From positions 1,716,921 through 1,780,920 of the forward strand of contig NZ_CP031413.1 in NCBI RefSeq assembly GCF_003367355.1: a DNA stretch of 64,000 bases, in the 5' to 3' direction. The position numbers and the translations under genes are program-made. Below are positions 1 through 64,000 of this stretch, in pieces (position 1 is the first letter of the stretch; the number at the start of each line of letters is the position of its first letter). Under the pieces are notes generated by a model. It did no database searches. It worked only from the letters and a program-made list of their open reading frames with translations, and was not told the origin of the DNA. Origin of the DNA: Lysobacter sp. TY2-98 (GTDB taxonomy: Bacteria > Pseudomonadota > Gammaproteobacteria > Xanthomonadales > Xanthomonadaceae).

Positions 1-456
1 CTGGGCATCCTGCGCGGCGCACCGGCGCTCGGCGCGGTGCTCGTCGGCGTCTACCTCGCCCGACGTCCGCTCGAACGCCACGCCGGCCGCATCCTGCTGT
101 GCGCGGTCGCGGGCTTCGGCCTGTGCATGATCGGCTTCGGCCTGTCGACCTCGTTCTGGCTGTCGGCCGCGATCCTGCTGCTGTCGGGCATGTGCGACGG
201 CGTGTCGGTGGTGCTGCGATCGACCATCCTGCAGCTGGCGACCCCGGACGACATGCGCGGCCGCGTATCGTCGATCAACGGCATCTTCATCGGCTCGTCG
301 AACGAACTTGGCGCGTTCTGGTCCGGCGCGATGGCGCGCCTGATGGGGCTGGTGCCGTCCGTCGTCTTCGGCGGCTTCATGACGCTGGCCGTCGTGGCGT
401 CGACCGGATGGCGCGCGCCGAAGTTGCGCCGCCTCGACCTGCGCGAGCTACGCTAG
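1..456 (+). CDS. MFS transporter, C-terminal part (5' end outside window)
   Basis: The reading frame is open from the first base and ends at TAG 454-456, so only about 151 C-terminal residues are present. They hold alternating hydrophobic helices (LLLSGMCDGVSVVL, FGGFMTLAVVAS) and the loop DDMRGRVSSINGIFIG, typical of the last helices of major facilitator transporters of the EntS/MFS_3 type, in which this loop joins transmembrane helices. The family exports small molecules, including siderophores, across the inner membrane; the substrate cannot be told from this fragment. A methionine-free stretch precedes base 37, so the gene is cut by the window edge rather than starting here. The next gene follows 42 bp later on the same strand. 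Confidence 0.8.
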   Translation: MGILRGAPALGAVLVGVYLARRPLERHAGRILLCAVAGFGLCMIGFGLSTSFWLSAAILLLSGMCDGVSVVLRSTILQLATPDDMRGRVSSINGIFIGSSNELGAFWSGAMARLMGLVPSVVFGGFMTLAVVASTGWRAPKLRRLDLRELR

Positions 457-498
457 CCCCGGCGCCGCCGCCCGGCGGCTCACGACGGGGAAACGCGC

Positions 499-915
499 AT
501 GGCCGTTCGACCGAAGTGGCTTCGTCCCGTGGCGATCGTCGCCGCGCTCTGGAACCTGCTGGGCTGCCTGGCCTTCGCGCAGGACCTTCGCGTCTCGCCC
601 AGCGACCTCGCGCACATGTCGCTCGAACAGCAACAGGCCTATGCCGCGCGGCCGATGTGGTCGGTGGCGGCGACGGGCGTCGCGGTCATCGGCGGCCTGC
701 TGGGTTCGATCGCGCTCGCGCAGCCGCATCGCATCGCGTGGCCGCTGCTGGCCGCCTCACTGATCGGCGTGATCGTTCAGGACGTCGGCCTCGTCATGGC
801 CTCCGGCGGTGTGCTCGGCACGATGGCCATCGTGCTGCAGGGCATGGTGCTGGTGATCGCGATCGTTCTGGCGATGCTCGCGCATCGCTACGCAGCCGGT
901 CTTCCGAAAGACTGA
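499..915 (+). CDS. Small four-helix membrane protein, function unknown
   Basis: This encodes a 138-residue, very hydrophobic protein with four predicted membrane spans at about residues 10-32, 53-73, 78-98 and 105-130. The ATG at 499 follows GGGGAA with a normal spacing. The first span contains WNLLGC and is followed by a short periplasmic or cytoplasmic stretch rich in Q and E (MSLEQQQAYAARP). I know of similar unnamed small membrane proteins, some labelled sugar-transporter-like, but no catalytic motif is visible and I do not assign a function. It probably follows the MFS gene in one transcript that ends at the hairpin at 932-956. Confidence 0.7.
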   Translation: MAVRPKWLRPVAIVAALWNLLGCLAFAQDLRVSPSDLAHMSLEQQQAYAARPMWSVAATGVAVIGGLLGSIALAQPHRIAWPLLAASLIGVIVQDVGLVMASGGVLGTMAIVLQGMVLVIAIVLAMLAHRYAAGLPKD

Positions 916-931
916 CCGCCCCTAGAAACAC

Positions 932-956
932 GAAGCCCCGCACGCGGCGGGGCTTC
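932..956. terminator. Bidirectional hairpin between the membrane-protein gene and dksA
   Basis: GAAGCCCCG at 932-940 pairs with CGGGGCTTC at 948-956 around a 7-base loop. Two convergent genes end at 915 (+) and 979 (-), so the hairpin can serve both. No long T-run follows on the plus strand; on the minus strand the stem is followed by GTGTTTCTA. It is a reasonable but not strong intrinsic terminator. Confidence 0.5.
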
Positions 957-978
957 GATGCGTCCGGGTGACGCGGCG

Positions 979-2112
979 TCAGTCGCCCATCTGCTTCTGC
1001 AGGTGCTCCCAGCGCTCCTGCGCGTCGATCGTGCGCTCGGCGGTGAGACGTGCCTCGAGGCGATCCAGGCCGATTTCCTCGCCCGTGTCGGCGCAATAGC
1101 CATAGTCGCCCGAGTCGATGCGCTTGAGCGTGCTGTCGATCTTGCTGATCAGCTTGCGGTAGCGATCGCGCGTACGCAGCTCCAGCGAGTTCTCGGTCTC
1201 CCGCGTCGCGCGCTCCGCTTCGTCGCCGACGTCGCGCACTTCCTCGCGGAGGTTCTCGATCGTCTGCTTCGACTCCTCGACCAGGTCGCCACGCCAGGAC
1301 AGCAGGCGCTGACGGAAATACTCCAGCTGCAACGGGTTCATGTACTCCTCGTCCGCCTTCGGCTTGTAGCCATCGGGGACGATCGGACGACCCGTCGCGT
1401 CATCGGTGCGGTACTCGGGCATGCGACGCGGGCCCGTGTGCGCCGCGGTATTGCCACGACCTGCCGCCACGGCGACGGCGACCTTGCCACTGGACGGGCG
1501 CTGGACCACGGCGGCGACGGCGCCACCTGCGGCTGCGGCGGGGGCCGCGGCGCTCTTCTTGTTCGTGCTCTTGCTCATCGACTCCACCTGCAGGGACGGG
1601 CGCGCCGCGGTGCTCGCGGTCGACGTCGTCCCGTTCTTCAACGCGCCCGCCGCAGCACCGGTTGCACCGGACTGCGTCGGACGTTCATTCGTGCTGGCGC
1701 GCGAAGCCGGTGCCGGGGCGGCGGGCTTCGCAGCCGGCGTGGGCTGCTTCTTCGGTGCGGGTGCCGGTGCGGCCTTCGTCGTCGCGGGCTTGCGCGCGGC
1801 CGCCGCTTCGACGCGCGGCGGCGCCTTCGCGGGCGCCTTCTTCGCCGGCGCCTTGGCGACCGGTGCGGCCTTTTTCACCACCGGCGCGACCTTCTTTGCC
1901 GGTGCAGCCTTCTTCGCAGGCGCCGCCTTGACCGGCGCCTTCTTGGCCGGAGCAGGCTTTGCCTTCGGCGCGGGCTTGGCCGGCGCCTTCTTTGCGACAG
2001 CCTTTTTCGCAGCCGGCTTCGCCACGGGCTTCGCGGCCTTCTTCGCGGCCGGCTTTGCTGCGGACTTCTTGGCCGGCGAGGCGGCCTTCTTCGCGGTCTT
2101 CTTTGTCGCCAC
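979..2112 (-). CDS. dksA: DksA-family RNA polymerase-binding protein with a long H1-like N-terminal tail
   Basis: This 377-residue protein is far longer than the 151 residues of E. coli DksA. Residues 1-135 are almost entirely K, A and P in repeats such as AKKAAPAKK, like histone H1 or AlgP tails; 136-256 is a low-complexity linker. Residues 257-377 form the DksA domain: [10 protein letters not shown], a coiled coil, then [12 protein letters not shown] and [16 protein letters not shown]. Only Cys340 remains of the four zinc-finger cysteines (CADT and TIDA replace CxxC pairs), as in zinc-independent DksA types. The coiled-coil tip reads DEAERA, so the usual DxxDxA is DxxExA. The GTG start at 2112 has AAGGA 9 bases upstream. 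An ATG at 1578 (Met179) has its own AGGTGG 5 bases upstream and may give a 199-residue form. The role, ppGpp-linked control of transcription initiation, comes from the family. Confidence 0.88.
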
Positions 2113-2152
2113 GAGCGCCTATCCTTCTTCCCTTGAGGCGGGAAAGCGCGCT

Positions 2153-2182
2153 GTTATACCCTGCCCGCAAGTGCTGCGGCAA
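2153..2182 (-). promoter_or_regulatory. Candidate sigma-70 promoter of dksA
   Basis: Read on the minus strand, TTGCCG (2182-2177) and TATAAC (2158-2153) are 18 bases apart, which fits -35 and -10 boxes. The predicted start near 2146 leaves about 34 bases before the GTG, including the AAGGA ribosome site. The same AT-rich spot could act as a -10 for a plus-strand promoter (TTGAGG at 2133, TATACC at 2155) toward yidD. The assignment is by motif only. Confidence 0.4.
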
Positions 2183-2321
2183 CCGCACGGACTACGCGTT
2201 CCGACAGGGACTTCAAGCGTGCTTCGACGCTGATTGCATGGAGTTCCGCGATCGCTCGCTAAGCTGCGAAGAATCGCGACGATGTGGCCGCCATCATGGT
2301 GAGCCCGAGCATCAAGATTCC

Positions 2322-2540
2322 GTGATCGACCGCGCCCTTATCGCATTGCTCCGCGGCTACAAGCGATGGATCAGCCCGCTTCTGGGTCCGCGCTGCCGTT
2401 TCCATCCCACGTGTTCGGTCTACGCGATGCAGGCAATTGCACGCTACGGCGCGCTGCGCGGCTCGTGGTTGGCCGCGCGACGCATCCTGCGCTGCCATCC
2501 GCTGCATCCCGGCGGCCACGATCCGGTGCCGCCGCGATGA
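2322..2540 (+). CDS. yidD: Membrane protein insertion efficiency factor YidD
   Basis: This encodes about 72 residues with the YidD core: [19 protein letters not shown], then [12 protein letters not shown] and the conserved Cys-containing end [15 protein letters not shown]. YidD is a small amphipathic inner-face protein that helps YidC place proteins in the membrane. The start is the GTG at 2322, chosen because the domain begins right after it; the upstream in-frame sequence is not conserved in character. The gene is usually found between rnpA and yidC; here it stands with a peptidase lipoprotein, and an ATG of that frame overlaps the yidD stop at 2537. Confidence 0.85.
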
Positions 2541-2599
2541 CTCAGGCGCGATTGGGTGATCGCGCGCGACGATGCCTCGAAGTCTTGCGGAGGCATTCG

Positions 2600-3448
2600 A
2601 TGGCGCGGCGCAGCCTGATCGGTCCGGCTCTGGTATTGCTTGCTGCGTGTTCCAGTGCGCCACGCGTGGCGACGCCTGCACCTGCGGCCGCCAAACGCGT
2701 GCAGGTGCAGATGCCGGCGTCGGCTTCGCAAGGCGCGCTCGTGATCGGACGCACCACGCCCGGCGCGCATGTGCACTACGCCGGTCGCGACGTGCGCGTC
2801 GCACCCGATGGCCATTTCGCGATCGGCATCGCGCGCGACGCGAGCGGCGTGGTCCCGGTGTCGGTCGACGCGGCAGGCTTCGCACCGACGACGGCCAAAC
2901 TGGCGATCACTCCACGCGACTGGCCGATCGAACGCATTGCTGGCGTGCCGCCCGCGACGGTCAATCCGCCGCCCGAGATCGCCGCGCGCATCCAGGCCGA
3001 ACAGGCACGCGTGTCGGCCGTGCGCACGCGTGATGACGAGCGCCTCGATTTCCTGCAGCGCTTCCAATGGCCCGTGCAGGGGCGCATCAGCGGGCGTTTC
3101 GGCAACCAGCGCATCTACAACGGCAGTGCCGGCGCACCGCATTCGGGCATGGACATTGCCGCCGCGCAGGGCACACCGATCCAAGCGCCTGCGGCCGGCA
3201 CGGTCACGTTTGCTGATCCCGACCTCTATCTCACCGGCGGCACGGTCGTTCTCGACCACGGGCACGGCGTGAGTTCGAACTTCCTGCATCTTTCCCGCAT
3301 CGACGTGCACGTGGGCGATCGCGTCGAGCAGGGTCAGGTGATCGGCGCAGTCGGCATGACGGGGCGCGCGACCGGGCCGCATCTGCATTGGGGGATGAAC
3401 TGGTTCGACGTGCGCATCGATCCGCTGCTCGTGCTGGATACCCACTGA
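2600..3448 (+). CDS. M23-family peptidase lipoprotein
   Basis: This encodes a 282-residue protein beginning MARRSLIGPALVLLAACSS, a lipoprotein signal with lipobox LAAC, so it is probably anchored in the outer membrane. The C-terminal LytM/M23 domain (about residues 155-280) has GRFGNQRIYNG, the zinc ligands HSGMDIA and HLHWGM, and a glycine-rich core. A beta-rich middle region (TTPGAHVHYAGRDVRV) precedes it. With the catalytic residues present it probably cuts peptidoglycan cross-links or stems. ATG 2600 has GGAGG 7 bases upstream; a longer frame from ATG 2537, overlapping the yidD stop, would put 21 charged residues before the signal and is less likely. Confidence 0.85.
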   Translation: MARRSLIGPALVLLAACSSAPRVATPAPAAAKRVQVQMPASASQGALVIGRTTPGAHVHYAGRDVRVAPDGHFAIGIARDASGVVPVSVDAAGFAPTTAKLAITPRDWPIERIAGVPPATVNPPPEIAARIQAEQARVSAVRTRDDERLDFLQRFQWPVQGRISGRFGNQRIYNGSAGAPHSGMDIAAAQGTPIQAPAAGTVTFADPDLYLTGGTVVLDHGHGVSSNFLHLSRIDVHVGDRVEQGQVIGAVGMTGRATGPHLHWGMNWFDVRIDPLLVLDTH

Positions 3449-3546
3449 CGCAGGAGCGCGGCAGTGCGTCGCGGCGAAGACGATGGCGCAGCATAGGCCG
3501 CGCGGCTCGATGTGCGGATCGCTCCATTGACCTTGCTGGCGCTCAC

Positions 3547-3566
3547 CGGCGCCGCGTGCGGCGCCG
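3547..3566. repeat. Nine-base-pair inverted repeat between convergent genes
   Basis: CGGCGCCGC (3547-3555) and GCGGCGCCG (3558-3566) are perfect complements around a 2-base loop. It lies in the 144-bp gap between the M23 lipoprotein and folE2, which end toward each other. There is no T-run, so a terminator role is only possible. Nothing else is visible in the gap. Confidence 0.3.
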
Positions 3567-3592
3567 AGTTCCAGCCTCGGCTGCGCAACTGG

Positions 3593-4513
3593 TCAGGCCC
3601 CGGCACCCTCTCCGCTCACCGATGCCACCGCATCGTGCGCGTGCAGGCTTTCGATGTGCTCGACGCGCGCGTCGAAACGCACGACGTGCGGATCGTGGGC
3701 GAGCGCGTGGGCCACGCGGCGTGCCGCGTCCTCGCAGAACATGAGGTTGCGCGCATTGAGCGCCGCGAACGCCTGCTCGTCCTCGCGCTTCACCGCGGTC
3801 TGCACCGGCGTGCCCAGCGCGACTTCGACCCGATCGATCAAGTCGACGATGGGCAGCGACGCGAGTCCCGCAGCGAGTCGAACGCGTACGTCGGCGCGGC
3901 TGCGCTGCGCGTGCGGTGTCGCGACGAGACCGGCTTCCGAGCGCAGCCAGTCGCGCGCGGCGGCGGCGTCCACGCTGCCTTCCGCGCCGAACGTCTGCGC
4001 GAACGCTTCCGCGCTCATCTGACGCGACAGCGCGGCGGACGCCGGACATGTCGACGAATAGTCGACCGCGACCGCAAGATCGATGCTCACCTGACCGTCC
4101 AAGACGTCCGCGCTCACTTCGACGGGATACGCCTTCCAGCCGGCATTGGCGCTCGCGAGCGCGGGCCTGAGCAACAGGTGGTCGAAGCGGATCACCAGAT
4201 GCGCCGATCGCGACAGCGCGCCCTGCGTTTCGACCAGCGCATGCAGCACGCGCGCGAGACCGTCGGGGGTCATCTCCTCCGCGGCGAACGCGTGCTGCAG
4301 ACGCAGGTACAGCCGGGACATGTGGATACCGCGCGCGTCCGGATCGCGCAGGTCCACGAATACATCGACCTTCGCCGGCACCTGGAGCGCCTCACCCGTT
4401 GCCGAACGCGTGCGCACCGGGAGCGCGATGCCGGCCATGCCGACGCGATCGAGCGCGCGCGCCGTCGCGGCGCGGTCGAGTGCGACATCGGGCATGACGC
4501 GGGGCTGGGTCAT
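3593..4513 (-). CDS. folE2: GTP cyclohydrolase I type 2 (FolE2)
   Basis: This encodes a 306-residue enzyme that would convert GTP to dihydroneopterin triphosphate at the start of folate (and sometimes queuosine) synthesis. Family marks are FVDLRDPDARGIHMSRLYLR near the N-terminus, the metal-binding Cys in YSSTCPASAALSRQ, and the C-terminal EDAARRVAHAL. Type-2 enzymes accept metals other than zinc and often replace FolE when zinc is short; no Zur box was identified here. The ATG at 4513 is preferred to an upstream ATG at 4546 because the latter adds only an unconserved leader. The neighbour at 4602 is transcribed the same way after an 88-bp gap. Confidence 0.9.
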   Translation of the reverse strand: MTQPRVMPDVALDRAATARALDRVGMAGIALPVRTRSATGEALQVPAKVDVFVDLRDPDARGIHMSRLYLRLQHAFAAEEMTPDGLARVLHALVETQGALSRSAHLVIRFDHLLLRPALASANAGWKAYPVEVSADVLDGQVSIDLAVAVDYSSTCPASAALSRQMSAEAFAQTFGAEGSVDAAAARDWLRSEAGLVATPHAQRSRADVRVRLAAGLASLPIVDLIDRVEVALGTPVQTAVKREDEQAFAALNARNLMFCEDAARRVAHALAHDPHVVRFDARVEHIESLHAHDAVASVSGEGAGA

Positions 4514-4601
4514 CGAGAGATCGGGCAATGAACAGAGGCTGCGCATTCTACCGGCGCAGGGTTTCGCGCCCGGGAACGCCGGCGGAACGATCCGTGGCGC
4601 G

Positions 4602-5297
4602 TCAGCCGCGTGCGCCGCGCCAACCCGCCCACAGGGCGGACCACGGCGACAGCGGGGCGTCGGGGCGGCCGCTCGCCAGCCGCGCGCGCGCCAGCGACAG
4701 CGCGATCCCGCGCGACGGGCTCAATCGTGCCGACGGCCAATGGGCGAGCAGCGCGCGACTCCAGCGTGCGGCCGCGTCGTCGTGCGATGTGAATTCCGTC
4801 GGCACCGCATCGCCGGGATGCCGCGCAAGGCGCGCGTGCAGCCAGCACGCGATGACCGCCTCCGTGTCCGACCGATCCAGCAACACGCGCTCGCTCTGCG
4901 CAATGGCCCTCGCGACCCGTTGCAGCTGCTCGCGCGCTTCTGCCGCATCGCGAGGACGGAATCTCGCGGCGAGCAGGCTCGGCAATGTCTGCGCAAGTTT
5001 TTCCCACGCGACCGGCTGCTTCTGCAGGACCGCGCCCAACGGATGACGGCGGATGCCTTTGCTCCAGCCCGCGAGCTCGTCCACCCACCAGCGCAATTTC
5101 GCCTCGCCCGGTCGCGCATCGTCACCGCGCCACGCCGCTTCCTGCCATTCAAACTGCAGCGCCTGCCAGGCATCGACGACCTCGCGCTGCGATGCCGGCA
5201 CGAAACGCTCGACCAGCGCCCATTCCGGCCACGCGCCACGCCACTTGGCGACGAACGCCGCGGCATCGCCCGCGGGATGGGCGTCGTGATCGCTCAC
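4602..5297 (-). CDS. Squalene/phytoene synthase-like protein
   Basis: This encodes 231 residues that resemble the all-alpha squalene/phytoene synthase family: an N-terminal helix pair with LQFEWQEAAWRGDDARPGEAK, then LRWWVDELAGWSKGIRRHPLG, the usual KLxWWxxEL-HPLG pattern. The second aspartate-rich motif of true synthases is not apparent, so catalytic activity on prenyl diphosphates is doubtful; related divergent members act as assembly factors. It begins at GTG 5297, which overlaps the gph stop by four bases (GTGA), so it is translationally coupled to the mtaD-ubiG-gph chain. No other carotenoid or hopanoid gene lies in the window. Confidence 0.65.
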   Translation of the reverse strand: MSDHDAHPAGDAAAFVAKWRGAWPEWALVERFVPASQREVVDAWQALQFEWQEAAWRGDDARPGEAKLRWWVDELAGWSKGIRRHPLGAVLQKQPVAWEKLAQTLPSLLAARFRPRDAAEAREQLQRVARAIAQSERVLLDRSDTEAVIACWLHARLARHPGDAVPTEFTSHDDAAARWSRALLAHWPSARLSPSRGIALSLARARLASGRPDAPLSPWSALWAGWRGARG

Positions 5298-5968
5298 TGC
5301 GGCATCCAGCGCGACGGGTCGAGCATGTCGTGCGGCGAATCGAGCATGACGTCGCCCTGCCACGAGGCCGGATCGTCCTCGTCGAGGCGATACCCCCACA
5401 ACGCGACGACCGACCGCATGGGCGCGGCACGCGCAGCAACGATGTCGCGCTCGTCATCGCCGACGTAGACGCAGTCCGCCAGATCGGCACCCATGCGTTC
5501 TGCGGCGACGCGTAACGGCAGCGGGTCGGGCTTGCGCGCGGAGAGCGAATCGCCGCCAATCAGCACGCCGCAACGCGTGGCCCAACCAAGCAGGGGCATC
5601 AGCGCGACGGCCAGCGACTCGGGCTTGTTGGTGACGATGCCCCAGCGCGAACCCGCGGCTTCGATCGCAGCCAGGAACGCTTCGATGCCATCGAAGGGCT
5701 TGCCGTGCAAGCCGAGCTCGCGACGGTAGTGATCCAGAAATTCGGGGATCCAGGTTTCGCGCGTCGCCGCGTCGACCTGCGGAAACGCCGCCGACACCAT
5801 GGCACGCGCACCCTTGGACACGTGCGGACGCAACGCCTCCAGCGTCATCGGCGGTTCGTTGCGTACCGCACGCATCGCATTCACTGCCGCCAGCATGTCG
5901 GGCGCGCTGTCGAGCAGCGTGCCGTCAAGGTCGAACAGCACGACCTTCGGAAAAGCCGTGTCGCTCAT
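5294..5968 (-). CDS. gph: HAD-family phosphatase, probable phosphoglycolate phosphatase
   Basis: This encodes 224 residues with the complete HAD motif set: I is [16 protein letters not shown] (nucleophile and acid/base Asp), II is [11 protein letters not shown] is the Lys in [10 protein letters not shown], and IV is YVGDDERDI. The cap sits between motifs I and II (residues about 20-85), as in class C1 Gph enzymes that dephosphorylate 2-phosphoglycolate made from damaged DNA ends. The specificity is by similarity only. The gene overlaps ubiG by four bases (ATG 5966-5968 with the ubiG stop at 5965), and this ubiG-gph pairing is common in gammaproteobacteria. Confidence 0.85.
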
Positions 5969-6678
5969 GCCGGCTTGCGCGCGCTGACGATGTAGTTGAT
6001 GTCCGCGCGGCGCGACAGACGCGCCGAGTGCAGCATCGGCAGGTACATGAGGCCGCTGACGTCCTCGAGTTCCAGATCGGCACCGCGCAGCCACGTGGCG
6101 AGTTCCGAAGGACGCACGAAATCGCGGTACTGGTGCGTGCCCTTCGGCAGCAGGCGCGCGACGTATTCGGCGCCGACGATGGCAAACGCGAACGCGGCGG
6201 GCGTGCGGTTGATCGTCGACACGAACAGACGACCGCCGGGCTTCAGCGCATCAGCGCAGGCACGGATGACGGCCGAAGGATCGGGCACGTGTTCGATCAT
6301 CTCCATGCACGTGACGGCGTCGAACGTCGACGGCGCGGCGGCTGCGACTTCCTCGACCGGTTGCACGCGGTAGTCGAGCTTCGCGCCGCTCTCCAGCGCA
6401 TGCAGGCGCGCGACCTTGACGAGCTCCGGCGCGAGATCGATCGCGGTGACGTTCGCACCCGCAAGCGCCATTGCTTCGCTGAGAAGGCCAGCGCCGCAGC
6501 CGACGTCGAGCACGTTCGCGCCTGGAAGCTGCACACGATCGGCGACGTATTTCAGGCGGACCGGGTTCAGCGCGTGCAGCGGCTTCTGCGGGCCCTGCGG
6601 ATCCCACCAGCGCGCGGCGAGCGCGCCGAAGCGATCCAGTTCGGATTGACGGAAATTGCCGGCAGTCGAGGTGGTCAT
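5965..6678 (-). CDS. ubiG: UbiG, ubiquinone O-methyltransferase
   Basis: This encodes a 237-residue class I methyltransferase. The SAM site reads [17 protein letters not shown], followed by [11 protein letters not shown], and motif II/III features [13 protein letters not shown] and [11 protein letters not shown]. The entry segment [13 protein letters not shown] and the ending [11 protein letters not shown] are UbiG signatures. It would carry out both O-methylations of ubiquinone synthesis at the inner membrane. ATG 6678 is chosen because it overlaps the mtaD stop (TGATG); an in-frame start at 6714 lies inside mtaD. Confidence 0.93.
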
Positions 6679-8018
6679 CAGGCGGTCCTGATCGTGCGGA
6701 TGCGGTCGCGCCACTGGCGGGCGTTCGCGCGGAGGGCGTCGCGATCCATGTCGACGAGCTGGCGGTCGCGGAGCTTGCGGCGCCCGGCGATCCAGACGTC
6801 GGTGACCTGATGGCGACCGGTCGCGTAGACGAGCTGCGAGATGACGTGGAACAGCGGCTGGCTTTCGAGGTCGTCGAGATCGATGCAGACGAGGTCGGCC
6901 TGCTTCCCGACGCGGATCGAACCGATCTGCGCGCCAAGGCCGAGCGTGATCGCACCTCCCAGCGTGGCAGCACGCAGCGCGCTGGCGGCGTCGAGCGCGG
7001 AGGCGTCGTCGGCGACGGCCTTTGCGAGCAGCGCGGCCGTGCGCGTCTCACCGATCATGTCGAGATCGTTGTTACTGGCGCAGCCGTCGGTGCCGAGGCC
7101 GAAGGTGACGCCCGCGTGCTGCAGCTTGCACACCGGGCAGAAGCCTGACGCGAGCTTGAGGTTCGACTCCGGGCAATGCGCCACGCAGACGCCGCGCTCT
7201 GCACAGAGCGCGATCTCGGCGTCGGTGAGCTGCGTCATGTGCACGGCGATCAGGCGATCGCTGACGATGCCCAGCGCGTCGAGGCGCGCCAGCGGGCGCA
7301 CGCCGAACTGCGCGATCGATTCGCGGATTTCCTGCGCGGTCTCGTGCGTATGAAGGTGGATGCGGACGTCGCGCTCGTTCGCGAAGTCGCGCACGCGATG
7401 GAAGTTGGCGTCGTTGACGGTGTACGGCGCGTGCGGCGCGATGGCGGTGCCGACGAGCGCATCGTCGCGCCATGCGGCGTGCACGTCGGCCGCCTTGCCG
7501 AAGTACTCGTCCGACGTCTTCGCCCACGCGGTCGGGAAATCGATCACCGGCAGGCCGACCAGCGCACGGAAGCCGTAGCGCTTGTAGGTCTCGGCCTGCA
7601 CGTCGGGGAAGAAGTAGTTCTCGTTGGCGCAGGTGGTGCCGCCGCGGAGCATTTCGGCGATCGCGAGCGACACGCCGTCGCGCACGAAGTCCGGCCCGAT
7701 CACCGCGCTCTCGACCGGCCAGATGTGGCCCTGCAGCCATTCCATCAGCGGCAGGTCGTCGGCGATGCCACGCAGCAGCGTCATCGGGTTGTGCGTGTGC
7801 GAATTGACGAGGCCCGGAATCAGTGCGGCATTCGGGCGCGAGACCACTTCGCGCGGCTCGAAGCGCTCGCGCAACTGAGTCCGCGGCCCGACCGCGACGA
7901 TGCGGCCATCGACGATCGCGACGGCGTGGTCCTCCCAGACCTCCCCATGCGGCTCGACCGGCACGACCCAGCCGGCTTCGATCAGTACGTCGCAGTGTTG
8001 CTTGCCCGCCTCGCCCAT
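6678..8018 (-). CDS. mtaD: Amidohydrolase, probable methylthioadenosine/S-adenosylhomocysteine deaminase
   Basis: This encodes a 446-residue member of the TRZ/ATZ amidohydrolase subgroup. Metal and substrate residues are visible: [31 protein letters not shown], and the final metal Asp in [12 protein letters not shown]. The ending [20 protein letters not shown] is typical of methylthioadenosine deaminases. The enzyme would deaminate MTA to methylthioinosine, which suits the phosphorylase and Hpt genes at 40-41.7 kb. It starts at ATG 8018 with GAGG upstream and heads an operon with ubiG, gph and a synthase-like gene. A related substrate such as S-adenosylhomocysteine cannot be excluded. Confidence 0.85.
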
Positions 8019-8094
8019 TCCCGACCTCGCATCCGTTGCCCAAAGGCTAGGCGTTTGCGCGTTACCGCTGCGAAAGCGCCCCGCCGATACGACA

Positions 8095-8118
8095 AAGCCC
8101 GCGGAAGGCCGCGGGCTT
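8095..8118 (-). terminator. Intrinsic terminator of efp
   Basis: AAGCCCGCGG (8095-8104) and CCGCGGGCTT (8109-8118) form a perfect 10-bp stem with a 4-base loop, and the minus strand continues TTTGTC. It lies 39 bases after the efp stop. Confidence 0.7.
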
Positions 8119-8156
8119 CGTCATGTCGACGACCGGTCTCCCGGCCGTCCGATGAC

Positions 8157-8723
8157 TCACTTCACGCGGCTGACGTATTCGCCCGAACGCGTGTCGACCT
8201 TGATCATCTCGTCCTGGTTCACGAAGAGCGGCACGCGCACGACTGCACCCGTCTCCAGCGTCGCCGGCTTGCCGCCGCCGCCCGAGGTGTCGCCACGGAC
8301 GCCCGGATCGGTCTCGGTGATCTTGAGTTCGACGAAGTTCGGCGGCTGCACCATGATCGGCGTGCCGTTCCAGAGCGTGACCACGCACTCTTCCTCGCCC
8401 TTCAGCCACTTCTCGGCGCCACCCATGCCGTTCTTGTCCGACTGGACCTGCTCGAACGACTCCGGGTTCATGAAGTGCCAGTACTCGCCGTCGGAATAGA
8501 GGTACTGCATGTCGGTGTCGACGACGTCGGCCTGCTCCACGTTGTCGGTCGCCTTCATCGTCATTTCGACGACGCGGCCCGACTTGATGCTGCGGTACTT
8601 CACGCGGGTGAACGCCTGGCCCTTGCCCGGCTTGACGTACTCGGTCTCCGTGATGACGCACGGGTCGTTGTTGACCAGGATCTTCTGCCCGGTCTTGACG
8701 TCGTTCATGCCGAGGGTGGCCAT
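8157..8723 (-). CDS. efp: Elongation factor P
   Basis: This encodes 188 residues, the standard EF-P length. It has the N-terminal KOW-like domain with the loop [10 protein letters not shown], where Lys34 is the residue that receives beta-lysine, followed by two OB domains and the ending [18 protein letters not shown] relieves ribosomes stalled at proline runs; the proline-rich proteins in this window (for example the one at 33.5 kb) could be clients. ATG 8723 has AGGAG 8 bases upstream. It is divergent from epmB, the enzyme that modifies it. Confidence 0.96.
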
Positions 8724-8784
8724 GCGTAGAACTCCTGCGAGGTGAGCGGCCGGCGCATCGCGGGCGACGGCTAGAATGGAGGGC

Positions 8785-8802
8785 CCGGACCGCGCGGTCC
8801 GG
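8785..8802. repeat. 18-bp perfect palindrome between efp and epmB
   Basis: CCGGACCGCGCGGTCCGG reads the same on both strands. It lies in the 103-bp divergent gap, 62 bp from the efp start and 25 bp from the epmB start. It could be a dimer-binding operator shared by the two genes or a cruciform; no known regulator motif is recognised. Confidence 0.45.
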
Positions 8803-8826
8803 AAGTCCTGATTGAAACAGCCCGCA

Positions 8827-9840
8827 ATGATACCCGCTGCCCTTACCCCGCCGCACGCGGCCGGCGCCGTGCGCTGGCAACAGCTCTGGCGCGAGGCCGT
8901 GCGGGATCCACGCGAGCTGCTCGCGCTGGTGGGGCTGGGCGACGTCGCGACCGGCATGTCCGAAGCCGCGGGCGAGCAGTTCGCCCTGCGGGTGCCACGC
9001 GGGTTCATCGCCCGCATGCGCCACGGCGACGCCTCCGACCCGCTGCTGCGACAAGTGCTGCCCCTCGACGAGGAACTGCGACCCGCACCCGGCTTCGCGA
9101 TCGACGCGGTCGGCGACTCGCTCGCCCGCGCCGGGCAGGGCGTCATCCGCAAGTACCGTGGGCGTGCGCTTCTGGTCGCGACGGGCAGCTGCGCGATCAA
9201 TTGCCGCTACTGCTTCCGCCGGCACTTCCCCTACGGCGACGAGACCGCCGCGGCGGCGGGCTGGCGCGAGGCGGTCGCCCTGATCGCGGCCGACCCGACC
9301 ATCGACGAGGTCATCCTGTCCGGCGGCGACCCGTGGTCGCTGTCGACCCCGAAGCTCGTCGAGCTCACCGACGCACTCGCCGCGATCCCGCACCTGCGCC
9401 GCCTGCGCGTCCATACCCGCCTGCCCGTCGTCCTGCCCGAACGCGTGGACGACGAGCTGCTCGCCTGGCTCGGCAGCCTGCCCTGGCCGGTGACGGTGGT
9501 GCTCCACGCCAACCACGCCAACGAGTTCGACGCCGCCGTCGATTCCGCCCTCGCCGCCCTGCGCGGTGCCGGGGTCACGCTGCTCAATCAGGCGGTGCTG
9601 CTGCGCGGGGTCAACGACTCCGTCGACGCCCTGGCCGACCTCTCCGAACGCGGCTTCCGCGCCGGCGTGCTGCCGTATTACCTGCACCAGCTCGACCGCG
9701 TGCAGGGCGCGGCCCACTTCGAAGTCGACGACGAGCGCGCGCGCGAACTGCACCGGGCGCTGGCGGCGCGCCTGTCGGGCTACCTCGTCCCGCGCCTGGT
9801 CCGCGAGGTCGCGGGCGACCCGGGCAAACGCCCCCTCTGA
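8827..9840 (+). CDS. epmB: EpmB, EF-P beta-lysylation lysine 2,3-aminomutase
   Basis: This encodes a 337-residue radical-SAM protein of the KamA/YjeK family. The [4Fe-4S]-SAM site is [15 protein letters not shown] (CxxxCxxC), followed by the SAM-contacting [11 protein letters not shown], and PLP would bind near the C-terminus ([19 protein letters not shown]). It isomerises alpha-lysine to beta-lysine, which EpmA then attaches to EF-P Lys34; EpmA is not in this window. ATG 8827 is chosen; a TTG at 8812 in frame is the alternative. The pairing with efp across a divergent promoter region supports the function. Confidence 0.93.
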
Positions 9841-10007
9841 AAGTTTCGGCGGGGCCGGCCGATGGGGAGGTATCCGTACGCCGAAGTAGGTCAGCCCGTC
9901 ACAGTCCGGGCGGGCGGCACGCCATTCGTCGCCTTGGAACGACCGCTCGGGGATGACGTGAACACACCCGGCATGTCATAACTGGGTGCGACCGCAAGGA
10001 GATGGGA

Positions 10008-12086
10008 ATGCAGTTCGGGAAAGACGCGGCCCTGCGACTCGTGATCGTCGACGACAGCGTGGAGGCGGCCGAGGCCGTCGTCAGCACGCTTCGCAACGCC
10101 GGCATCGCCGTTCGGCCTTCGCGCCCCGAGAACCCCGACGAGCTGGCCCATCAGGTCGGCCAGCAGTCTCCCGACCTCGTGCTCCTCGCCCGCAAGGCCA
10201 CGCTGGTGCCCGCCGCCGACGTGCTGCAACGCGTCGCGACGAGCGGCAAGGATCTTCCCGTGCTCCTGCTCGTCGACCAGATTGACGAGACCGGCGTGCT
10301 CGAGGCGATGACGATGGGCGCGCGCGGCGTCGTGCTGCGCCATCGCAACGACCACATCGTCAATGTCGTGCAGACCGAGTGGTCGGACCTCGAGGCCCGG
10401 CGCGCGCTGCGCAAGCTCGAGTTCCAGGTCCGCGAGACCGAGCGCCGTTGCGACTCGCTGATCGAGTCCTCGCGCGATCCCATCGCCTACATCCACGAGG
10501 GCATGCACATCCGGGCCAACTCGGCCTACCTCGAGATGTTCGGCTACGAGTCGTTCGATGAAGTCGAGGGCATGTCGCTGCTCGACATGATCGCGCCGTC
10601 GCACGTCGAAGCCTTCAAGGCGCTGCTGAAGAAGTTGTCCAAGGGCGAAGCGCCGCCGCCGCGCGTGGAAGTCGAGGCGCGGACGCTTGACGGCAACCAG
10701 TTTCCCGCCGTTATGGAATTCACGCCGGCGATGTACGAGGGCGAGCACTGCCTGCAGCTGGTGCTGCGCCGGCAGGAGATCGACCCGGACCTCGCGCGCG
10801 AAGTCGAAGAGCTGCGCCAGCGCGACCAGGTCACCGGCCTGCTCAACCGCGCGACCTTCCTGCGCGCGCTCGAGGACGCTGTCGCCGACGCGGCGCAGAA
10901 TTCGACGCACAGCGGCTTCCTGCTGATCGAACCCGATTACTACGCCAAGCTGCTGCAGGACATCGGCCTCGACGCCGCGGACGACCTCGTCGCCGCCTGC
11001 GCGCGGCGCCTGCGCGACAGCGTGCCGGAGGACGTCATCCTCGCGCGCTTTGGCGAACACCAGTTCGCGGCGCTGGCCCGCGGTGCGAACCACGAAGTCA
11101 CCACGATGTTGGCGGAGCAGGTACGCAACGCGTTCGCCGACCACGTCGTCGAAGCCGGCAGCCGTTCGCTCAATGCGACGGTGAGCATCGGCGGCGTGCA
11201 GATCGGCGAGAAGATCGCCAGCATCACCGCCGTCCTCGCACGCGCAACGCAGGGCATCCAGTCGTCGAGCGGGATGGGCGGCAACCGCGCCGAAGTGTTC
11301 GACCCGGGCGCGGCCGACCGCGCCGAGGAAGAGCGCGTGCAGGCGTGGGTGGACCGCATCCGCGATGCGCTGGATTCCGACCGCTTCACCATGGCCTATC
11401 AGCCGCTGGTGAGCCTGCACGGCGAGCCCGGCGAGATCTACGAAGCCTACCTGCGCATGAAGGGCGACCAGGGCGAGCTCGTCGCGCCGCTGGCCTTCCT
11501 GCAGATCGCGGAAGAAAACGGGCTGCTGTGGGAGATCGACCGCTGGGTCGTCGGCAGCGCGCTGCAGGTGATCGGCGAGCGGATGAGCGCGGGCAAGCGC
11601 ACCACGCTGCTGGTCAAGATCACCGAGAGCTCGCTCCAGGACGACAGCCTGATCAAGCACATCGAGGAACAGATCACCAAGCATGGCGCCGATGGCAGCC
11701 TGCTCGTCGTGCAGCTGCCCGAATCGAAGGTGTTCACCAACCTGCGTGCGGCACAGGAATTCCAGGCGCGCGCCGCGCGTTCGGGCGTGCGCGTCGGCCT
11801 TGAGCATTTCGGCGCGGGCCTCAACTCGTTCCAGCTGCTTGCGCACTTCGATGCCGACTTCCTGAAGATCGACCGCACCTTCATGGAGCAGCTCGGCACC
11901 AGCGCCGAGCACCAGAAGCGCCTGCGCGAGATCACCGACAAGGCGCGTGCGCTCGGCAAGCACACTATCGCCGAACACGTGCGCGACGCGCAGAGCATGT
12001 CGGTGCTGTTCGGCGCGGGCGTCGACTACGCACAGGGCTTCTTCCTGGCCGGCGTCAGCACCACGATGGATTACGAGTTCGGTTGA
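10008..12086 (+). CDS. fimX: FimX-type degenerate GGDEF-EAL c-di-GMP receptor
   Basis: This 692-residue protein matches FimX in length and order: receiver (about 10-125), PAS (145-260), degenerate GGDEF (275-430) and EAL-like (440-690). The receiver lacks the phospho-acceptor Asp (PDLVLLARKA). GGDEF is GEHQF (349-353) with no RxxD inhibitory site, EAL is EAY (479-481), the SVN motif is KITES, and the DDFGTG loop is EHFGAG, so neither synthesis nor cleavage of c-di-GMP is expected. In Pseudomonas and Xanthomonas FimX binds c-di-GMP through its EAL fold and PilZ through the same domain, and promotes type IV pilus assembly at the pole. ATG 10008 is 6 bases after AAGGAG; the ATG at 10002 abuts the Shine-Dalgarno and is less likely. 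Confidence 0.9.
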   Translation: MQFGKDAALRLVIVDDSVEAAEAVVSTLRNAGIAVRPSRPENPDELAHQVGQQSPDLVLLARKATLVPAADVLQRVATSGKDLPVLLLVDQIDETGVLEAMTMGARGVVLRHRNDHIVNVVQTEWSDLEARRALRKLEFQVRETERRCDSLIESSRDPIAYIHEGMHIRANSAYLEMFGYESFDEVEGMSLLDMIAPSHVEAFKALLKKLSKGEAPPPRVEVEARTLDGNQFPAVMEFTPAMYEGEHCLQLVLRRQEIDPDLAREVEELRQRDQVTGLLNRATFLRALEDAVADAAQNSTHSGFLLIEPDYYAKLLQDIGLDAADDLVAACARRLRDSVPEDVILARFGEHQFAALARGANHEVTTMLAEQVRNAFADHVVEAGSRSLNATVSIGGVQIGEKIASITAVLARATQGIQSSSGMGGNRAEVFDPGAADRAEEERVQAWVDRIRDALDSDRFTMAYQPLVSLHGEPGEIYEAYLRMKGDQGELVAPLAFLQIAEENGLLWEIDRWVVGSALQVIGERMSAGKRTTLLVKITESSLQDDSLIKHIEEQITKHGADGSLLVVQLPESKVFTNLRAAQEFQARAARSGVRVGLEHFGAGLNSFQLLAHFDADFLKIDRTFMEQLGTSAEHQKRLREITDKARALGKHTIAEHVRDAQSMSVLFGAGVDYAQGFFLAGVSTTMDYEFG

Positions 12087-12105
12087 TCGGCCGCATCGTG
12101 AAATG

Positions 12106-12133
12106 AAAAGCCCGCCGGATGGCGGGCTTTTTT
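12106..12133. terminator. Bidirectional terminator between fimX and htpX
   Basis: AAAGCCCGCC (12107-12116) and GGCGGGCTTT (12121-12130) form a 10-bp stem with loop GGAT. T-runs flank both sides (TTTTTT on plus, AAAA giving TTTT on minus), so it can stop both convergent genes. Confidence 0.85.
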
Positions 12134-12148
12134 GTCGCCGCGACAGGC

Positions 12149-13042
12149 TCAGGTCACCACGCGCACCGACGGGCTTTCCGCGGGCAGCCGACGCAGCGCT
12201 TCGATGCGTTCGGTGAGCGGCGGATGCGTCATGAACAGGCGACGCATGCCGTGTGCTACCCCGCCGCTGATGCCGAACGCCTGCACCTGCTTGGGCAGCG
12301 TGGTTTCCCCGTGATTGCGCGAGAGTTTCTCGAGCGCCGCGATCATCTTCTCGCGCCCGGCCAGATGCGCACCGCCCGCGTCCGCGCGGAATTCGCGATG
12401 GCGCGAGAACCACATCGCGATGACGCTCGCCAGCAGGCCGAACACCATGTCCAGCACCATCACGGTCACGAAGTAGCCGACGCCGCCGCGACGGTCGTTG
12501 CCGCCGAGATAGCCGTCGATGAGGCGACCGACCACGCGCGCCAGCACGATCACGAACGTATTGAGCACGCCCTGGATCAGCATCATCGTCACCATGTCGC
12601 CATTGGCGACGTGGCTGACCTCGTGGCCGAGCACCGCTTCGGCTTCGTCACGATCGAGGTTACGCAGCAGGCCGGTGGACACCGCGACCAGCGAATCGTT
12701 ACGGCTGGGGCCGGTCGCGAACGCGTTGATTTCCGGGCCCTCGTAGATCGCGACTTCCGGCATGCGGATACCGGAAGCTTCCGCCTGGCGACGCACCGTG
12801 TCGACGAGCCAGCGCTCGGATTCGTTGCGCGGCTGTTCGATCACGTACGCACCGGTGGTGCGCTTGGCGATCCATTTGGACATCATGAGCGAGATGAACG
12901 AGCCACCGAAGCCGAACAGCGTCGCCATCACCAGCAGCCCACCGCTGGTCTGCGGGTTCACCCCGAGCACGCGCATGACGATGCTCAGCAGCACCAGCAC
13001 GGCAAGGTTGGTCGCGAGGAAAAGAGTGATGCGTTTGAGCAT
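12149..13042 (-). CDS. htpX: HtpX membrane zinc protease
   Basis: This encodes a 297-residue M48B protease. Two N-terminal membrane spans ([15 protein letters not shown] and [17 protein letters not shown]) precede the catalytic HEVSH within [14 protein letters not shown], followed by two more hydrophobic stretches; the third zinc ligand is the Glu in EFRAD. HtpX removes misfolded inner-membrane proteins together with FtsH in envelope stress. The start is ATG 13042, matching the family N-terminus MLKRI; an upstream in-frame start at 13096 adds a leader of no membrane character. An rpoE system lies at 56 kb, but no sigma-E-type site was searched out here. Confidence 0.95.
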
Positions 13043-13147
13043 GGCGTCGAGGATCCGCGGGGCAGCGTTACGTGCGATTGAACGTGGCGCGTCCACGGCC
13101 GCTTTTCAATCCCCCGTGCTCGCGACGGCCAGCGCCGCTTCAGCCGC

Positions 13148-14020
13148 ATGACCGGCAGCGGGTACCGGGGACGGTTCGCGCCCTCGCCCACCGGCGACCT
13201 GCATGCGGGTTCGCTGCTCGCCGCGCTCGGCAGCTGGCTGTTCGCGCGCCGCGCCGGCGGACGTTGGCTGGTGCGCGTCGAAGATGTGGACACGCCGCGC
13301 GAAGTGCCGGGCGCAGCGGCGCGTCAGCTCCATGCACTGCGCGCGTTCGGCCTGCATGCCGACGAGCCGATCGTGCGACAGAGCGCTCGTCATGCCGCGT
13401 ATCGCGCCGCACTCGAGGACCTGGCTGATCGCGGCCTCGCATTTCCGTGCTGGTGCAGCCGCGCCGACCTTGCCGCGACCGGCGGCGTGCATCGCGCCTG
13501 CGTGCGTGCGCCCGACCCCGACCGCGCGCCGGCGGTCCGGCTGCGCGTCGCCGACGGCACCCGCGTGCGCTTTGACGACGACCTGCTCGGCGCGCAGGTG
13601 CAGGACGTCGACGCGGACGTCGGCGACTTCGTGCTCTATCGCGCCGACGGCCTCTGGGCCTACCAGCTCGCGGTGGTGGTCGACGATGCCGACCAGGGCG
13701 TCACGCATGTCGTCCGTGGCGCGGACCTGCTCGACTCCACGCCACGGCAGATCCTGCTGCAACGCGCGCTGGGCCTGCCGACGCCGGGTTACGCGCATCT
13801 CCCCGTCGTCCTCGACGACGAAGGCCGCAAGTTGTCGAAATCTCTGGCGTCCAATCCGGTCGATCCGGCCAATCCCCTGCCCGCGCTGCAGCGCGCGTGG
13901 GCGGCGCTCGGACAGGCTGCACTGCAGCATTTCGAAGACGAGACCGTCAGCGCATGGCTCGGACGTGCCCTCGCCGCATTCGATCCGACGAAAATCCCGC
14001 GAACTGCCACACAGCTTTGA
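13148..14020 (+). CDS. gluQ: Glutamyl-Q tRNA(Asp) synthetase
   Basis: This encodes 290 residues, equivalent to the catalytic half of glutamyl-tRNA synthetase without the anticodon-binding half. It has the nucleotide-binding motif FAPSPTGDLHAGSL (HIGH variant) and KLSKS at about 233. The zinc region carries CWCSRADL and CVRAP. The enzyme loads glutamate onto queuosine 34 of tRNA-Asp. In many gammaproteobacteria it follows dksA; here dksA is 11 kb away. The start at ATG 13148 directly precedes the Rossmann-fold strand. Confidence 0.92.
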   Translation: MTGSGYRGRFAPSPTGDLHAGSLLAALGSWLFARRAGGRWLVRVEDVDTPREVPGAAARQLHALRAFGLHADEPIVRQSARHAAYRAALEDLADRGLAFPCWCSRADLAATGGVHRACVRAPDPDRAPAVRLRVADGTRVRFDDDLLGAQVQDVDADVGDFVLYRADGLWAYQLAVVVDDADQGVTHVVRGADLLDSTPRQILLQRALGLPTPGYAHLPVVLDDEGRKLSKSLASNPVDPANPLPALQRAWAALGQAALQHFEDETVSAWLGRALAAFDPTKIPRTATQL

Positions 14021-14077
14021 GGCTTCGTGCCTAGAATCGGGACGAGCGGCGCAGGTCGCGCCAGCACGGAGCAGCTC

Positions 14078-14818
14078 ATGCAAAGTCGCGTAGCACTGGT
14101 CACCGGCGGCACCGGTGGCATCGGAACCGCCATCATCGAACGCTTGGCCTCGATGGGCCACAAAGTCGCGACGAACTACCGCGACGAGGCGAAGGCGCGC
14201 GCCTGGCAGCAGAAGCTTCGCGACAAGGGCGTCGAGGTGTACCTGTCGAAGGCCGACGTCGCCGATCCCGACCAGTGCGAGGCGATGGTGCGCGACGTCG
14301 AAACCACGCTCGGTCCGATCGACATCCTCGTCAACAACGCGGGCATCACCCGCGACACGACGTTCCACAAGATGACGTCGCAGCAGTGGAACGAGGTCAT
14401 TACGACCAACCTCGGCTCCGTGTTCAACGTCACGCGCCCGGTCATCGAGGGCATGCGCAACCGCAAGTGGGGCCGCATCATCCAGATCAGCTCGATCAAC
14501 GGGCAGAAGGGCCAGTACGGCCAGGCGAACTACGCGGCGTCTAAGGCCGGCATGCACGGATTCACGATTTCGCTGGCGCAGGAGAACGCGAAGTTCGGCA
14601 TCACCGTGAACACGGTATCGCCCGGCTACATCGGCACCGACATGGTCATGGCGGTACCCGAAGAGGTGCGCAACAAGATCATCCAGCAGATCCCGACCGG
14701 GCGCCTCGGCAATCCGGACGAGATCGCCTACGCCGTCTCGTTCTTCATTCCCGACGAGGCCGGCTGGATCACGGGCGCGAACCTCGCCGTGAACGGCGGC
14801 CAGTACATGGGCTGGTGA
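14078..14818 (+). CDS. phaB: Acetoacetyl-CoA reductase (short-chain dehydrogenase)
   Basis: This encodes a 246-residue SDR with the cofactor site GGTGGIGTAI, NNAGITRD, the catalytic Ser in QISSING and YxxxK as YAASK. NYRDEAKA after the second strand suggests NADPH preference, and the segment ITRDTTFHKMT together with the ending AVNGGQYMGW is characteristic of PhaB. It would reduce acetoacetyl-CoA to (R)-3-hydroxybutyryl-CoA for polyhydroxyalkanoate. The regulator PhaR follows, but no PHA synthase is in the window. The role of 3-oxoacyl-ACP reductase is an alternative, less likely given the neighbour. Confidence 0.85.
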   Translation: MQSRVALVTGGTGGIGTAIIERLASMGHKVATNYRDEAKARAWQQKLRDKGVEVYLSKADVADPDQCEAMVRDVETTLGPIDILVNNAGITRDTTFHKMTSQQWNEVITTNLGSVFNVTRPVIEGMRNRKWGRIIQISSINGQKGQYGQANYAASKAGMHGFTISLAQENAKFGITVNTVSPGYIGTDMVMAVPEEVRNKIIQQIPTGRLGNPDEIAYAVSFFIPDEAGWITGANLAVNGGQYMGW

Positions 14819-14839
14819 TCGCCGGCACTGAAGCGGTCA

Positions 14840-14866
14840 GCCCCCGGGCCGGCCGCGGCCGGGGGC
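14840..14866 (+). terminator. GC-rich hairpin between phaB and phaR
   Basis: GCCCCCGG (14840-14847) pairs with CCGGGGGC (14859-14866), with more pairing in the loop. No T-run follows, so it may attenuate rather than end transcription between the two genes. The 114-bp gap shows nothing else. Confidence 0.35.
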
Positions 14867-14932
14867 GCAGTTGCGTGGCCTGCCGCACTGCGTCATTCTC
14901 GGGACATCCCGCTTTTTTCCGGTGTTCCGCAG

Positions 14933-15409
14933 ATGGCTTCTCCGCGCGTCATCAAGAAATATCCGAATCGACGGCTCTACGACACGGAAATCTCGAGCTA
15001 CATCACCATTGAAGACGTCCGTCAGCTGATCATCGACGGCGAAGAGTTCGAAGTGCGGGATGCACGCTCCGGCGACGATCTGACCCGGCAGGTGCTGCTG
15101 CAGATCATCGCCGAGCACGAATCCGACGGTGAGCCGCTGCTGTCAACGCAGCTGCTGAGCCAGATCATCCGCTTCTACGGCGACTCGATGCAGGGCTTCA
15201 TGGCCAGCTACCTCGAGAAGTCGATGCAGCTCTTCCTCGACCAGCAACAGCAGTTCCGCACGCAGATGGGCGGCCTCTTGGGCCAGACGCCGTGGACGCT
15301 GATGAACCAGCTCACCGAGCGCAACCTGCAGATGTGGAAGGACTTCCAGCAGAACCTGTCCGGCACCATGGGTGCCCCGACCGGGCGCAAGAGCGAGACG
15401 CAGAAGTAG
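14933..15409 (+). CDS. phaR: Polyhydroxyalkanoate synthesis repressor PhaR
   Basis: This encodes 158 residues. The N-terminal PHB accumulation regulator domain begins VIKKYPNRRLYDTEISSYIT and continues IIDGEEFEVRDARSGDDLT, the DNA-binding part. The middle ILLQIIAEHE-type segment and IIRFYGDSMQGFMASYLEKS form the second domain, which senses PHA granules. PhaR represses phasin and its own gene and is released by nascent polymer. It is downstream of phaB; a bidirectional terminator closes the pair. Confidence 0.93.
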   Translation: MASPRVIKKYPNRRLYDTEISSYITIEDVRQLIIDGEEFEVRDARSGDDLTRQVLLQIIAEHESDGEPLLSTQLLSQIIRFYGDSMQGFMASYLEKSMQLFLDQQQQFRTQMGGLLGQTPWTLMNQLTERNLQMWKDFQQNLSGTMGAPTGRKSETQK

Positions 15410-15450
15410 TCGGCAGCCGGGACAACGCCGGGGCGCATCGATCGACTTGG

Positions 15451-15486
15451 AAAACCCGCGCCGCCGGAGGGCGACTCGGGTTTTTT
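15451..15486. terminator. Bidirectional terminator between phaR and the M48 protease gene
   Basis: AAAACCCG (15451-15458) pairs with CGGGTTTT (15477-15484), with a second inner helix (CGCC/GGCG). TTTTTT follows on plus and TTTT on minus, so it serves both convergent genes. Confidence 0.8.
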
Positions 15487-15505
15487 CTTGGGTAGCGTTT
15501 TGCGG

Positions 15506-16450
15506 TCAAGGGGTTGCTGCGACCTCCGCCGGCGCCCCGCCGCCACAGAACTTCTTGTAGAACGCTTCCGCCTGCGGCATCAGCTGCTGCAGGTGCGCGA
15601 TGCGGTTTTCCGGATCCGGGTGGGTCGACGCGAACTCCGGCGGACGCGATCCACCGCCGAGCTGCTCCATGCGCTGCCACAGCGGAATCGCCTCGTGCGG
15701 GTTGAAGCAGGCCGCCGCTGCGAGCATCAGGCCGACCTGGTCCGCCTGCGCCTCGTGGTTGCGGCTGTACGGCAGGATGAAGCCGTACTGCGCACCGGCG
15801 CCCAGCGCGCCCATCACCGCGCGCTGCTGGTTCGGATCCATGCCGCCCAGTGCGACGCCCGCCGCCATCTGCCCCATCTCGACCAGCTTCTGCTGGGCCA
15901 TGCGCTGCGAGCCATGGCGCAACAGCGCGTGCGCGATCTCGTGGCCCATCACCACCGCCATCGAATCCTGGTTCTGCGCGATCGGAATCAGTCCGGTGTA
16001 GACCGCCATCTTGCCGCCCGGCAGGCAGAACGCATTGGCCTCGTCCGACTGGATGACGGCGACGTCCCACTGGAAGTTCTTGTAGTTCTCCGGCGCTGCG
16101 GTGCCGTTGGCCTGCGCGAGATCCTGCGTGACGTCGGGCACGCGCTTGATAAGGCGTTCGGCGATCCCGCGGATCTGCTGGCTAACCTGCGCGTTCGCCG
16201 GCACCAGTGCGTTCTGCGATTGCGCGTCACCAACCACCTGCTGGAACGCCTGCGTGCCGAGGTCGACCTCTTCATCGGTCGACGCCCCGTAGTGCGCCGT
16301 CTCGCCGGTGTAGGGATCCTTCTGCGCGCTGCCGAACCACGACACCGCGGCGTAGATCGCGAAACCGATCAGGATGATCCAGCGGATGCCACCGAATCCG
16401 AAGTCACGACGTTGCGTGCCGACAGACTGGCCCAACGGATCGATGCGCAT
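15506..16450 (-). CDS. M48-family metalloprotease (LoiP/YfgC-like)
   Basis: This encodes 314 residues. One N-terminal membrane span (WIILIGFAIYAAVSWFG) is followed by a periplasmic domain. The zinc site is VVMGHEIAHALLRHGSQR (HExxH), and the third ligand is the Glu of NHEAQADQVGL. The C-terminal FASTHPDPENRIAHLQQL is common in this family, whose members degrade misfolded outer-membrane proteins. It lacks a lipobox, unlike E. coli LoiP. The gene stands alone on the minus strand, 24 bp beyond the end of the next same-strand gene. Confidence 0.85.
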   Translation of the reverse strand: MRIDPLGQSVGTQRRDFGFGGIRWIILIGFAIYAAVSWFGSAQKDPYTGETAHYGASTDEEVDLGTQAFQQVVGDAQSQNALVPANAQVSQQIRGIAERLIKRVPDVTQDLAQANGTAAPENYKNFQWDVAVIQSDEANAFCLPGGKMAVYTGLIPIAQNQDSMAVVMGHEIAHALLRHGSQRMAQQKLVEMGQMAAGVALGGMDPNQQRAVMGALGAGAQYGFILPYSRNHEAQADQVGLMLAAAACFNPHEAIPLWQRMEQLGGGSRPPEFASTHPDPENRIAHLQQLMPQAEAFYKKFCGGGAPAEVAATP

Positions 16451-16474
16451 CGATGAACTCCAAGGTTGCAGCGA

Positions 16475-18325
16475 CTAGAGGTCGCGCACCACCCGGAAGC
16501 CGATGCGCGCGTTCGTGGTGTCGGCGTCCGTGCCGCTGCGCCAGGCCGAACGGACCTCCGCCGGCGAACTGGCCCAGGAGCCGCCGCGCATCACGCGCTG
16601 CCTGCAGCCCGGATTGACCCAGGCGCGCTGGTCGCGCGGGGCGCGGCGGTAGCTGCTGTGCCAGCAGTCCGCCACCCACTCGCTGACATTGCCGGCCATG
16701 TCGTGAAGACCGAATCGATCGGGCGCGTAGTGCGCGACCGGCGCCGGCCCCCACGCGCCGTCCGCGTAACCGGGGAACACGTTCTGCCAGGTGCGCCCCG
16801 ACGGCGAACGGTCGCCTGCCCCCGTGAAGTTGCCGGTGTTCGGGGGCGGCGTACCAGCGCCCCACGGATACGGCGTCTTCGAGCCCGCGCGCACGGCGTA
16901 TTCGAACTCGGCCTCGCTGGGCAGGCGGTAGCGATGCCCCGTCTCCTGCGCCAGCCACTCCGCGTAGGCACTGGCATCCTTCGCGCTGACGTGCACGACG
17001 GGCAGGTCGTCCGTCGCTGGTCGACCGAGGTAGTCGCTGCGCCAGTCGACGTTGCCACGGCGCACGAAGTTGCCGCTGCGCAGGTCGTAGACGACCGAAT
17101 AGCCGCGACGGGTCGAGCGCGCCCGGTACTTGGTCGCGTCGACGAAACGTCGGAACTGGCCCACCGTCACTTCCGTCATCGACACGGCGAGCCCGCGCTG
17201 GAAATGGATCGCGCGGGTCGGGCGCTCGGCGTCGCTCGCGCCACGTTCGCCCGGCGGCGCGCCCATCGTGAAATCGCCGTACGGGATGACCACCATGGTC
17301 GGCGTGCGCCCCCCGCCCTGCAGCGCATCGGTAAAGCGCTGCCCCGGCACGAACAGGCCGTAATGGACGGCGAAATCGATGCGTCGCCGCAGCTCGGCCG
17401 CGGTCGGATCGGCCGCGGGCGCGATGCGCAGGATGTGCGCGAGAAATCCGCGCGCGGTTTCCACGCCACGCGGCTGCGTCAGCGCGGCGATACCGGCGTC
17501 GCGCAGGTCACCGATGCGGGCGGCGCGTTCGAACGCGATGCGCGCACGCGCTTCCGCGACGACGCCCGCCTCCGGCCGCACCTTCTGCGCCAGCACCAGC
17601 CAGCGTTCGGAGCCGACATAGTCCTCTTTGGCCGCCGACTCCTCGGCGCGACGGATCAGCGCACTTTCCGCCGCTGCCAGGCCCTGCTTCGCGCGCGCAT
17701 CGGTGGCGCGCAGCGCAAGCGCGCGACGGAACCACGCGATCGCGCCTTCACCACCGTCCTCGCCGATACGCCCCTGCGCGAGTTCCGCCTCGCCGCGCTC
17801 GCTGTCGCGCAGGCCATCCTCGACGCGGTCGACCTGCTGCAGGAAGCGCTCGACCTCCGGACGATCCAGCGCGACCACGCGCAGCACGGACGCCGCGTGG
17901 CGAACGCGATGCAGCGCGTCCGGATCGACATCGATGTCCGCCAGCGCCTCGCGCGCCTGCAGCACCAGGCCGGCAACGGAGTGTTCGACGCCCGCCTCCG
18001 CGCGCGTGCGCATCGGCGCGTAGTCGCGCAACGCCATGAACAGGGGTAGCGAGGAGGTGTCATCGTCGGCGAAGCGTCCCGCGGCGAGCGCGTCGTCAGC
18101 CTGTTTGGCGAGCGCCTGCGCATTGCGACGGTCGACGTCGATGTGCGGTGCGCGCCAGCCCGGCAGTCGCGATTCGGCCTCGCCGACGGTAACGCTGGGG
18201 GCGACGCGGGCCTTGGCAGCGGAGTCCGCGTCGCGATCGTGGCAGCCGGCGAGAAGCAGCGCGCCGCCCATCGCGACAGTCAGCGCGATGGCCTGTGCGG
18301 GCTTCGTCCGGGCCTTCGTGCGCAA
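16475..18325 (-). CDS. Lipoprotein with C-terminal formylglycine-generating-enzyme (SUMF1-like) domain
   Basis: This encodes about 616 residues. The start is read as TTG 18325, which has AGGAGG 4 bases upstream and begins a lipoprotein signal ending in LLLAGC. Residues about 60-330 are helical, alanine- and arginine-rich and look like tetratricopeptide or coiled helices. The last 250 residues match the FGE-sulfatase/EgtB fold: VVIPYGDFTMGAPPGER, VTVGQFRRFVDATKY, YRLPSEAEFEYAVRAG, GLHDMAGNVSEWVADC and the end RIGFRVVRDL. Cysteines near the end (ADCWHSS, PGCRQRV) are present, but no sulfatase is nearby, so it may be structural or act on an envelope partner. It is divergent from rnd. Confidence 0.75.
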   Translation of the reverse strand: MRTKARTKPAQAIALTVAMGGALLLAGCHDRDADSAAKARVAPSVTVGEAESRLPGWRAPHIDVDRRNAQALAKQADDALAAGRFADDDTSSLPLFMALRDYAPMRTRAEAGVEHSVAGLVLQAREALADIDVDPDALHRVRHAASVLRVVALDRPEVERFLQQVDRVEDGLRDSERGEAELAQGRIGEDGGEGAIAWFRRALALRATDARAKQGLAAAESALIRRAEESAAKEDYVGSERWLVLAQKVRPEAGVVAEARARIAFERAARIGDLRDAGIAALTQPRGVETARGFLAHILRIAPAADPTAAELRRRIDFAVHYGLFVPGQRFTDALQGGGRTPTMVVIPYGDFTMGAPPGERGASDAERPTRAIHFQRGLAVSMTEVTVGQFRRFVDATKYRARSTRRGYSVVYDLRSGNFVRRGNVDWRSDYLGRPATDDLPVVHVSAKDASAYAEWLAQETGHRYRLPSEAEFEYAVRAGSKTPYPWGAGTPPPNTGNFTGAGDRSPSGRTWQNVFPGYADGAWGPAPVAHYAPDRFGLHDMAGNVSEWVADCWHSSYRRAPRDQRAWVNPGCRQRVMRGGSWASSPAEVRSAWRSGTDADTTNARIGFRVVRDL

Positions 18326-18408
18326 GACGCCTCCTGCCTGCGGCCGCTGCCGCCGGGTCCACGGAAAGTAGGCTATTGTCGCCCGCTCCCGCAAACCCGG
18401 CACCCGTC

Positions 18409-19506
18409 TTGGCCCACTGGATCGATCGCCCCGACGCGCTGCGCGCGCGCCTTGCATCGCCGCCGTCGCGCGTCGGCCTGGACACGGAATTCGTCCGCGA
18501 ACGCACGTACTGGCCGAAGCTCGCACTGGTGCAGATCGCACTGCCACAGGACGACGGCAGCGTCGAGATCCTGCTCGTCGATCCGCTCGTGCCGGGGATG
18601 AACGAAGCGCTCGCGCCGCTGCTCGCCGACACGGCGGTGCTGAAGATCATGCACAGCCCGAGCGAGGATCTGATCGCGCTGCGCGAAACCTGCGGCGAAG
18701 TGCCGCGCCCGCTGTTCGACACGCAGGCCGCCGCCGCGCTCGCGGGCATCGGCGCGGGACTCGGCTACCAGAAGCTGGTCGCGGAGATCACCGGCGTTGC
18801 GCTCGAAAAGGGCGAGACGCGTTCGGACTGGATGCGCCGCCCGCTATCCGCATCACAATTGCAGTACGCGGCGGAAGACGTCGCGCATCTCTTCGAGATC
18901 TACGACGTGCTGGTCGCCAAGCTCGACGCGCTCGGCCGCCGCGGCTGGCTCGATGCCGACATGGCGCGCACTGTCGCGAACGCGATCGAAGACCCCGCCG
19001 AACGCTGGCCTCACCTGTCGATGCGCAGCGCGCAGTTCTTCGACCGCGACGCGCAGGCACGCCTGCTCCGACTGCTGCGCTGGCGCGATGCGCATGCGCG
19101 CATCGCCGACCTACCGCGCAGCTGGGTGCTCGACAACGAACTCGCGGCCACCCTCGCCCGCCCGGAGCCGACGGATCGTGACGTCGTCGCCGAAGCGATC
19201 CGCGCGCACCCCAAAGGCCCACGCAAGCTCGTCGATGCAGTTTGGAACGCGCTTACGACGCCACTCGCCGACGAAGCCGATGCGCCGGACGCCACGCAGG
19301 CCGAACGTCGCGACAAGAACCGCATCAAGGCGCTGCAGGACGCCGTGTCCAAACGCGCGGAGGAACTCGGCGTCGCGGATGCGGTGCTCGCGTCGCGCCG
19401 CATGCTCGAACCGTTGGTCGATACCGGTGAATGGCCGGAGTCGCTGGCGGGCTGGCGTCGCGAGCAGCTCGAACCGGCTTTGGCACCGTTGCTCGCAAAG
19501 CGCTGA
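18409..19506 (+). CDS. rnd: Ribonuclease D
   Basis: This encodes about 365 residues (E. coli 375). The DEDD exonuclease residues are visible: VGLDTEFVRERTYWPKL, then MHSPSEDLIAL, FDTQAAAAL and RSDWMRRPLSASQLQYAAEDVAHL. An HRDC domain follows (about 210-290). RNase D trims the 3' ends of tRNAs and small RNAs. The start is read as TTG 18409, leaving an 83-bp divergent gap to a gene that also starts with TTG; no ATG lies near the conserved N-terminus. Two tRNA genes lie just downstream. Confidence 0.93.
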   Translation: MAHWIDRPDALRARLASPPSRVGLDTEFVRERTYWPKLALVQIALPQDDGSVEILLVDPLVPGMNEALAPLLADTAVLKIMHSPSEDLIALRETCGEVPRPLFDTQAAAALAGIGAGLGYQKLVAEITGVALEKGETRSDWMRRPLSASQLQYAAEDVAHLFEIYDVLVAKLDALGRRGWLDADMARTVANAIEDPAERWPHLSMRSAQFFDRDAQARLLRLLRWRDAHARIADLPRSWVLDNELAATLARPEPTDRDVVAEAIRAHPKGPRKLVDAVWNALTTPLADEADAPDATQAERRDKNRIKALQDAVSKRAEELGVADAVLASRRMLEPLVDTGEWPESLAGWRREQLEPALAPLLAKR

Positions 19507-19525
19507 GCAGCCGATACCTCCAAAC

Positions 19526-19553
19526 AAAAACGGCGCCCGAAGGCGCCGTTTTT
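19526..19553. terminator. Bidirectional terminator shared by rnd and tRNA-Ala
   Basis: AAAAACGGCGCC (19526-19537) and GGCGCCGTTTTT (19542-19553) make a perfect 12-bp stem with loop CGAA, with T-runs on both strands. It closes rnd on plus and the tRNA gene on minus. Confidence 0.9.
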
Positions 19554-19562
19554 GCGTAATCG

Positions 19563-19638
19563 TGGTGGAGCGGAGGGGGATCGAACCCCTGACCTTCGCG
19601 ATGCGAACGCGACGCTCTCCCAGCTGAGCTACCGCCCC
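19563..19638 (-). tRNA. tRNA-Ala (anticodon CGC)
   Basis: On the minus strand 76 bases fold as a cloverleaf: acceptor GGGGCGG with CCGCTCC (one G-U pair), D-arm GCTCAGCTGGGAGAGC, anticodon stem TCGCG/CGCGA with loop TTCGCAT giving CGC, T-arm AGGGGTTCGATCCCCT, discriminator A and encoded CCA. It reads alanine codon GCG, which is frequent in this GC-rich DNA. Confidence 0.95.
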
Positions 19639-19650
19639 ACGAGGACGCGC

Positions 19651-19680
19651 AGTGTACCGGCGCAGCGGCGGTCCTGCCAA
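19651..19680 (-). promoter_or_regulatory. Candidate promoter of tRNA-Ala
   Basis: On the minus strand TTGGCA (19680-19675) and TACACT (19656-19651) are 18 bases apart. The predicted start is 6-7 bases further, near 19644, just before the tRNA at 19638, and the discriminator GCGCG is GC-rich, as in stringently controlled promoters. Motif evidence only. Confidence 0.45.
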
Positions 19681-19759
19681 GCGGTTTTGGGGCGACGCTG
19701 CGATCGCCGGAGCGTGATTACCGGCACAGTCCGCTCCCGTGCGAAAATCGGCGGCTTGG

Positions 19760-19836
19760 GGCCCCGTAGCTCAGCTGGATAGAGCGTCCCCCTCCTAAGG
19801 GGAAGGTCGCACGTTCGAATCGTGTCGGGGCCGCCA
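19760..19836 (+). tRNA. tRNA-Arg (anticodon CCT)
   Basis: This 77-base sequence folds as a cloverleaf: acceptor GGCCCCG with CGGGGCC, D-arm GCTCAGCTGGATAGAGC, anticodon stem TCCCC/GGGGA with loop CTCCTAA giving CCT, T-stem with GTTCGAAT, discriminator G and encoded CCA. It reads the rare arginine codon AGG. It is 121 bp from, and opposite to, tRNA-Ala. Confidence 0.95.
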
Positions 19837-19907
19837 CTGGAACCCTCGCCTTGCCGCGTCCGCGATCCGACCTCGTCGGTGGGCGCAGCCGATCATGGAG
19901 CATCACG

Positions 19908-21440
19908 ATGACCCACCCCGTCCTCACCGCACTCGGCCTGACCGAGCTGGAATCCGGCACGTACCTCGGCAGCGGCCAGTGGTCGCAGACGCGCGACGCC
20001 GGCGTGCTCGAGTCCGTCAGCCCCACCGACGGCACGGTGCTCGCGCGCGTGCATGCGTCGTCGCAGGAGGACTACGACACCATCGTCGAGCGCGCGCAGG
20101 CCGCGTTCAAGGTGTGGCGCACGACGCCGGCGCCTCGCCGCGGCGAAGCGATCCGTCTTTGCGCCGAAGCGCTGCGCCAGCACAAGGACGCGCTCGGCTC
20201 GCTGGTCGCACTGGAGATGGGCAAGTCGAAGCCGGAAGGCGACGGCGAAGTGCAGGAGATGATCGACATCGGCGACTTCGCCGTCGGTCTGTCGCGCCAG
20301 CTCTACGGTCTGACGATGCATTCGGAGCGCCCCGGCCACCGCATGTACGAGCAGTGGCATCCGATCGGCCTGGTCGGAATCATTTCGGCGTTCAACTTCC
20401 CGGTCGCGGTGTGGGCGTGGAACTCATTCGTCGCGGCCGTCTGCGGTGACATCGCGATCTGGAAGCCGTCGCCGAAGACGCCGCTGTCGGCCATCGCGTC
20501 GATGAAGATCTGCAACGAAGCGCTGCGCGCCGGCGGCTTCCCGGACATCTTCTTCCTGTTCAACGACGCCGGTTCGGATCTCGCGCAGACCTTCGTCGAC
20601 GACGCGCGCATTCCACTGATCTCGTTCACCGGTTCGACCAAGGTCGGCCGCATGGTCGGCGAGCGCGTCGCGCGCCGCATGGGCCGTTCGCTGCTGGAAC
20701 TCGGCGGCAACAACGCGATCATCGTCGACCCGTCGGCGGACCTGAAGCTCGCGATTCCGGCGATCGTGTTCGGCGCGGTCGGCACCGCCGGCCAGCGCTG
20801 CACCACCACGCGTCGCCTGTTCGTGCACGAGTCGATCTACGACGACGTGCTCGCCAAGCTGGTCACCGCGTACAAGCAGGCCGAAGGCAAGATCGGCGAT
20901 CCGACCGATCCGTCGAACCTCATGGGCCCGCTCAACAGCCGCGACGGCGTGCAGGCGTATCTCGATGCGATCGCCGCAGCGAAGGCGGCGGGCGGCACGA
21001 TCGCCACGGGCGGTACCGCGATCGATCGCCCCGGCAACTTCGTGCTGCCGGCGATCGTCACCGGCCTGACGAACGACGCCGCGATCGTGCAGCACGAAAC
21101 GTTCGCGCCGATCCTCTACGTCATGAAGTATTCGACGCTCGACGAAGCCATCGAACTGCAGAACGCGGTTCCGCAGGGCCTGTCGTCGTCGATCTTCACC
21201 ACCAACCTCAAGGCGGCCGAGCAGTTCCTGTCGGCATGGGGTTCGGACTGCGGCATCGCCAACGTCAACATCGGCACCTCGGGGGCGGAGATCGGCGGCG
21301 CGTTCGGTGGCGAGAAGGAAACGGGCGGCGGGCGCGAGTCCGGTTCGGACGCGTGGAAGGCGTACATGCGTCGCCAGACCAACACGATCAACTACTCCGA
21401 TTCGATGCCGCTCGCGCAAGGCATCAAGTTCGACCTTTAA
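19908..21440 (+). CDS. amaB: ALDH7-family aldehyde dehydrogenase (probable aminoadipate-semialdehyde dehydrogenase)
   Basis: This encodes 510 residues, the usual length of the antiquitin/AmaB group. Visible motifs are [19 protein letters not shown], the NAD-loop [34 protein letters not shown] and the catalytic Cys in [14 protein letters not shown]. The C-terminal [17 protein letters not shown] is typical of ALDH7. Such enzymes oxidise L-2-aminoadipate-6-semialdehyde (piperidine-6-carboxylate) in lysine catabolism; no other lysine-degradation gene is adjacent, so the substrate is inferred from the family. ATG 19908 begins the conserved N-terminus. Three further plus-strand genes follow. Confidence 0.85.
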
Positions 21441-21449
21441 GGCACCGAC

Positions 21450-21743
21450 ATGAGCTCGCAGCCGATCAACGTTCCTTCGAGCCCGATGGCGGTGGCGAGC
21501 CTCGTGCTCGGCATCCTGTCGTGGGTCGTCCTGCCGATTCTTGGTGCGATTGGAGCGATCATCTGCGGGCACTTGGCGCGGCGCGAAATCCGCGCCGCGC
21601 GCGGTGCGGTCGGCGGCGACGGAATGGCGACCGTCGGACTCGTGCTCGGCTACGCGCACCTGGTCGTGATGTTGATCGCCCTCGTCGTCGTGATGCTGTT
21701 CTTCGGTGGGCTCTTCGCCGTGCTCCTGCACGCCGCGCACTGA
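21450..21743 (+). CDS. DUF4190-type small membrane protein
   Basis: This encodes 97 residues with two membrane helices (about 13-43 and 65-93) joined by [20 protein letters not shown]. The pattern [30 protein letters not shown] is the DUF4190 signature, a family of unknown role. It begins 9 bp after the ALDH stop and its own stop overlaps the pyrD start (TGATG), so it is probably co-translated with pyrD. Confidence 0.8.
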
Positions 21744-22804
21744 TGTACGGCCTGCTGCGCCCGCTGCTGTTCCGACTCGATGCCGAGACCGCGCACGGCG
21801 TGGCACTGCGTGGTCTCGACACGCTCGAACAGGCGGGCCTGCTCGGCCTGGTTGCGCGACGACCGGCGCAGTCGCCGTATCCGGTCAACGTGTTCGGGCT
21901 CGACTTTCCCAACCCCGTCGGCCTCGCCGCAGGGCTCGACAAGAACGGCGAACACATCGACGCGCTGTTCGGCCTCGGTTTCGGCTTCGTCGAGGTCGGC
22001 ACGGTGACGCCGCGTCCCCAGGCGGGCAATCCGAAGCCGCGCATGTTCCGGCTTCCGAAGCATCGCGCCGTAATCAATCGCCTGGGTTTCAACAATCTTG
22101 GCGTCGACGCGCTGGTGCACAACGTCGAGGCCGTGCGTCATCGGCGCGGCATCCTGGGCATCAACATCGGCAAGAACAAGGACACGCCGAACGAATCGGC
22201 GCAGGACGACTACCTGCATTGCCTCGAACGCGTGTATCCGCTCGCCGACTACATCACCATCAACATTTCATCGCCCAACACGGCCGGCCTGCGCGAGTTG
22301 CAGGAAGAGCAGTCGCTGCGACGCCTGATCGGCACGCTGCGCGAGGCGCAGGAGCGGTTCGGCGCACAGCACGGCAAACGTGTGCCGATGCTGGTGAAAG
22401 TGGCGCCGGATCTTTCCGACGACGACATCGAAGCCGCTGCGCGCGTGCTGGCCGATCTGCAGGTCGATGGCGTGATCGCGACGAATACGACGATCTCGCG
22501 GGAAGGCGTCGAGGATTCGCCGCATGCGGACGAGCCGGGCGGTCTGTCGGGCGCGCCGGTGATGCAGCAGTCGACCTACGTGCTACGCCGCCTGCGCACG
22601 CGCCTGCCCGAATCGATCCCGCTGGTGGGCGTCGGCGGCATCCTTTCCGGCGCCGATGCGGTCGCCAAGATGGCCGCAGGTGCCAGCCTCGTGCAGTGCT
22701 ACACCGGCTTCATCTACCGCGGGCCCGTACTGGTGCGCGAATGCGTGGCGGCGATCCGCCGTCGCAAGGAAGCCCCTAGCCGCGGGCACATGTTCCCGAC
22801 ATGA
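21743..22804 (+). CDS. pyrD: Dihydroorotate dehydrogenase (quinone), class 2
   Basis: This encodes 353 residues. The N-terminal helices ([19 protein letters not shown]) make the membrane-facing quinone tunnel of class 2 enzymes. The FMN barrel has [43 protein letters not shown], the catalytic Ser in [17 protein letters not shown] and [11 protein letters not shown]. It oxidises dihydroorotate to orotate in pyrimidine synthesis, passing electrons to ubiquinone (compare ubiG at 6 kb). The stop overlaps the murB ATG by four bases. Confidence 0.96.
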
Positions 22805-23853
22805 GCGATCCGATTCCTGGCGTGCGCATCACGCGCGACGCCGATCTCCGCGGTCTCAATACGTTCGGTGTCGACGCACGCGCGCCGTGGCTGGTCGAGG
22901 TCGACGATGCCAGCCGCCTCGCCGACGTTTTCGCAGTCGCGCCGCTGGCCGGAACGACGCCGCTGGTGCTCGGTGGCGGCAGCAACGTGTTGTTTGTCGA
23001 TGCGCCGGAGGCGCCGGTGTTGCGCCTGACGGGTACGCAGATTCGCGTGCTCGACGATGACGGCGATACCGTGCGGCTCTCTGTCGATGCAGGCGTCGAA
23101 TGGCATGCCTTCGTTCTCCGCACGCTCGATGATGGCCTGTCCGGTATCGAGAACCTCGCACTGATTCCGGGCACCGTCGGCGCGGCGCCGATCCAGAACA
23201 TCGGTGCCTATGGCGTCGAGGTGCGCGAGCTCATCGATGCCATGCACGTCTTCGAACCCGCCACCGGTAGAAGCGCGCGAATGACGAACGCCGACTGCGC
23301 GTTCGCCTATCGCGACAGCGTGTTCAAGCACGATCCGGCGCGCTACGTCGTCACGGGCGTCGAATTCCGCCTGCGCCGCGGCGGCGCGCCGAACCTCGGC
23401 TACGCGGGCATCGCGGACGAACTCGCCGCGCGTGGCATCGATGCGCCGACCGCACGCGACGTCGCCGACGCCGTCATCGCGATCCGTCGTCGCAAGCTGC
23501 CGGACCCGGCCGTCATCGGCAATGCGGGCAGCTTCTTCAAGAATCCGATCGTCAGCGCCGACATCGCCGATGCGCTGCTGTCGGCGAATCCGCGTCTGCC
23601 GGTGTTCCCCGCGGGCGACGGCCTGCGCAAGCTCTCGGCCGCCTGGTTGATCGACAGCGCGGGTCTGCGCGGCTATCGCGACGGCGATGCCGGCGTGTCG
23701 CCGGGCCACGCGCTGGTACTGGTCAACCACGGCGCTGCAACCGGTGCGGATCTGCTACGCGTCGCGCGGCATGTCGCCACGACCGTCGAGGAGCGCTTCG
23801 GCGTCGCACTCGAGCCGGAGCCACGCGTGATCGGAGCGCGCTGGGCGCAGTGA
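22801..23853 (+). CDS. murB: UDP-N-acetylenolpyruvoylglucosamine reductase
   Basis: This encodes 350 residues, a type I MurB. The FAD-binding region shows [20 protein letters not shown] and [22 protein letters not shown]; the catalytic Ser lies in [11 protein letters not shown], and the C-terminal Glu region [11 protein letters not shown] is present. It reduces enolpyruvyl-UDP-GlcNAc to UDP-MurNAc for cell-wall synthesis. ATG 22801 overlaps the pyrD stop (ATGA), showing translational coupling. Confidence 0.95.
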
Positions 23854-23919
23854 CTGCTCCGCGTCCGCGCCGTTTGAGCGGCGCCGCCGGGCATTCGCAG
23901 TGCACCGGCATCTCCGCAG

Positions 23920-23936
23920 CGTGACGCACCGTCACG
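23920..23936. repeat. Short inverted repeat upstream of the EamA transporter
   Basis: CGTGACG (23920-23926) and CGTCACG (23930-23936) are complementary around CAC, 34 bp before the EamA start in the 117-bp gap after murB. It might be an operator; nothing else is seen in this gap. Confidence 0.25.
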
Positions 23937-23970
23937 ATCGATCCGCGCCGATCGGCGATCCTTGCCCGCC

Positions 23971-24888
23971 ATGACGACCGCCCCGACGCACCACGCCACG
24001 GTGATCCGCGCCGCGCTGCTCATGCTGGCGAGCACGCTGTTCTTCGGCCTGATGGCGATCACCATCCGATACGCATCGAAGACGCTGCCGACGTTCGAGA
24101 TCGCGTTCTGGCGCAACACCTTCGGACTGATGGCGCTGATGCCACTGCTGCTCCGCAGCGGGGCGTCGATGCGCACGAAGCAGCTCCCGAAATACCTGCT
24201 GCGCAGCGCGATCGGCATCGGTTCGATGCTGTGTTCGTTCTGGGCGATCGGCCACCTGCCGCTGTCGCAGGCCATCTCGCTCTCGTATTCGACGCCGCTG
24301 TTCGTGACGATCGCCGCGGTGATCTGGCTCGGCGAGACCGTGCGCCGTCGACGCTGGACCGCCGTCGTGCTCGGTTTCATCGGCGTGCTCGTGATCGTGC
24401 GCCCCGGCACCGCCGGATTCACGCATGCCTCGCTGGTCGCGCTCGCCGCTGCCGTGCTGAGTGCGGTCGTTGCGGTACAGATCAAGCAGCTCTCGCGCAT
24501 CGACGCCGCCGACACGATCGTCTTCTACACCTACGTGTTCTGGGTGCCACTGTCGTTCGTACCGGCGCTGTTCGTGTGGGTGTGGCCGGCGCCGATGGAC
24601 TGGGTGTGGCTCGTGCTGACCGGGCTATTCGGCACCGGCGGCCAGCTGCTCTGGACCCGCGCACTGCGCCTGGGCGACGTGTCCGCGCTGACGCCGATCA
24701 GCTTCATGCAGCTGCCGGTGGTGACCGTGGCGGCGTACTTCCTGTTCGACGAGAAGATCGATCGCTACACGATCGCTGGCGCGCTGATCATCTTCGCCGC
24801 CAACGCCTACATCGCGCATCGGGAAGCGCAGCTTGCGCGACGTGCGGCGACGACAGCACCGATCGAGGCGGCGCGTCCGGCGGAGTAA
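23971..24888 (+). CDS. EamA/DMT-family transporter
   Basis: This encodes 305 residues with about ten membrane helices in two EamA repeats (about 12-140 and 150-290). Typical pieces are ITIRYASKTLPTFEIAFWRN in the first repeat and SALTPISFMQLPVVTVAAYFLFDEK in the second, with RXXXAxxLGFxGVLVIVRPG between. The drug/metabolite transporter superfamily exports small metabolites; the substrate is not known. ATG 23971 is preferred over a TTG at 23962. It converges on the PAP2 gene with only 3 bp between stops. Confidence 0.85.
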   Translation: MTTAPTHHATVIRAALLMLASTLFFGLMAITIRYASKTLPTFEIAFWRNTFGLMALMPLLLRSGASMRTKQLPKYLLRSAIGIGSMLCSFWAIGHLPLSQAISLSYSTPLFVTIAAVIWLGETVRRRRWTAVVLGFIGVLVIVRPGTAGFTHASLVALAAAVLSAVVAVQIKQLSRIDAADTIVFYTYVFWVPLSFVPALFVWVWPAPMDWVWLVLTGLFGTGGQLLWTRALRLGDVSALTPISFMQLPVVTVAAYFLFDEKIDRYTIAGALIIFAANAYIAHREAQLARRAATTAPIEAARPAE

Positions 24889-24891
24889 GCC

Positions 24892-25611
24892 TCAGACTTT
24901 GCTCGACCCGGTCATCAACCCACGCCGGAACGCAATGAACCGCACGCCCAGCGTCCACGCGATTGCAGCGGCCCATCCCGCCAGGATGTCGGACGGGTAA
25001 TGCACGCCGAGATACACGCGTGACATCCCGACGCCGAGCGTGAACAGCACGCCGACAACGATGACCGGCCAGCGCCAGCGCGTGTTCCAGGCCAGACATG
25101 CGACGACGCAGGCGAGCGTCGCCGAACCCATCGCGTGACCGCTGGGGAAGCTGTAGGTGCTCTCGGGTGCGATCGAAACCCACAAGGCCGGGCGGGCGCG
25201 CGCGAAGACGTGCTTGGCGATCAGGTTCAGCAATGCCGAGCCGCCGAGCGCGATCGCGGCGAAGGTCGCGCTGCGCGAATGGCGGCGGAAGGCGAGGAAC
25301 AGCACCAGCACGATGTCGGCCGGCACCACGCCACCCGAATAGCCGACTGCGGAGAACGCCAGGAATATGGAATTGAGCAGTGGACTCGCGAGCGAATGCA
25401 GCCCCTCGAGCACGGGTGTGTCGAAGAAGAACGGCCGGCCTTCGGCGAGGTCCTCGGCCAGTTCGCCAAATCCCCATAGCGGGAGCGCGACGCAGACAAA
25501 CACCACGAGCAGTTCCAGCCCGTAGCGACGGAAGACGCTCTTGCCGACCTGCGCCTGTTCGGCGACGACGGCGGTCGGGGTTCCCGCGTCAGCCCGCGGT
25601 GTTGGCTCCAT
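24892..25611 (-). CDS. PAP2-family membrane phosphatase
   Basis: This encodes 239 residues with five or six membrane helices. The three-part phosphatase signature is complete: [11 protein letters not shown] (KxxxxxxRP), [12 protein letters not shown] (PSGH) and [17 protein letters not shown] (SRxxxxxHxxxD). Such enzymes dephosphorylate lipids such as phosphatidylglycerol phosphate or undecaprenyl diphosphate on the periplasmic side. Its start at 25611 overlaps the last 23 bases of ispG, so it is translated from the ispG transcript. That an isoprenoid-pathway gene precedes it makes a prenyl-phosphate substrate attractive but unproven. Confidence 0.85.
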
Positions 25612-26863
25612 AGCGACGCTCCACGTAGCGATCGATCAACTCGACGAAATCGTCGGCGATGCGATCTCCGCGAAGCGTGACGGTCTTTTCACCGTCCTCG
25701 AACACGGGTGCGGAGGGAGCCTCGCCAGTACCCGGCAGGGAAATGCCGATGTTGGCGTGACGCGACTCGCCGGGACCATTGACCACACAGCCCATCACCG
25801 CGAGCGTCATGTTCTCGGCACCTGGATGGCTGATCTTCCATTCCGGCATCCGATCGCGCACGTGCGTCTGCACCTTCTGCGCGAGTTCCTGAAAGAATGT
25901 GCTGGTGGTGCGGCCGCAGCCGGGGCACGCCGTCACCATCGGCGTGAACGCACGCAGCCCCATCGTCTGAAGCAGCTCCTGCGCGACGATGACTTCGTTG
26001 GTACGCGACTGACCCGGTTCCGGCGTCAGCGAAATGCGGATGGTGTCGCCGATGCCTTCCTGCAGCAGCACGCCGAGCGCGGCGCTCGACGCGACGATCC
26101 CCTTGCTGCCGATACCCGCTTCGGTGAGGCCCAGGTGCAGCGCGTAGTCGCCGCGCGCAGCGAGTTCGCGATACACCGCGATCAGTTCCTGCACGCCGCT
26201 GACCTTCGCGCTGAGCACGATGCGCTCGCGCGCCAGGCCGAGTTCTTCCGCGCGCACGGCCGAATCCAACGCGCTACGGATCAGCGCTTCGCGCAGCACG
26301 CGGCCGGCGTCCCACGGATTGGCGCGTTGCGCGTTTTCGTCCATGAGCGTCGCTGCGAGCGACTGATCGAGCGAGCCCCAGTTCGCGCCGATGCGCACCG
26401 GCTTGCCGTAGCGGATCGCGAACTCGATCAGCTGTGCGAACTGCGTGTCCCGCTTCTTGCCGAAACCGACATTGCCGGGATTGATGCGGTACTTGGCGAG
26501 CGCTTCGGCGCAGGCGGGTTCGCCGGCGAGCAGCTGGTGGCCGTTGTAGTGGAAGTCGCCGATCAGGGGGACGCCCACGCCCATCATGTCGAGGCGCTCG
26601 CGGATGCGCGGCACCGCCGCGGCGGCCTCGGGCGTATTGACGGTGATGCGGACCAGCTCGGAGCCCGCGCGCCAGAGCTCGGCGACCTGCTTCGTCGTCG
26701 ACGCGACATCGGCCGTGTCGGTGTTGGTCATGGACTGCACGACGACCGGCCCACCGCCACCCACGTGCACACCCCCGATCACGACCTCGCGGGTGATCCG
26801 GCGGGACAACGGTCCGAAGCGGTCCTCGTCGGCAGGCGACGGCGGCTGGAGAGCGGCATTCAT
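25589..26863 (-). CDS. ispG: 4-hydroxy-3-methylbut-2-enyl diphosphate synthase (IspG)
   Basis: This encodes 424 residues. The N-terminal TIM barrel contains [13 protein letters not shown] and [13 protein letters not shown]; the C-terminal [4Fe-4S] domain has the cluster cysteines in [10 protein letters not shown] and [13 protein letters not shown]. The enzyme catalyses the penultimate step of the MEP isoprenoid route, feeding ubiquinone and undecaprenyl phosphate. The length fits the long proteobacterial form. ATG 26863 is chosen because the sequence before it is arginine-rich and unconserved. The PAP2 gene overlaps its end. Confidence 0.96.
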
Positions 26864-26979
26864 GGGCGAATTGTAGGCCAGCCCCCTCGCCCGCCCATGA
26901 ATCGACGGCCGGCGGCACACGCGGGCGCCGCCCTCGCGCCGACTGCGCTACCGTACGCGCCCGCCCCGCCCCGCCGCCC

Positions 26980-28329
26980 ATGTCGACCGAGTCCCCGCGC
27001 GACGTCTTCACGCCCAGCCAGCTCAACACGCTGGCGCGCGACATGCTCGAGACGACCTTCGGCTCGGTGTGGATCGAGGGCGAGCTCGGCAACGTGTCGA
27101 AGCCCGCGTCCGGGCACCTCTACTTCACGATCAAGGACGCACGCGCGCAAATCCGTTGCGCGATGTTCAAGCCCAAGTCGAGCTGGCTGCGCTTCGCCCC
27201 GCGCGAAGGCCTGCACGTGCTCGGACGCGGCCGGCTGACGCTGTACGAGGCGCGCGGCGAGTACCAGCTGGTGCTCGATCACATGGAGGAAGCCGGCGAA
27301 GGCGCGCTGCGTCGCGCGTTCGACGAAATGAAGGCGCGACTCGCCGCCGAAGGCCTCTTCGATCCCGACCGCAAGCGGCCCCTGCCGGCGTTTCCGGCGC
27401 GCATCGGCGTCATCACCTCGCCCAGCGGCGCCGCCATTCGCGACGTGCTCAGCGTGCTCGCACGACGCTTCCCGCTAGTCGAGGTCGACGTGCTGCCGGT
27501 GCAGGTGCAGGGCACGGGTTCGGCACAGCAGATCGTCGACATGCTCCAGCGCGCGGGCGCGAGCGGGCGCTACGACGTGCTGATGCTGACGCGCGGCGGC
27601 GGCTCGCTCGAAGACCTGTGGTCGTTCAACGAGGAAAGCGTCGCGCGCGCGGTGGCCGCGACCGCGGTGCCCGTGATCTGCGCGGTGGGCCACGAAACCG
27701 ACTTCTGCCTCGCCGAGTTCGCCGCCGACGTGCGTGCGCCGACGCCGTCGGTCGCCGCGGAACTGCTGGTACCGAACCGCGATGACCTCGCGCGCCGCCT
27801 CGATGCGCTGGGCCGTCGACTGCAGGGTCGGCAGATGCAGATCCTGCGCGATGCCATGCAGCGCACCGACCGTGCCGCGCTCAAGCTCAATGCACTGCGC
27901 CCGCAGGCCTACGTGCAGATGCTCTGCCGACGCCAGGCGGATGCGTTCCGACGCCTCGACGCCGCCTGGCAGCGCCGAATCGAACGCGAACGCGCGCGCC
28001 TGCGGCATGCCGACGCGATCCTGCGCGCACGCCATCCGGAGCGTCGCCTTGCGCGTTTGCGCGAGCGCGTGGCTGCGGTGTCGACGCGTCCGCAGACCGC
28101 GATCGTCCGCCGCCTCGCGCACGAAGCGCTGCGCCTGCGCGGTGTCGCGCGATCGCTGGAAGCGGTAAGCCCGCTGGCGACCGTCGCACGCGGCTACAGC
28201 ATCCTGCGGCGCGGCGACGGTGCGATCGTCCGCAGCGTCACGGACGTCGAACCCGGTGACGCGCTGACTGCACGCGTGCGCGACGGCGAACTCGGACTGC
28301 GCGTGGAAGGCCGCACGCCGCGCGAGTGA
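26980..28329 (+). CDS. xseA: Exodeoxyribonuclease VII large subunit
   Basis: This encodes 449 residues. The N-terminal OB domain ([20 protein letters not shown]) is followed by the nuclease domain with [34 protein letters not shown] and [23 protein letters not shown], then a long Arg/Ala-rich coiled coil (about 265-385) and the ending [12 protein letters not shown]. With XseB (not here) it degrades single-stranded DNA from both ends. It is divergent from ispG, 116 bp apart; I see no clear promoter boxes in that gap. Confidence 0.95.
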
Positions 28330-28395
28330 CGACGGCTTGACGTCGACCGACGGCCACACAGGCATCATCGGGCTCCCCGCCCCGCCCGCGCCGCC

Positions 28396-29835
28396 ATGTC
28401 CACTCCGCAGCTTCCGATCTACGTCGCCGGCCAGCCGGTCACCACCGGCGACTGGCTGGACGTCACCGACAAGTACAGCGGCAAGGTGGCCGCGCAGGTG
28501 GCCCACGCGGGGCCAGCGCAGGTCGAGCAGGCGATCTCGGCGGCGCACGAGGCGCGCGCCGAGATGGCCGCGTTCCCACCCGATGCGCGGCGCGACGTGC
28601 TGGAGCACTGCGTCCGGCGCTTCGGCGAGCGTCGCGACGAACTCGCCGAGCTGCTCTGCACCGAAGCCGGCAAGCCCATCCGTGATTCCCGCGGCGAAGT
28701 CGACCGCCTGATCGACACCTTCGGCATTGCTGCTGGGGAAGCCACGCGCATCAATGGCGAAGTGTTCGAGATGCAGGTGTCACCGCGTGCACATGGTTTT
28801 CGCGGCATGACCCGGCGCGTGCCGATCGGCGCGTGCAGCTTCATCACGCCGTTCAACTTCCCGCTGAACCTCGTCGCGCACAAGGTCGCGCCGGCGATCG
28901 CGGCGGGGTGCCCGTTCGTGCTGAAACCTTCCGAGCGCACGCCGCTCGGTGCCCAAGTGATCGGCCAGGTGCTGGCGGAAACCGATCTGCCGCGCAAGGC
29001 GTGGTCGGTGATCGTCTGCGATACGAAAGCGTCCGCGCCAATGGTCGAGGATCCGCGCATCGCACTGCTGAGCTTCACCGGCGGGCCGATCGGCTGGGAT
29101 CTGCGCGCACGCGCCGGTCGAAAGAAGGTCGCGCTCGAACTCGGCGGCAATGCCGCTTGCATCGTCGACGAGGATCCGGGTGTTCCGCTCGATCACCTCG
29201 TCAAACGGCTCGTATTCGGCGCGTACTACCAGAGCGGCCAGAGCTGCATCAGCGTGCAGCGCGTCATCGTGCACCGCGCGATGGCGGAGCGTGTGTCGCA
29301 TGCGATGGCCGAGGCCGTACGCGCGCTGAAGTGCGGGAACCCCCATGACGAAGCCACCGACATCGGGCCGGTGATCGACGCGGCGTCGGCGGATCGGCTG
29401 GAGGAATGGATCAGGGCCGCGCGCGACGCCGGCGGTCGCGTGCTGGTGGAAGGTCGACGCGACGGCACGATGATCGCGCCGTGGTTGCTGGCGGATGTCG
29501 CGCACGACGCGAAGCTGTATCGCGAGGAAGCGTTCGGGCCGGTGGCGCTGATCGAAACCGTCGATTCTTTCGACGCTGCGCTCGATCGCGCGAACGACTC
29601 ACACTTCGGGCTGCAATGCGGCGTATTCACCGCGCGACTCGATCACGCGATGCGAGCGTGGGACCGGCTCGAAGTAGGCGGCGTGGTGATCAGCGATGTG
29701 CCGAGCGTGCGTGTCGACAACATGCCGTATGGCGGGGTGAAGGACTCGGGCGTCGGGCGCGAGGGTGTTCGTTCGGCGATCGAGGAGATGACGGAGGTGC
29801 GGTTGCTGGTCATCAAGGATCCGCCGGCGGAGTAA
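28396..29835 (+). CDS. Aldehyde dehydrogenase family protein
   Basis: This encodes 479 residues. Motifs include SFITPFNFPLNLVAHKVAP, CPFVLKPSERTPLGAQ, SFTGGPIGWDLRARAG, the general-base Glu in ALELGGNAACIVDEDPG and the catalytic Cys in QSGQSCISVQRV, so it is probably active. The style resembles lactaldehyde, sulfolactaldehyde or non-phosphorylating glyceraldehyde-3-phosphate dehydrogenases; I cannot choose among them. The PIGWDLR form of the NAD loop (instead of GSTxVG) is uncommon. It follows xseA after 66 bp and converges with the GGDEF-EAL gene. Confidence 0.85.
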   Translation: MSTPQLPIYVAGQPVTTGDWLDVTDKYSGKVAAQVAHAGPAQVEQAISAAHEARAEMAAFPPDARRDVLEHCVRRFGERRDELAELLCTEAGKPIRDSRGEVDRLIDTFGIAAGEATRINGEVFEMQVSPRAHGFRGMTRRVPIGACSFITPFNFPLNLVAHKVAPAIAAGCPFVLKPSERTPLGAQVIGQVLAETDLPRKAWSVIVCDTKASAPMVEDPRIALLSFTGGPIGWDLRARAGRKKVALELGGNAACIVDEDPGVPLDHLVKRLVFGAYYQSGQSCISVQRVIVHRAMAERVSHAMAEAVRALKCGNPHDEATDIGPVIDAASADRLEEWIRAARDAGGRVLVEGRRDGTMIAPWLLADVAHDAKLYREEAFGPVALIETVDSFDAALDRANDSHFGLQCGVFTARLDHAMRAWDRLEVGGVVISDVPSVRVDNMPYGGVKDSGVGREGVRSAIEEMTEVRLLVIKDPPAE

Positions 29836-29878
29836 TGCGCTCGTCTTCCCGCGCATCCGATGGGCGCGCGCCTGATCG

Positions 29879-32752
29879 TCAGCCGACCAGGCTCGCGACC
29901 GCATCGACGCCGCTGACCAGCTCCGGCATCGGACGGCCGTAGAGATAGCCCTGACCCAGCGTGCAACCCAGCTCGCGCACGAGGCGTTGCTGGTGCAGGT
30001 TCTCGATGCCTTCGGCGACGGTGTGGATGCCGAGCGACCCCGCGAGTGCCTGGATCGCGCGCACCACGGCCTCGCTCTCGACGCGCGTCTCACTGCCGAG
30101 ACCGGCGATGAAGCTCTGGTCGATCTTCAGGCATTCGATCGGGAAGCGGTGAAGGTAGGACAACGCGGAGAAGCCGGTACCGAAGTCGTCGAGCTGTGCG
30201 AGCACGCCGTGGCCGCGCAGATGATTGAGCATGTTCATCACGCGCGGCGCTTCTTCGAGCAGCGCGACTTCGGTGATCTCGATGCGCAGGCGATGCGGGT
30301 CGGCCTTGGCCTTGTCGAGCATGCGCAGCAGGCGGTCGGCGAAGCTGGCGTCGCGGAAATGGCGCGGTGAGACGTTGACCGAGATGTAGCCACCCTCGGT
30401 GTGCGCAATCCGGTCGGCGACCTGCGCGTACACCAGCCAGTCGACCTCCTCGATCAGCGAGCTGTTCTCGCCGACGCCTACGAAGGATGCAGGCGTGAGC
30501 AGGCCACTACTCGAATGACTCCAGCGCAGCAGCGCTTCGTGACCGACGACGCTGCGATCGGCGAGTCGCACGATCGGCTGGTAGAACGCAACGAAACCGT
30601 CACCGTTGATGGCACGGCGCAGGTCGGCTTCCAGGTCGAGGATGCGCATCGCCTCCTCGCGCATCGCCTCGTCGAACGTGGCCCAGCGACCGCGGCCCGC
30701 GGCCTTGGCGCGATACATCGCGGCATCGGCGTCGCGCAGCAGTTCGCTGCCACTGCGATAGCGCGGATGCCACAGCGCGATACCGACACTGGCCGACGGG
30801 AACACTTCGCGCCCGGCCACCCACCACGGCTGGCCCAGCGTTTCGAGGATGCGGCCGGCGAGACGTTCGACGCTGCCGACGCCATCGAGTTCGTGCACGA
30901 GCACGGCGAATTCGTCGCCGCCGAGTCGCGCGACGACATCACCGGGGCGCACGCACGCCGCGATGCGGCGCGCGGCTTCCATCAGCAGCTCGTCACCCGC
31001 CGAGTGACCGGCACTGTCATTGACCAGCTTGAAGCGGTCGAGATCGAGATAGAGCACCGCGAACAGCGTGTGCGGATGCGTCTGCGTCAATTCGATCGAC
31101 TCGGTCAGGCAATCGACCAGGTGCGTGCGATTGGGCAGACCCGTCAGCGCGTCGTGGCGCGCCTGGTGCGTCAGTCGCTGCTCGGCGCGCAGGCGCTCGC
31201 CGATCTGCGCAACCAGCTCGCGGTTGGCGCGCGCGAGTTCGCGCGTGCGCGCGTCGACCCGCTCTTCGAGGTCGGCGTGCGCCAGCATCAGCGCCTCCTG
31301 CGAGCGCTTGCGCTCCAGGCCGATGCCGATGTGGTGCGCAACGAACATCAGCAGTTCCTGGTCGCGCCGGGTGAACGTGATGTGGTGCGAATAGCTCTGC
31401 ACGGCGATCACGCCGACCGCCTGCTCGCCCCGCCACAGCGGCACGCCCAACCAGCAACAGGCCAGCGCGCCGCGGCTCATCAGCTCGCCCTCGCGCTGCA
31501 GCTCTTCGATCTCGGGGCGGCCGACCAGCAAGGGCTTGCGACGCGTCAGCACGTATTCGGTGAGGCCGAAGCCGAGCGGGCGCGCGTCGCGACGGCCGTC
31601 GCGTTCGTCGATGGAATACGGGAACTCGAGGCGTTCGCCGTCCTCCGAGATCATCGCGATGTAGAAATTTCGCGCGTACAGCAGCTCGCCGACGATCGCG
31701 TGCACTTCGCGATAGAAGTCGTCCAGCGACGGCGCGCTCATCGAGAGTTCGGCAATGCGAAACAGCGCGCTCTGCAACTGCTCGGCGCGCTGGCGCTCCT
31801 CGATCTCGGTCTGCATCTCCGCGTTGAGGCGCTCGAGCGCATGCGTGCGCTCGCGGACGCGGTGTTCGAGTTCCTCGCGCGCGAGATGGCGCTCCAGCGC
31901 GGTCAGGATGTGCTGCGCGACGAACGCGAGCAGCGCGCGTTCTTCCTCGCCGTACATGCCGGCGCGGTCGTAACTCTGCACGACGATCGCGCCGCAGACG
32001 CGGTCGTCGCGGCGCATCGGAACGCCCAGCCAGTCCTCGCTGTCCGGGCCGTGCGCGGGGTCGCGCTCGACACCCAGCTGCGCGCGCACCGCATCGGAGG
32101 CGCCGCGCACGGGCTCGCCGTGGCGCAGCAACGCGAGCGTAAGACTGTTCGGCAGCTCGCAGGCCGGGATCTCGCGCTCGGGGTCGGCGACGTAGTCGTC
32201 GCGCTCGTCGGCGAAGTACACGAAGCGCACGGTGTCGCGCGCGTCGTCATACAGCACGATGTAGAAGTTGGCGGCGTACATCAGGCCGCCGATGACGTGG
32301 TGGATCATCCGCAGCATCGCGGAGAGCTCGAGGCCGGAGCCGGCGAGATCGGCGATTTCGTACAGCGCCTGTTGCAGCCGTTCGGACTTCTCGAGCGAAT
32401 CGGCGCGACGCTGCACGCGGTCGGATTCGAGATGCGCGGCGATCAGCGCGCGCGACATCTCCGACCAGGTCATGCGCACATCGGGATCGATCGCACCGTG
32501 CACGCGCGCCGCGATCGCGCCGTGGCGGCCACCGGGTAGTGGCCATGCCTCGATCAGGCAGCCCTCGGCGATATCGATCGGCGTCGCGCCGAGCAGCGCA
32601 TTGCGAACCACGCCCGCAAGTGCGTCGTCCGCGTCTTCGGAGGTGCAGACGGTGACGCCTTCGCGCTCGCGCCAACCGGCCGCGACGAACGCGTCCACCG
32701 GCAGGCCCGCTTCCAGTGCCGCGACCAGCTCGCGCCGACGGGCGCGACGCAT
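29879..32752 (-). CDS. Dual-GAF GGDEF-EAL protein, apparently active in both domains
   Basis: This encodes about 957 residues: a short N-terminal domain, GAF1 (about 131-285), GAF2 (340-480), coiled coils after each, GGDEF (533-690) and EAL (705-945). GGDEF is intact at 611-615 with the inhibitory-site RPGD at 602-605. The EAL domain keeps EALLRW, SVNVS, EITE, DDFGTGF, LKIDQSF, AEGIE and GQGYLYGRP, so c-di-GMP synthesis and cleavage are both possible. No membrane span is seen; the GAF domains probably sense a cytoplasmic ligand. The start is uncertain: ATG 32752, GTG 32764, or TTG 32782 which has GGGGAG 6 bases upstream. Confidence 0.88.
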   Translation of the reverse strand: MRRARRRELVAALEAGLPVDAFVAAGWREREGVTVCTSEDADDALAGVVRNALLGATPIDIAEGCLIEAWPLPGGRHGAIAARVHGAIDPDVRMTWSEMSRALIAAHLESDRVQRRADSLEKSERLQQALYEIADLAGSGLELSAMLRMIHHVIGGLMYAANFYIVLYDDARDTVRFVYFADERDDYVADPEREIPACELPNSLTLALLRHGEPVRGASDAVRAQLGVERDPAHGPDSEDWLGVPMRRDDRVCGAIVVQSYDRAGMYGEEERALLAFVAQHILTALERHLAREELEHRVRERTHALERLNAEMQTEIEERQRAEQLQSALFRIAELSMSAPSLDDFYREVHAIVGELLYARNFYIAMISEDGERLEFPYSIDERDGRRDARPLGFGLTEYVLTRRKPLLVGRPEIEELQREGELMSRGALACCWLGVPLWRGEQAVGVIAVQSYSHHITFTRRDQELLMFVAHHIGIGLERKRSQEALMLAHADLEERVDARTRELARANRELVAQIGERLRAEQRLTHQARHDALTGLPNRTHLVDCLTESIELTQTHPHTLFAVLYLDLDRFKLVNDSAGHSAGDELLMEAARRIAACVRPGDVVARLGGDEFAVLVHELDGVGSVERLAGRILETLGQPWWVAGREVFPSASVGIALWHPRYRSGSELLRDADAAMYRAKAAGRGRWATFDEAMREEAMRILDLEADLRRAINGDGFVAFYQPIVRLADRSVVGHEALLRWSHSSSGLLTPASFVGVGENSSLIEEVDWLVYAQVADRIAHTEGGYISVNVSPRHFRDASFADRLLRMLDKAKADPHRLRIEITEVALLEEAPRVMNMLNHLRGHGVLAQLDDFGTGFSALSYLHRFPIECLKIDQSFIAGLGSETRVESEAVVRAIQALAGSLGIHTVAEGIENLHQQRLVRELGCTLGQGYLYGRPMPELVSGVDAVASLVG

Positions 32753-32799
32753 CGCACTATCCACTGGATCGGGTTTCCGCAACGCCGACTCCCCCTGTC

Positions 32800-32868
32800 G
32801 CTTCGCGGGCAGAGCCCGCTCCCTTCGCGCCGCCTCGCGGTCGACGCCGACCCCGCCGGAGCGGGCTG
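32800..32868. repeat. REP-like inverted pair in the GGDEF-EAL/ECF gap
   Basis: GCGGGC at 32805-32810 pairs with GCCCGC at 32814-32819 as a small hairpin flanked by GGGAG (minus strand), the form of repetitive extragenic palindromes common in this group. AGCCCGCTCC (32813-32822) recurs inverted as GGAGCGGGCT (32858-32867), so the two copies face each other. The whole 220-bp gap (32753-32972) holds no other gene. GGAAC at 32868-32872 with CGTC at 32886-32889 is reminiscent of ECF promoters, but the 13-base spacing is too short. Confidence 0.35.
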
Positions 32869-32972
32869 GAACGAGAATACGTGATCGTCGCAGGGTTGGA
32901 AGAGTCCCGTGGGGCCACGCCAGCGGCGCGGCGGGCTGTACCGGAGCGACCGTGGCCCGTACCCTGCCGCCG

Positions 32973-33527
32973 ATGAACGGGCCGGCCGCTGCCACCGACG
33001 ACGAACTGATGCGCGACTGGTGCGCCGGCGACGTGCGCGCGTTCGAGCAGCTCTACGCCCGTCACAAGGGTCCGCTCTACCGCTTCGTGCTCCGCCAGCT
33101 GCGGGATTCCGCGACCACGGACGAGATCTTCCAGGACGTCTGGCAGCGGGTCATTGCGGCACGTGAAAGCTGGCGTCCCGACGCCGCGTTCAGCACGTGG
33201 CTCTACCGGATCGCCCACAATCGCCTCAACGATCACTGGCGCGCGGCCAAGCACCGCCCGGCCGCTCCGGCCGACGCCGAGGCCCGCCTCGAGGCCCTGG
33301 CCGACCCCGAATCCCCCGAACGGACGTTGAGTGACTTCGAGCAGCGCCGTCGCCTGCGCATGGCGCTGGACGAGCTGCCGCCCGAGCAGCGGGAAGTGGT
33401 CCTGCTGCGACTCGAGCAGGAGCTGACCCTCGAACAGATCGGAGACATCACCGGTGCCGGCCGCGAGACCGTGAAGTCGCGCCTTCGATACGCGATGGAC
33501 AAGCTGCGCGCGAGACTTTCGACATGA
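32973..33527 (+). CDS. ECF-type RNA polymerase sigma factor
   Basis: This encodes 184 residues. Region 2 reads YARHKGPLYRFVLRQL and EIFQDVWQRVIAARESW with FSTWLYRIAHNRLNDHWR; region 4 reads LDELPPEQREVVLLRLEQELTLEQIGDITGAGRETVKSRLRYAMDKLRARL. The missing regions 1 and 3 are as expected for ECF factors. ATG 32973 begins the conserved part. The stop overlaps the next start by four bases (ATGA), and that gene looks like a membrane anti-sigma factor, so the pair would answer an envelope or unknown signal. It is divergent from the GGDEF-EAL gene. Confidence 0.93.
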   Translation: MNGPAAATDDELMRDWCAGDVRAFEQLYARHKGPLYRFVLRQLRDSATTDEIFQDVWQRVIAARESWRPDAAFSTWLYRIAHNRLNDHWRAAKHRPAAPADAEARLEALADPESPERTLSDFEQRRRLRMALDELPPEQREVVLLRLEQELTLEQIGDITGAGRETVKSRLRYAMDKLRARLST

Positions 33528-34465
33528 CCGCCCGACCCACCGATCCCCTGCACGACGCCCTGTCCGCCGAAGAGCGGGAGCTGGCGACGCGCGTGGCGCG
33601 GCTGGATGCGTCGGCCGGGCCGTCGTCGGCACTGGACGCACGCATCCTGGCGGCGGCGCGTGCCGCTGCGGTGCCCGCCGCGAACCCGTCAACGCGACGC
33701 GTTCGGCGCTGGCCGGGCGCGGTCGGCGCGGCGGCGGTGCTGGTCGCGGCGGTCGGACTGGCCTGGCAGCTGCGGCCGATGTTCCAGCTTCCGCCGCCGG
33801 TCATCCACAGCGGACACGCAGGCGCGGGCAAGGCGCCGGGTGCCGAGGCGGACACCGTCGTGCAGGTGGAAACGGTGCCGCGTCGCACGCCGCCCGCTGC
33901 GGCACCGGTGATCGCGCCTCCTGAAGTGACGGCCCAACCGCCTGCAGCGGCGCGCAAGACCGCGCCTGCGGTCGGAGGCGGCGCGCCACGCGTGCAGAAT
34001 CGTGCACCGACCACCGCGACGCGCGCTTCCGTGCACGACCTCTTAGACGAGGCAGTGCCGCCGCCGGCAGCACCGCCGCCCCCGCCCCCGCCTCCGCCGG
34101 CCGCCATGGCGGCGCCCGAGCCGCGCGCATTCTCTGCGGCGCCGGCCGCGAAGGCCACCTCCGACGCGGCGGCAACCGCAGGCGTCGATGAAGGTGTCGA
34201 CGTCACCGGCTCCCGCATGCGTCGCGAAGCCGCCGTGGCGACGCCCGCCCCTGCAGCGGCGTCCGCTGCGCCAGCGCCTGACGTCTCGGCCGACGCCCGC
34301 CTTCCCACGCGCGACTGGCTGGCTCGCATCCGCGCCCGTCGGGACCATGGCGACATCGCCGGCGCGCGCGCCAGCCTCGCCCGCTTCGTGATCGCGCATC
34401 CGCGCGTGGCCGTGCCCACCGACCTGCGTCCGCTGCTGCCGCCGGACGATCCGTGGTCACCGTGA
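33524..34465 (+). CDS. Putative membrane anti-sigma factor, proline-rich, with a TonB-receptor-like motif
   Basis: This encodes 313 residues. Residues 1-65 are a charged cytoplasmic part with SAEERELATRVARLDA; one membrane span follows (about 67-86, WPGAVGAAAVLVAAVGLAW). The periplasmic part is Pro/Ala-rich with a run of nine prolines near 188, then VDEGVDVTGSRMRREAAV (about 222-239), like the N-terminal entry motif of TonB-dependent receptors, then a helical C-terminus DWLARIRARRDHGD. The overlap with the ECF gene suggests it restrains that factor. No zinc-binding HxxxCxxC is present, so it is not a ZAS type. EF-P is probably needed to translate the proline run. Confidence 0.7.
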   Translation: MTARPTDPLHDALSAEERELATRVARLDASAGPSSALDARILAAARAAAVPAANPSTRRVRRWPGAVGAAAVLVAAVGLAWQLRPMFQLPPPVIHSGHAGAGKAPGAEADTVVQVETVPRRTPPAAAPVIAPPEVTAQPPAAARKTAPAVGGGAPRVQNRAPTTATRASVHDLLDEAVPPPAAPPPPPPPPPAAMAAPEPRAFSAAPAAKATSDAAATAGVDEGVDVTGSRMRREAAVATPAPAAASAAPAPDVSADARLPTRDWLARIRARRDHGDIAGARASLARFVIAHPRVAVPTDLRPLLPPDDPWSP

Positions 34466-34472
34466 CACCTCG

Positions 34473-35066
34473 ATGCTGACCCTCGCCGGCCCCGCGTCGG
34501 CCGCGCTCGAGGTCAAACACAGCCGGTTCGTTGCGCAGGCCGCGCCGGTCACTTCGCCCGACGCCGCCCTCGCCTTCCTCGCGCAGGTGCGCGACGCCGC
34601 GGCCACGCACAACTGCTGGGCCTATCGGATCGGCCAGGGCTACCGCTCCAGTGACGACGGCGAGCCGGCCGGCACTGCGGGCCGTCCGATCCTTGCGGCG
34701 ATCGACGGGCAGCGCGTCGACGGCGTGGTGGTCGTGGTGGCGCGCTGGTACGGCGGCATCAAGCTCGGCGCGGGCGGTCTGGTGCGCGCCTACGGCGGGT
34801 GCGCGGCCGAATGCCTACGCCTGGCCGACAAGATCGAGCGCGTCGAAACCGCTGTCGTCCGCCTGCGCTTCGGTTTCGGCGACACCGGCGCCGTCCATGC
34901 CACCTTGGCAACCGTCGAGGTCGAGCGTCTCGACGAACGTTTCGACGGTGACGGTGTCGAACTCGCGATCCGACTGCGCGCCGATCGCGTCGGGACCTTG
35001 AAAGCGCACCTGCGCGACGCCACCCGGGACCGGGTCCGCCTGCTGGAATCTCCCTCCGATGCCTGA
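34473..35066 (+). CDS. yigZ: YigZ/IMPACT-family protein
   Basis: This encodes 197 residues. The N-terminal IMPACT domain has HSRFVAQAAPV, HNCWAYRIG, SSDDGEPAGTAGRPILAAI and VVVARWYGGIKLGAGGLVRAYG; a small C-terminal ferredoxin-like domain (about 130-190) follows. E. coli YigZ is of uncertain role, and eukaryotic IMPACT regulates translation through GCN2. It begins 7 bp after the anti-sigma gene, and its last 8 bases overlap the ABC exporter start, so all four genes may form one transcript. Confidence 0.9.
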   Translation: MLTLAGPASAALEVKHSRFVAQAAPVTSPDAALAFLAQVRDAAATHNCWAYRIGQGYRSSDDGEPAGTAGRPILAAIDGQRVDGVVVVVARWYGGIKLGAGGLVRAYGGCAAECLRLADKIERVETAVVRLRFGFGDTGAVHATLATVEVERLDERFDGDGVELAIRLRADRVGTLKAHLRDATRDRVRLLESPSDA

Positions 35067-36831
35067 CGCCGCCGACGGCGCCTCCCCTGCCTCGCGCCTT
35101 GCCGGCCTGCGCACGCTCTGGCCGTTCGTGCAGCGCCATCGCGGACTGTTCGCCAGCTGGCTGGTCGCGCTCGGCATCTCGTCCGCGGCGACGCTGACAT
35201 TGCCGGTCGCGTTCCGGCGCGTGATCGACCACGGCTTCGCCAACGGCACGCCGCATGCGATCGACGTCGCGTTCCTGCCCCTGATCGCAGTCGTAGCGGT
35301 GCTCGCGCTCGGCACGGCCGCGCGGTTCTACTTCGTGTCGCTGCTCGGCGAGCGCGTGGTCGCCGATCTGCGCGACCGCCTGTACGGCCACCTGCTGGCG
35401 CTCGACGCCGCGTTCCACGACCGCACGCGTTCCGGCGAACTCGTCTCGCGTCTGAGTGCCGACACGGAACTGCTGCGCACGCTCGTCGCATCGACGATGT
35501 CGATCGCACTTCGCAGCGCGGTAACGGTCATCGGCAGCGTCGTGATGTTGTTCGCGACCAGCCCGCGCCTCGCTGCATACGCGATGGTCGGCATTCCGCT
35601 GTCGGTCGCGCCGATCGTCATCGGCGCACGGCGCATGCGGAAGATCGCACGTACCAGCCAGGATCGCGTCGCGGACGCGAATACCGTCGCCGCGGAAACG
35701 CTGGGTGCGATCTCGACCGTGCGCGCGCATGCGCGGGAGTCGTACGAACGCGCGCGCTTCGGCGACGCCCTTCGTCTTGCCGTCGCGACGGCGCGCAAGC
35801 GCATCGGCGCGCAATCCATCGTGACGGCCGTGGCGATCTCGCTGGTGTTCGGCGCGATCACGGTCGTGCTGTGGCTCGGTGCGCATGACGTCGTCGCCGG
35901 GCGCATGACCGGCGGCGTGCTCGTGCAGTTCCTGATCTACGCGGCGGTCGGCGGCGGCTCCATCGGCGCGCTCGCCGAAGTCTGGAACGAGCTGCAGCGC
36001 GCGACCGGCGGCATGGGGCGCATCGCCGAGCTGCTGGAAGAAACCCCGCAGGTGATCGCACCCGCGTCGCCGCGCGCGCTGCCTGCGCCGGTGACCGGCG
36101 GGATCGAGTTCGACCATGTCGACTTCGCCTACCCGGCCGAAGCCGGGCGCTTGGTCCTGCGCGACTTCAGCCTGCGCGTACGGCCGGGCGAGACCGTCGC
36201 GCTGGTCGGCCCGTCGGGCGCCGGCAAGAGCACGGTGTTCTCGCTGCTGATGCGCTTCCACGACGTCTCGTCGGGCGCCATCCGTGTCGACGGCGTGCCG
36301 ATCGACAGCGTCGACCCGACCGACCTGCGCGGCGCGATCGCCCTCGTCGCGCAACACCCCACGCTGTTCGCGACCAGCATCCGCGAGAACGTGCGTTACG
36401 GGCGCCTTGACGCCGACGACGACGTCATCGAACGCGCACTGCGCGCCGCGCATGCCGCCGACTTCGTGCATGCGCTGCCCCAGGGGCTCGACACCACCGT
36501 CGGCGAGCGCGGCGCGCGGCTATCGGGTGGCCAGCAGCAGCGCATCGCGATCGCCCGTGCGGTGCTGCGCGATGCGCCGATCCTGCTGCTCGACGAAGCC
36601 ACCAGCGCACTCGACGCGCAGAGCGAAGCCGCGGTGCAGGCGGCGCTCGACGAACTCATGGACGGTCGCACGACCCTCGTGGTCGCGCACCGTCTCGCTA
36701 CCGTGCTCAAGGCCGACCGCATCGTGGTCATGGATGCGGGCCGCATCATCGCGGAAGGCACGCATGCCGACCTGATGGCGCAGGGCGGGCTCTATGCCGA
36801 ACTCGCCCGCCTGCAGTTCATCGACGACTGA
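35059..36831 (+). CDS. ABC exporter, fused membrane and ATPase domains
   Basis: This encodes 590 residues, one half-transporter that works as a dimer. Six membrane helices occupy about 25-310 (VIDHGFANGTPH, AARFYFVSLLGERVVADLR, SRLSADTELLRTLV). The ATPase has Walker A GPSGAGKST (about 390), signature LSGGQQQR, Walker B ILLLDEATSALD and the switch His in VAHRLATV. The family moves lipids, peptides or drugs outward (MsbA-like); no essential lipid-A neighbour is present. It overlaps yigZ by 8 bp. The next gene is on the other strand, 3 bp beyond. Confidence 0.9.
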   Translation: MPDAADGASPASRLAGLRTLWPFVQRHRGLFASWLVALGISSAATLTLPVAFRRVIDHGFANGTPHAIDVAFLPLIAVVAVLALGTAARFYFVSLLGERVVADLRDRLYGHLLALDAAFHDRTRSGELVSRLSADTELLRTLVASTMSIALRSAVTVIGSVVMLFATSPRLAAYAMVGIPLSVAPIVIGARRMRKIARTSQDRVADANTVAAETLGAISTVRAHARESYERARFGDALRLAVATARKRIGAQSIVTAVAISLVFGAITVVLWLGAHDVVAGRMTGGVLVQFLIYAAVGGGSIGALAEVWNELQRATGGMGRIAELLEETPQVIAPASPRALPAPVTGGIEFDHVDFAYPAEAGRLVLRDFSLRVRPGETVALVGPSGAGKSTVFSLLMRFHDVSSGAIRVDGVPIDSVDPTDLRGAIALVAQHPTLFATSIRENVRYGRLDADDDVIERALRAAHAADFVHALPQGLDTTVGERGARLSGGQQQRIAIARAVLRDAPILLLDEATSALDAQSEAAVQAALDELMDGRTTLVVAHRLATVLKADRIVVMDAGRIIAEGTHADLMAQGGLYAELARLQFIDD

Positions 36832-36834
36832 CCG

Positions 36835-39800
36835 CTATGCGGCGTCGGTCTGCATCACCACGCCGCGCTCCAGCAGCACTTCGAAATCGCCGACTTCGAG
36901 CGGTCGACTGTACAGATAGCCCTGCACTTCGCGGCAGCCGTGGGCGTCGAGCATCGACGCCTGCGCGTGCGTTTCGACACCTTCCGCCACGACGTGCGCT
37001 TCGAGCGCAGATGCCATGGCGATGATGGCCTGCACCACCGCGCCCTGCTTCGCGTCGCCCGGCAGGCCGCTGACAAACGAGCGGTCGATCTTGATGGTGT
37101 CGAAGCGGTGGTTGGCGAGATAGCCGAGGCTGGAATAGCCGGTCCCGAAGTCGTCGATCGCGATCCGCACGCCCATCGCATGCAGACCCGTGATGAGCCG
37201 CTCGGCGCGCTCGTGGTCGGCGAACATCTGGCTCTCGGTGAACTCGATTTCGAGGAGCGGTCCCGGCAACCCGGCGTCACCCAACGCCTCTCCCACGGTC
37301 CGCAACAGTCGATCGGCATCGAAGCGCGCGAGCGATACGTTGACCGACACGGGGCCGGGCAGTTGGCCCCCGTCGCGCCAGGCGCTCGCCTGCCGGCAGG
37401 CCTCGCGCATCACCCAGCGGTCGACGTCGTTGACCAGGCTGCTTTCCTCCGCGATCGGAATGAATTCCATCGGTGGCACCAGCGATCCATCGGCGCGACG
37501 CCAGCGCACCAGCGCTTCCATTCCGATGATCGCGCCGCTCGGACGCTGCACTTTCGGCTGGTAGACCAGGAACAGGCCGCCGTGCGCGAGGGCGTCGCGC
37601 AGCTCGTGCTCCATGCGCAGGCGCCGCTCGGCGCGTTCGCTCATGCTGCGCGCGAAGAAGCTGTAGCGCGCGCGGCCCGCGTGCTTGGCGTGGTACAGCG
37701 CGGCGTCGGCATGCCGCATCAGGCTGCGGCGATCGTTCGCATCCTGCGGATAAAGCGCGATGCCGATCGACAGCGACACGTGCAGGCGATGCCCTTCGAC
37801 GTCGATCGGCGGCCGCATGGCGTCGATCATGCGTTCGGCCGCGCGTGCAGCGACCTGCGGATCGTCGAGACGCTCGAGCAGCACGACGAACTCGTCGCCG
37901 CCCTGCCGGCTCACGGTATCCCCGGGTCGCACCGTCGACTGCAGGCGATGCGCGACTTCCTGCAACACGACATCGCCCACCTGGTGCCCGAGCGAATCGT
38001 TGATCGTCTTGAAATGATCGAGGTCGACGAACATCAGCGCGCCACGACCGCCCTGCGGAATCGCGGCGACGGCGTGCTCGAGCCGGTCCTGCATCAGCAC
38101 GCGATTGGGCAGGTCGGTCAGATGATCGTGTTGCGCCTGGTGCGCCATGCGCACGGCCATCGCGCGGGTCTCGCTGATGTCGTGCAGCACCATGACGCCG
38201 CCGATCACACGACCCTCGCTGTCGTGGATCGGGGCCGAGGAATCCTCGACGGCGAACCGCAGGCCGTCCCGCCGCACCAGCGCGCGATCGCGCTGCGTGG
38301 AGACGATGCGATCGTCGGTCAGCGCCGTGTGCATGGGCGACACGACGTCGTCGTCGCCGTCCGCGTCGACCAGGCGCACGACCTCATCGATGACCCGGCC
38401 GACCGCATCGGTCTCGGTCCAGCCCGTCATCGCCTCGCCGACGGGGTTGAGCAGCGTGATACGCAACTGCGGATCGCAGGTGATCACCGCGTCGCCGATC
38501 GAATCGAGCGTCACCCGGATGCGTTCCTTTTCCTCTTGCAGCGCGTGTTCCGCGGCGATACGTGCGCTCACGTCCGTCGCGAGCACGAAGAAGCCGTTGC
38601 GACCGCGCTCGGTGAAGTTGGGGACGTAATGCACTTCGAGATCGCGGCCGTTGACGCGCGTCTCGAAAGTCGCGCGCTCGCCCGCCATTGCGCGGGCCAC
38701 CGGGTCCTCGACGCTCTTTTCGTAGTCGGCGCCGAGGATGTCGCGCTGCATGCGGCCGATGACTTCCTCCGGCTCATGCGCAAGGAACTCGGCGTAGCGA
38801 CGGTTGATCAGCCGGTAGCGACCGTCGGCATCGATGAGGCCGATCGCGGCAGGCACGTGGTCGTGCAGGACGCGCAGCTGGTGCGCGGCATCGCGTAACT
38901 CGCGGGCGGTGGCACGACGCCGTTCGGTCTGCACGGAGACCAGCAGCGGCGCGATCAGACCGAACGCGGCGTAACCCGCCAGCTCGCCGAATCCGAGTTC
39001 ATGCAGTGCACTCACGCGCGCACCAGGCATCCAACGGTGCACGGCAAGCAGCGTCAGAACGGCGAGCAGGTCGAGCAGCGCGGTGCCGAGAACGCCCAGG
39101 CGCAGGCTCGCGACGAGCAGCGGCAACAGCAGGACGATGAGCGGCTGGCGCATCCACAACGAGGCGATCACCACGCCGGCGATGCAGAGCGCCGCCAGCA
39201 CGCCGAACAGTACCAGCGACCCCGGCTGCCGGAAGCGCCGCCATTCGCCGGGCGTCGAGGCGAGCACGGCCGGCAGCAGCGTCAACATGCCGAACGCGCC
39301 GCCGAGCGCCCAGTCGCGCCAGACGCTGAAGGGATCGGCGTGCACGGACGACTGCAGGACCGCGACGGCGACCAGCCCCGTCATCGACGGTGCGGCGACC
39401 ACGGCGATTGCGCCGAGCCATGCAAGGTCGGAGAGGCGTCGCAGACCGCGCGGATCGCAGCCGACCGCCACCACCGCGATGTAGGTCAACGCGGCCTCGG
39501 CGATGCGCAGCACACTGTGCCCGAGCACGATGGGAAGTCGCGCGGGCGGCGCCGCCCACATCACAAGCGCGCCGAGCACGGCGGCACAGGCGACGATCAC
39601 GCCGATCGCGACGCGCGGCGTTGGACGCCGCAGCAGCAACATGCCGGCCAGCCATGCACTGGCCAGACGCACCGCCGGCACCTGCGTCTCATGCACCCAG
39701 CTCAGCGCGACGACGGCGTGGGCCAGCACGACGGTGCCGAGCAGCGTCGCCGCGATCCATGCGGTGTCGCGGCTACCGAAGGACGACGTGGCGGCGGGTC

Positions 39801-39846
39801 CTGGCATGCGCGGGGGCGACGCCTTCGAAAACAGGCGGAGGTTCAC
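36835..39846 (-). CDS. Membrane GGDEF-EAL protein with MASE1-like and two PAS domains
   Basis: This encodes about 1003 residues. The N-terminal 25-310 is a hydrophobic region of eight or so helices of MASE1 character. PAS1 (about 322-430) and PAS2 (440-560) follow, then GGDEF at 649-653 with inhibitory-site RPGD at 640-643, and an EAL domain with MEALVRW, SVNVS, EFTES, DDFGTGYSS, IKIDRSF, AEGVET and QGYLYSRP. All catalytic residues appear intact, so it may make or break c-di-GMP in response to a membrane or cofactor signal. The start is GTG 39846 by context; ATG 39807 is possible and would leave the domains unchanged. Confidence 0.88.
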   Translation of the reverse strand: MNLRLFSKASPPRMPGPAATSSFGSRDTAWIAATLLGTVVLAHAVVALSWVHETQVPAVRLASAWLAGMLLLRRPTPRVAIGVIVACAAVLGALVMWAAPPARLPIVLGHSVLRIAEAALTYIAVVAVGCDPRGLRRLSDLAWLGAIAVVAAPSMTGLVAVAVLQSSVHADPFSVWRDWALGGAFGMLTLLPAVLASTPGEWRRFRQPGSLVLFGVLAALCIAGVVIASLWMRQPLIVLLLPLLVASLRLGVLGTALLDLLAVLTLLAVHRWMPGARVSALHELGFGELAGYAAFGLIAPLLVSVQTERRRATARELRDAAHQLRVLHDHVPAAIGLIDADGRYRLINRRYAEFLAHEPEEVIGRMQRDILGADYEKSVEDPVARAMAGERATFETRVNGRDLEVHYVPNFTERGRNGFFVLATDVSARIAAEHALQEEKERIRVTLDSIGDAVITCDPQLRITLLNPVGEAMTGWTETDAVGRVIDEVVRLVDADGDDDVVSPMHTALTDDRIVSTQRDRALVRRDGLRFAVEDSSAPIHDSEGRVIGGVMVLHDISETRAMAVRMAHQAQHDHLTDLPNRVLMQDRLEHAVAAIPQGGRGALMFVDLDHFKTINDSLGHQVGDVVLQEVAHRLQSTVRPGDTVSRQGGDEFVVLLERLDDPQVAARAAERMIDAMRPPIDVEGHRLHVSLSIGIALYPQDANDRRSLMRHADAALYHAKHAGRARYSFFARSMSERAERRLRMEHELRDALAHGGLFLVYQPKVQRPSGAIIGMEALVRWRRADGSLVPPMEFIPIAEESSLVNDVDRWVMREACRQASAWRDGGQLPGPVSVNVSLARFDADRLLRTVGEALGDAGLPGPLLEIEFTESQMFADHERAERLITGLHAMGVRIAIDDFGTGYSSLGYLANHRFDTIKIDRSFVSGLPGDAKQGAVVQAIIAMASALEAHVVAEGVETHAQASMLDAHGCREVQGYLYSRPLEVGDFEVLLERGVVMQTDAA

Positions 39847-39920
39847 GTCTCGATATACCCGGGCGGCGGAGCGCGGCGTGAGAGGCCGCCGGCGGTGCGA
39901 CGGGCGGTCGTGTGCGGTCA

Positions 39921-39948
39921 ATAAAAAGGCCCCGCCGGAGCGGGGCCT
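39921..39948 (-). terminator. Intrinsic terminator of the cold-shock gene
   Basis: On the minus strand AGGCCCCGC and GCGGGGCCT (39948-39940 and 39935-39927) pair with loop TCCG, then TTTTTATT follows. It lies 24 bp after the cold-shock stop. Confidence 0.85.
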
Positions 39949-39972
39949 CGGGAAACGGTACGCAGCGGACCG

Positions 39973-40176
39973 TCAGGCCGGAACGACACCGGACGCCTGC
40001 ATGCCCTTCGGGCCCTGGGTGACCTCGTAGGTCACGCGCTGGCCTTCCTGCAGGCTGCGGAAGCCCTTGGAATTGATGGCCGAGTAGTGCACGAACACAT
40101 CGGCAGTGCCGTCTTCAGGCGAAATGAAGCCGAATCCCTTCGCATCGTTGAACCATTTCACGGTGCCGTACTGCAT
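39973..40176 (-). CDS. CspA-family cold-shock protein
   Basis: This encodes 67 residues, the usual length. The RNA-binding motifs are [12 protein letters not shown] (RNP1-like) and VFVHYSAI (RNP2), followed by [17 protein letters not shown] and a QASGVVPA end. It would bind single-stranded nucleic acid and melt RNA structure. The start is ATG 40176; the in-frame extension upstream is unlike the family. A promoter candidate at 40247-40276 gives an untranslated leader of about 64 bases, shorter than in E. coli cspA. Confidence 0.93.
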
Positions 40177-40246
40177 ATCCTTGATGACCTCATGCTGTGA
40201 GGGTGGGCGCGCCGCATTGCCCGACAAGGGCGCAGTCGCGCGGCCG

Positions 40247-40276
40247 AGTATGCAAAACGGTTCAGGCTGTTGACAA
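40247..40276 (-). promoter_or_regulatory. Candidate sigma-70 promoter of the cold-shock gene
   Basis: On the minus strand TTGTCA (40276-40271) and CATACT (40252-40247) are 18 bases apart, in the gap after the mtnP-type gene. The start is predicted near 40240. Motif evidence only. Confidence 0.45.
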
Positions 40277-40284
40277 TCGTCCGC

Positions 40285-41052
40285 TCAGGCAGCGTGCGAC
40301 GTACGGTCCAGCAGTGCGCCGAGCAGCGCCGGGAGGTGCGCGGATGCTGCCGCGACGTTGTCCAGCACGTCCTGCAACGTGATCACTTCGTCGATCTGCG
40401 GACCCGCGCCGGCCGCCCAGTTCGCGATGATCGCGAGGCAGGCGTAGTCCAGCCCCAGCTCCCGCGCGAGGCCCGCTTCGGGCATTCCCGTCATGCCGAC
40501 CAGATCGCAGCCGTCGCGGCGCATGCGCGCGATTTCGGCGCGCGTCTCCAGGCGCGGCCCCTGCGTCGCGCCGTAGCAGCCACCGTCCACCAGCGGAACG
40601 CCCGCGGCCTGCGCGGCGTCGAGCACCGCGGTACGCAGCGACGGCGTGTACGGCTCGCCGAAGTCCACGTGCAACACCTCGGTGCCGGGCTCTTCGCAGA
40701 TGGTCGAGACGCGACCCCAGGTGTAGTCGATGATCTGGTCCGGGCATGCCAGCACACGCGGCCCGAAGCGCTCGGTGATGCCGCCCACCGTGTTGAGCGC
40801 GAGCACGCGGTGCGCGCCGACGGCCTGCAGCGCAGCGAGGTTGGCGCGGTAGTTCACCTGGTGGGGCGGCACCGAATGGCCTTCGCCGTGGCGCGCGAGG
40901 AACGCGACGCGATGCCCGGCCAGCGTGCCGACGCGGACCGGCCCGGATGCGCGCCCGAAGCGCGTGTCGGGTTCGTGCGATTCGACGTCGTGCAGCTCGG
41001 CGAGCTTGTAGAGGCCGGTGCCGCCGATGACGGCGAGTGCGATGTCGCTCAT
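40285..41052 (-). CDS. S-methyl-5'-thioinosine/thioadenosine phosphorylase
   Basis: This encodes 255 residues of the purine nucleoside phosphorylase family II: AVIGGTGLYKL at the phosphate site, FLARHGEGHSVPPHQVNYRAN, LNTVGGI, and ATQGPRLETRAEI..GCDLVGMTGMPEAGLAREL. The MTGMPEA stretch replaces the usual MTxxPEA form of MTA phosphorylase, and the neighbours are nagZ and hpt as around the Pseudomonas methylthioinosine phosphorylase. With MtaD elsewhere in the window, methylthioinosine is the likely substrate, giving hypoxanthine and methylthioribose-1-phosphate. MTA as substrate cannot be excluded from sequence. ATG 41052, 28 bp after hpt. Confidence 0.8.
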   Translation of the reverse strand: MSDIALAVIGGTGLYKLAELHDVESHEPDTRFGRASGPVRVGTLAGHRVAFLARHGEGHSVPPHQVNYRANLAALQAVGAHRVLALNTVGGITERFGPRVLACPDQIIDYTWGRVSTICEEPGTEVLHVDFGEPYTPSLRTAVLDAAQAAGVPLVDGGCYGATQGPRLETRAEIARMRRDGCDLVGMTGMPEAGLARELGLDYACLAIIANWAAGAGPQIDEVITLQDVLDNVAAASAHLPALLGALLDRTSHAA

Positions 41053-41080
41053 GGTCGTATCCGTGGACGCGGCGAACGCG

Positions 41081-41650
41081 TCAGAGATCGCGCAGCGCCG
41101 TGTCGGTCAGCGCGTGGATGTCGGGCAGGTTGCGGCCCTGTTCCTGGAAGTCCATGCCATACCCGAAGACGTAACGGTCCGGTACTTCGACACCGACGTA
41201 ATCGGCACACACGCCTTCGACACAGCGGTCGTGGCGCTTCACCGTCAGCGCAGCGATGCGAACGTCCGCGGCGCCTTCGTCGCGGCACCACTGCACGATG
41301 CCGCGCAGCGTGTGGCCTTCGTCGAGGATGTCGTCGGCGAGCAGGACGCGGCGGCCTTTGACCGGCGTCGCAGGGCGATGCTTCCACACCAGCTCAGCGC
41401 CCGTCGTCGCGCCGCGGTAGCGCGTGGCGTGCAGGTAGTCGAACTCGAGGTCGAGCCCGAGCGCGCCGATCTCCATCGCCAACCGACCCGCGAACGGCAG
41501 TCCGCCGTTCATCACCGTCAGGAACAGCGGCACGCTGCCCTCGAAGTCGTCGACGATCGATGCCGCCATGCGTTCGATCGAACGCTCCAGCGTGGCTCGA
41601 TCGACGACGACGTCGCTGTTGGCCAGCGCCCAGGCGAGGTCGCGCGCCAT
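41081..41650 (-). CDS. hpt: Hypoxanthine-guanine phosphoribosyltransferase
   Basis: This encodes 189 residues. The PRPP-binding motif is RRVLLADDILDEGHTL; upstream it has LTVMNGGLPFAGRL and FDYLHATRYRGAT, and downstream DYVGVEVPDRYVFGYGMDF, the purine-contacting part. It converts hypoxanthine or guanine to IMP or GMP. ATG 41650 is one base from the nagZ stop; a TTG at 41659 overlapping nagZ is an alternative start. With the phosphorylase gene downstream it would salvage the hypoxanthine released there. Confidence 0.9.
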   Translation of the reverse strand: MARDLAWALANSDVVVDRATLERSIERMAASIVDDFEGSVPLFLTVMNGGLPFAGRLAMEIGALGLDLEFDYLHATRYRGATTGAELVWKHRPATPVKGRRVLLADDILDEGHTLRGIVQWCRDEGAADVRIAALTVKRHDRCVEGVCADYVGVEVPDRYVFGYGMDFQEQGRNLPDIHALTDTALRDL

Positions 41651-41651
41651 G

Positions 41652-42647
41652 TCAGGCAATGCCTTCGATGCGCTGCTTGGTCATGCTGTAGCGATCGTCC
41701 GCGAGTAGTTCGCGCCAGCCGAACGGGCCGCGGCCGATCAACGCGGCCATCGCTGCGGTGTTGAGCTTGCGACCTTCAACGGCGGCCAGCGATTCCGGCA
41801 CGAGCTCCGGATGGCAGACGAGCACGACGTCGCAACCCGCGTCGAGGTGTGCATCGATGCGCGCCTTGATGCCGCCCGCGGAGAACGCCGCCGCCATGCC
41901 GATGTCGTCGGAGAACACGACGCCGCGGAAACCCATCTCCTTGCGCAGGATGTCTTCGATCCAGCGCTTCGAATAGCCGGCGGGATCCGGATCGACGGCG
42001 GGATATTTGACGTGCGCCATCATCACGGCGTCGGCGCCGGCATCGATGCCCGCCACGAACGGCACGAGGTCGAGCGCGCGGATTTCTTCCAGCGGACGCG
42101 GATCGACGGCGTCGTCGAAATGCGTGTCTTCCAGCACCGAGCCGTGGCCGGGGAAGTGCTTGAGCGTCGCGGCCATGTCGGCGGCGTGCATGCCCTCGAT
42201 GTAGGCGCGGGTGAACTCGGCGATGACCTGCGGATCGGCCGAGAATGCGCGATCACCGATCGCACGGTTGCCGCGGCCGAGATCGACCACCGGGGCGAAG
42301 CTCAGGTCGACGCCGGTCGCGCGCACTTCGCTGGCCATCAGCCACGCGTGCTCGGCCGCGAGCTTGAGCGCGGCTTCGGGATCGCGACGATAGAGCGCGT
42401 CGAACTTCTCTAGCGGCGGGAACGCGGTGTAGCCGTCCCGGAAGCGCTGCACGCGCCCGCCTTCCTGGTCGACGCAGACCAGCTGCGGCCGCGGCGCGGC
42501 TTCGCGGATGGCCTGCGACAGCTCCGCGACCTGCTGCTTGGACGCGAAGTTGCGGCTGAAGAGGATCACGCCACCGCACGCATCGTGCTGCAGCCAGTCG
42601 CGCTCCTGCGCGGTGAGTTCGGTGCCGGCCACGCCGATCACGAGCAT
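41652..42647 (-). CDS. nagZ: Beta-N-acetylhexosaminidase NagZ
   Basis: This encodes 331 residues, a cytoplasmic GH3 enzyme with no signal peptide. It has CVDQEGGRVQRFRD, DLSFAPVVDLGRGNRAIGDRAF, the catalytic loop KHFPGHGSVLEDTH (Asp/His dyad) and GFRGVVFSDDIGM with the nucleophile Asp. It removes GlcNAc from anhydro-muropeptides in wall recycling and influences AmpC induction in other species. ATG 42647 has GGAG 9 bases upstream. It is first of a nagZ-hpt-phosphorylase operon. Confidence 0.95.
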   Translation of the reverse strand: MLVIGVAGTELTAQERDWLQHDACGGVILFSRNFASKQQVAELSQAIREAAPRPQLVCVDQEGGRVQRFRDGYTAFPPLEKFDALYRRDPEAALKLAAEHAWLMASEVRATGVDLSFAPVVDLGRGNRAIGDRAFSADPQVIAEFTRAYIEGMHAADMAATLKHFPGHGSVLEDTHFDDAVDPRPLEEIRALDLVPFVAGIDAGADAVMMAHVKYPAVDPDPAGYSKRWIEDILRKEMGFRGVVFSDDIGMAAAFSAGGIKARIDAHLDAGCDVVLVCHPELVPESLAAVEGRKLNTAAMAALIGRGPFGWRELLADDRYSMTKQRIEGIA

Positions 42648-42717
42648 GTGGGGACACTCCGGTTGCGGATTCGGGCCGGCATTGTGCCCCGGACGGCGTC
42701 GACGCGCAGCGGCGGCG

Positions 42718-43203
42718 TTACCAGGTCGAATACGGCCGGCTGGCGAGCGCCAGGTTGTAGTACCGCGGCTGGTCGGTGACTTCGTCGCCGAGCCAGTCGG
42801 GGCGCGGGTAGGCCGCCTCGGCGTCGTCCAGCTCCAACTCGGCGACGACCAGGCCTGCGTTGTCGCCGAGGAACTCGTCGACCTCGAACGTACGGCCGTC
42901 GACTTCGACGTAGTGGCGGACCTTTTCGATCTTTCCGCCGACCGCTAGCTTGAGCAGCGCACGGGCGTCGTCGACCGGGATCGGGTAGTCGAACTCCTGC
43001 CGCGTCGTGCCGAGCTCGCGCGACTTCATGTTGAGGAAAGCCGCGTCGCCCTGGATGCGGACGCGGACCGACACGTTCATCGCGCCGGCGTCGAGCGTCG
43101 CGAGATCGTTGAGGTAGGCCTGCGCCATCTCGACACGGCGGCTCGCCTGCGCGCGCCAGGCGTCGGAGGTGACGAGGAACTTGCGTTCGATTTCTAGGGG
43201 CAT
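42718..43203 (-). CDS. CYTH-domain protein (possible inorganic triphosphatase)
   Basis: This encodes 161 residues that form one CYTH tunnel. The signature LEIERKFLV (ExExK) is at the N-terminus, followed by charged strands SVRVRIQGDAAFLNMKSRE and, near the end, EVDEFLGDNAGLVVAELEL with alternating acidic residues. Such proteins bind Mg and triphosphates; many are inorganic triphosphatases, some adenylate cyclases. No CHAD domain is attached. The gene stands alone between nagZ and rlmD, 82 bp from the latter's end. Confidence 0.88.
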   Translation of the reverse strand: MPLEIERKFLVTSDAWRAQASRRVEMAQAYLNDLATLDAGAMNVSVRVRIQGDAAFLNMKSRELGTTRQEFDYPIPVDDARALLKLAVGGKIEKVRHYVEVDGRTFEVDEFLGDNAGLVVAELELDDAEAAYPRPDWLGDEVTDQPRYYNLALASRPYSTW

Positions 43204-43269
43204 GTGAGCGATCTCCGGAAATCAGAAGCCAGGAAGCGGGTTTCCTCTCGCGTGGCGACGCGTTGGATC

Positions 43270-43303
43270 GAACCGCGCCGCGGGCTTATCCGCGGCGCGG
43301 TTC
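43270..43303 (-). terminator. 14-bp inverted repeat with the rlmD stop codon in its loop
   Basis: GAACCGCGCCGCGG (43270-43283) and CCGCGGCGCGGTTC (43290-43303) are perfect complements. On the minus strand the first arm encodes the last residues of RlmD and the loop ATAAGC carries the TAA stop. No T-run follows. It is probably a transcript-end or stability structure for rlmD. Confidence 0.55.
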
Positions 43304-44608
43304 GAACACGGCAATCGACTCGACGTGCGCCGTATGCGGGAACATGTCCATGACGCCCGCGGCCTTCAGCGTCCAACCCTTCTCGTTGACGAGGAAGCCC
43401 GCATCGCGCGCGAGCGAGGCCGGATGGCAGCTCACGTAGACGATGCGCTTGAACTGCTTCAGCGGCAGGTGGGCGAGCACGAAGTCGGCGCCCGAACGCG
43501 GCGGGTCGAGCAGCAGCTTGTCGAACGATTCACGCATCCACGGCTCGCCCGACAGATCCTTCGCGAGGTCGGCGGCATGGAACTCGACGTTGGTGATTCC
43601 GTTGTGCGTGATGTTCTCGCGCGCGCGGCGCACGAGCCCGGCGTCGCCTTCCACGCCCACCACTTCCCGGGCATGGCGCGACAGCGGCAGCGTGAAGTTG
43701 CCGAGCCCGGCGAACAGATCGAGAACGCGCTCATCCGCCTGCGGATCGAGCAGCTCGATCGTGCGGTGGATCATGTGGCGATTGAGCCCGGCGTTGACCT
43801 GGATGAAGTCGAGCGGGCGGAAATTGAGCTCGACATTCCAGTCGTCGAGACGGAACGCGAGCTTGGGCTCGTCGCCATCGAGCAGGTGCACGGTGTCGAG
43901 GCCGCCGGGCTGCAGGTAGATGGTGAAGCCCTGCTCGCGACCGAACGCGACGAGCTTCTGGCGATCGCCTTCGGTCAAGGGCGTGAGATGCCGGAACGTC
44001 AGCGCGATGGCGTCGTCGCCGGCGATGAATTCGATCTGCGGAATCTCACGGCGCGTGTCGAGGCTGTCGACGAGCGCGGCGATCGCGCCGATCTTCGACG
44101 CGATCGCCGGGATGACCGTGTGGCATTCGGAAATGTCGGCGACGAAGCGCGGATCGTTCTCGCGGAAACCGACCAGCGTCTTGTCCTTCTTCTCGACGCG
44201 GCGCACGGAGAACCGGCCCTTGCGGCGATAGCCCCACGACGCATCGACCAGCGGCTCGAGCACCGTCTTCGGCGTGACATGGCCGATGCGCTCGAGGTTT
44301 TCCATCAGCACGCGCTGCTTGGCGACGATCTGCTTGGCCTCGTCGTAGTGCTGCAACGCGCAGCCGCCGCACGTCCCGAAATGCGAACACCGCGGCGCGA
44401 CGCGTTCCACTGCGGCGTCGACCACCTCGACCGCGCGCGCTTCGTCGAAATGGCGATGGCGCGCCGTGCGCACGGCGACGACCTTCTCGCCCGGCAGCGC
44501 GCCGGCAACGAAGACGGCCTTGCCATCGGGCAGGCGCGCGACGCCGCGGCCGTCATGGGTGAGGTCGGTGATGTCGGCGGGGAACGGAGTGAGGTCGAGA
44601 CGGGCCAC
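43286..44608 (-). CDS. rlmD: 23S rRNA m5U1939 methyltransferase RlmD
   Basis: This encodes 440 residues (E. coli 433). An N-terminal TRAM domain (LTHDGRGVARLPDGKAVFV) is followed by the [4Fe-4S] cysteines CSHFGTCGGC and ISECHTV, and a SAM domain with VLDLFAGLGNFTLPLS, LLLDPPRSGADF and the catalytic Cys and base in IVYVSCHPASLARD. It methylates U1939 of 23S rRNA. The start is GTG 44608, which places the TRAM strand at residue 10; no ATG fits. The gene ends inside a hairpin (43270-43303). Confidence 0.93.
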   Translation of the reverse strand: MARLDLTPFPADITDLTHDGRGVARLPDGKAVFVAGALPGEKVVAVRTARHRHFDEARAVEVVDAAVERVAPRCSHFGTCGGCALQHYDEAKQIVAKQRVLMENLERIGHVTPKTVLEPLVDASWGYRRKGRFSVRRVEKKDKTLVGFRENDPRFVADISECHTVIPAIASKIGAIAALVDSLDTRREIPQIEFIAGDDAIALTFRHLTPLTEGDRQKLVAFGREQGFTIYLQPGGLDTVHLLDGDEPKLAFRLDDWNVELNFRPLDFIQVNAGLNRHMIHRTIELLDPQADERVLDLFAGLGNFTLPLSRHAREVVGVEGDAGLVRRARENITHNGITNVEFHAADLAKDLSGEPWMRESFDKLLLDPPRSGADFVLAHLPLKQFKRIVYVSCHPASLARDAGFLVNEKGWTLKAAGVMDMFPHTAHVESIAVFEPRRG

Positions 44609-44686
44609 GGCGTGCGCAACGGGAAGACAGCCGCCAATTGTCCCAGAAACCTCTGGCGAGCCCTGAACCGGCTCCGCAAAAGGCGA

Positions 44687-44706
44687 CGGCCCGCCGGAGC
44701 GGGCCG
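44687..44706 (-). terminator. Probable terminator of the YdbL-like gene
   Basis: CGGCCCGC (44687-44694) pairs with GCGGGCCG (44699-44706), loop CGGA; on the minus strand GTCGCCTTTTGC follows, with a short T-run. Next to it a perfect 16-bp palindrome, GGCGCCCCGGGGCGCC, lies at 44713-44728. Both lie between the YdbL-like stop and rlmD. Confidence 0.5.
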
Positions 44707-44739
44707 CCGTTCGGCGCCCCGGGGCGCCTCCCAAAACCG

Positions 44740-45366
44740 TTACTTCTGCTTCCAGGCGCCGCCGGACTGGTACCACCAGCCGCTGCGCGCGCTGTCGATC
44801 CACTGCTTGGCGAAGACCTCGCGGATGCGCGGCTCCCACTCCGGGTGGCCGTTGGCGACGGCGACTTCGCGGTACACCGCGGCACGGTCGCGGTTGTCGT
44901 CCGCCACGGCCTTGTTCATCGACACACGGTCGGGCAGCGCGAGCTTGGAGGCGTCGCGGACCGTGATCATGCCGTCGGACGTGAAGCCCAGCGCGCCGGC
45001 TTCGAAGCCCTTGCGCAGCTCGCTGTCGAAGCGCTGCTCCATGCGCGCCTGGATCGCCTGGATCGCGGGCGTCTTGATCGTGATGTCCGGCGACGACTGC
45101 GCATACGCGCTGCCGATGCCGACCAGCGAGGCGAAGTCCACGCGCGCCAACGACGCCGCCGCGCGCTCGCTCCACGGCGTCTGGATCGACGCGCTGCCAC
45201 CGCCTGGCTTCACCGGCTCGACCCGCTTCGCGTTCGGATCCGCGATCACCTTCTCGACGAACTCCTTCGCGGCTTCGCGCGCTTCCGCGGCCGGGAAGTA
45301 GACGTTGATCGTCACGCACGCGGTAAGCGCGACGGCGAGGGGCGGCAGCATCATCCAGCGGCGCAT
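44740..45366 (-). CDS. DUF1318/YdbL-like lipoprotein
   Basis: This encodes 208 residues. The signal MRRWMMLPPLAVALTACVTI has lipobox LTAC, and the mature start CVTINVYFPAAEAREAA is a strand-forming piece of the type seen in YnbE-like lipoproteins. The rest matches DUF1318, with RVSMNKAVADDNRDRAAVYRE and ending SGWWYQSGGAWKQK. In E. coli YdbH, YnbE and YdbL form a locus for lipid transport between membranes; here one lipoprotein may combine two of these roles (inference). It follows the YdbH-like gene by 77 bp. Confidence 0.75.
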   Translation of the reverse strand: MRRWMMLPPLAVALTACVTINVYFPAAEAREAAKEFVEKVIADPNAKRVEPVKPGGGSASIQTPWSERAAASLARVDFASLVGIGSAYAQSSPDITIKTPAIQAIQARMEQRFDSELRKGFEAGALGFTSDGMITVRDASKLALPDRVSMNKAVADDNRDRAAVYREVAVANGHPEWEPRIREVFAKQWIDSARSGWWYQSGGAWKQK

Positions 45367-45443
45367 GGGACGGTCTCCAGTCGGTTGAGGCGGATGGTGC
45401 AGAAGCATGCGTGAAGCCGGGCGAAACGTGAACAGGGGCGATG

Positions 45444-47462
45444 TCAGTTCACCACCGGCTTGGTGTCGCCCTTGCCCACCGCCACCAGGCGTTCGACCAG
45501 CGTCGGCCAGTCGACGCGCCGGTTGATGCCCACCACCGTCAGCCATGGAATGCCGCCGCCTTCGACGATGGTGAAGCTGTTGGTGCCCCGCGCTGACAGG
45601 CCGTCCATCTCACAGACCTCGTCGGCGAGGCGGCAGTCGATGCCGATCGCCGAATAGGCGAAGTCGTCGAACAGCCCGATCAATTTCGCCTGCAGTCCGC
45701 CAGCGAACGACGAGTCGCCGACGCTCGACAGATCCTGCACCGCGCGCTGCGAGATGCGCTGGCGCGTGCCCGCGTGCTTGTCGGTACGCAGGTGCGCATT
45801 GAACGCGACGGGCTGCCAGTCGACCAGGCGCAAGCCGTTGAGATACCCATCGAGCTTGCCGGTGATGCTGCCGAAGCCGAGCACGCCGGTCAGTGATTCG
45901 AGGTCGAGGTCGTCGAAGGCGATATCGGCGCTGAGCGTCGGCGCCACGCCGAACGGGCGCTCCATCGAAAGCGCGGACACGTCGAGCTTGCCGCCGAACA
46001 ACGCCATCGACAGGCCGCCATCGAAGACGAGCTGCTGCGATGCGTAGTGCGCGCTCGGGATGCGACCGGAGAGCTGGCCCGTGAAGGCCGGAAGGCCGAG
46101 CGCTTTGGCGAGCTGGCCGATGTCGAGGTTCTGGACGTCCAGCCCGAATTCGGCGCTCGCCCCGGCGTCGGCATGCGCTGGCTGGACCGCGAGGTGATCG
46201 AAGCGCAGATATCCGCCGAGCATGGGTACGTCGACGGGCTGGGCAAAGGCGATGCGTCCGGCTTCGCTGCGCATCGGTAGTGTCGATGCACCGAAGTCGA
46301 GCCCGTACACGTGGCCCGACGTCCAGCGCAGCGCACTCTCGACCGGCACGTCCGACGAGTAGCGCACATCGCCTTCGAGGTCGTGGAAGGCGAAGCGCCC
46401 CTTGGGATCGTCGACATCGACGCCGGTGACGCGCGCATCGACCGCATGCAGACCCTGCTCGCCCAGATCGACGCGCGCATCGAGCGCGCCGCGCACGGCG
46501 AGGTCGTCCAGCCCTGCGGCGCCGAGCCAGCCGGTGAGATAGGGCGCCTTGAGTCCGGCGAGATCGCTGCTGCGAATGTCGGCCTGCAACGTGCGCAGCG
46601 CCGCATCCGGCCCGAACGTCGCCTTGCCCGACGTCTGCAATACGCCGTCGTCGCGCCAGTCGAAATGCGGAATGCGCCAGCAGCAGTCGCCCCGCTGCTC
46701 GGCGTCGATGGACAGCTCGCCCATGCGACCGGCGAGCGCGAAATACGCCGTGCCGAACAGCAGTTCGCCGCCACCGAGTCGACCGCGCAACGCGACGCGA
46801 TCGGTCGCCCCCAACATCATGTCGAGATCGAGTTTTGCATCGAGGCCTTGGGCGGCGATCGTGCCGTCGGGCGTGTCGATGCCGACGTCGTGCAGGGCGA
46901 TCGGACCGGTGATGCGCAGGTCATCACCCGGGGTGGTGACCGCAAGGCGCGCGTCGCCCGCGCCCGACTTCATCTGCCCGGCCGGCCAGGCCTTGGCGAC
47001 GAGCCCGCGCAGCCAGGCGATCGGAATCGCGGTGAGATCGACCTGGGTGGCATCGCCCCGCCCGTCGCCGCGCTGCACGCGGATCGAACTCGCCCCACGC
47101 GTCAGCATCGCGTTCATGCCGGTGTCGGTGAGGTCCATGCGCAGTCGCATTGTGCCCGCGCGGGTCATCGCGGGACCATCGCAATGCCAGCCGCTCCAGC
47201 CGTCGCGCCGCAGCACGCAGCGCCAGTCGAGCGCGGTGAAGCGGTAGCCGAGGTCGGGCGCGTCGACGCGGTCCGCACGCAGGCGCAGCGCCCCCTCGGT
47301 CGCGGCGGCGGGCCAGTCGAGGTCGACGGTCACGCCGGTCATCGTGCCGGTCGGCAGCGTCATGCGCGCGATGCGTGCGTGTGCGGAACGTGCGTGCGCG
47401 GGCGCAGCCGCCAGCAACGTGGCGGCCAGCAGCACCGCGACGATCGCGCGTACGATGGGCAT
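45444..47462 (-). CDS. YdbH-like (AsmA-type) envelope protein
   Basis: This encodes 672 residues. A signal sequence (AIVAVLLAATLLAAAPAHARS) leads into long repeats of beta strands with ITGPIALHDVGID, GKATFGPDAALRTLQ and GYLRFDHLAV patterns, like the groove of AsmA/YdbH proteins that span the periplasm. The last 90 residues contain QAKLIGLFDDFAYSAIGIDC and GIPWLTVVGINRRVDWPTLV, conserved in xanthomonad homologues as far as I recall. It is transcribed with the YdbL-like gene. ATG 47462 is chosen, with a GTG at 47468 possible; only 34 bp separate it from a divergent gene. Confidence 0.7.
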   Translation of the reverse strand: MPIVRAIVAVLLAATLLAAAPAHARSAHARIARMTLPTGTMTGVTVDLDWPAAATEGALRLRADRVDAPDLGYRFTALDWRCVLRRDGWSGWHCDGPAMTRAGTMRLRMDLTDTGMNAMLTRGASSIRVQRGDGRGDATQVDLTAIPIAWLRGLVAKAWPAGQMKSGAGDARLAVTTPGDDLRITGPIALHDVGIDTPDGTIAAQGLDAKLDLDMMLGATDRVALRGRLGGGELLFGTAYFALAGRMGELSIDAEQRGDCCWRIPHFDWRDDGVLQTSGKATFGPDAALRTLQADIRSSDLAGLKAPYLTGWLGAAGLDDLAVRGALDARVDLGEQGLHAVDARVTGVDVDDPKGRFAFHDLEGDVRYSSDVPVESALRWTSGHVYGLDFGASTLPMRSEAGRIAFAQPVDVPMLGGYLRFDHLAVQPAHADAGASAEFGLDVQNLDIGQLAKALGLPAFTGQLSGRIPSAHYASQQLVFDGGLSMALFGGKLDVSALSMERPFGVAPTLSADIAFDDLDLESLTGVLGFGSITGKLDGYLNGLRLVDWQPVAFNAHLRTDKHAGTRQRISQRAVQDLSSVGDSSFAGGLQAKLIGLFDDFAYSAIGIDCRLADEVCEMDGLSARGTNSFTIVEGGGIPWLTVVGINRRVDWPTLVERLVAVGKGDTKPVVN

Positions 47463-47496
47463 CGCCACGAGGATACCGACAGGACGCCGAACTCCG

Positions 47497-48216
47497 ATGA
47501 CGGACCATCGACACCCCCGCGCGCTGCTCGTCGAGGACGACGCGGTCAGCGCCGCCTTCCTCGAAGCCGCCCTCGCCCGCGTCCCGCTCGACGTCGACGT
47601 CGCCCGCGACTGCGCACGGGCCCGCGACCTCGCCGCGTCGTCGACCTACGCGTTGTGGGTCTTCGACGCCAACCTGCCCGATGGCCGCGGCGACGCGCTG
47701 CTCACGGAGCTGCGCGCGCGTGGCACGCGCACGCCGGCGATCGCGCACACCGCGGCGCGCGAAGCGGAGGAACACGAACGTCTGCTGACCGCAGGGTTCC
47801 TCGAAGTGCTGGTCAAGCCGTTGTCGACGTCGGAGACGGTGGCGGCCGCGCGCATGGCGCTGGGACTCGACGTGTCGTTGCAGGCGCCCGTCGCGCCATT
47901 GCGGGACTTGCCGTTCTGGGACGACACCTCCGCGCTTGCCGCGCTGCTCGGCGATCGCGGGCATCTCACCGCGCTTCGCGGCCTGTTCCGCCCGGAGCTG
48001 GACGCCGTGCAGGCCTCGCTCGCAAAGGCCGTCGACACGGACGACCGCGCCGAGATCCGCTCGCTGCTGCATCGCCTGCGCGCCAGTTGCGGCTTCGTCG
48101 GGGCACTGCAACTCGGCGACGCCGCGGCCCGCATGTCGACCATGGAACCGCGCGAAGGCTGGCCGACGTTCGATGCCGTGCTGCGCGCAACGCGCGATCA
48201 GTTCCCGGCGGACTGA
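47497..48216 (+). CDS. Receiver-Hpt signalling protein
   Basis: This encodes 239 residues. The receiver (about 7-120) has acidic [11 protein letters not shown], the phospho-acceptor Asp in [13 protein letters not shown], the Thr in AHTAARE and the Lys in [10 protein letters not shown]. The C-terminal Hpt domain (about 150-230) has the His in [15 protein letters not shown]. It can thus take and pass phosphate within one protein, part of a phosphorelay whose kinase is not here. The 3' end overlaps recO by 19 bases on the other strand. Confidence 0.85.
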
Positions 48217-48944
48217 CCGCCCGCGCCGACACGCGACAACTCGCCGAGCAATTGCCACGACGTCAGCCCGCGTGGGCCGACGTGGTGCTCGAGCACGCGC
48301 CGCATCGCGCGGCGCAACGCGGCGAGATCAGCGGGCGCGGGCATCTCGTCCTCCACCAACGCGAGCAGTGCCTGGCCACTCGGTGCATCGCTGCGGTCCG
48401 CGGCGCCGCGATCGCTCAGCAATCGCCGCGGCCCGTGCTCGGGATCGAGCCGATAACGCGCCGCGGGATCGATGGGCTGACCATTGCCGTCGATCGCCCA
48501 ATCGAAGCCGAGTCCCAGAGCCTGCAGGAGATCGCGCTCGTAGCGACGCAGCGTCCACGCCAGTGACTCCCCCGCACGCAGCCGCTCGCGTGCACGCGCG
48601 TAGGCCGTGAACAGACCGGGCTGCGGATCGTGGCGTGGCGCGAGGCGCAGGGTCAGCTCGTTGAGGTAGAACGCACCCAGCGCCGCATCGCCGACCAGAC
48701 GTGGCGCGGCATCCACGGCTTCCCCGTTCGCGAGTTGCGCGAGTTCGCCACGCTGCACGGCATCGAAGCGGATCCACTGCAGCGGTTGCAGCGCGGCGCG
48801 CAAAAGCTGCCGGCGGGGCCCCGTCACGCCGCGTGCGAGCAGACCGATGCGTCCGTATTGCGCCGTCAGCAGTTCGACCAGCAGACTGGTCTCGCGATAG
48901 GGGCGCGCGTGCAGGACGAACGCGTTTTCCTGGACGTAGCGCAT
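48198..48944 (-). CDS. recO: DNA repair protein RecO
   Basis: This encodes 248 residues. The OB-fold N-terminus [20 protein letters not shown] and [18 protein letters not shown] are typical; a helical C-terminal domain follows with [12 protein letters not shown] and [15 protein letters not shown]. No zinc cysteines are present, as usual in gammaproteobacteria. RecO helps load RecA on SSB-coated DNA. It is the last gene of the era-rnc operon, 46 bp after era. The end overlaps the convergent receiver-Hpt gene. Confidence 0.93.
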
Positions 48945-48990
48945 GTCGGCCTAGCGGGGCACGATCGATGCGGACGTCATGGCGAGCAGC

Positions 48991-49887
48991 TCAGTCGTGG
49001 TAGCCCAGCGACTTCAGCGCCGCCTCGTCGTCCGACCAGCCTTCGCGCACGCGCACCCAGGTCTCGAGGAAGACCTTCGAGTCGAACAGCTTCTCCATCT
49101 GCTGTCGCGAGCGCGCGCCGATCTCGCGCAGGCGTTCACCGCCCTTGCCGATGACGATCGCCTTCTGGCCGTCGCGTTCGACCCAGATCACCGCGCCGAT
49201 GCGCAGCAGCGCACCGTCGACCACGAAACGCTCGATCTCGACCGTCGTCGCGTACGGCAGTTCATCACCGAGTTGGCGCATCAACTGCTCGCGCACCATT
49301 TCACCGGCGAGGAAGCGCTGGCTCTTATCGGTGATCTCGTCCTCGCCGTACAGCGCGTCCTGCTCGGGCACCAGCGAGAGCATCGTTCGGACAAGTTCGT
49401 TGAGGCCGATCTTCTTGAGTGCCGAAATCGGATGCACGCCGGCGAAGTCGCGCCCCGCACTGACCTTCGCCAGGTAAGGCAGCAGCGCGGTCTTGTCCTT
49501 CAGACGGTCGACCTGGTTGACCACCAGCACCACAGGCACGCCCGCCGCCTTGAGGGTGTCGTAGGCGAGGCTGTCCTCGTCGTCCCAGCGTCCCGCCTGG
49601 ACGACCAGCACCGCGGCATCGACGCCTTCGAGCGCGCCACGCGCGGCGCGGTTCATCATCCGATTCATCGCGCGCTTCTGCTCGCGATGCAGGCCCGGGG
49701 TGTCGACCAGCAGCAGCTGGCCCTCCGGGAACGTCGCGATGCCGAGCAAGCGATGGCGCGTGGTTTGAGGGCGGTTGGACGTGATCGAGATCTTGGCGCC
49801 GACGAGCGCGTTGACCAACGTGGACTTGCCCACGTTCGGGCGGCCGATGACGGCAACGTGGCCGGCGCGGTGGGGAGCTGCGTTCAT
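48991..49887 (-). CDS. era: GTPase Era
   Basis: This encodes 298 residues. The G domain has [16 protein letters not shown] (G1), QTTRH (G2), [13 protein letters not shown] (G3), [10 protein letters not shown] (G4) and [11 protein letters not shown] (G5). The KH domain (about 205-298) contains [13 protein letters not shown], which binds the 3' end of 16S rRNA during 30S assembly. ATG 49887. It follows rnc after 55 bp in the conserved rnc-era-recO order. Confidence 0.97.
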
Positions 49888-49942
49888 GCCGGGATTGTAC
49901 GGGGACGCGCGGTCGCAGCCGTCGAAAGCGCCGATCTGGACG

Positions 49943-50626
49943 TCAGGCGCGGCGCTCGGCCTGCAGCGCGTCGATCCTGGCCAAGGCCGCTTCCGCGGCC
50001 ATCTGTTCCGCGGCGCGACGCGACGTGCCCTCGCCTTCGGTGACGATTTCCGGCTGCGCCAGCGTGCAACTCACGCGGAACGTGCGGGCGTGCTCCTCGC
50101 CCTCCTCCGACAGCAGCGCGTACGTCGGCAACGGCCCTTGGCGACCCTGCAGCCATTCCTGCAGGCGCGTCTTCGCGTCCTTGCCTACCTTGTTCGGCGG
50201 CGGCAGCGCGGCCATCGCCCGCTCGAACCACGGCAGCACGGCGGACCGGCAGGTCTCGAAGTCCGAATCGAGGTAGATCGCGGCGACGAGCGCCTCGACG
50301 GCGTCGGCGAGAATGGAGTCGCGACGGTGTCCGCCCGACTTCATCTCGCCCGGTCCGAGCGTCAGGCGGGGGCCGATGTCGAGATCACGGGCGATCTGAG
50401 CGAGCGAGGATTCGCGCACCAGCTCGGCGCGCGCGCGCGTCAACGCGCCTTCGTCGACCTTGGGCCAGCGCGCATACAGCGCCTCGGCGACGAACAGGTT
50501 GACGAGTGCATCGCCGAGGAATTCGAGACGCTCGTTATGCGGGGCACCGGCGCTGCGATGGCGCAGCGCCTGATCGAGCAACGCGGATTGACGGAACGAA
50601 TGGCCGAAGGCGTCCGCCACGGTCAC
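49943..50626 (-). CDS. rnc: Ribonuclease III
   Basis: This encodes 227 residues. The catalytic domain has the signature [20 protein letters not shown] and the Mg-binding [16 protein letters not shown]; the double-stranded-RNA domain occupies about 152-220 ([18 protein letters not shown]). It processes rRNA and double-stranded RNAs. It begins at GTG 50626, overlapping the DUF4845 stop (GTGA), so the two are translated together. Confidence 0.96.
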
Positions 50627-50997
50627 TCCGTCGTGCGCTTGAATTCCTTCTCGGCGTTGAAGCGTGCGACCACGTCGAGATTGGCGATCAGTGGCTTGCG
50701 TGCTTCGTAGTCCACCGTCATCACCCAGCCTGCTTCCTTACGCGCGAGCTTGATGTTCTCCGGCTTGATGTCATCGACGTAGTCGGCTTCCATCCTGCGG
50801 AAGAATAGGTCCTTGATGTGCGCCGGATCGCTGGACGCCACGTCGGGATCGCGCGCCATCCCTTCAAGCGCCTTCTTTACGGAGAAGAATTCCGAATACA
50901 TCGGAATGAGTTTCATACCCATGTAAGCAAACACGCCGACGACGGCGAGGACGACGATGAAGCTGGTCAGGGTCATGCCCTGCTGGTGGCGTCTCAT
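50623..50997 (-). CDS. DUF4845 membrane protein
   Basis: This encodes 124 residues. A single N-terminal membrane span ([19 protein letters not shown]) resembling a type IV pilin-like leader in layout precedes a small domain with [14 protein letters not shown] and [22 protein letters not shown]4845 proteins sit between lepB and rnc in many beta- and gammaproteobacteria; their function is unknown to me. ATG 50997 has GGGGAGAG upstream. It follows lepB by 34 bp. Confidence 0.88.
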
Positions 50998-51031
50998 GAC
51001 TCTCTCCCCAAAGCCTGTGAGGCGGACAGTA

Positions 51032-51835
51032 TCACTTGATGGTCGTGCCGATGCGGGACGCATCGAACGCGTTCGTGCAGAACCAGCCTTCGCAATTGAG
51101 CCAGATCAGGAAAGCCTTGCCGCGGAGGTTGGCTTCCGGCAGGAAGTGCATGGGCCAGTATCGGCTGTCCTCGCTATTGTCGCGATTGTCGCCCATCACG
51201 AAATACTGGCCCGCCGGAACCACCCACTCGCCCTCGCCGGGATCCATGACGCGGTCGGTCCACTCGAGCACGTGGTGCGGACGGCCGGGCAGCGCCTCGG
51301 CGAACTCCTCGGCACCCGTCATCTCGGCACCGTTGGCGACGCCCTGGTAGACGCCGATCGGCTGGTACTGCATCACCTGCCCGTTCACGCTGAGCTGGTT
51401 GTTGTGGTACGCGATGGTGTCGCCCGGCAGGCCGACGATGCGCTTGATCCAGTCCTGGTCCGGGTGGTGTGGCGGCTTGAAGACCACCACGTCGCCGCGC
51501 TTCGGCTCGCCGATCGCCACGACCTTGGCGTTGTTGATCGGCAGACGCAGGCCGTAGCTGAACTTGTTGACCAGGATGAAGTCGCCGGTGAGCAGCGTGG
51601 GCATCATCGAGTTCGACGGGATGCGGAACGGTTCGGCGACGAAGCTGCGCAGCATCAGCACCGCGGCCAGCACCGGGAAGAACGACTTGGCGTAGTCGAC
51701 CAGCACCGGCTCGTCGCCGTCGTCGAGCAGGCCTTCGCGCGTGGCGCGCCGCTTGGCAAGGAACAGCTTGTCGAGCAGCCAGATGATGCCGCTGGCGAAG
51801 GTGAGCACGACGAGAGCGATTTCGAACCAGCGCAT
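51032..51835 (-). CDS. lepB: Signal peptidase I
   Basis: This encodes 267 residues. One N-terminal span (FEIALVVLTFASGIIWLLDK) and a second hydrophobic part around FFPVLAAVLMLRSF anchor it. The catalytic Ser is in IPSNSMMPTLLTGDF and the Lys in WIKRIVGLPGDTIAYH; MGDNRDNSEDSRYW is also conserved. It removes signal peptides from exported proteins. It follows lepA by 94 bp in the usual order. Confidence 0.96.
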   Translation of the reverse strand: MRWFEIALVVLTFASGIIWLLDKLFLAKRRATREGLLDDGDEPVLVDYAKSFFPVLAAVLMLRSFVAEPFRIPSNSMMPTLLTGDFILVNKFSYGLRLPINNAKVVAIGEPKRGDVVVFKPPHHPDQDWIKRIVGLPGDTIAYHNNQLSVNGQVMQYQPIGVYQGVANGAEMTGAEEFAEALPGRPHHVLEWTDRVMDPGEGEWVVPAGQYFVMGDNRDNSEDSRYWPMHFLPEANLRGKAFLIWLNCEGWFCTNAFDASRIGTTIK

Positions 51836-51929
51836 GGCAGTCCCTGGAAGCGGATGTTCGTGACGGGAGCTTGGATCGCGGACGGCCGCCGGGGTTCCCG
51901 AGTCCCCGGCCTGCCCGACGGCACTTGTA

Positions 51930-53720
51930 TTACTGGTCGACCTTCAGCACGGCCAGGAAGGCTTCCTGCGGAATCTCCACGCGCCCGACCTGCTTCATGC
52001 GCTTCTTGCCTTCCTTCTGCTTCTCGAGAAGCTTCTTCTTGCGCGAGATGTCGCCGCCGTAGCACTTGGCGAGCACGTTCTTGCGAAGCGCCTTCACCGT
52101 CGTACGCGCGATCACCTGCGCGCCGATCGCCGCCTGGATCGCCACGTCGAACTGCTGGCGCGGGATCAGCTCCTTCATCTTCTCGGTCAGGTCGCGACCG
52201 CGCCGATCGGCGTGGCTGCGGTGCGTGATGATCGACAGCGCGTCCACCTTGTCGCCGTTGATCAGCGTGTCCACGCGCACGAACGGGCCGGCCTGGAAGC
52301 GCAGGAAGTGGTAGTCGAGCGACGCATAGCCGCGCGACACCGACTTCAGCTTGTCGAAGAAGTCGAGCACCACTTCGGCCATCGGCAGTTCGTAGCTGAT
52401 CTGCACCTGGCCGCCCATGTAGGTGATGCCGATCTGCACGCCGCGCTTTTCCTCGCACAGCTTGATCACGTTGCCGACATAGTCCGGCGGCGTGAGGATA
52501 TTGGCGCGGATGATCGGCTCACGGATCTCCTCGACCATGTTCACCGGCGGCAGCTTGGCCGGGTTGTCCATGGGGACGATCGAGCCGTCCGTCTTCAGTA
52601 CCTCGTAGATCACCGTCGGCGCGGTGGTGATCAGGTTGAGGTTGTACTCGCGCTCCAGGCGCTCCTGCACGATCTCCATGTGGAGCATGCCGAGGAAGCC
52701 GCAGCGGAAGCCGAAGCCCATCGCTTCCGAGCTCTCGGGCTCGAAGCGCAGCGCAGCGTCGTTGAGGCGCAGCTTCTCCAGCGCTTCGCGCAGGTCGGGG
52801 TAGTCCTCGGCGTCTACCGGGAACAGGCCCGCGAACACGCGCGGCTGCATTTCCTGGAAGCCCGGCAGCGGGCCCGGCGCAGGGTTCGCGGTGTGCGTCA
52901 GCGTGTCGCCGACCGGCGCGCCGTGCACGTCCTTGATCGACGCGGTGACCCAGCCCACTTCGCCTGCGCGCAGCGCGTCGAGCACCTTGCGCTTGGGCGT
53001 GAACACGCCGACATCGTCCACCTGGTGCGTGCGACCCGTCGACATCACGAGCAGCTTGTCGCCTTTCTTGATCTCACCCTGCATGACGCGCACCAGCGAC
53101 ACCACGCCGAGGTAGTTGTCGAACCACGAGTCGATGATCAGCGCCTGCAGCTTGTCGGTGTCGCGCGGCTTCGGCGGCGGGATGCGCTGCACGATCGCTT
53201 CGAGCACGTCGACGACGTTGAGGCCGGTCTTTGCACTGATCGCGACCGCGTCGGTCGCATCGATGCCGATGACCGCTTCGATCTCCGACTTCGCGCGATC
53301 GATGTCGGCGGTCGGCAGGTCGATCTTGTTGAGCACCGGCACGACTTCGAGGCCCTGCTCCACCGCGGTGTAGCAATTGGCGACGGACTGCGCCTCGACG
53401 CCCTGTGCGGCGTCGACGACGAGCAGCGCGCCTTCGCAGGCGGCCAGCGACCGCGAGACCTCGTAGCTGAAGTCGACGTGGCCGGGCGTGTCGATGAAGT
53501 TCAGGAAGTATGTCTGCCCGTCCTTCGCCTTGTACGGCAGCGAGACGGACTGCGCCTTGATGGTGATGCCGCGCTCGCGCTCGATCGGATTCGAGTCGAG
53601 CACCTGCGCTTCCATTTCGCGCGCTTCGAGGCCGCCACAGATCTGGATGATGCGATCGGCGAGCGTCGACTTGCCGTGGTCGACGTGCGCGATGATGGAA
53701 AAGTTGCGGATCTGCTGCAT
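51930..53720 (-). CDS. lepA: Elongation factor 4 (LepA)
   Basis: This encodes 596 residues. The GTPase motifs are [14 protein letters not shown] (G1), GITIKAQ (G2), [10 protein letters not shown] (G3), NKIDLPTAD (G4) and SAKTG (G5). The C-terminal domain special to LepA is present with [21 protein letters not shown]. It acts on the ribosome in translation initiation or back-translocation under stress. ATG 53720 begins at the conserved [10 protein letters not shown]. Confidence 0.97.
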
Positions 53721-53814
53721 CAAAACGGCGGGACCGAAGGCGAAATAACGCGGGATTATCGCACGCCCCCGGTCCGGCCCGGGGCGACCGCCGTTCGCGG
53801 TCGCCCGACCGTCC

Positions 53815-55326
53815 TCAGCCCCCTGAAGGATCGACGGCGACGAACTGCGTCGAATTGCCGCGACGCACGAGCAACATGATCGCCTGGCCACGCGGCAGCG
53901 CCGCGACCGCGCGCGACAGTTCCGCCGAATTGCCGACGGCGGCGCGACCCACCTGCAGGATCACGTCGCCGGGCTGAAGGCCGGCGTCGCGCGCGGGCGT
54001 GCCGTCGACGCGACCGATCCGCACACCCTCACCGTCGCCGAGGCCCATGCGCTTGCGTTCGGCGGCGGTGAGGTCCTGCACGGCAATGCCCAGGCTCGCG
54101 TTGGACGCGGGCTCGGCTGCGGCGGACCGCTGATTCGGGGTGCCGGCGTCTTCAGCGGCAGCGACGGTGAGTGCATCGAGCACGACCGGCACCTGCAGCG
54201 ACTTGCCCTCGCGAACGACGGTCAGCTGCGCCTTGCTCTTGGGCGCAAGCGCGCCGATCAGCGGCGGCAGGTCGCCGGAGTCGTTCACCGCGCGCCCGTT
54301 GACGGCACGGATGACGTCCCCGCGCTGCAGGCCCGCGCGCGCCGCGGCGCTGCCCGGCACGACGTCGGCCACGAGCGCACCCGAGGCGTTGGGCAGGCCC
54401 ATCGAATTGGCGAGGCTGGCGGTGAGCTGCTGCACCTGCACGCCCAGCTGGCCACGCGCGACGTGGCCGGTCGTCCGGAGCTGCTGGACGACCGACGCCG
54501 CGAGATCCATCGGGATCGCGAAGCTCACGCCCTGGTACCCGCCCGAGCTCGAGAAGATCTGCGAGTTGATGCCGACCACTTCGCCGCGCGTGTTCAGCAG
54601 CGGCCCGCCCGAGTTGCCGCGGTTGATCGCGACGTCGGTCTGGATGAAAGGCACGTACTGCTGGTTGGCGACCGGGTTGGAGCGACCGACCGCACTGACG
54701 ATGCCGGCGGTGACCGAATGATCGAGGCCAAACGGCGAGCCGATCGCGACCACCCATTGGCCCGGCTTCGGCGCGTCGGTCGCCGTACGCAGCGCCGGCA
54801 GGCCCTTGCCCTCGATTTTCAGCAGCGCGACATCCGACTGTTCGTCGCTGCCGACCAGCTTGGCCTTGAACTCGCGACGATCGGACAGGCGCACCGTGAT
54901 CGTGCTCGCGCCCTCGACCACGTGGTGGTTGGTGAGGATGTAGCCGTCGTCGGAAATCAGGAAACCGCTGCCGAGCGACACGCCCTGCAGCGCGTTGTCG
55001 GGGCCCTGCGGCCCGCGCGGACCGCCCGCACCCGGCGGATCCTCGCCGAAGAAGCGCTTGAAGAACTCGGGGATCTCGTCGTCCTCGTCGGCAAGGCGAC
55101 GATTCTGGCTGCCACGGATTTCCGCGCTGACGTTCACCACCGCCGGCCCGACCTGCTGCACGAGGTTGGTGAAGTCCGGCAGGCCCGACACCATCTGCAC
55201 CGCGGGAGGCGCGGTTGACGGTACGGGCAACGCCGCGGCGTTCTGCGGCTGCTGAGCCGTGCAGGCGGCGGGCAGCGCGAGCGCGACGGCGGCGACAAGG
55301 GCGAGCGTTTGGAGCGGTCGGTTCAT
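53815..55326 (-). CDS. mucD: MucD/DegQ-type periplasmic serine protease
   Basis: This encodes 503 residues. The signal peptide ends about residue 22 (a Cys in AACTA could be a lipid site). The protease triad is His135 (LTNHHVV), Asp165 (SDVALLK) and Ser239 (INRGNSGGP). Two PDZ domains follow (about 305-395 and 415-500), with [16 protein letters not shown] and [16 protein letters not shown]. DegP/MucD proteases clear damaged envelope proteins; placement after rpoE-rseA suggests control by that sigma factor. ATG 55326 follows rseA by 58 bp. Confidence 0.93.
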
Positions 55327-55384
55327 CGAATCGGCCTCGGAGCAGGTCGGAAGGCCGGCGTGCGCCGGCAAGTCATGAGGTGGA

Positions 55385-56221
55385 TCAGGGCGTGTTGGCC
55401 TGTCCCGTCGTCTCGTCGTGCACGCGCGGCTCGAACGGATAGAACGACGGCGAGTCCCCGAGCGCGTCGGCCACCGCCCCGTAACTCGCGGTCAGTGCGG
55501 CATTGCTGCCCGCTGACGCGCGCGGCCAGGGACGTGAAGCGAGGGCGTCGTTCGCCGAGACATGGAACGGGTTGGCGACGTCGGGGGGCGTGAACGCGGC
55601 GACGGTCGAGGGCGCGGCGACCTCGTCGCGCGCCACGCTTTCGGTACGGCGCGCCGGACGCACGGCGGTCGCACGCGGCTGCGGGCGATCGACGGCGGCG
55701 ACCTGCCGCGACGCCGGTATCGCATCGGCGGTCGGCGTAGTGGTGCTGGCGACCGCCGGAATTTCGGCCGACGGCGCGATCGGTGTCGGCACAGCCGGCT
55801 GCGCTGCCGCCGGTGCGGGCATCACTGCAACCGCAGGAGCGGAAGGCGCGGGGGACGGCTGCGGAGCGCGCGTGGCCACCACCGCGACCAGCGCGAGCGA
55901 AGCCGCCAGCGCCCCGCCGACCCACATGCGCACAGGTCGGCGGGGCGTCGGCGTCGCGACCGTCGCAACGGTCGGGACCGGTGCCAGCGCGGAAGCTTCG
56001 GCGGCCACGGCGTCGCGGACGCGCGCGGCCAAGCCGGCCGGCGCCGCGATCGGTGCCTGGCGACGCATCGCATCGCCGATCAGCTGCCAACGACCGCAGT
56101 CGTCCTTCCAGCCAGCGTCGTGCGACAGACGGCGTAGCGCGAACAGGCGGGCTTCGCCTGCCAACTCGCCGTCGTGCAGTGCGCTGAGGGACTCGCGGTC
56201 GTGGGTGTCGTTCGGGTTCAT
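55385..56221 (-). CDS. rseA: RseA-family anti-sigma-E factor
   Basis: This encodes 278 residues. The N-terminal domain (about 8-60, ESLSALHDGELAGEARLFALRRL and WQLIGDAMRRQ) is the sigma-binding part of RseA; one membrane span lies near 100-118 (MWVGGALAASLALVAVVA). A Pro/Ala/Val-rich periplasmic region follows. It would hold RpoE at the membrane until periplasmic stress triggers proteolysis. It overlaps the rpoE stop by four bases. No RseB is adjacent; mucD takes the next position. Confidence 0.9.
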   Translation of the reverse strand: MNPNDTHDRESLSALHDGELAGEARLFALRRLSHDAGWKDDCGRWQLIGDAMRRQAPIAAPAGLAARVRDAVAAEASALAPVPTVATVATPTPRRPVRMWVGGALAASLALVAVVATRAPQPSPAPSAPAVAVMPAPAAAQPAVPTPIAPSAEIPAVASTTTPTADAIPASRQVAAVDRPQPRATAVRPARRTESVARDEVAAPSTVAAFTPPDVANPFHVSANDALASRPWPRASAGSNAALTASYGAVADALGDSPSFYPFEPRVHDETTGQANTP

Positions 56222-56865
56222 CGTTGCCGCTCCCGGGCTCCGGCATCACGTTCGGGGTCGAGAAGGGGTTTGAGCTGCGCGTCGATCGCCTCGCGGGCGC
56301 GGAAGATGCGCGAACGCACCGTCCCGATCGGGCAGCCCATGCGCTCGGCGATCTCGTCGTAGCTGAGGCCTTCGACCTCGCGCAGGGTGATCGCTTCGCG
56401 CAGCTCCTCCGGCAGCCGGTTCACCGCATCCATCACCGTGCGCTCGATTTCCTGCCGCAGCAGTTCGTGTTCGGGCGTATCGGTATCGCGCAGGCGAAAG
56501 CTCGGGTCGAACTGTTCGGCGTCCATGACGTCGATGTCGTCCGTCGGCGGTCGTCTGTTCTGTGCGACGAGATGGTTCTTGGCAGTGTTCACGGCGATCC
56601 GGTGAAGCCAGGTGGAGAACTGGGCGTCGCCCCGGAAATTCCCCAGCGCGCGGTAGGCACGCATGAAGACTTCCTGTGCGACGTCCTGGCATTCGCTCCA
56701 GTCGTGCACGTAGCGCCCGATCAGTCCGACCACGCGGTGCTGGTACTTGCGCACCAGCACATCGAAGGCCGAGCTGTCGCCGCGCTGCACGCGCTCGACC
56801 AGCTCCCGGTCCAGGGACTCCCGCCCTGGGCCGGCTTCCATTGCAGACGCTTCCTCTACGGCCAT
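56218..56865 (-). CDS. rpoE: RNA polymerase sigma-E factor
   Basis: This encodes about 215 residues. Region 2 is FDVLVRKYQHRVVGLIGRY and DVAQEVFMRAYRALGNFRGDAQFSTWLHRIAVNTAKNHL; region 4 is LPEELREAITLREVEGLSYDEIAERMGCPIGTVRSRIFRAREAI. It matches the AlgU/RpoE group that governs envelope stress. ATG 56865 is chosen since AGGAG stands upstream and a sigma-E-like promoter would start transcription near 56900; ATG 56841 is a shorter alternative. It leads the rseA-mucD-lepA-lepB operon. Confidence 0.93.
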   Translation of the reverse strand: MAVEEASAMEAGPGRESLDRELVERVQRGDSSAFDVLVRKYQHRVVGLIGRYVHDWSECQDVAQEVFMRAYRALGNFRGDAQFSTWLHRIAVNTAKNHLVAQNRRPPTDDIDVMDAEQFDPSFRLRDTDTPEHELLRQEIERTVMDAVNRLPEELREAITLREVEGLSYDEIAERMGCPIGTVRSRIFRAREAIDAQLKPLLDPERDAGARERQR

Positions 56866-56906
56866 GTCGGCCGGCACTCCTGTAGCCGCCCGGACATCAC
56901 CGGGCA

Positions 56907-56934
56907 TTGGGACAACGCCATCGCGGAAAAGTTC
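56907..56934 (-). promoter_or_regulatory. Candidate sigma-E autoregulated promoter of rpoE
   Basis: On the minus strand GAACTT (56934-56929) and TCCCAA (56912-56907) are separated by 16 bases, close to the sigma-E pattern GGAACTT-N16-TCnnA. Its start near 56900 would leave about 35 bases before ATG 56865. RpoE autoregulation is usual in the family; here it is a motif match only. Confidence 0.4.
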
Positions 56935-57040
56935 ATCGACCGCGGTGGGCGCGGGGCGCCGAACGGGGCGCGGATTGACGCACGGGAAACAACCTCCGGA
57001 TGATAGCTGGTCGCTCCATACGTGAACGGATGGTTTTCCG

Positions 57041-59104
57041 ATGACCGCCTCCTCCCGCTTTGACGGCCTGCCGATGCACCACTGGCGCGCCGAAACCCGT
57101 GACGACGGCGTCGTCGTGCTGTCGTTCGACAAGGCGGAAAGTTCCGTCAACACGTTCTCGCAGGACGTGCTCGTCGAGCTCGATACCTTGCTCGAGCGGC
57201 TGCAGCTCGAACCGCCGAAGGGCCTCGTGATCCGATCGGCGAAAGCGAGCGGCTTCATCGCCGGCGCCGACATCAAGGAGTTCCAGATCTTCGACCAGCG
57301 CGGCACGGTGAACGATGCGATCGCGCGCGGACAGCGCGTCTTCCAGCGCATCGCCGACCTGCCGTTCCGAACCGTGGCCGCGATCCACGGCTTCTGCATG
57401 GGCGGTGGCACGGAGATTGCGCTGGCGTGCGACTACCGCGTCGCCAGCGACGATCCGTCGACGCGCATCGGCCTGCCGGAAGTGAAGCTGGGCATCTTCC
57501 CGGGCTGGGGTGGCAGCGTTCGCTTGCCACGACTCATCGGCGCGCCCGCGGCATTCGACCTGATGCTCACCGGTCGCACAGTGAGCGGCAAAGCCGCGAA
57601 GGCGATGGGACTCGTCGATCGCGTCGTCCCGGTCGACCAGCTCGTCGACGCCGCGATCAAGCTCGCATTGCGTGGCACCGAGCGTCCTTTCCAGCAGCGC
57701 GCGCTCGCATGGGTCACGAACACCTGGCCCGCGCGTCAGCTGATCGCGCCGCAGCTCGTGAAGCAGGTCTCGCGCAAGGCGAAGAAGGCGCACTACCCTG
57801 CACCGTACGCGTTGATCGAGAGCTGGCGTCGTGGCGGCGGATCGATGAAGCAGTTGCTCGACAACGAACGCCGGGCCGTAGTGAAGCTGTCGTCGACGCC
57901 GACCGCGCGCAACCTCATCCGCGTCTTCTTCCTGCAGGAACGCCTGAAGTCGCAGGGCGACAGGAACCACGGCATCAAACGCGTGCACGTGGTCGGTGCT
58001 GGCGTGATGGGCGGCGACATCGCCGCGTGGTCGGCCTACAAGGGTTTCGACGTGACGCTCGCCGATCGCGAGCAGCGCTTCGTCGACGCGGCGATGCAGC
58101 GCGCGTCGGAGCTGTTCGCCAAGCGCGTCAAGGACGATGCGAAGCGACCTGAAGTCGCCGCACGCCTGCGCAGCGATGTCGCGGGTGACGGCGTCGCCGA
58201 TTGCGACCTGCTGATCGAAGCGATCATCGAACGTCCCGATGCAAAGCGCGCGCTCTACGCCGATGTCGAGCCGCGCATGAAGCCCGATGCGCTGCTCACG
58301 ACGAACACCTCTTCGATTCCGCTCGACGAATTGCGCGAAGGTCTGCAGCGTCCCGCGCAGTTCGCGGGCCTGCACTACTTCAATCCGGTCGCGCTGATGC
58401 CGCTGGTGGAAATCATCCATCACGACGGCATGGACCCGCGCACGGAGCAGCGCCTGGCCGGCTTCTGCCGCGCGATCGACAAGTTTCCGGTGCCGGTCGC
58501 GGGCACGCCGGGCTTCCTCGTCAACCGCGTCTTGTTCCCGTACATGCTCGAAGCCGCGACGGCGTATTCCGAAGGCGTGCCGCCCGCGCTGATCGACAAG
58601 GCCGCGGTGAATTTCGGCATGCCGATGGGACCGATCGAACTGGTCGACACGGTGGGCCTCGACGTCGCGGCCGGCGTTGGTGCGGAGCTCGCGCCGTTCC
58701 TCGGCCTGCCGATTCCCGCCGCACTCGCGACGCCACCGCAGCCCGGTGCGCGCGGCAAGAAGGACGGCCAGGGCCTGTACACGTGGGAGAACGGCAAGGC
58801 GGTGAAGCCGGAGATTCCGCAGGGCTACACCGCGCCCGGCGATCTGGAGGATCGTCTGATCCTTCCGCTGATCAATGAAGCCGTGGCGTGCCTGCACGAC
58901 GGCGTCGTCAGTGACGCGGACCTGCTCGACGCCGGCGTCATCTTCGGCACCGGCTTCGCGCCCTTCCGCGGCGGCCCGATCCAGTACGTGCGCGAAACCG
59001 GTGTCGACGCGCTGCTGCAGCGCCTGCGTGCACTGGAAGCGAAGTACGGCGCGCGTTTCGCGCCGCGTCCGGGTTGGGACAACCCGGCACTGCGCGCGGA
59101 GTGA
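57041..59104 (+). CDS. fadJ: Fused enoyl-CoA hydratase/3-hydroxyacyl-CoA dehydrogenase (FadJ/FadB type)
   Basis: This encodes 687 residues. The N-terminal crotonase half has SGFIAGADIKEF (oxyanion loop), GFCMGGGTEIALACDYR with catalytic Glu positions in GLPEVKLGIFPGWGG, and the dehydrogenase half has the NAD site VHVVGAGVMGGDIAAWS, TTNTSSIPLDEL, the catalytic His in GLHYFNPVALMPLVEI and GTPGFLVNRVLFPYM. It carries out two steps of beta-oxidation. No thiolase gene follows, unlike fadBA. It is divergent from rpoE with a gap of 175 bp that shows no other gene. Confidence 0.9.
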   Translation: MTASSRFDGLPMHHWRAETRDDGVVVLSFDKAESSVNTFSQDVLVELDTLLERLQLEPPKGLVIRSAKASGFIAGADIKEFQIFDQRGTVNDAIARGQRVFQRIADLPFRTVAAIHGFCMGGGTEIALACDYRVASDDPSTRIGLPEVKLGIFPGWGGSVRLPRLIGAPAAFDLMLTGRTVSGKAAKAMGLVDRVVPVDQLVDAAIKLALRGTERPFQQRALAWVTNTWPARQLIAPQLVKQVSRKAKKAHYPAPYALIESWRRGGGSMKQLLDNERRAVVKLSSTPTARNLIRVFFLQERLKSQGDRNHGIKRVHVVGAGVMGGDIAAWSAYKGFDVTLADREQRFVDAAMQRASELFAKRVKDDAKRPEVAARLRSDVAGDGVADCDLLIEAIIERPDAKRALYADVEPRMKPDALLTTNTSSIPLDELREGLQRPAQFAGLHYFNPVALMPLVEIIHHDGMDPRTEQRLAGFCRAIDKFPVPVAGTPGFLVNRVLFPYMLEAATAYSEGVPPALIDKAAVNFGMPMGPIELVDTVGLDVAAGVGAELAPFLGLPIPAALATPPQPGARGKKDGQGLYTWENGKAVKPEIPQGYTAPGDLEDRLILPLINEAVACLHDGVVSDADLLDAGVIFGTGFAPFRGGPIQYVRETGVDALLQRLRALEAKYGARFAPRPGWDNPALRAE

Positions 59105-59112
59105 TCGTTCTC

Positions 59113-59143
59113 GACGTCGCGGCGATCGGATCGTCGCGACGTC
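59113..59143. terminator. Inverted repeat between fadJ and a lipoprotein gene
   Basis: GACGTCGCG (59113-59121) and CGCGACGTC (59135-59143) are perfect complements, and the loop partly pairs. There is no T-run. It lies in the 48-bp gap between two convergent genes and may mark their ends. Confidence 0.4.
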
Positions 59144-59152
59144 AGGCCCGCT

Positions 59153-59872
59153 TCAATGGGTGGACGTCAGATCCAGTCCGAACTCGCATACCGTCGGCGG
59201 ACGCTTTCGGACGACGGGCAGATCCGACCGGAACTCGCTGTCGCCTGACGGATAGTCTTCGGGCGGATTCGCCGGCTCGCACAGGATGACCGGCCCGACG
59301 AAGGGGCTGTCCTGCGCAAGTCGGCCGCCCTGCCAGTCGGACACCGCACCGCCGTAGTCCCAGCCGAAACCGGCGAACACGAACGGTCGCCCGTTGAGCG
59401 CTTCGAGTTCGACCGACGTGAGCCCGATGCGCACGCCGTCGGCCCGACGCCACGTCGAGCCCGGATGCACTGCGAGCGGAGCGGGATGCCGGCCGGCCTC
59501 GTCCAGCCAGATGTCGATGCGACGCGCGGGCTCGTTGGCGAACAGTACCCAGCCCGTCGCTTGCGCGCCTTCGGCGCCGTGGAAGGTTTTGCGCGCCACC
59601 GCCGCATCGCCATAGCGAACGCGCAGTGTGTCGAAGGTGTCGGCGGACGACACGATGTCTTCGAGTCGTTGTTGCGATGGATCACTCGCGGCTGCGCGAG
59701 CCGGCGTCGTTTCGAGACCGGGCCGCGGCGCGCGCGGCTGTCGCGCGGCAGGTGAAGGTGCGGCGGTCGACGGCGCGGTCGCGGGCGACGGCGTCTCCAC
59801 GCGCTGGCATGCCGCCAGCAGCACGTAAGTCGTCAGTGCGAACGGACCGAGCAACGTGCGACCCATCCGCAC
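59153..59872 (-). CDS. Uncharacterised lipoprotein
   Basis: This encodes about 239 residues. The signal ALTTYVLLAACQR has lipobox LAAC. After a Pro/Ala-rich stretch, the main domain has VRYGDAAVARKTFHGAEGAQ, TGWVLFANEPARRIDIWLDE, GVRIGLTSVELEALNGRPF and GWDYGGAVSDWQGGRL, a mixed alpha-beta fold. I do not recognise it. The start is GTG 59872, with AAGG upstream, or ATG 59866. It follows pilZ by 9 bp at the end of the pabB-pilZ operon. Confidence 0.7.
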   Translation of the reverse strand: MRMGRTLLGPFALTTYVLLAACQRVETPSPATAPSTAAPSPAARQPRAPRPGLETTPARAAASDPSQQRLEDIVSSADTFDTLRVRYGDAAVARKTFHGAEGAQATGWVLFANEPARRIDIWLDEAGRHPAPLAVHPGSTWRRADGVRIGLTSVELEALNGRPFVFAGFGWDYGGAVSDWQGGRLAQDSPFVGPVILCEPANPPEDYPSGDSEFRSDLPVVRKRPPTVCEFGLDLTSTH

Positions 59873-59881
59873 GTCGTCGCC

Positions 59882-60241
59882 TTACATCGTGTGCGTGGAG
59901 CGATCGCCGGTCAGCAGGCCGGCGAGCAGCGTCTCGATCTTGCCCTTCACCGCATCGCCTTCCGGCGTTTCGGGGAACTGCACGCCGATGCCGGCCGGAT
60001 GACCGCCTTGCGCACCGACCGGCGTCAGCCAGACGACCTTGCCGGCCACCGGCATGCGCTCGCCGGACTCGGGCAGCGTGATGAGCAGGAACACCTCGTC
60101 GCCCAGCGAGTAGCGCTTCGGCGTCGGCACGAAGATGCCGCCGCCCTTCAGGAACGGCATGTACGCCTGGTACAGCTGGGACTTGTCCTTCAGGACCAGC
60201 GACAGGATGCCCTGTCGCGCGCCGCCGGGAGTTGCACTCAT
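59882..60241 (-). CDS. pilZ: PilZ, type IV pilus assembly protein
   Basis: This encodes 119 residues, one PilZ domain. The N-terminus GILSLVLKDKSQLYQAYMPF lacks the RxxxR c-di-GMP switch, and the second motif is KGGGIFV rather than (D/N)xSxxG, as in the pilus PilZ proteins that bind FimX and PilB instead of the nucleotide. A FimX gene lies at 10 kb. It overlaps holB by four bases (ATGA) and follows tmk and holB in the order known from Pseudomonas and Xanthomonas. Confidence 0.93.
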   Translation of the reverse strand: MSATPGGARQGILSLVLKDKSQLYQAYMPFLKGGGIFVPTPKRYSLGDEVFLLITLPESGERMPVAGKVVWLTPVGAQGGHPAGIGVQFPETPEGDAVKGKIETLLAGLLTGDRSTHTM

Positions 60242-61200
60242 CGGTCGCGGATCTCCTGGCCGACGCGCGATGCCGCGCGCCAGGCCGTCAACAGTTCCAT
60301 CAGCACGAGGTCCGCGCGGACCGTGGTCCGGAGCAGGTCGCGGCTGCGGTTCGCCTTGTCGAACCAGGTGGCCAGACTGCGCGCCGCGTGCGGGTGGGTC
60401 AAGCCACGGGCCCTTTCGACGGCCAGGTCCGCCGCATGACGCAGGCGCAGCGCGGCATGTTCGTCAGCCCCCCACTGCTGCGCGGTCTCCTGCGGGGTGG
60501 CTTCCCCGCGGGCGAGCTTCTGCAGATCGCTGGCCACGCGACGGCGCAGGTCGAGGCCGCCGCTGCGCAGCCAGTCATCCGCGAGACCGGGATGGCCGCG
60601 CGCGGCCAGCAGCGCCTCGTCGACGTCCTTCGCTGCATGGCCCTGCGCAAGCAACCAGGTGCGCGCCTCGCCGATCGGCGGCAGGCGGAACTCGATGCGC
60701 TGGCAGCGGCTGCGGATCGTCGCAGGCAGTCGCGCCGGATGTGCGGACACCAGCCACAGGTAGCGACCGGGCACCGGCTCCTCCAGCGTCTTCAGAAGCG
60801 CGTTCGCGGCCGACGTGTTGATCGCATCGGCCGGATCCACGATCGCGACCTGCGCACGCCCGTACTGCGGCGTGAGCGCCAGTTGCGAGGAGAGCTCGCG
60901 CATCTGGTCGATGACGATCTCGGTGCGCAGCTTCGTGCCTTCGCGATTCGGGATAAAGCTGATGAAGCGATAGTCGGGATGCGTGCCAGCCTCGAACAGA
61001 CGGCAGCTGCGGCACGTCCCGCAGGCGTCGATGCCATTCGGTGCTTCGCAGAGGACACGGCGCGCGAGGCGAATCGCGACGTCCCGTTTGCCCAACTGCG
61101 CTGGCCCGCAGAACAGCTGCGCATGGCCGAGGCGCCCCGACTCCAGCGTCGCCGCGATCTGCTCGTACGCACGCGACTGCCAGGGCGCTATCGCGCTCAT
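60238..61200 (-). CDS. holB: DNA polymerase III subunit delta'
   Basis: This encodes 320 residues. The AAA+ fold shows [21 protein letters not shown] (modified P-loop), the zinc cysteines in [16 protein letters not shown], and [20 protein letters not shown] with [19 protein letters not shown] (sensor 1). It is the delta' wrench of the clamp loader. It begins at ATG 61200, overlapping tmk by four bases. Confidence 0.94.
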
Positions 61201-61844
61201 GCGACCTCGGCGCGATGACGACGCAGGGCGTCGACCGCCGCGGCAGCCACGTCAGCTGCCGGCTGCGAGGCATCGATCACGACGAAGCGCTGCGGATGCG
61301 CTGCGGCGCGCGCAAGATACGCCGCGCGCACGCGTTCGAAGAATTCGGCGCGCTCGGACTCGATGCGGTCCGCGTCGCCGCGCCCACGCATGCGCGCGAG
61401 GCCGACGTCGACCGGCACGTCGAGCAGCAGCGTGAGGCCGGGCTCGATGCCGACGAACTCGTGCTCGAGCACATCGATCAGATGCGGATCGCAGCCCCGT
61501 CCGCCGCCCTGGTACGCGTGGCTCGCGTCGGTGAAGCGATCGCTCAACACCCACTCCCCGCGCGCCAGCGCGGGTGCGATCACCTGCCCGACCAGCTGCG
61601 CGCGCGAGGCGAACATCAGCAGCAGTTCGGTGCGATCGCAGGGGGCTTCGTGGTCCGGATCCAGCAACAAGGCGCGGATCTTTTCCGCCAGCGGCGTGCC
61701 ACCGGGTTCGCGCGTGCAGGTCACCGCACCATCGCCCTCGAGCTCCGTGCGCAGCGCGGCGAGCACGGTGGACTTGCCCGCGCCCTCGCCGCCTTCCAGC
61801 GTCACGAGTTTGGGCTCGCGACGCAGAACCGCCTGCTGCGTCAT
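61197..61844 (-). CDS. tmk: Thymidylate kinase
   Basis: This encodes 215 residues. The P-loop is [16 protein letters not shown]; the substrate motif is [18 protein letters not shown] (DR motif), with [18 protein letters not shown] and a lid near [19 protein letters not shown]. It phosphorylates dTMP to dTDP. The overlap with mltG by four bases shows coupling. Confidence 0.95.
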
Positions 61845-62890
61845 CGCGGCGCAGCCTGCGCGGCGCGGTAATTGGCGAGGTACTTCTGCACGTTCTGTTG
61901 GTGCTCCGCGAGCGTCTTGGCAAAGAAATGGTGGCCGCTGCCATCGCCGCGCGCGACGAAATACAGCGCGTCGCCCGGCGCCGGATTCGCCACGGCCTGC
62001 AACGCGGCGGCACCCGGCATCGCGATCGGCGTCGGCGGCAGGCCGGTGCGTGTGTAGGTGTTGTACGGCGTGTCGGTCTGCAGGTCGACCTTACGGATGT
62101 TGCCGGCGTAAGCGCTGCCCATGCCGTAGATGATGGTCGGATCGGTCTGCAGCGGCATGCCGATCTTCAGGCGACGCGAAAACAGTCCTGCGATCTCGGG
62201 GCGCTCTTCCGCGATACCGGTTTCCTTCTCGACGATCGACGCCAGCGTCAGCATTTCGTCCGGCGTCTTCAGCACGCTGTCGGGGCTGCGCGAACGCCAT
62301 GCGGCGTCGAGCGCCTTCGACATCGCACCGTACGCGCGACGCAGCACGTCGAGATCGGTATCGCCGCGCGTGTAGACGTATGTCTCCGGAAGAAAGCGCC
62401 CTTCCGGATGCTCACCGGGATGGCCGAGCTTCGCCATCAACGCCGCGTTGTCGAGCTGCGCGCTGTCGTGCACCAGCGGCTCGGCCTTGGCGAGCGCCGC
62501 GCGCACGTCGCGAATGGTCCAGCCTTCGACGATCGTGACCTTGTGCTGGATAACGTGGCCATCGCGCATATCGATGAGCAGGTCGCGCGGCGTCATGCCC
62601 GGCTCCAGCGGGTACTCGCCGACCTGGATACGGCCCGCCGCGCCGAGCTGCTTGGCGAGTGCGGTCCACTCGATCGTCGAGCCCTCGACGCCGGCTTCGT
62701 GCAGCTTGCGCAGCACGGTCGGCAGCGAATCGCCCTGCTTGACCACGAGGCTGCTGCCGGGCTTCACGCCGCGCATCGGTGCATCGGCGAAATCGGCGTA
62801 CAGGTACCACGCGCCCGCGAGCGCCGCGGCCAGTGCGATCAGCAGCAACAGGGTGAAGCAACCACTTCGGCGCTTGCGCGAACGGCTCAC
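61841..62890 (-). CDS. mltG: Endolytic murein transglycosylase MltG
   Basis: This encodes 349 residues. A membrane span ([20 protein letters not shown]) is followed by a LysM-like part ([17 protein letters not shown]) and the YceG domain with [14 protein letters not shown], the catalytic Glu in [25 protein letters not shown] and [16 protein letters not shown]. It trims nascent glycan strands and works with penicillin-binding proteins. The N-terminal tail is arginine- and lysine-rich. It overlaps pabC and tmk by four bases each. Confidence 0.94.
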
Positions 62891-63702
62891 GGCGACTCCG
62901 ATGTCAGGGCGAAGGCGGGATGCGCGGTCGCGAGGCGTTCCCGAAGCCAGGCGACCTGCGGATGCGGCGACCAGACACGATCGCCCAGCCGCGCGACTTC
63001 GAGGATACCGCGCACGGCATTGCAGACGAACAGGGCGTCGGCGGATTCGACGGCGTCGGCTGCGATACGCGTCTCACGCACATCGAGGGCGTCGATCGCC
63101 CAGGCGCGGCAGACGCCGCGTACACCGCAGCGATCAATGGCCGGGGTGGTCCAGCTGTCCCCGTTCAGCACGAAGACGTTGCCCGCGATCGCGCTTACGA
63201 CATCACCGTCGACGTCGCGCATCAGGCCGTCGTCGGCGGCCTCGCCCTCGCGCCACTCCGCGCGCGCGAGCACCTGCTCGAGGCGATTGCAGTGCTTGTG
63301 CCCCGCAAGGCGCGGCTGGATCGCGAGGCGCGTGTCGCACCAGCGAAGCGTGACGCGGTCCTGTCGCGGCGGCGCGTCGTGCAGCGACAGCATCCAGAAC
63401 GACGGCGCTGCCATCGGCGCGTAGCCACGACCGCCGGGCCCGCGCGTGACGACCAGCTTGGCAACGCCATCGCGACCGTCGAGCAGCGCGTGAGCTTCGG
63501 CGCGGGCCTGCGCCTCGTCCGGCAGTGCGATGCCGAGTGCCTCACCGCCCCGGCGCAGACGCATCCAGTGCCGATCCCACCACGGCACGTCACCGCGATG
63601 TGCGCGCATCGTTTCGAACAGACCGTCGCCATAGGCGAGCCCGCGATTCGATGCCGCAATCGCATCGACGCGTGTCGAACCTTCGAACAGGCGCACGTCC
63701 AC
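62887..63702 (-). CDS. pabC: Aminodeoxychorismate lyase
   Basis: This encodes about 271 residues, a fold-type IV PLP enzyme. It has NRGLAYGDGLFETMRAHRG, the PLP-binding Lys in HKHCNRLEQVLARAEW (as LxGHKHCNRL) and FVCNAVRGILEVARLGD. It releases pyruvate from 4-amino-4-deoxychorismate to give 4-aminobenzoate for folate. The start is GTG 63702, one base from the pabB stop; a GTG at 63696 is an alternative. Folate synthesis also uses FolE2 from 4.5 kb. Confidence 0.9.
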   Translation of the reverse strand: MDVRLFEGSTRVDAIAASNRGLAYGDGLFETMRAHRGDVPWWDRHWMRLRRGGEALGIALPDEAQARAEAHALLDGRDGVAKLVVTRGPGGRGYAPMAAPSFWMLSLHDAPPRQDRVTLRWCDTRLAIQPRLAGHKHCNRLEQVLARAEWREGEAADDGLMRDVDGDVVSAIAGNVFVLNGDSWTTPAIDRCGVRGVCRAWAIDALDVRETRIAADAVESADALFVCNAVRGILEVARLGDRVWSPHPQVAWLRERLATAHPAFALTSESP

Positions 63703-63703
63703 G

Positions 63704-64000
63704 TCAGTCCGCCACACCCAGCGCGCGCAGCATGCCACGCGCCTTCGCGCGCGTTTCGTCGAGCTCGCGCTGCGGATCGGAGTCCGCAACGATGCCGGCG
63801 CCGGTGCGGAAGCGCACCTCGCGGCCTTCGACTTCGGCGCTGCGGATCAGGATGTTGAGGTCCATGTCGCCATTGGGCGCGAGCCAGCCCATCGCACCGG
63901 TGTACGCGCCGCGGCCCACCTGCTCGAGCTCCGCGATGATCTGCATGCAGCGCACCTTCGGACAACCCGTGATCGTGCCACCCGGAAACACAGCGCGGAT
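63704..64000 (-). CDS. pabB: Aminodeoxychorismate synthase component I, C-terminal part (5' end outside window)
   Basis: The frame is open to the last base of the window, so the 99 C-terminal residues are seen. FPGGTITGCPKVRCMQIIAELE is the conserved chorismate-binding segment of PabB, with AYTGAMGWLAPNGDMDLNILIRSA and FRTGAGIVADSDPQRELDET following. The enzyme makes 4-amino-4-deoxychorismate, PabC's substrate, and leads the pabB-pabC-mltG-tmk-holB-pilZ operon. Anthranilate synthase component I shares these motifs; the pabC neighbour decides in favour of PabB. Confidence 0.9.
   Translation of the reverse strand: MRAVFPGGTITGCPKVRCMQIIAELEQVGRGAYTGAMGWLAPNGDMDLNILIRSAEVEGREVRFRTGAGIVADSDPQRELDETRAKARGMLRALGVAD

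Follow-up and report, generated by a model that had tools for sequence, protein, structure and literature searches.

A DksA with a degenerate zinc site, a glutamate at the coiled-coil tip and an H1-like N-terminal tail in Lysobacter sp. TY2-98 and its closest relatives

DksA helps RNA polymerase respond to starvation and is the textbook case of regulation at the polymerase without DNA binding. In Escherichia coli DksA, the coiled-coil tip variant D74N is inactive and the carboxyl charge of the tip is held to matter (PMC7461557), and K139 contacts a phosphate of ppGpp in site 2, whose residue set (R91, L95, K98, R129 and K139) we adopted from PMC7676912. Pseudomonas aeruginosa has an additional DksA copy, DksA2, which is produced when the cells are starved of zinc (PMC9213440). 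Myxococcus xanthus CarD joins an RNA polymerase-binding domain to a basic, disordered, histone/HMGA-like tail that binds DNA; beside that domain a basic disordered tail, even that of H1, is sufficient, and tail loss lowers activity without abolishing function (PMC8156234). AlgP and PhaF of Pseudomonas also carry long disordered K/A/P tails; fragments of the AlgP tail, like KPAA peptides, bind DNA, and AlgP associates with polyphosphate granules, the spacing of which requires the tail (PMC9239181).

DksA of Xanthomonas appears in print with a longer start and, for X. citri, with a 'zinc finger domain' (PMC5559785, PMC6804348). In X. euvesicatoria 85-10 the protein was detected at 256 amino acids versus 147 in the old annotation, which misses most of the extension; peptides fell within the extension, start-codon mutagenesis pointed to translation from the first GTG, and the study also reports a processed form of DksA (PMC5559785). 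In X. citri, DksA acts as a repressor of tRNA and ribosomal-protein genes and its effects overlap in part with those of ppGpp; the ΔdksA mutant no longer causes canker symptoms and has slower growth in XVM2 medium, complementation being made with a plasmid that holds the entire coding region and promoter (PMC6804348); these mutant data indicate that a close relative of the protein described here acts as a DksA. In the accessible portions of the two texts we found no comment on H1-like composition or missing cysteines, and a literature search that left most subscription journals outside its scope listed no paper recognisably about either feature in the DksA of Lysobacteraceae. Zinc-independent DksA, H1-like tails and the N-terminal extension of Xanthomonas are known already; their combination in a large clade, a nearly order-wide D74E and the GKVAVAV motif described below were not found in the literature covered by that search.

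The window analysed here is a stretch of 64,000 nucleotides from the genome of Lysobacter sp. TY2-98, in which the minus strand encodes a tailed DksA with the following parts.

979..2112, minus strand: dksA, 377 amino acids, GTG start at 2112-2110 and stop at 981-979, comprising tail and DksA domain.
2122..2126, minus strand: Shine-Dalgarno-like AAGGA, from the upstream sequence of the window and of relatives.
1708..2112, minus strand: K/A/P-rich polycation part, residues 1-135, with 36 Lys, 85% K+A+P and AlphaFold pLDDT mostly below 50.
1438..1707, minus strand: second, Lys-poorer tail part, residues 136-225, delimited by Lys per block, with pLDDT mostly below 50.
1468..1488, minus strand: GKVAVAV motif, residues 209-215, within the predicted disordered tail, from an alignment of 81 sequences.
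1345..1437, minus strand: linker, residues 226-256, with conserved columns and pLDDT of 86-87 in blocks 231-250.
982..1344, minus strand: DksA domain, residues 257-377, above the cut-offs of TIGR02420, PF21157 and PF01258 and with a sequence match to 1tjl.
1207..1224, minus strand: coiled-coil tip DEAERA, residues 297-302, in which E300 aligns with E. coli D74.
1018..1095, minus strand: degenerate zinc site C340, T343, T361 and A364, with Q365 at E. coli K139, by alignment to E. coli numbering.

A reading made from the sequence only had placed a DksA domain at residues 257-377, and profile searches confirm it: the domain scores 143.6 bits against the curated DksA model TIGR02420 (cut-off 115.5), 96.3 bits against the coiled-coil model PF21157 (DksA_N; cut-off 27) and 33.3 bits against PF01258 (zf-dskA_traR; cut-off 24.9). 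Apart from the two DksA models, a Pfam scan of the whole protein at E up to 1 returned two weak DUFs and nothing else, including no folded domain of the AlgP or phasin type and no CarD_CdnL_TRCF domain (PF02559). E. coli DksA (1tjl) was the best match in a PDB sequence search (E 6.9e-29), followed by P. aeruginosa DksA2 (4ijj; E 1.9e-18); fold comparison was of little help, as 4ijj (Z 8.8) and 1tjl (Z 7.7) were equalled in Z by unrelated helical proteins. The Lysobacter protein shares with E. coli DksA the coiled coil and globular domain together with D71, A76, R91, L95, K98 and R129, but differs in keeping one of four zinc cysteines, in D74E, K139Q and F82N, and in having 256 residues before the domain rather than 30.

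The gene is the single recognisable dksA of the genome. A PF21157 search of the 3.16 Mb single contig matched it alone and found no second DksA_N protein; a check for another DksA had been proposed with the sequence-only reading. Although the protein resembles P. aeruginosa DksA2 in lacking a C4 site, no C4 DksA was found beside it in the DksA_N search of the genome, so that it does not have the status of a DksA2-type backup; DksA2 moreover has a C-T-C-A site, an Asp at the tip and Lys at position 139, whereas the Lysobacter protein is the only DksA found, has C-T-T-A and is tailed. The one other PF01258 match in the genome lies in a 140-residue stop-to-stop frame (L001; G000:C1:1515519-1515620, minus strand) with a four-cysteine DksA/TraR-type finger (C-x2-C ... 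C-x2-C) but no DksA_N match.

An internal start, which would make the tail an annotation artefact, was considered and ruled out: 63 of 81 tails are without an in-frame ATG, the GTG with its AAGGA-like sequence occupies the matching position in 80 of 80 relatives under our own start rule, and in X. euvesicatoria the first GTG is the start indicated by mutagenesis (PMC5559785). The tail of Lysobacter sp. TY2-98 itself contains in-frame ATG, GTG and TTG codons. A Met start (MAK... or MAT...) predominates among the tailed relatives from the order's other families, compared with GTG here. The corresponding locus of a related X. euvesicatoria strain (L069) has a GTG start, an extension and 346 amino acids, and its last 256 residues begin at residue 91, within the tail. 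The sequence-only reading had the tail joined to the DksA domain, and a relative supports this: the extension is translated in X. euvesicatoria. A processed variant also occurs there, and part of the DksA pool may lose the tail (PMC5559785).

Homologues were taken as the best 80 of 509 encoding stretches and represent the closest relatives only. They come from Lysobacter, Xanthomonas, Stenotrophomonas, Pseudoxanthomonas, Luteimonas, Thermomonas and a few other genera, with [Pseudomonas] boreopolis and unplaced MAGs also among them; the named genera we take to be Lysobacteraceae. The comparison of tail length and cysteines that had been suggested from the sequence gave a consistent picture in these best 80 of 509: a K/A/P-rich tail of 147-302 residues (median 239.5) is present in all 80, a single Cys remains in the domain of 73 and none in that of 7, the zinc positions read CTTA in 70, SSTE in 7, CSTA in 2 and CTSA in 1, and the tip reads DEAERA throughout.

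In E. coli numbering the zinc positions of the Lysobacter protein are C114, T117, T135 and A138, and one of four cysteines is left, as had been read from the sequence. A canonical zinc-type DksA has four cysteines and a DxxDxA tip, in place of which this protein has C-T-T-A and DEAERA; with its zinc cysteines replaced it belongs to the C-minus DksAs, and we infer that it is zinc-independent. For comparison, 54 DksAs outside the order were assembled from the 30 best-scoring matches in a 140-genome phylum sample, 4 long-frame picks and 20 lower-scoring picks. The first 34, biased towards high model scores (30) and long frames (4), comprised 30 CCCC and 4 CTSA proteins, and the 20 hand-picked lower-scoring ones comprised 15 zinc-less and 5 CCCC. 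Across all 54 (L134-L163, L174-L177 and L214-L233), the 35 four-Cys proteins have Lys139 and the 19 zinc-less proteins have Gln139, a strict coupling that is broken by P. aeruginosa DksA2 (4ijj), which combines C-T-C-A with Lys at 139. Zinc loss with K139Q is thus a widespread DksA subtype, common in other sampled Pseudomonadota, and zinc loss was dropped as a distinctive point, given that 19 of 54 sampled proteins outside the order are zinc-less too. Within the family, R91, L95, K98 and R129 are conserved in 81 of 81 sequences and K139 is Gln in 81 of 81, so four of the five site-2 residues are present and the ppGpp response may differ from that of E. coli. R91, L95 and R129 are invariant over all sets compared; K98 is replaced by Gln in 2 of 18 tailed sequences from the order.

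The tip was read correctly as DEAERA in place of DxxDxA; in E. coli numbering it is D71-E-A-E74-R-A76, with Glu replacing the key Asp (D74E), and both D71 and A76 are conserved in 81 of 81 family sequences. Glu stands at position 74 in all 81 and in 49 of 50 further sequences of the order, which may overlap with the 80 closest relatives, and in 0 of 54 DksAs sampled outside it. D74E therefore marks the order, in which it is nearly universal, and this natural substitution is notable, yet it retains the charge. Could D74E on top of K139Q make DksA less ppGpp-dependent or change its promoter set, with the tail compensating for weaker action in the channel? Such an effect would suit the phylogenetic confinement of D74E and the inactivity of E. 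coli D74N (PMC7461557), but Glu keeps the charge at the tip, K139Q is common (19 of 19 zinc-less proteins outside the order, 0 of 35 four-Cys ones) and DksA and ppGpp effects overlap partly in X. citri (PMC6804348). D74E and K139Q are both found in the order's short DksAs as well, so a tail is not needed to compensate, and we regard this explanation as improbable.

The tail is strongly basic. The roughly 135 residues of K/A/P recognised in the sequence-only reading correspond to residues 1-135, which hold 36 of the 43 tail Lys, with 7 in residues 136-256. The whole extension (residues 1-256) has 43 K and 11 R versus 10 D/E and a net charge of +44, compared with -7 for the domain. Nearly all of residues 1-224 fall below a pLDDT of 50 in an AlphaFold model of low overall confidence (mean 57.6), and this part is predicted to be disordered, low pLDDT being an indirect sign of disorder. 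In composition and predicted disorder the tail is of the AlgP/PhaF type; it differs in being N-terminal, the AlgP and PhaF tails being C-terminal and attached to other folded domains, and in having three KPAA, where AlgP has 25 perfect copies in its main repeat region (PMC9239181).

Over 81 sequences the tail has a net charge of +26 to +68 and a Lys content of 14-27%, and the N-terminal VAxKKxxKK is conserved across the aligned sequences of the family. Tail and domain differ in mean identity (0.50 versus 0.91) and, in 15 related pairs that we chose, in dN/dS (0.10-0.48 versus 0-0.08). Because the tail dN/dS lies at 0.10-0.48 and Lys stays at 14-27% in all 81 sequences despite a GC content of 72% in the tail DNA of the window, the tail is more than a product of chance and is under purifying selection. 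These values bear on a passive role, in which the tail would be a tolerated low-complexity expansion with no specific role, or one in solubility or turnover, and a protease would release a working DksA, with GKVAVAV near the processing site. The processed variant of X. euvesicatoria (PMC5559785), the range of tail length (147-302) and the low tail identity all agree with passivity. Retention of the tail in 80 of 80 closest relatives (best 80 of 509), the Lys content, the dN/dS values of the 15 chosen pairs and the conserved VAxKKxxKK argue the other way, and we consider a passive tail possible but doubtful.

Each residue of GKVAVAV is retained in 89-98% of the 81 aligned sequences amid a fast-changing stretch; the exact motif occurs in 65 of 81, 46-49 residues ahead of the domain, and four sequences (L024, L029, L054 and L071) have nothing resembling it. 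Exact copies also occur in two relatives from another family of the order, f3 (L087 and L092). As it lies outside the well-predicted part of the model, GKVAVAV can be read as a candidate short linear motif, either a partner or a processing site, and may be connected with the processed form of DksA known from Xanthomonas. A bolder extension, which we hold to be quite improbable, is that DksA in the order is a chromatin-bound transcription factor whose H1-like tail surveys the nucleoid and that processing near GKVAVAV switches between tethered and free forms during starvation.

The tail has a narrower distribution than zinc loss or D74E. In a survey of 151 genomes of the order, with a stop-to-stop DksA frame of at least 300 amino acids as the criterion, such frames occurred in 62 of 63 genomes of five families (f1, 25 of 25; f12, 24 of 24; f2, 3 of 3; f3, 9 of 10; f5, 1 of 1), the tenth f3 genome having no DksA match above the cut-off, versus a single genome among the 88 of f4 and f6-f11, 78 of which contain a match that exceeds the cut-off. 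The 18 genes fetched from f1, f2, f3, f5 and f12 have K/A/P-rich extensions, and short DksAs are those of the other families, where they serve as the DksA, so the tail is not required for DksA function as such. Among the matches listed for the 140-genome phylum sample, frames of at least 300 amino acids belong to four f1 genomes, G166 and G169; the extension of G166 is not K/A/P-rich and that of G169 is. The family of G169 (f16), another gammaproteobacterial family, was followed in 40 genomes with 30 genes fetched (L184-L213); its sequences look like Burkholderiales, presumably. The best-matching DksA there is zinc-less (CTSA) with a DPADRA tip in 30 of 30 fetched genes, 8 of which have at least 25 Lys before the domain in K/A/P-rich extensions. 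The N-terminal extensions of f16 are very variable in length, with a recurrent linker like KKDPKLANNWKTK...LTDAEVLAMPDSE. Since K/A/P tails also occur in f16, they either arose more than once or come and go.

The sequence-only reading had treated tail, zinc loss and tip as one joint peculiarity, and here it has to be revised. Zinc loss is seen in 19 of 54 proteins outside the order and D74E in short DksAs; the tail is therefore a separate feature, and the three traits are separable, zinc loss being common outside the order, D74E nearly order-wide and the tail narrower. Strict confinement of tails to zinc-less DksA was also rejected, as the CCCC-type L148 has a moderately K-rich frame extension of 134 residues; another CCCC-type protein, L143, has one of 51 residues.

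We favour, at a probability of about one half, a zinc-independent DksA whose predicted disordered polycation tail binds DNA and tethers the protein near RNA polymerase and promoters. The coiled coil would enter the secondary channel of the polymerase, with the tip carboxylate provided by Glu in place of Asp, and together with ppGpp would shift the stability of promoter open complexes. The 135-residue K/A/P polycation and its flexible spacer would be disordered and bind DNA irrespective of its sequence, in the way of AlgP/PhaF-type and histone H1-like tails; the tail would thereby keep DksA on the nucleoid, near promoter-bound polymerase, raise its local concentration and possibly contact promoter DNA from the mouth of the channel. 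Nucleic-acid binding and tethering are what we infer from composition, predicted disorder and precedents, all of which fit a tail acting at DNA. By analogy the protein may work like CarD, with which it shares the plan of an RNA polymerase-binding domain and a basic tail; CarD differs in its unrelated CarD_CdnL_TRCF domain, which binds the beta subunit, and in its C-terminal tail with AT-hooks and an acidic region (PMC8156234).

The tail might instead bind another polyanion, such as polyphosphate, ribosomal RNA or nascent RNA, and so connect the protein with starvation stores or transcribing complexes instead of promoter DNA. The comparable KPAA tail of AlgP is needed for polyphosphate granule spacing (PMC9239181), and lysine-rich stretches bind polyphosphate strongly, but the two positive targets of P. 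aeruginosa have nine Lys in 20 residues, four of them in a row (PMC12077175), and the Lysobacter protein has no run of three Lys. We consider this reading unlikely; it and DNA tethering are not exclusive, because the AlgP tail also binds DNA.

Three more K-rich H1-like frames lie near positions 2437037, 2412881 and 586052 of the same contig (L178, L180 and L181; G000:C1); they have many R and T residues and fewer P than the DksA tail. With these present, the cell may already have what it generally requires of a protein of this kind. That the tail replaces a missing H1-like protein was rejected on these three frames and on the HC2 model PF07382, which matches 98 of 151 genomes; the PF07382 search does not discriminate, since matches occur in tailed and tail-less families alike, and many of them sit in frames with stops.

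In the sampled relatives, which include crop pathogens (Xanthomonas) as well as Lysobacter, DksA is zinc-less, has D74E and bears a histone-like tail, so conclusions from E. coli on the zinc finger, tip chemistry and ppGpp site 2 are not simply transferable. As D74E occurs naturally, what the tip carboxylate does can be tested directly, and the occurrence of basic DksA tails in two groups raises the question of DNA tethering for a channel factor. The tailed, zinc-less arrangement, found in all sampled close relatives, may hold the regulator close to DNA.

A predicted promoter precedes the gene, and a terminator-like element follows it.

2153..2182, with the discriminator to 2146, minus strand: predicted promoter TTGCCG-18-TATAAC with AGCGCGC after it as GC-rich discriminator, from the conserved upstream pattern.
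931..957, minus strand: terminator-like hairpin of 11 pairs past the stop codon, from a hairpin scan.

A generic promoter scan did not report TTGCCG-18-TATAAC. Of 80 upstream regions, 70 contain TATAA[A/C] and a GC-rich discriminator at a distance of 46-55 nt from the start (shuffle mean 0.035), a count that shows conservation and not 70 independent events, since the relatives share descent. Eight of the ten regions without the pattern (L009, L012, L013, L015, L022, L023, L025, L027, L054 and L080) have a different upstream stretch. Promoters that DksA and ppGpp inhibit typically have a GC-rich discriminator, so the upstream sequence makes self-repression of dksA likely. The hairpin scan gave 5 terminator-like sites in the region, compared with a shuffle mean of 2.2.
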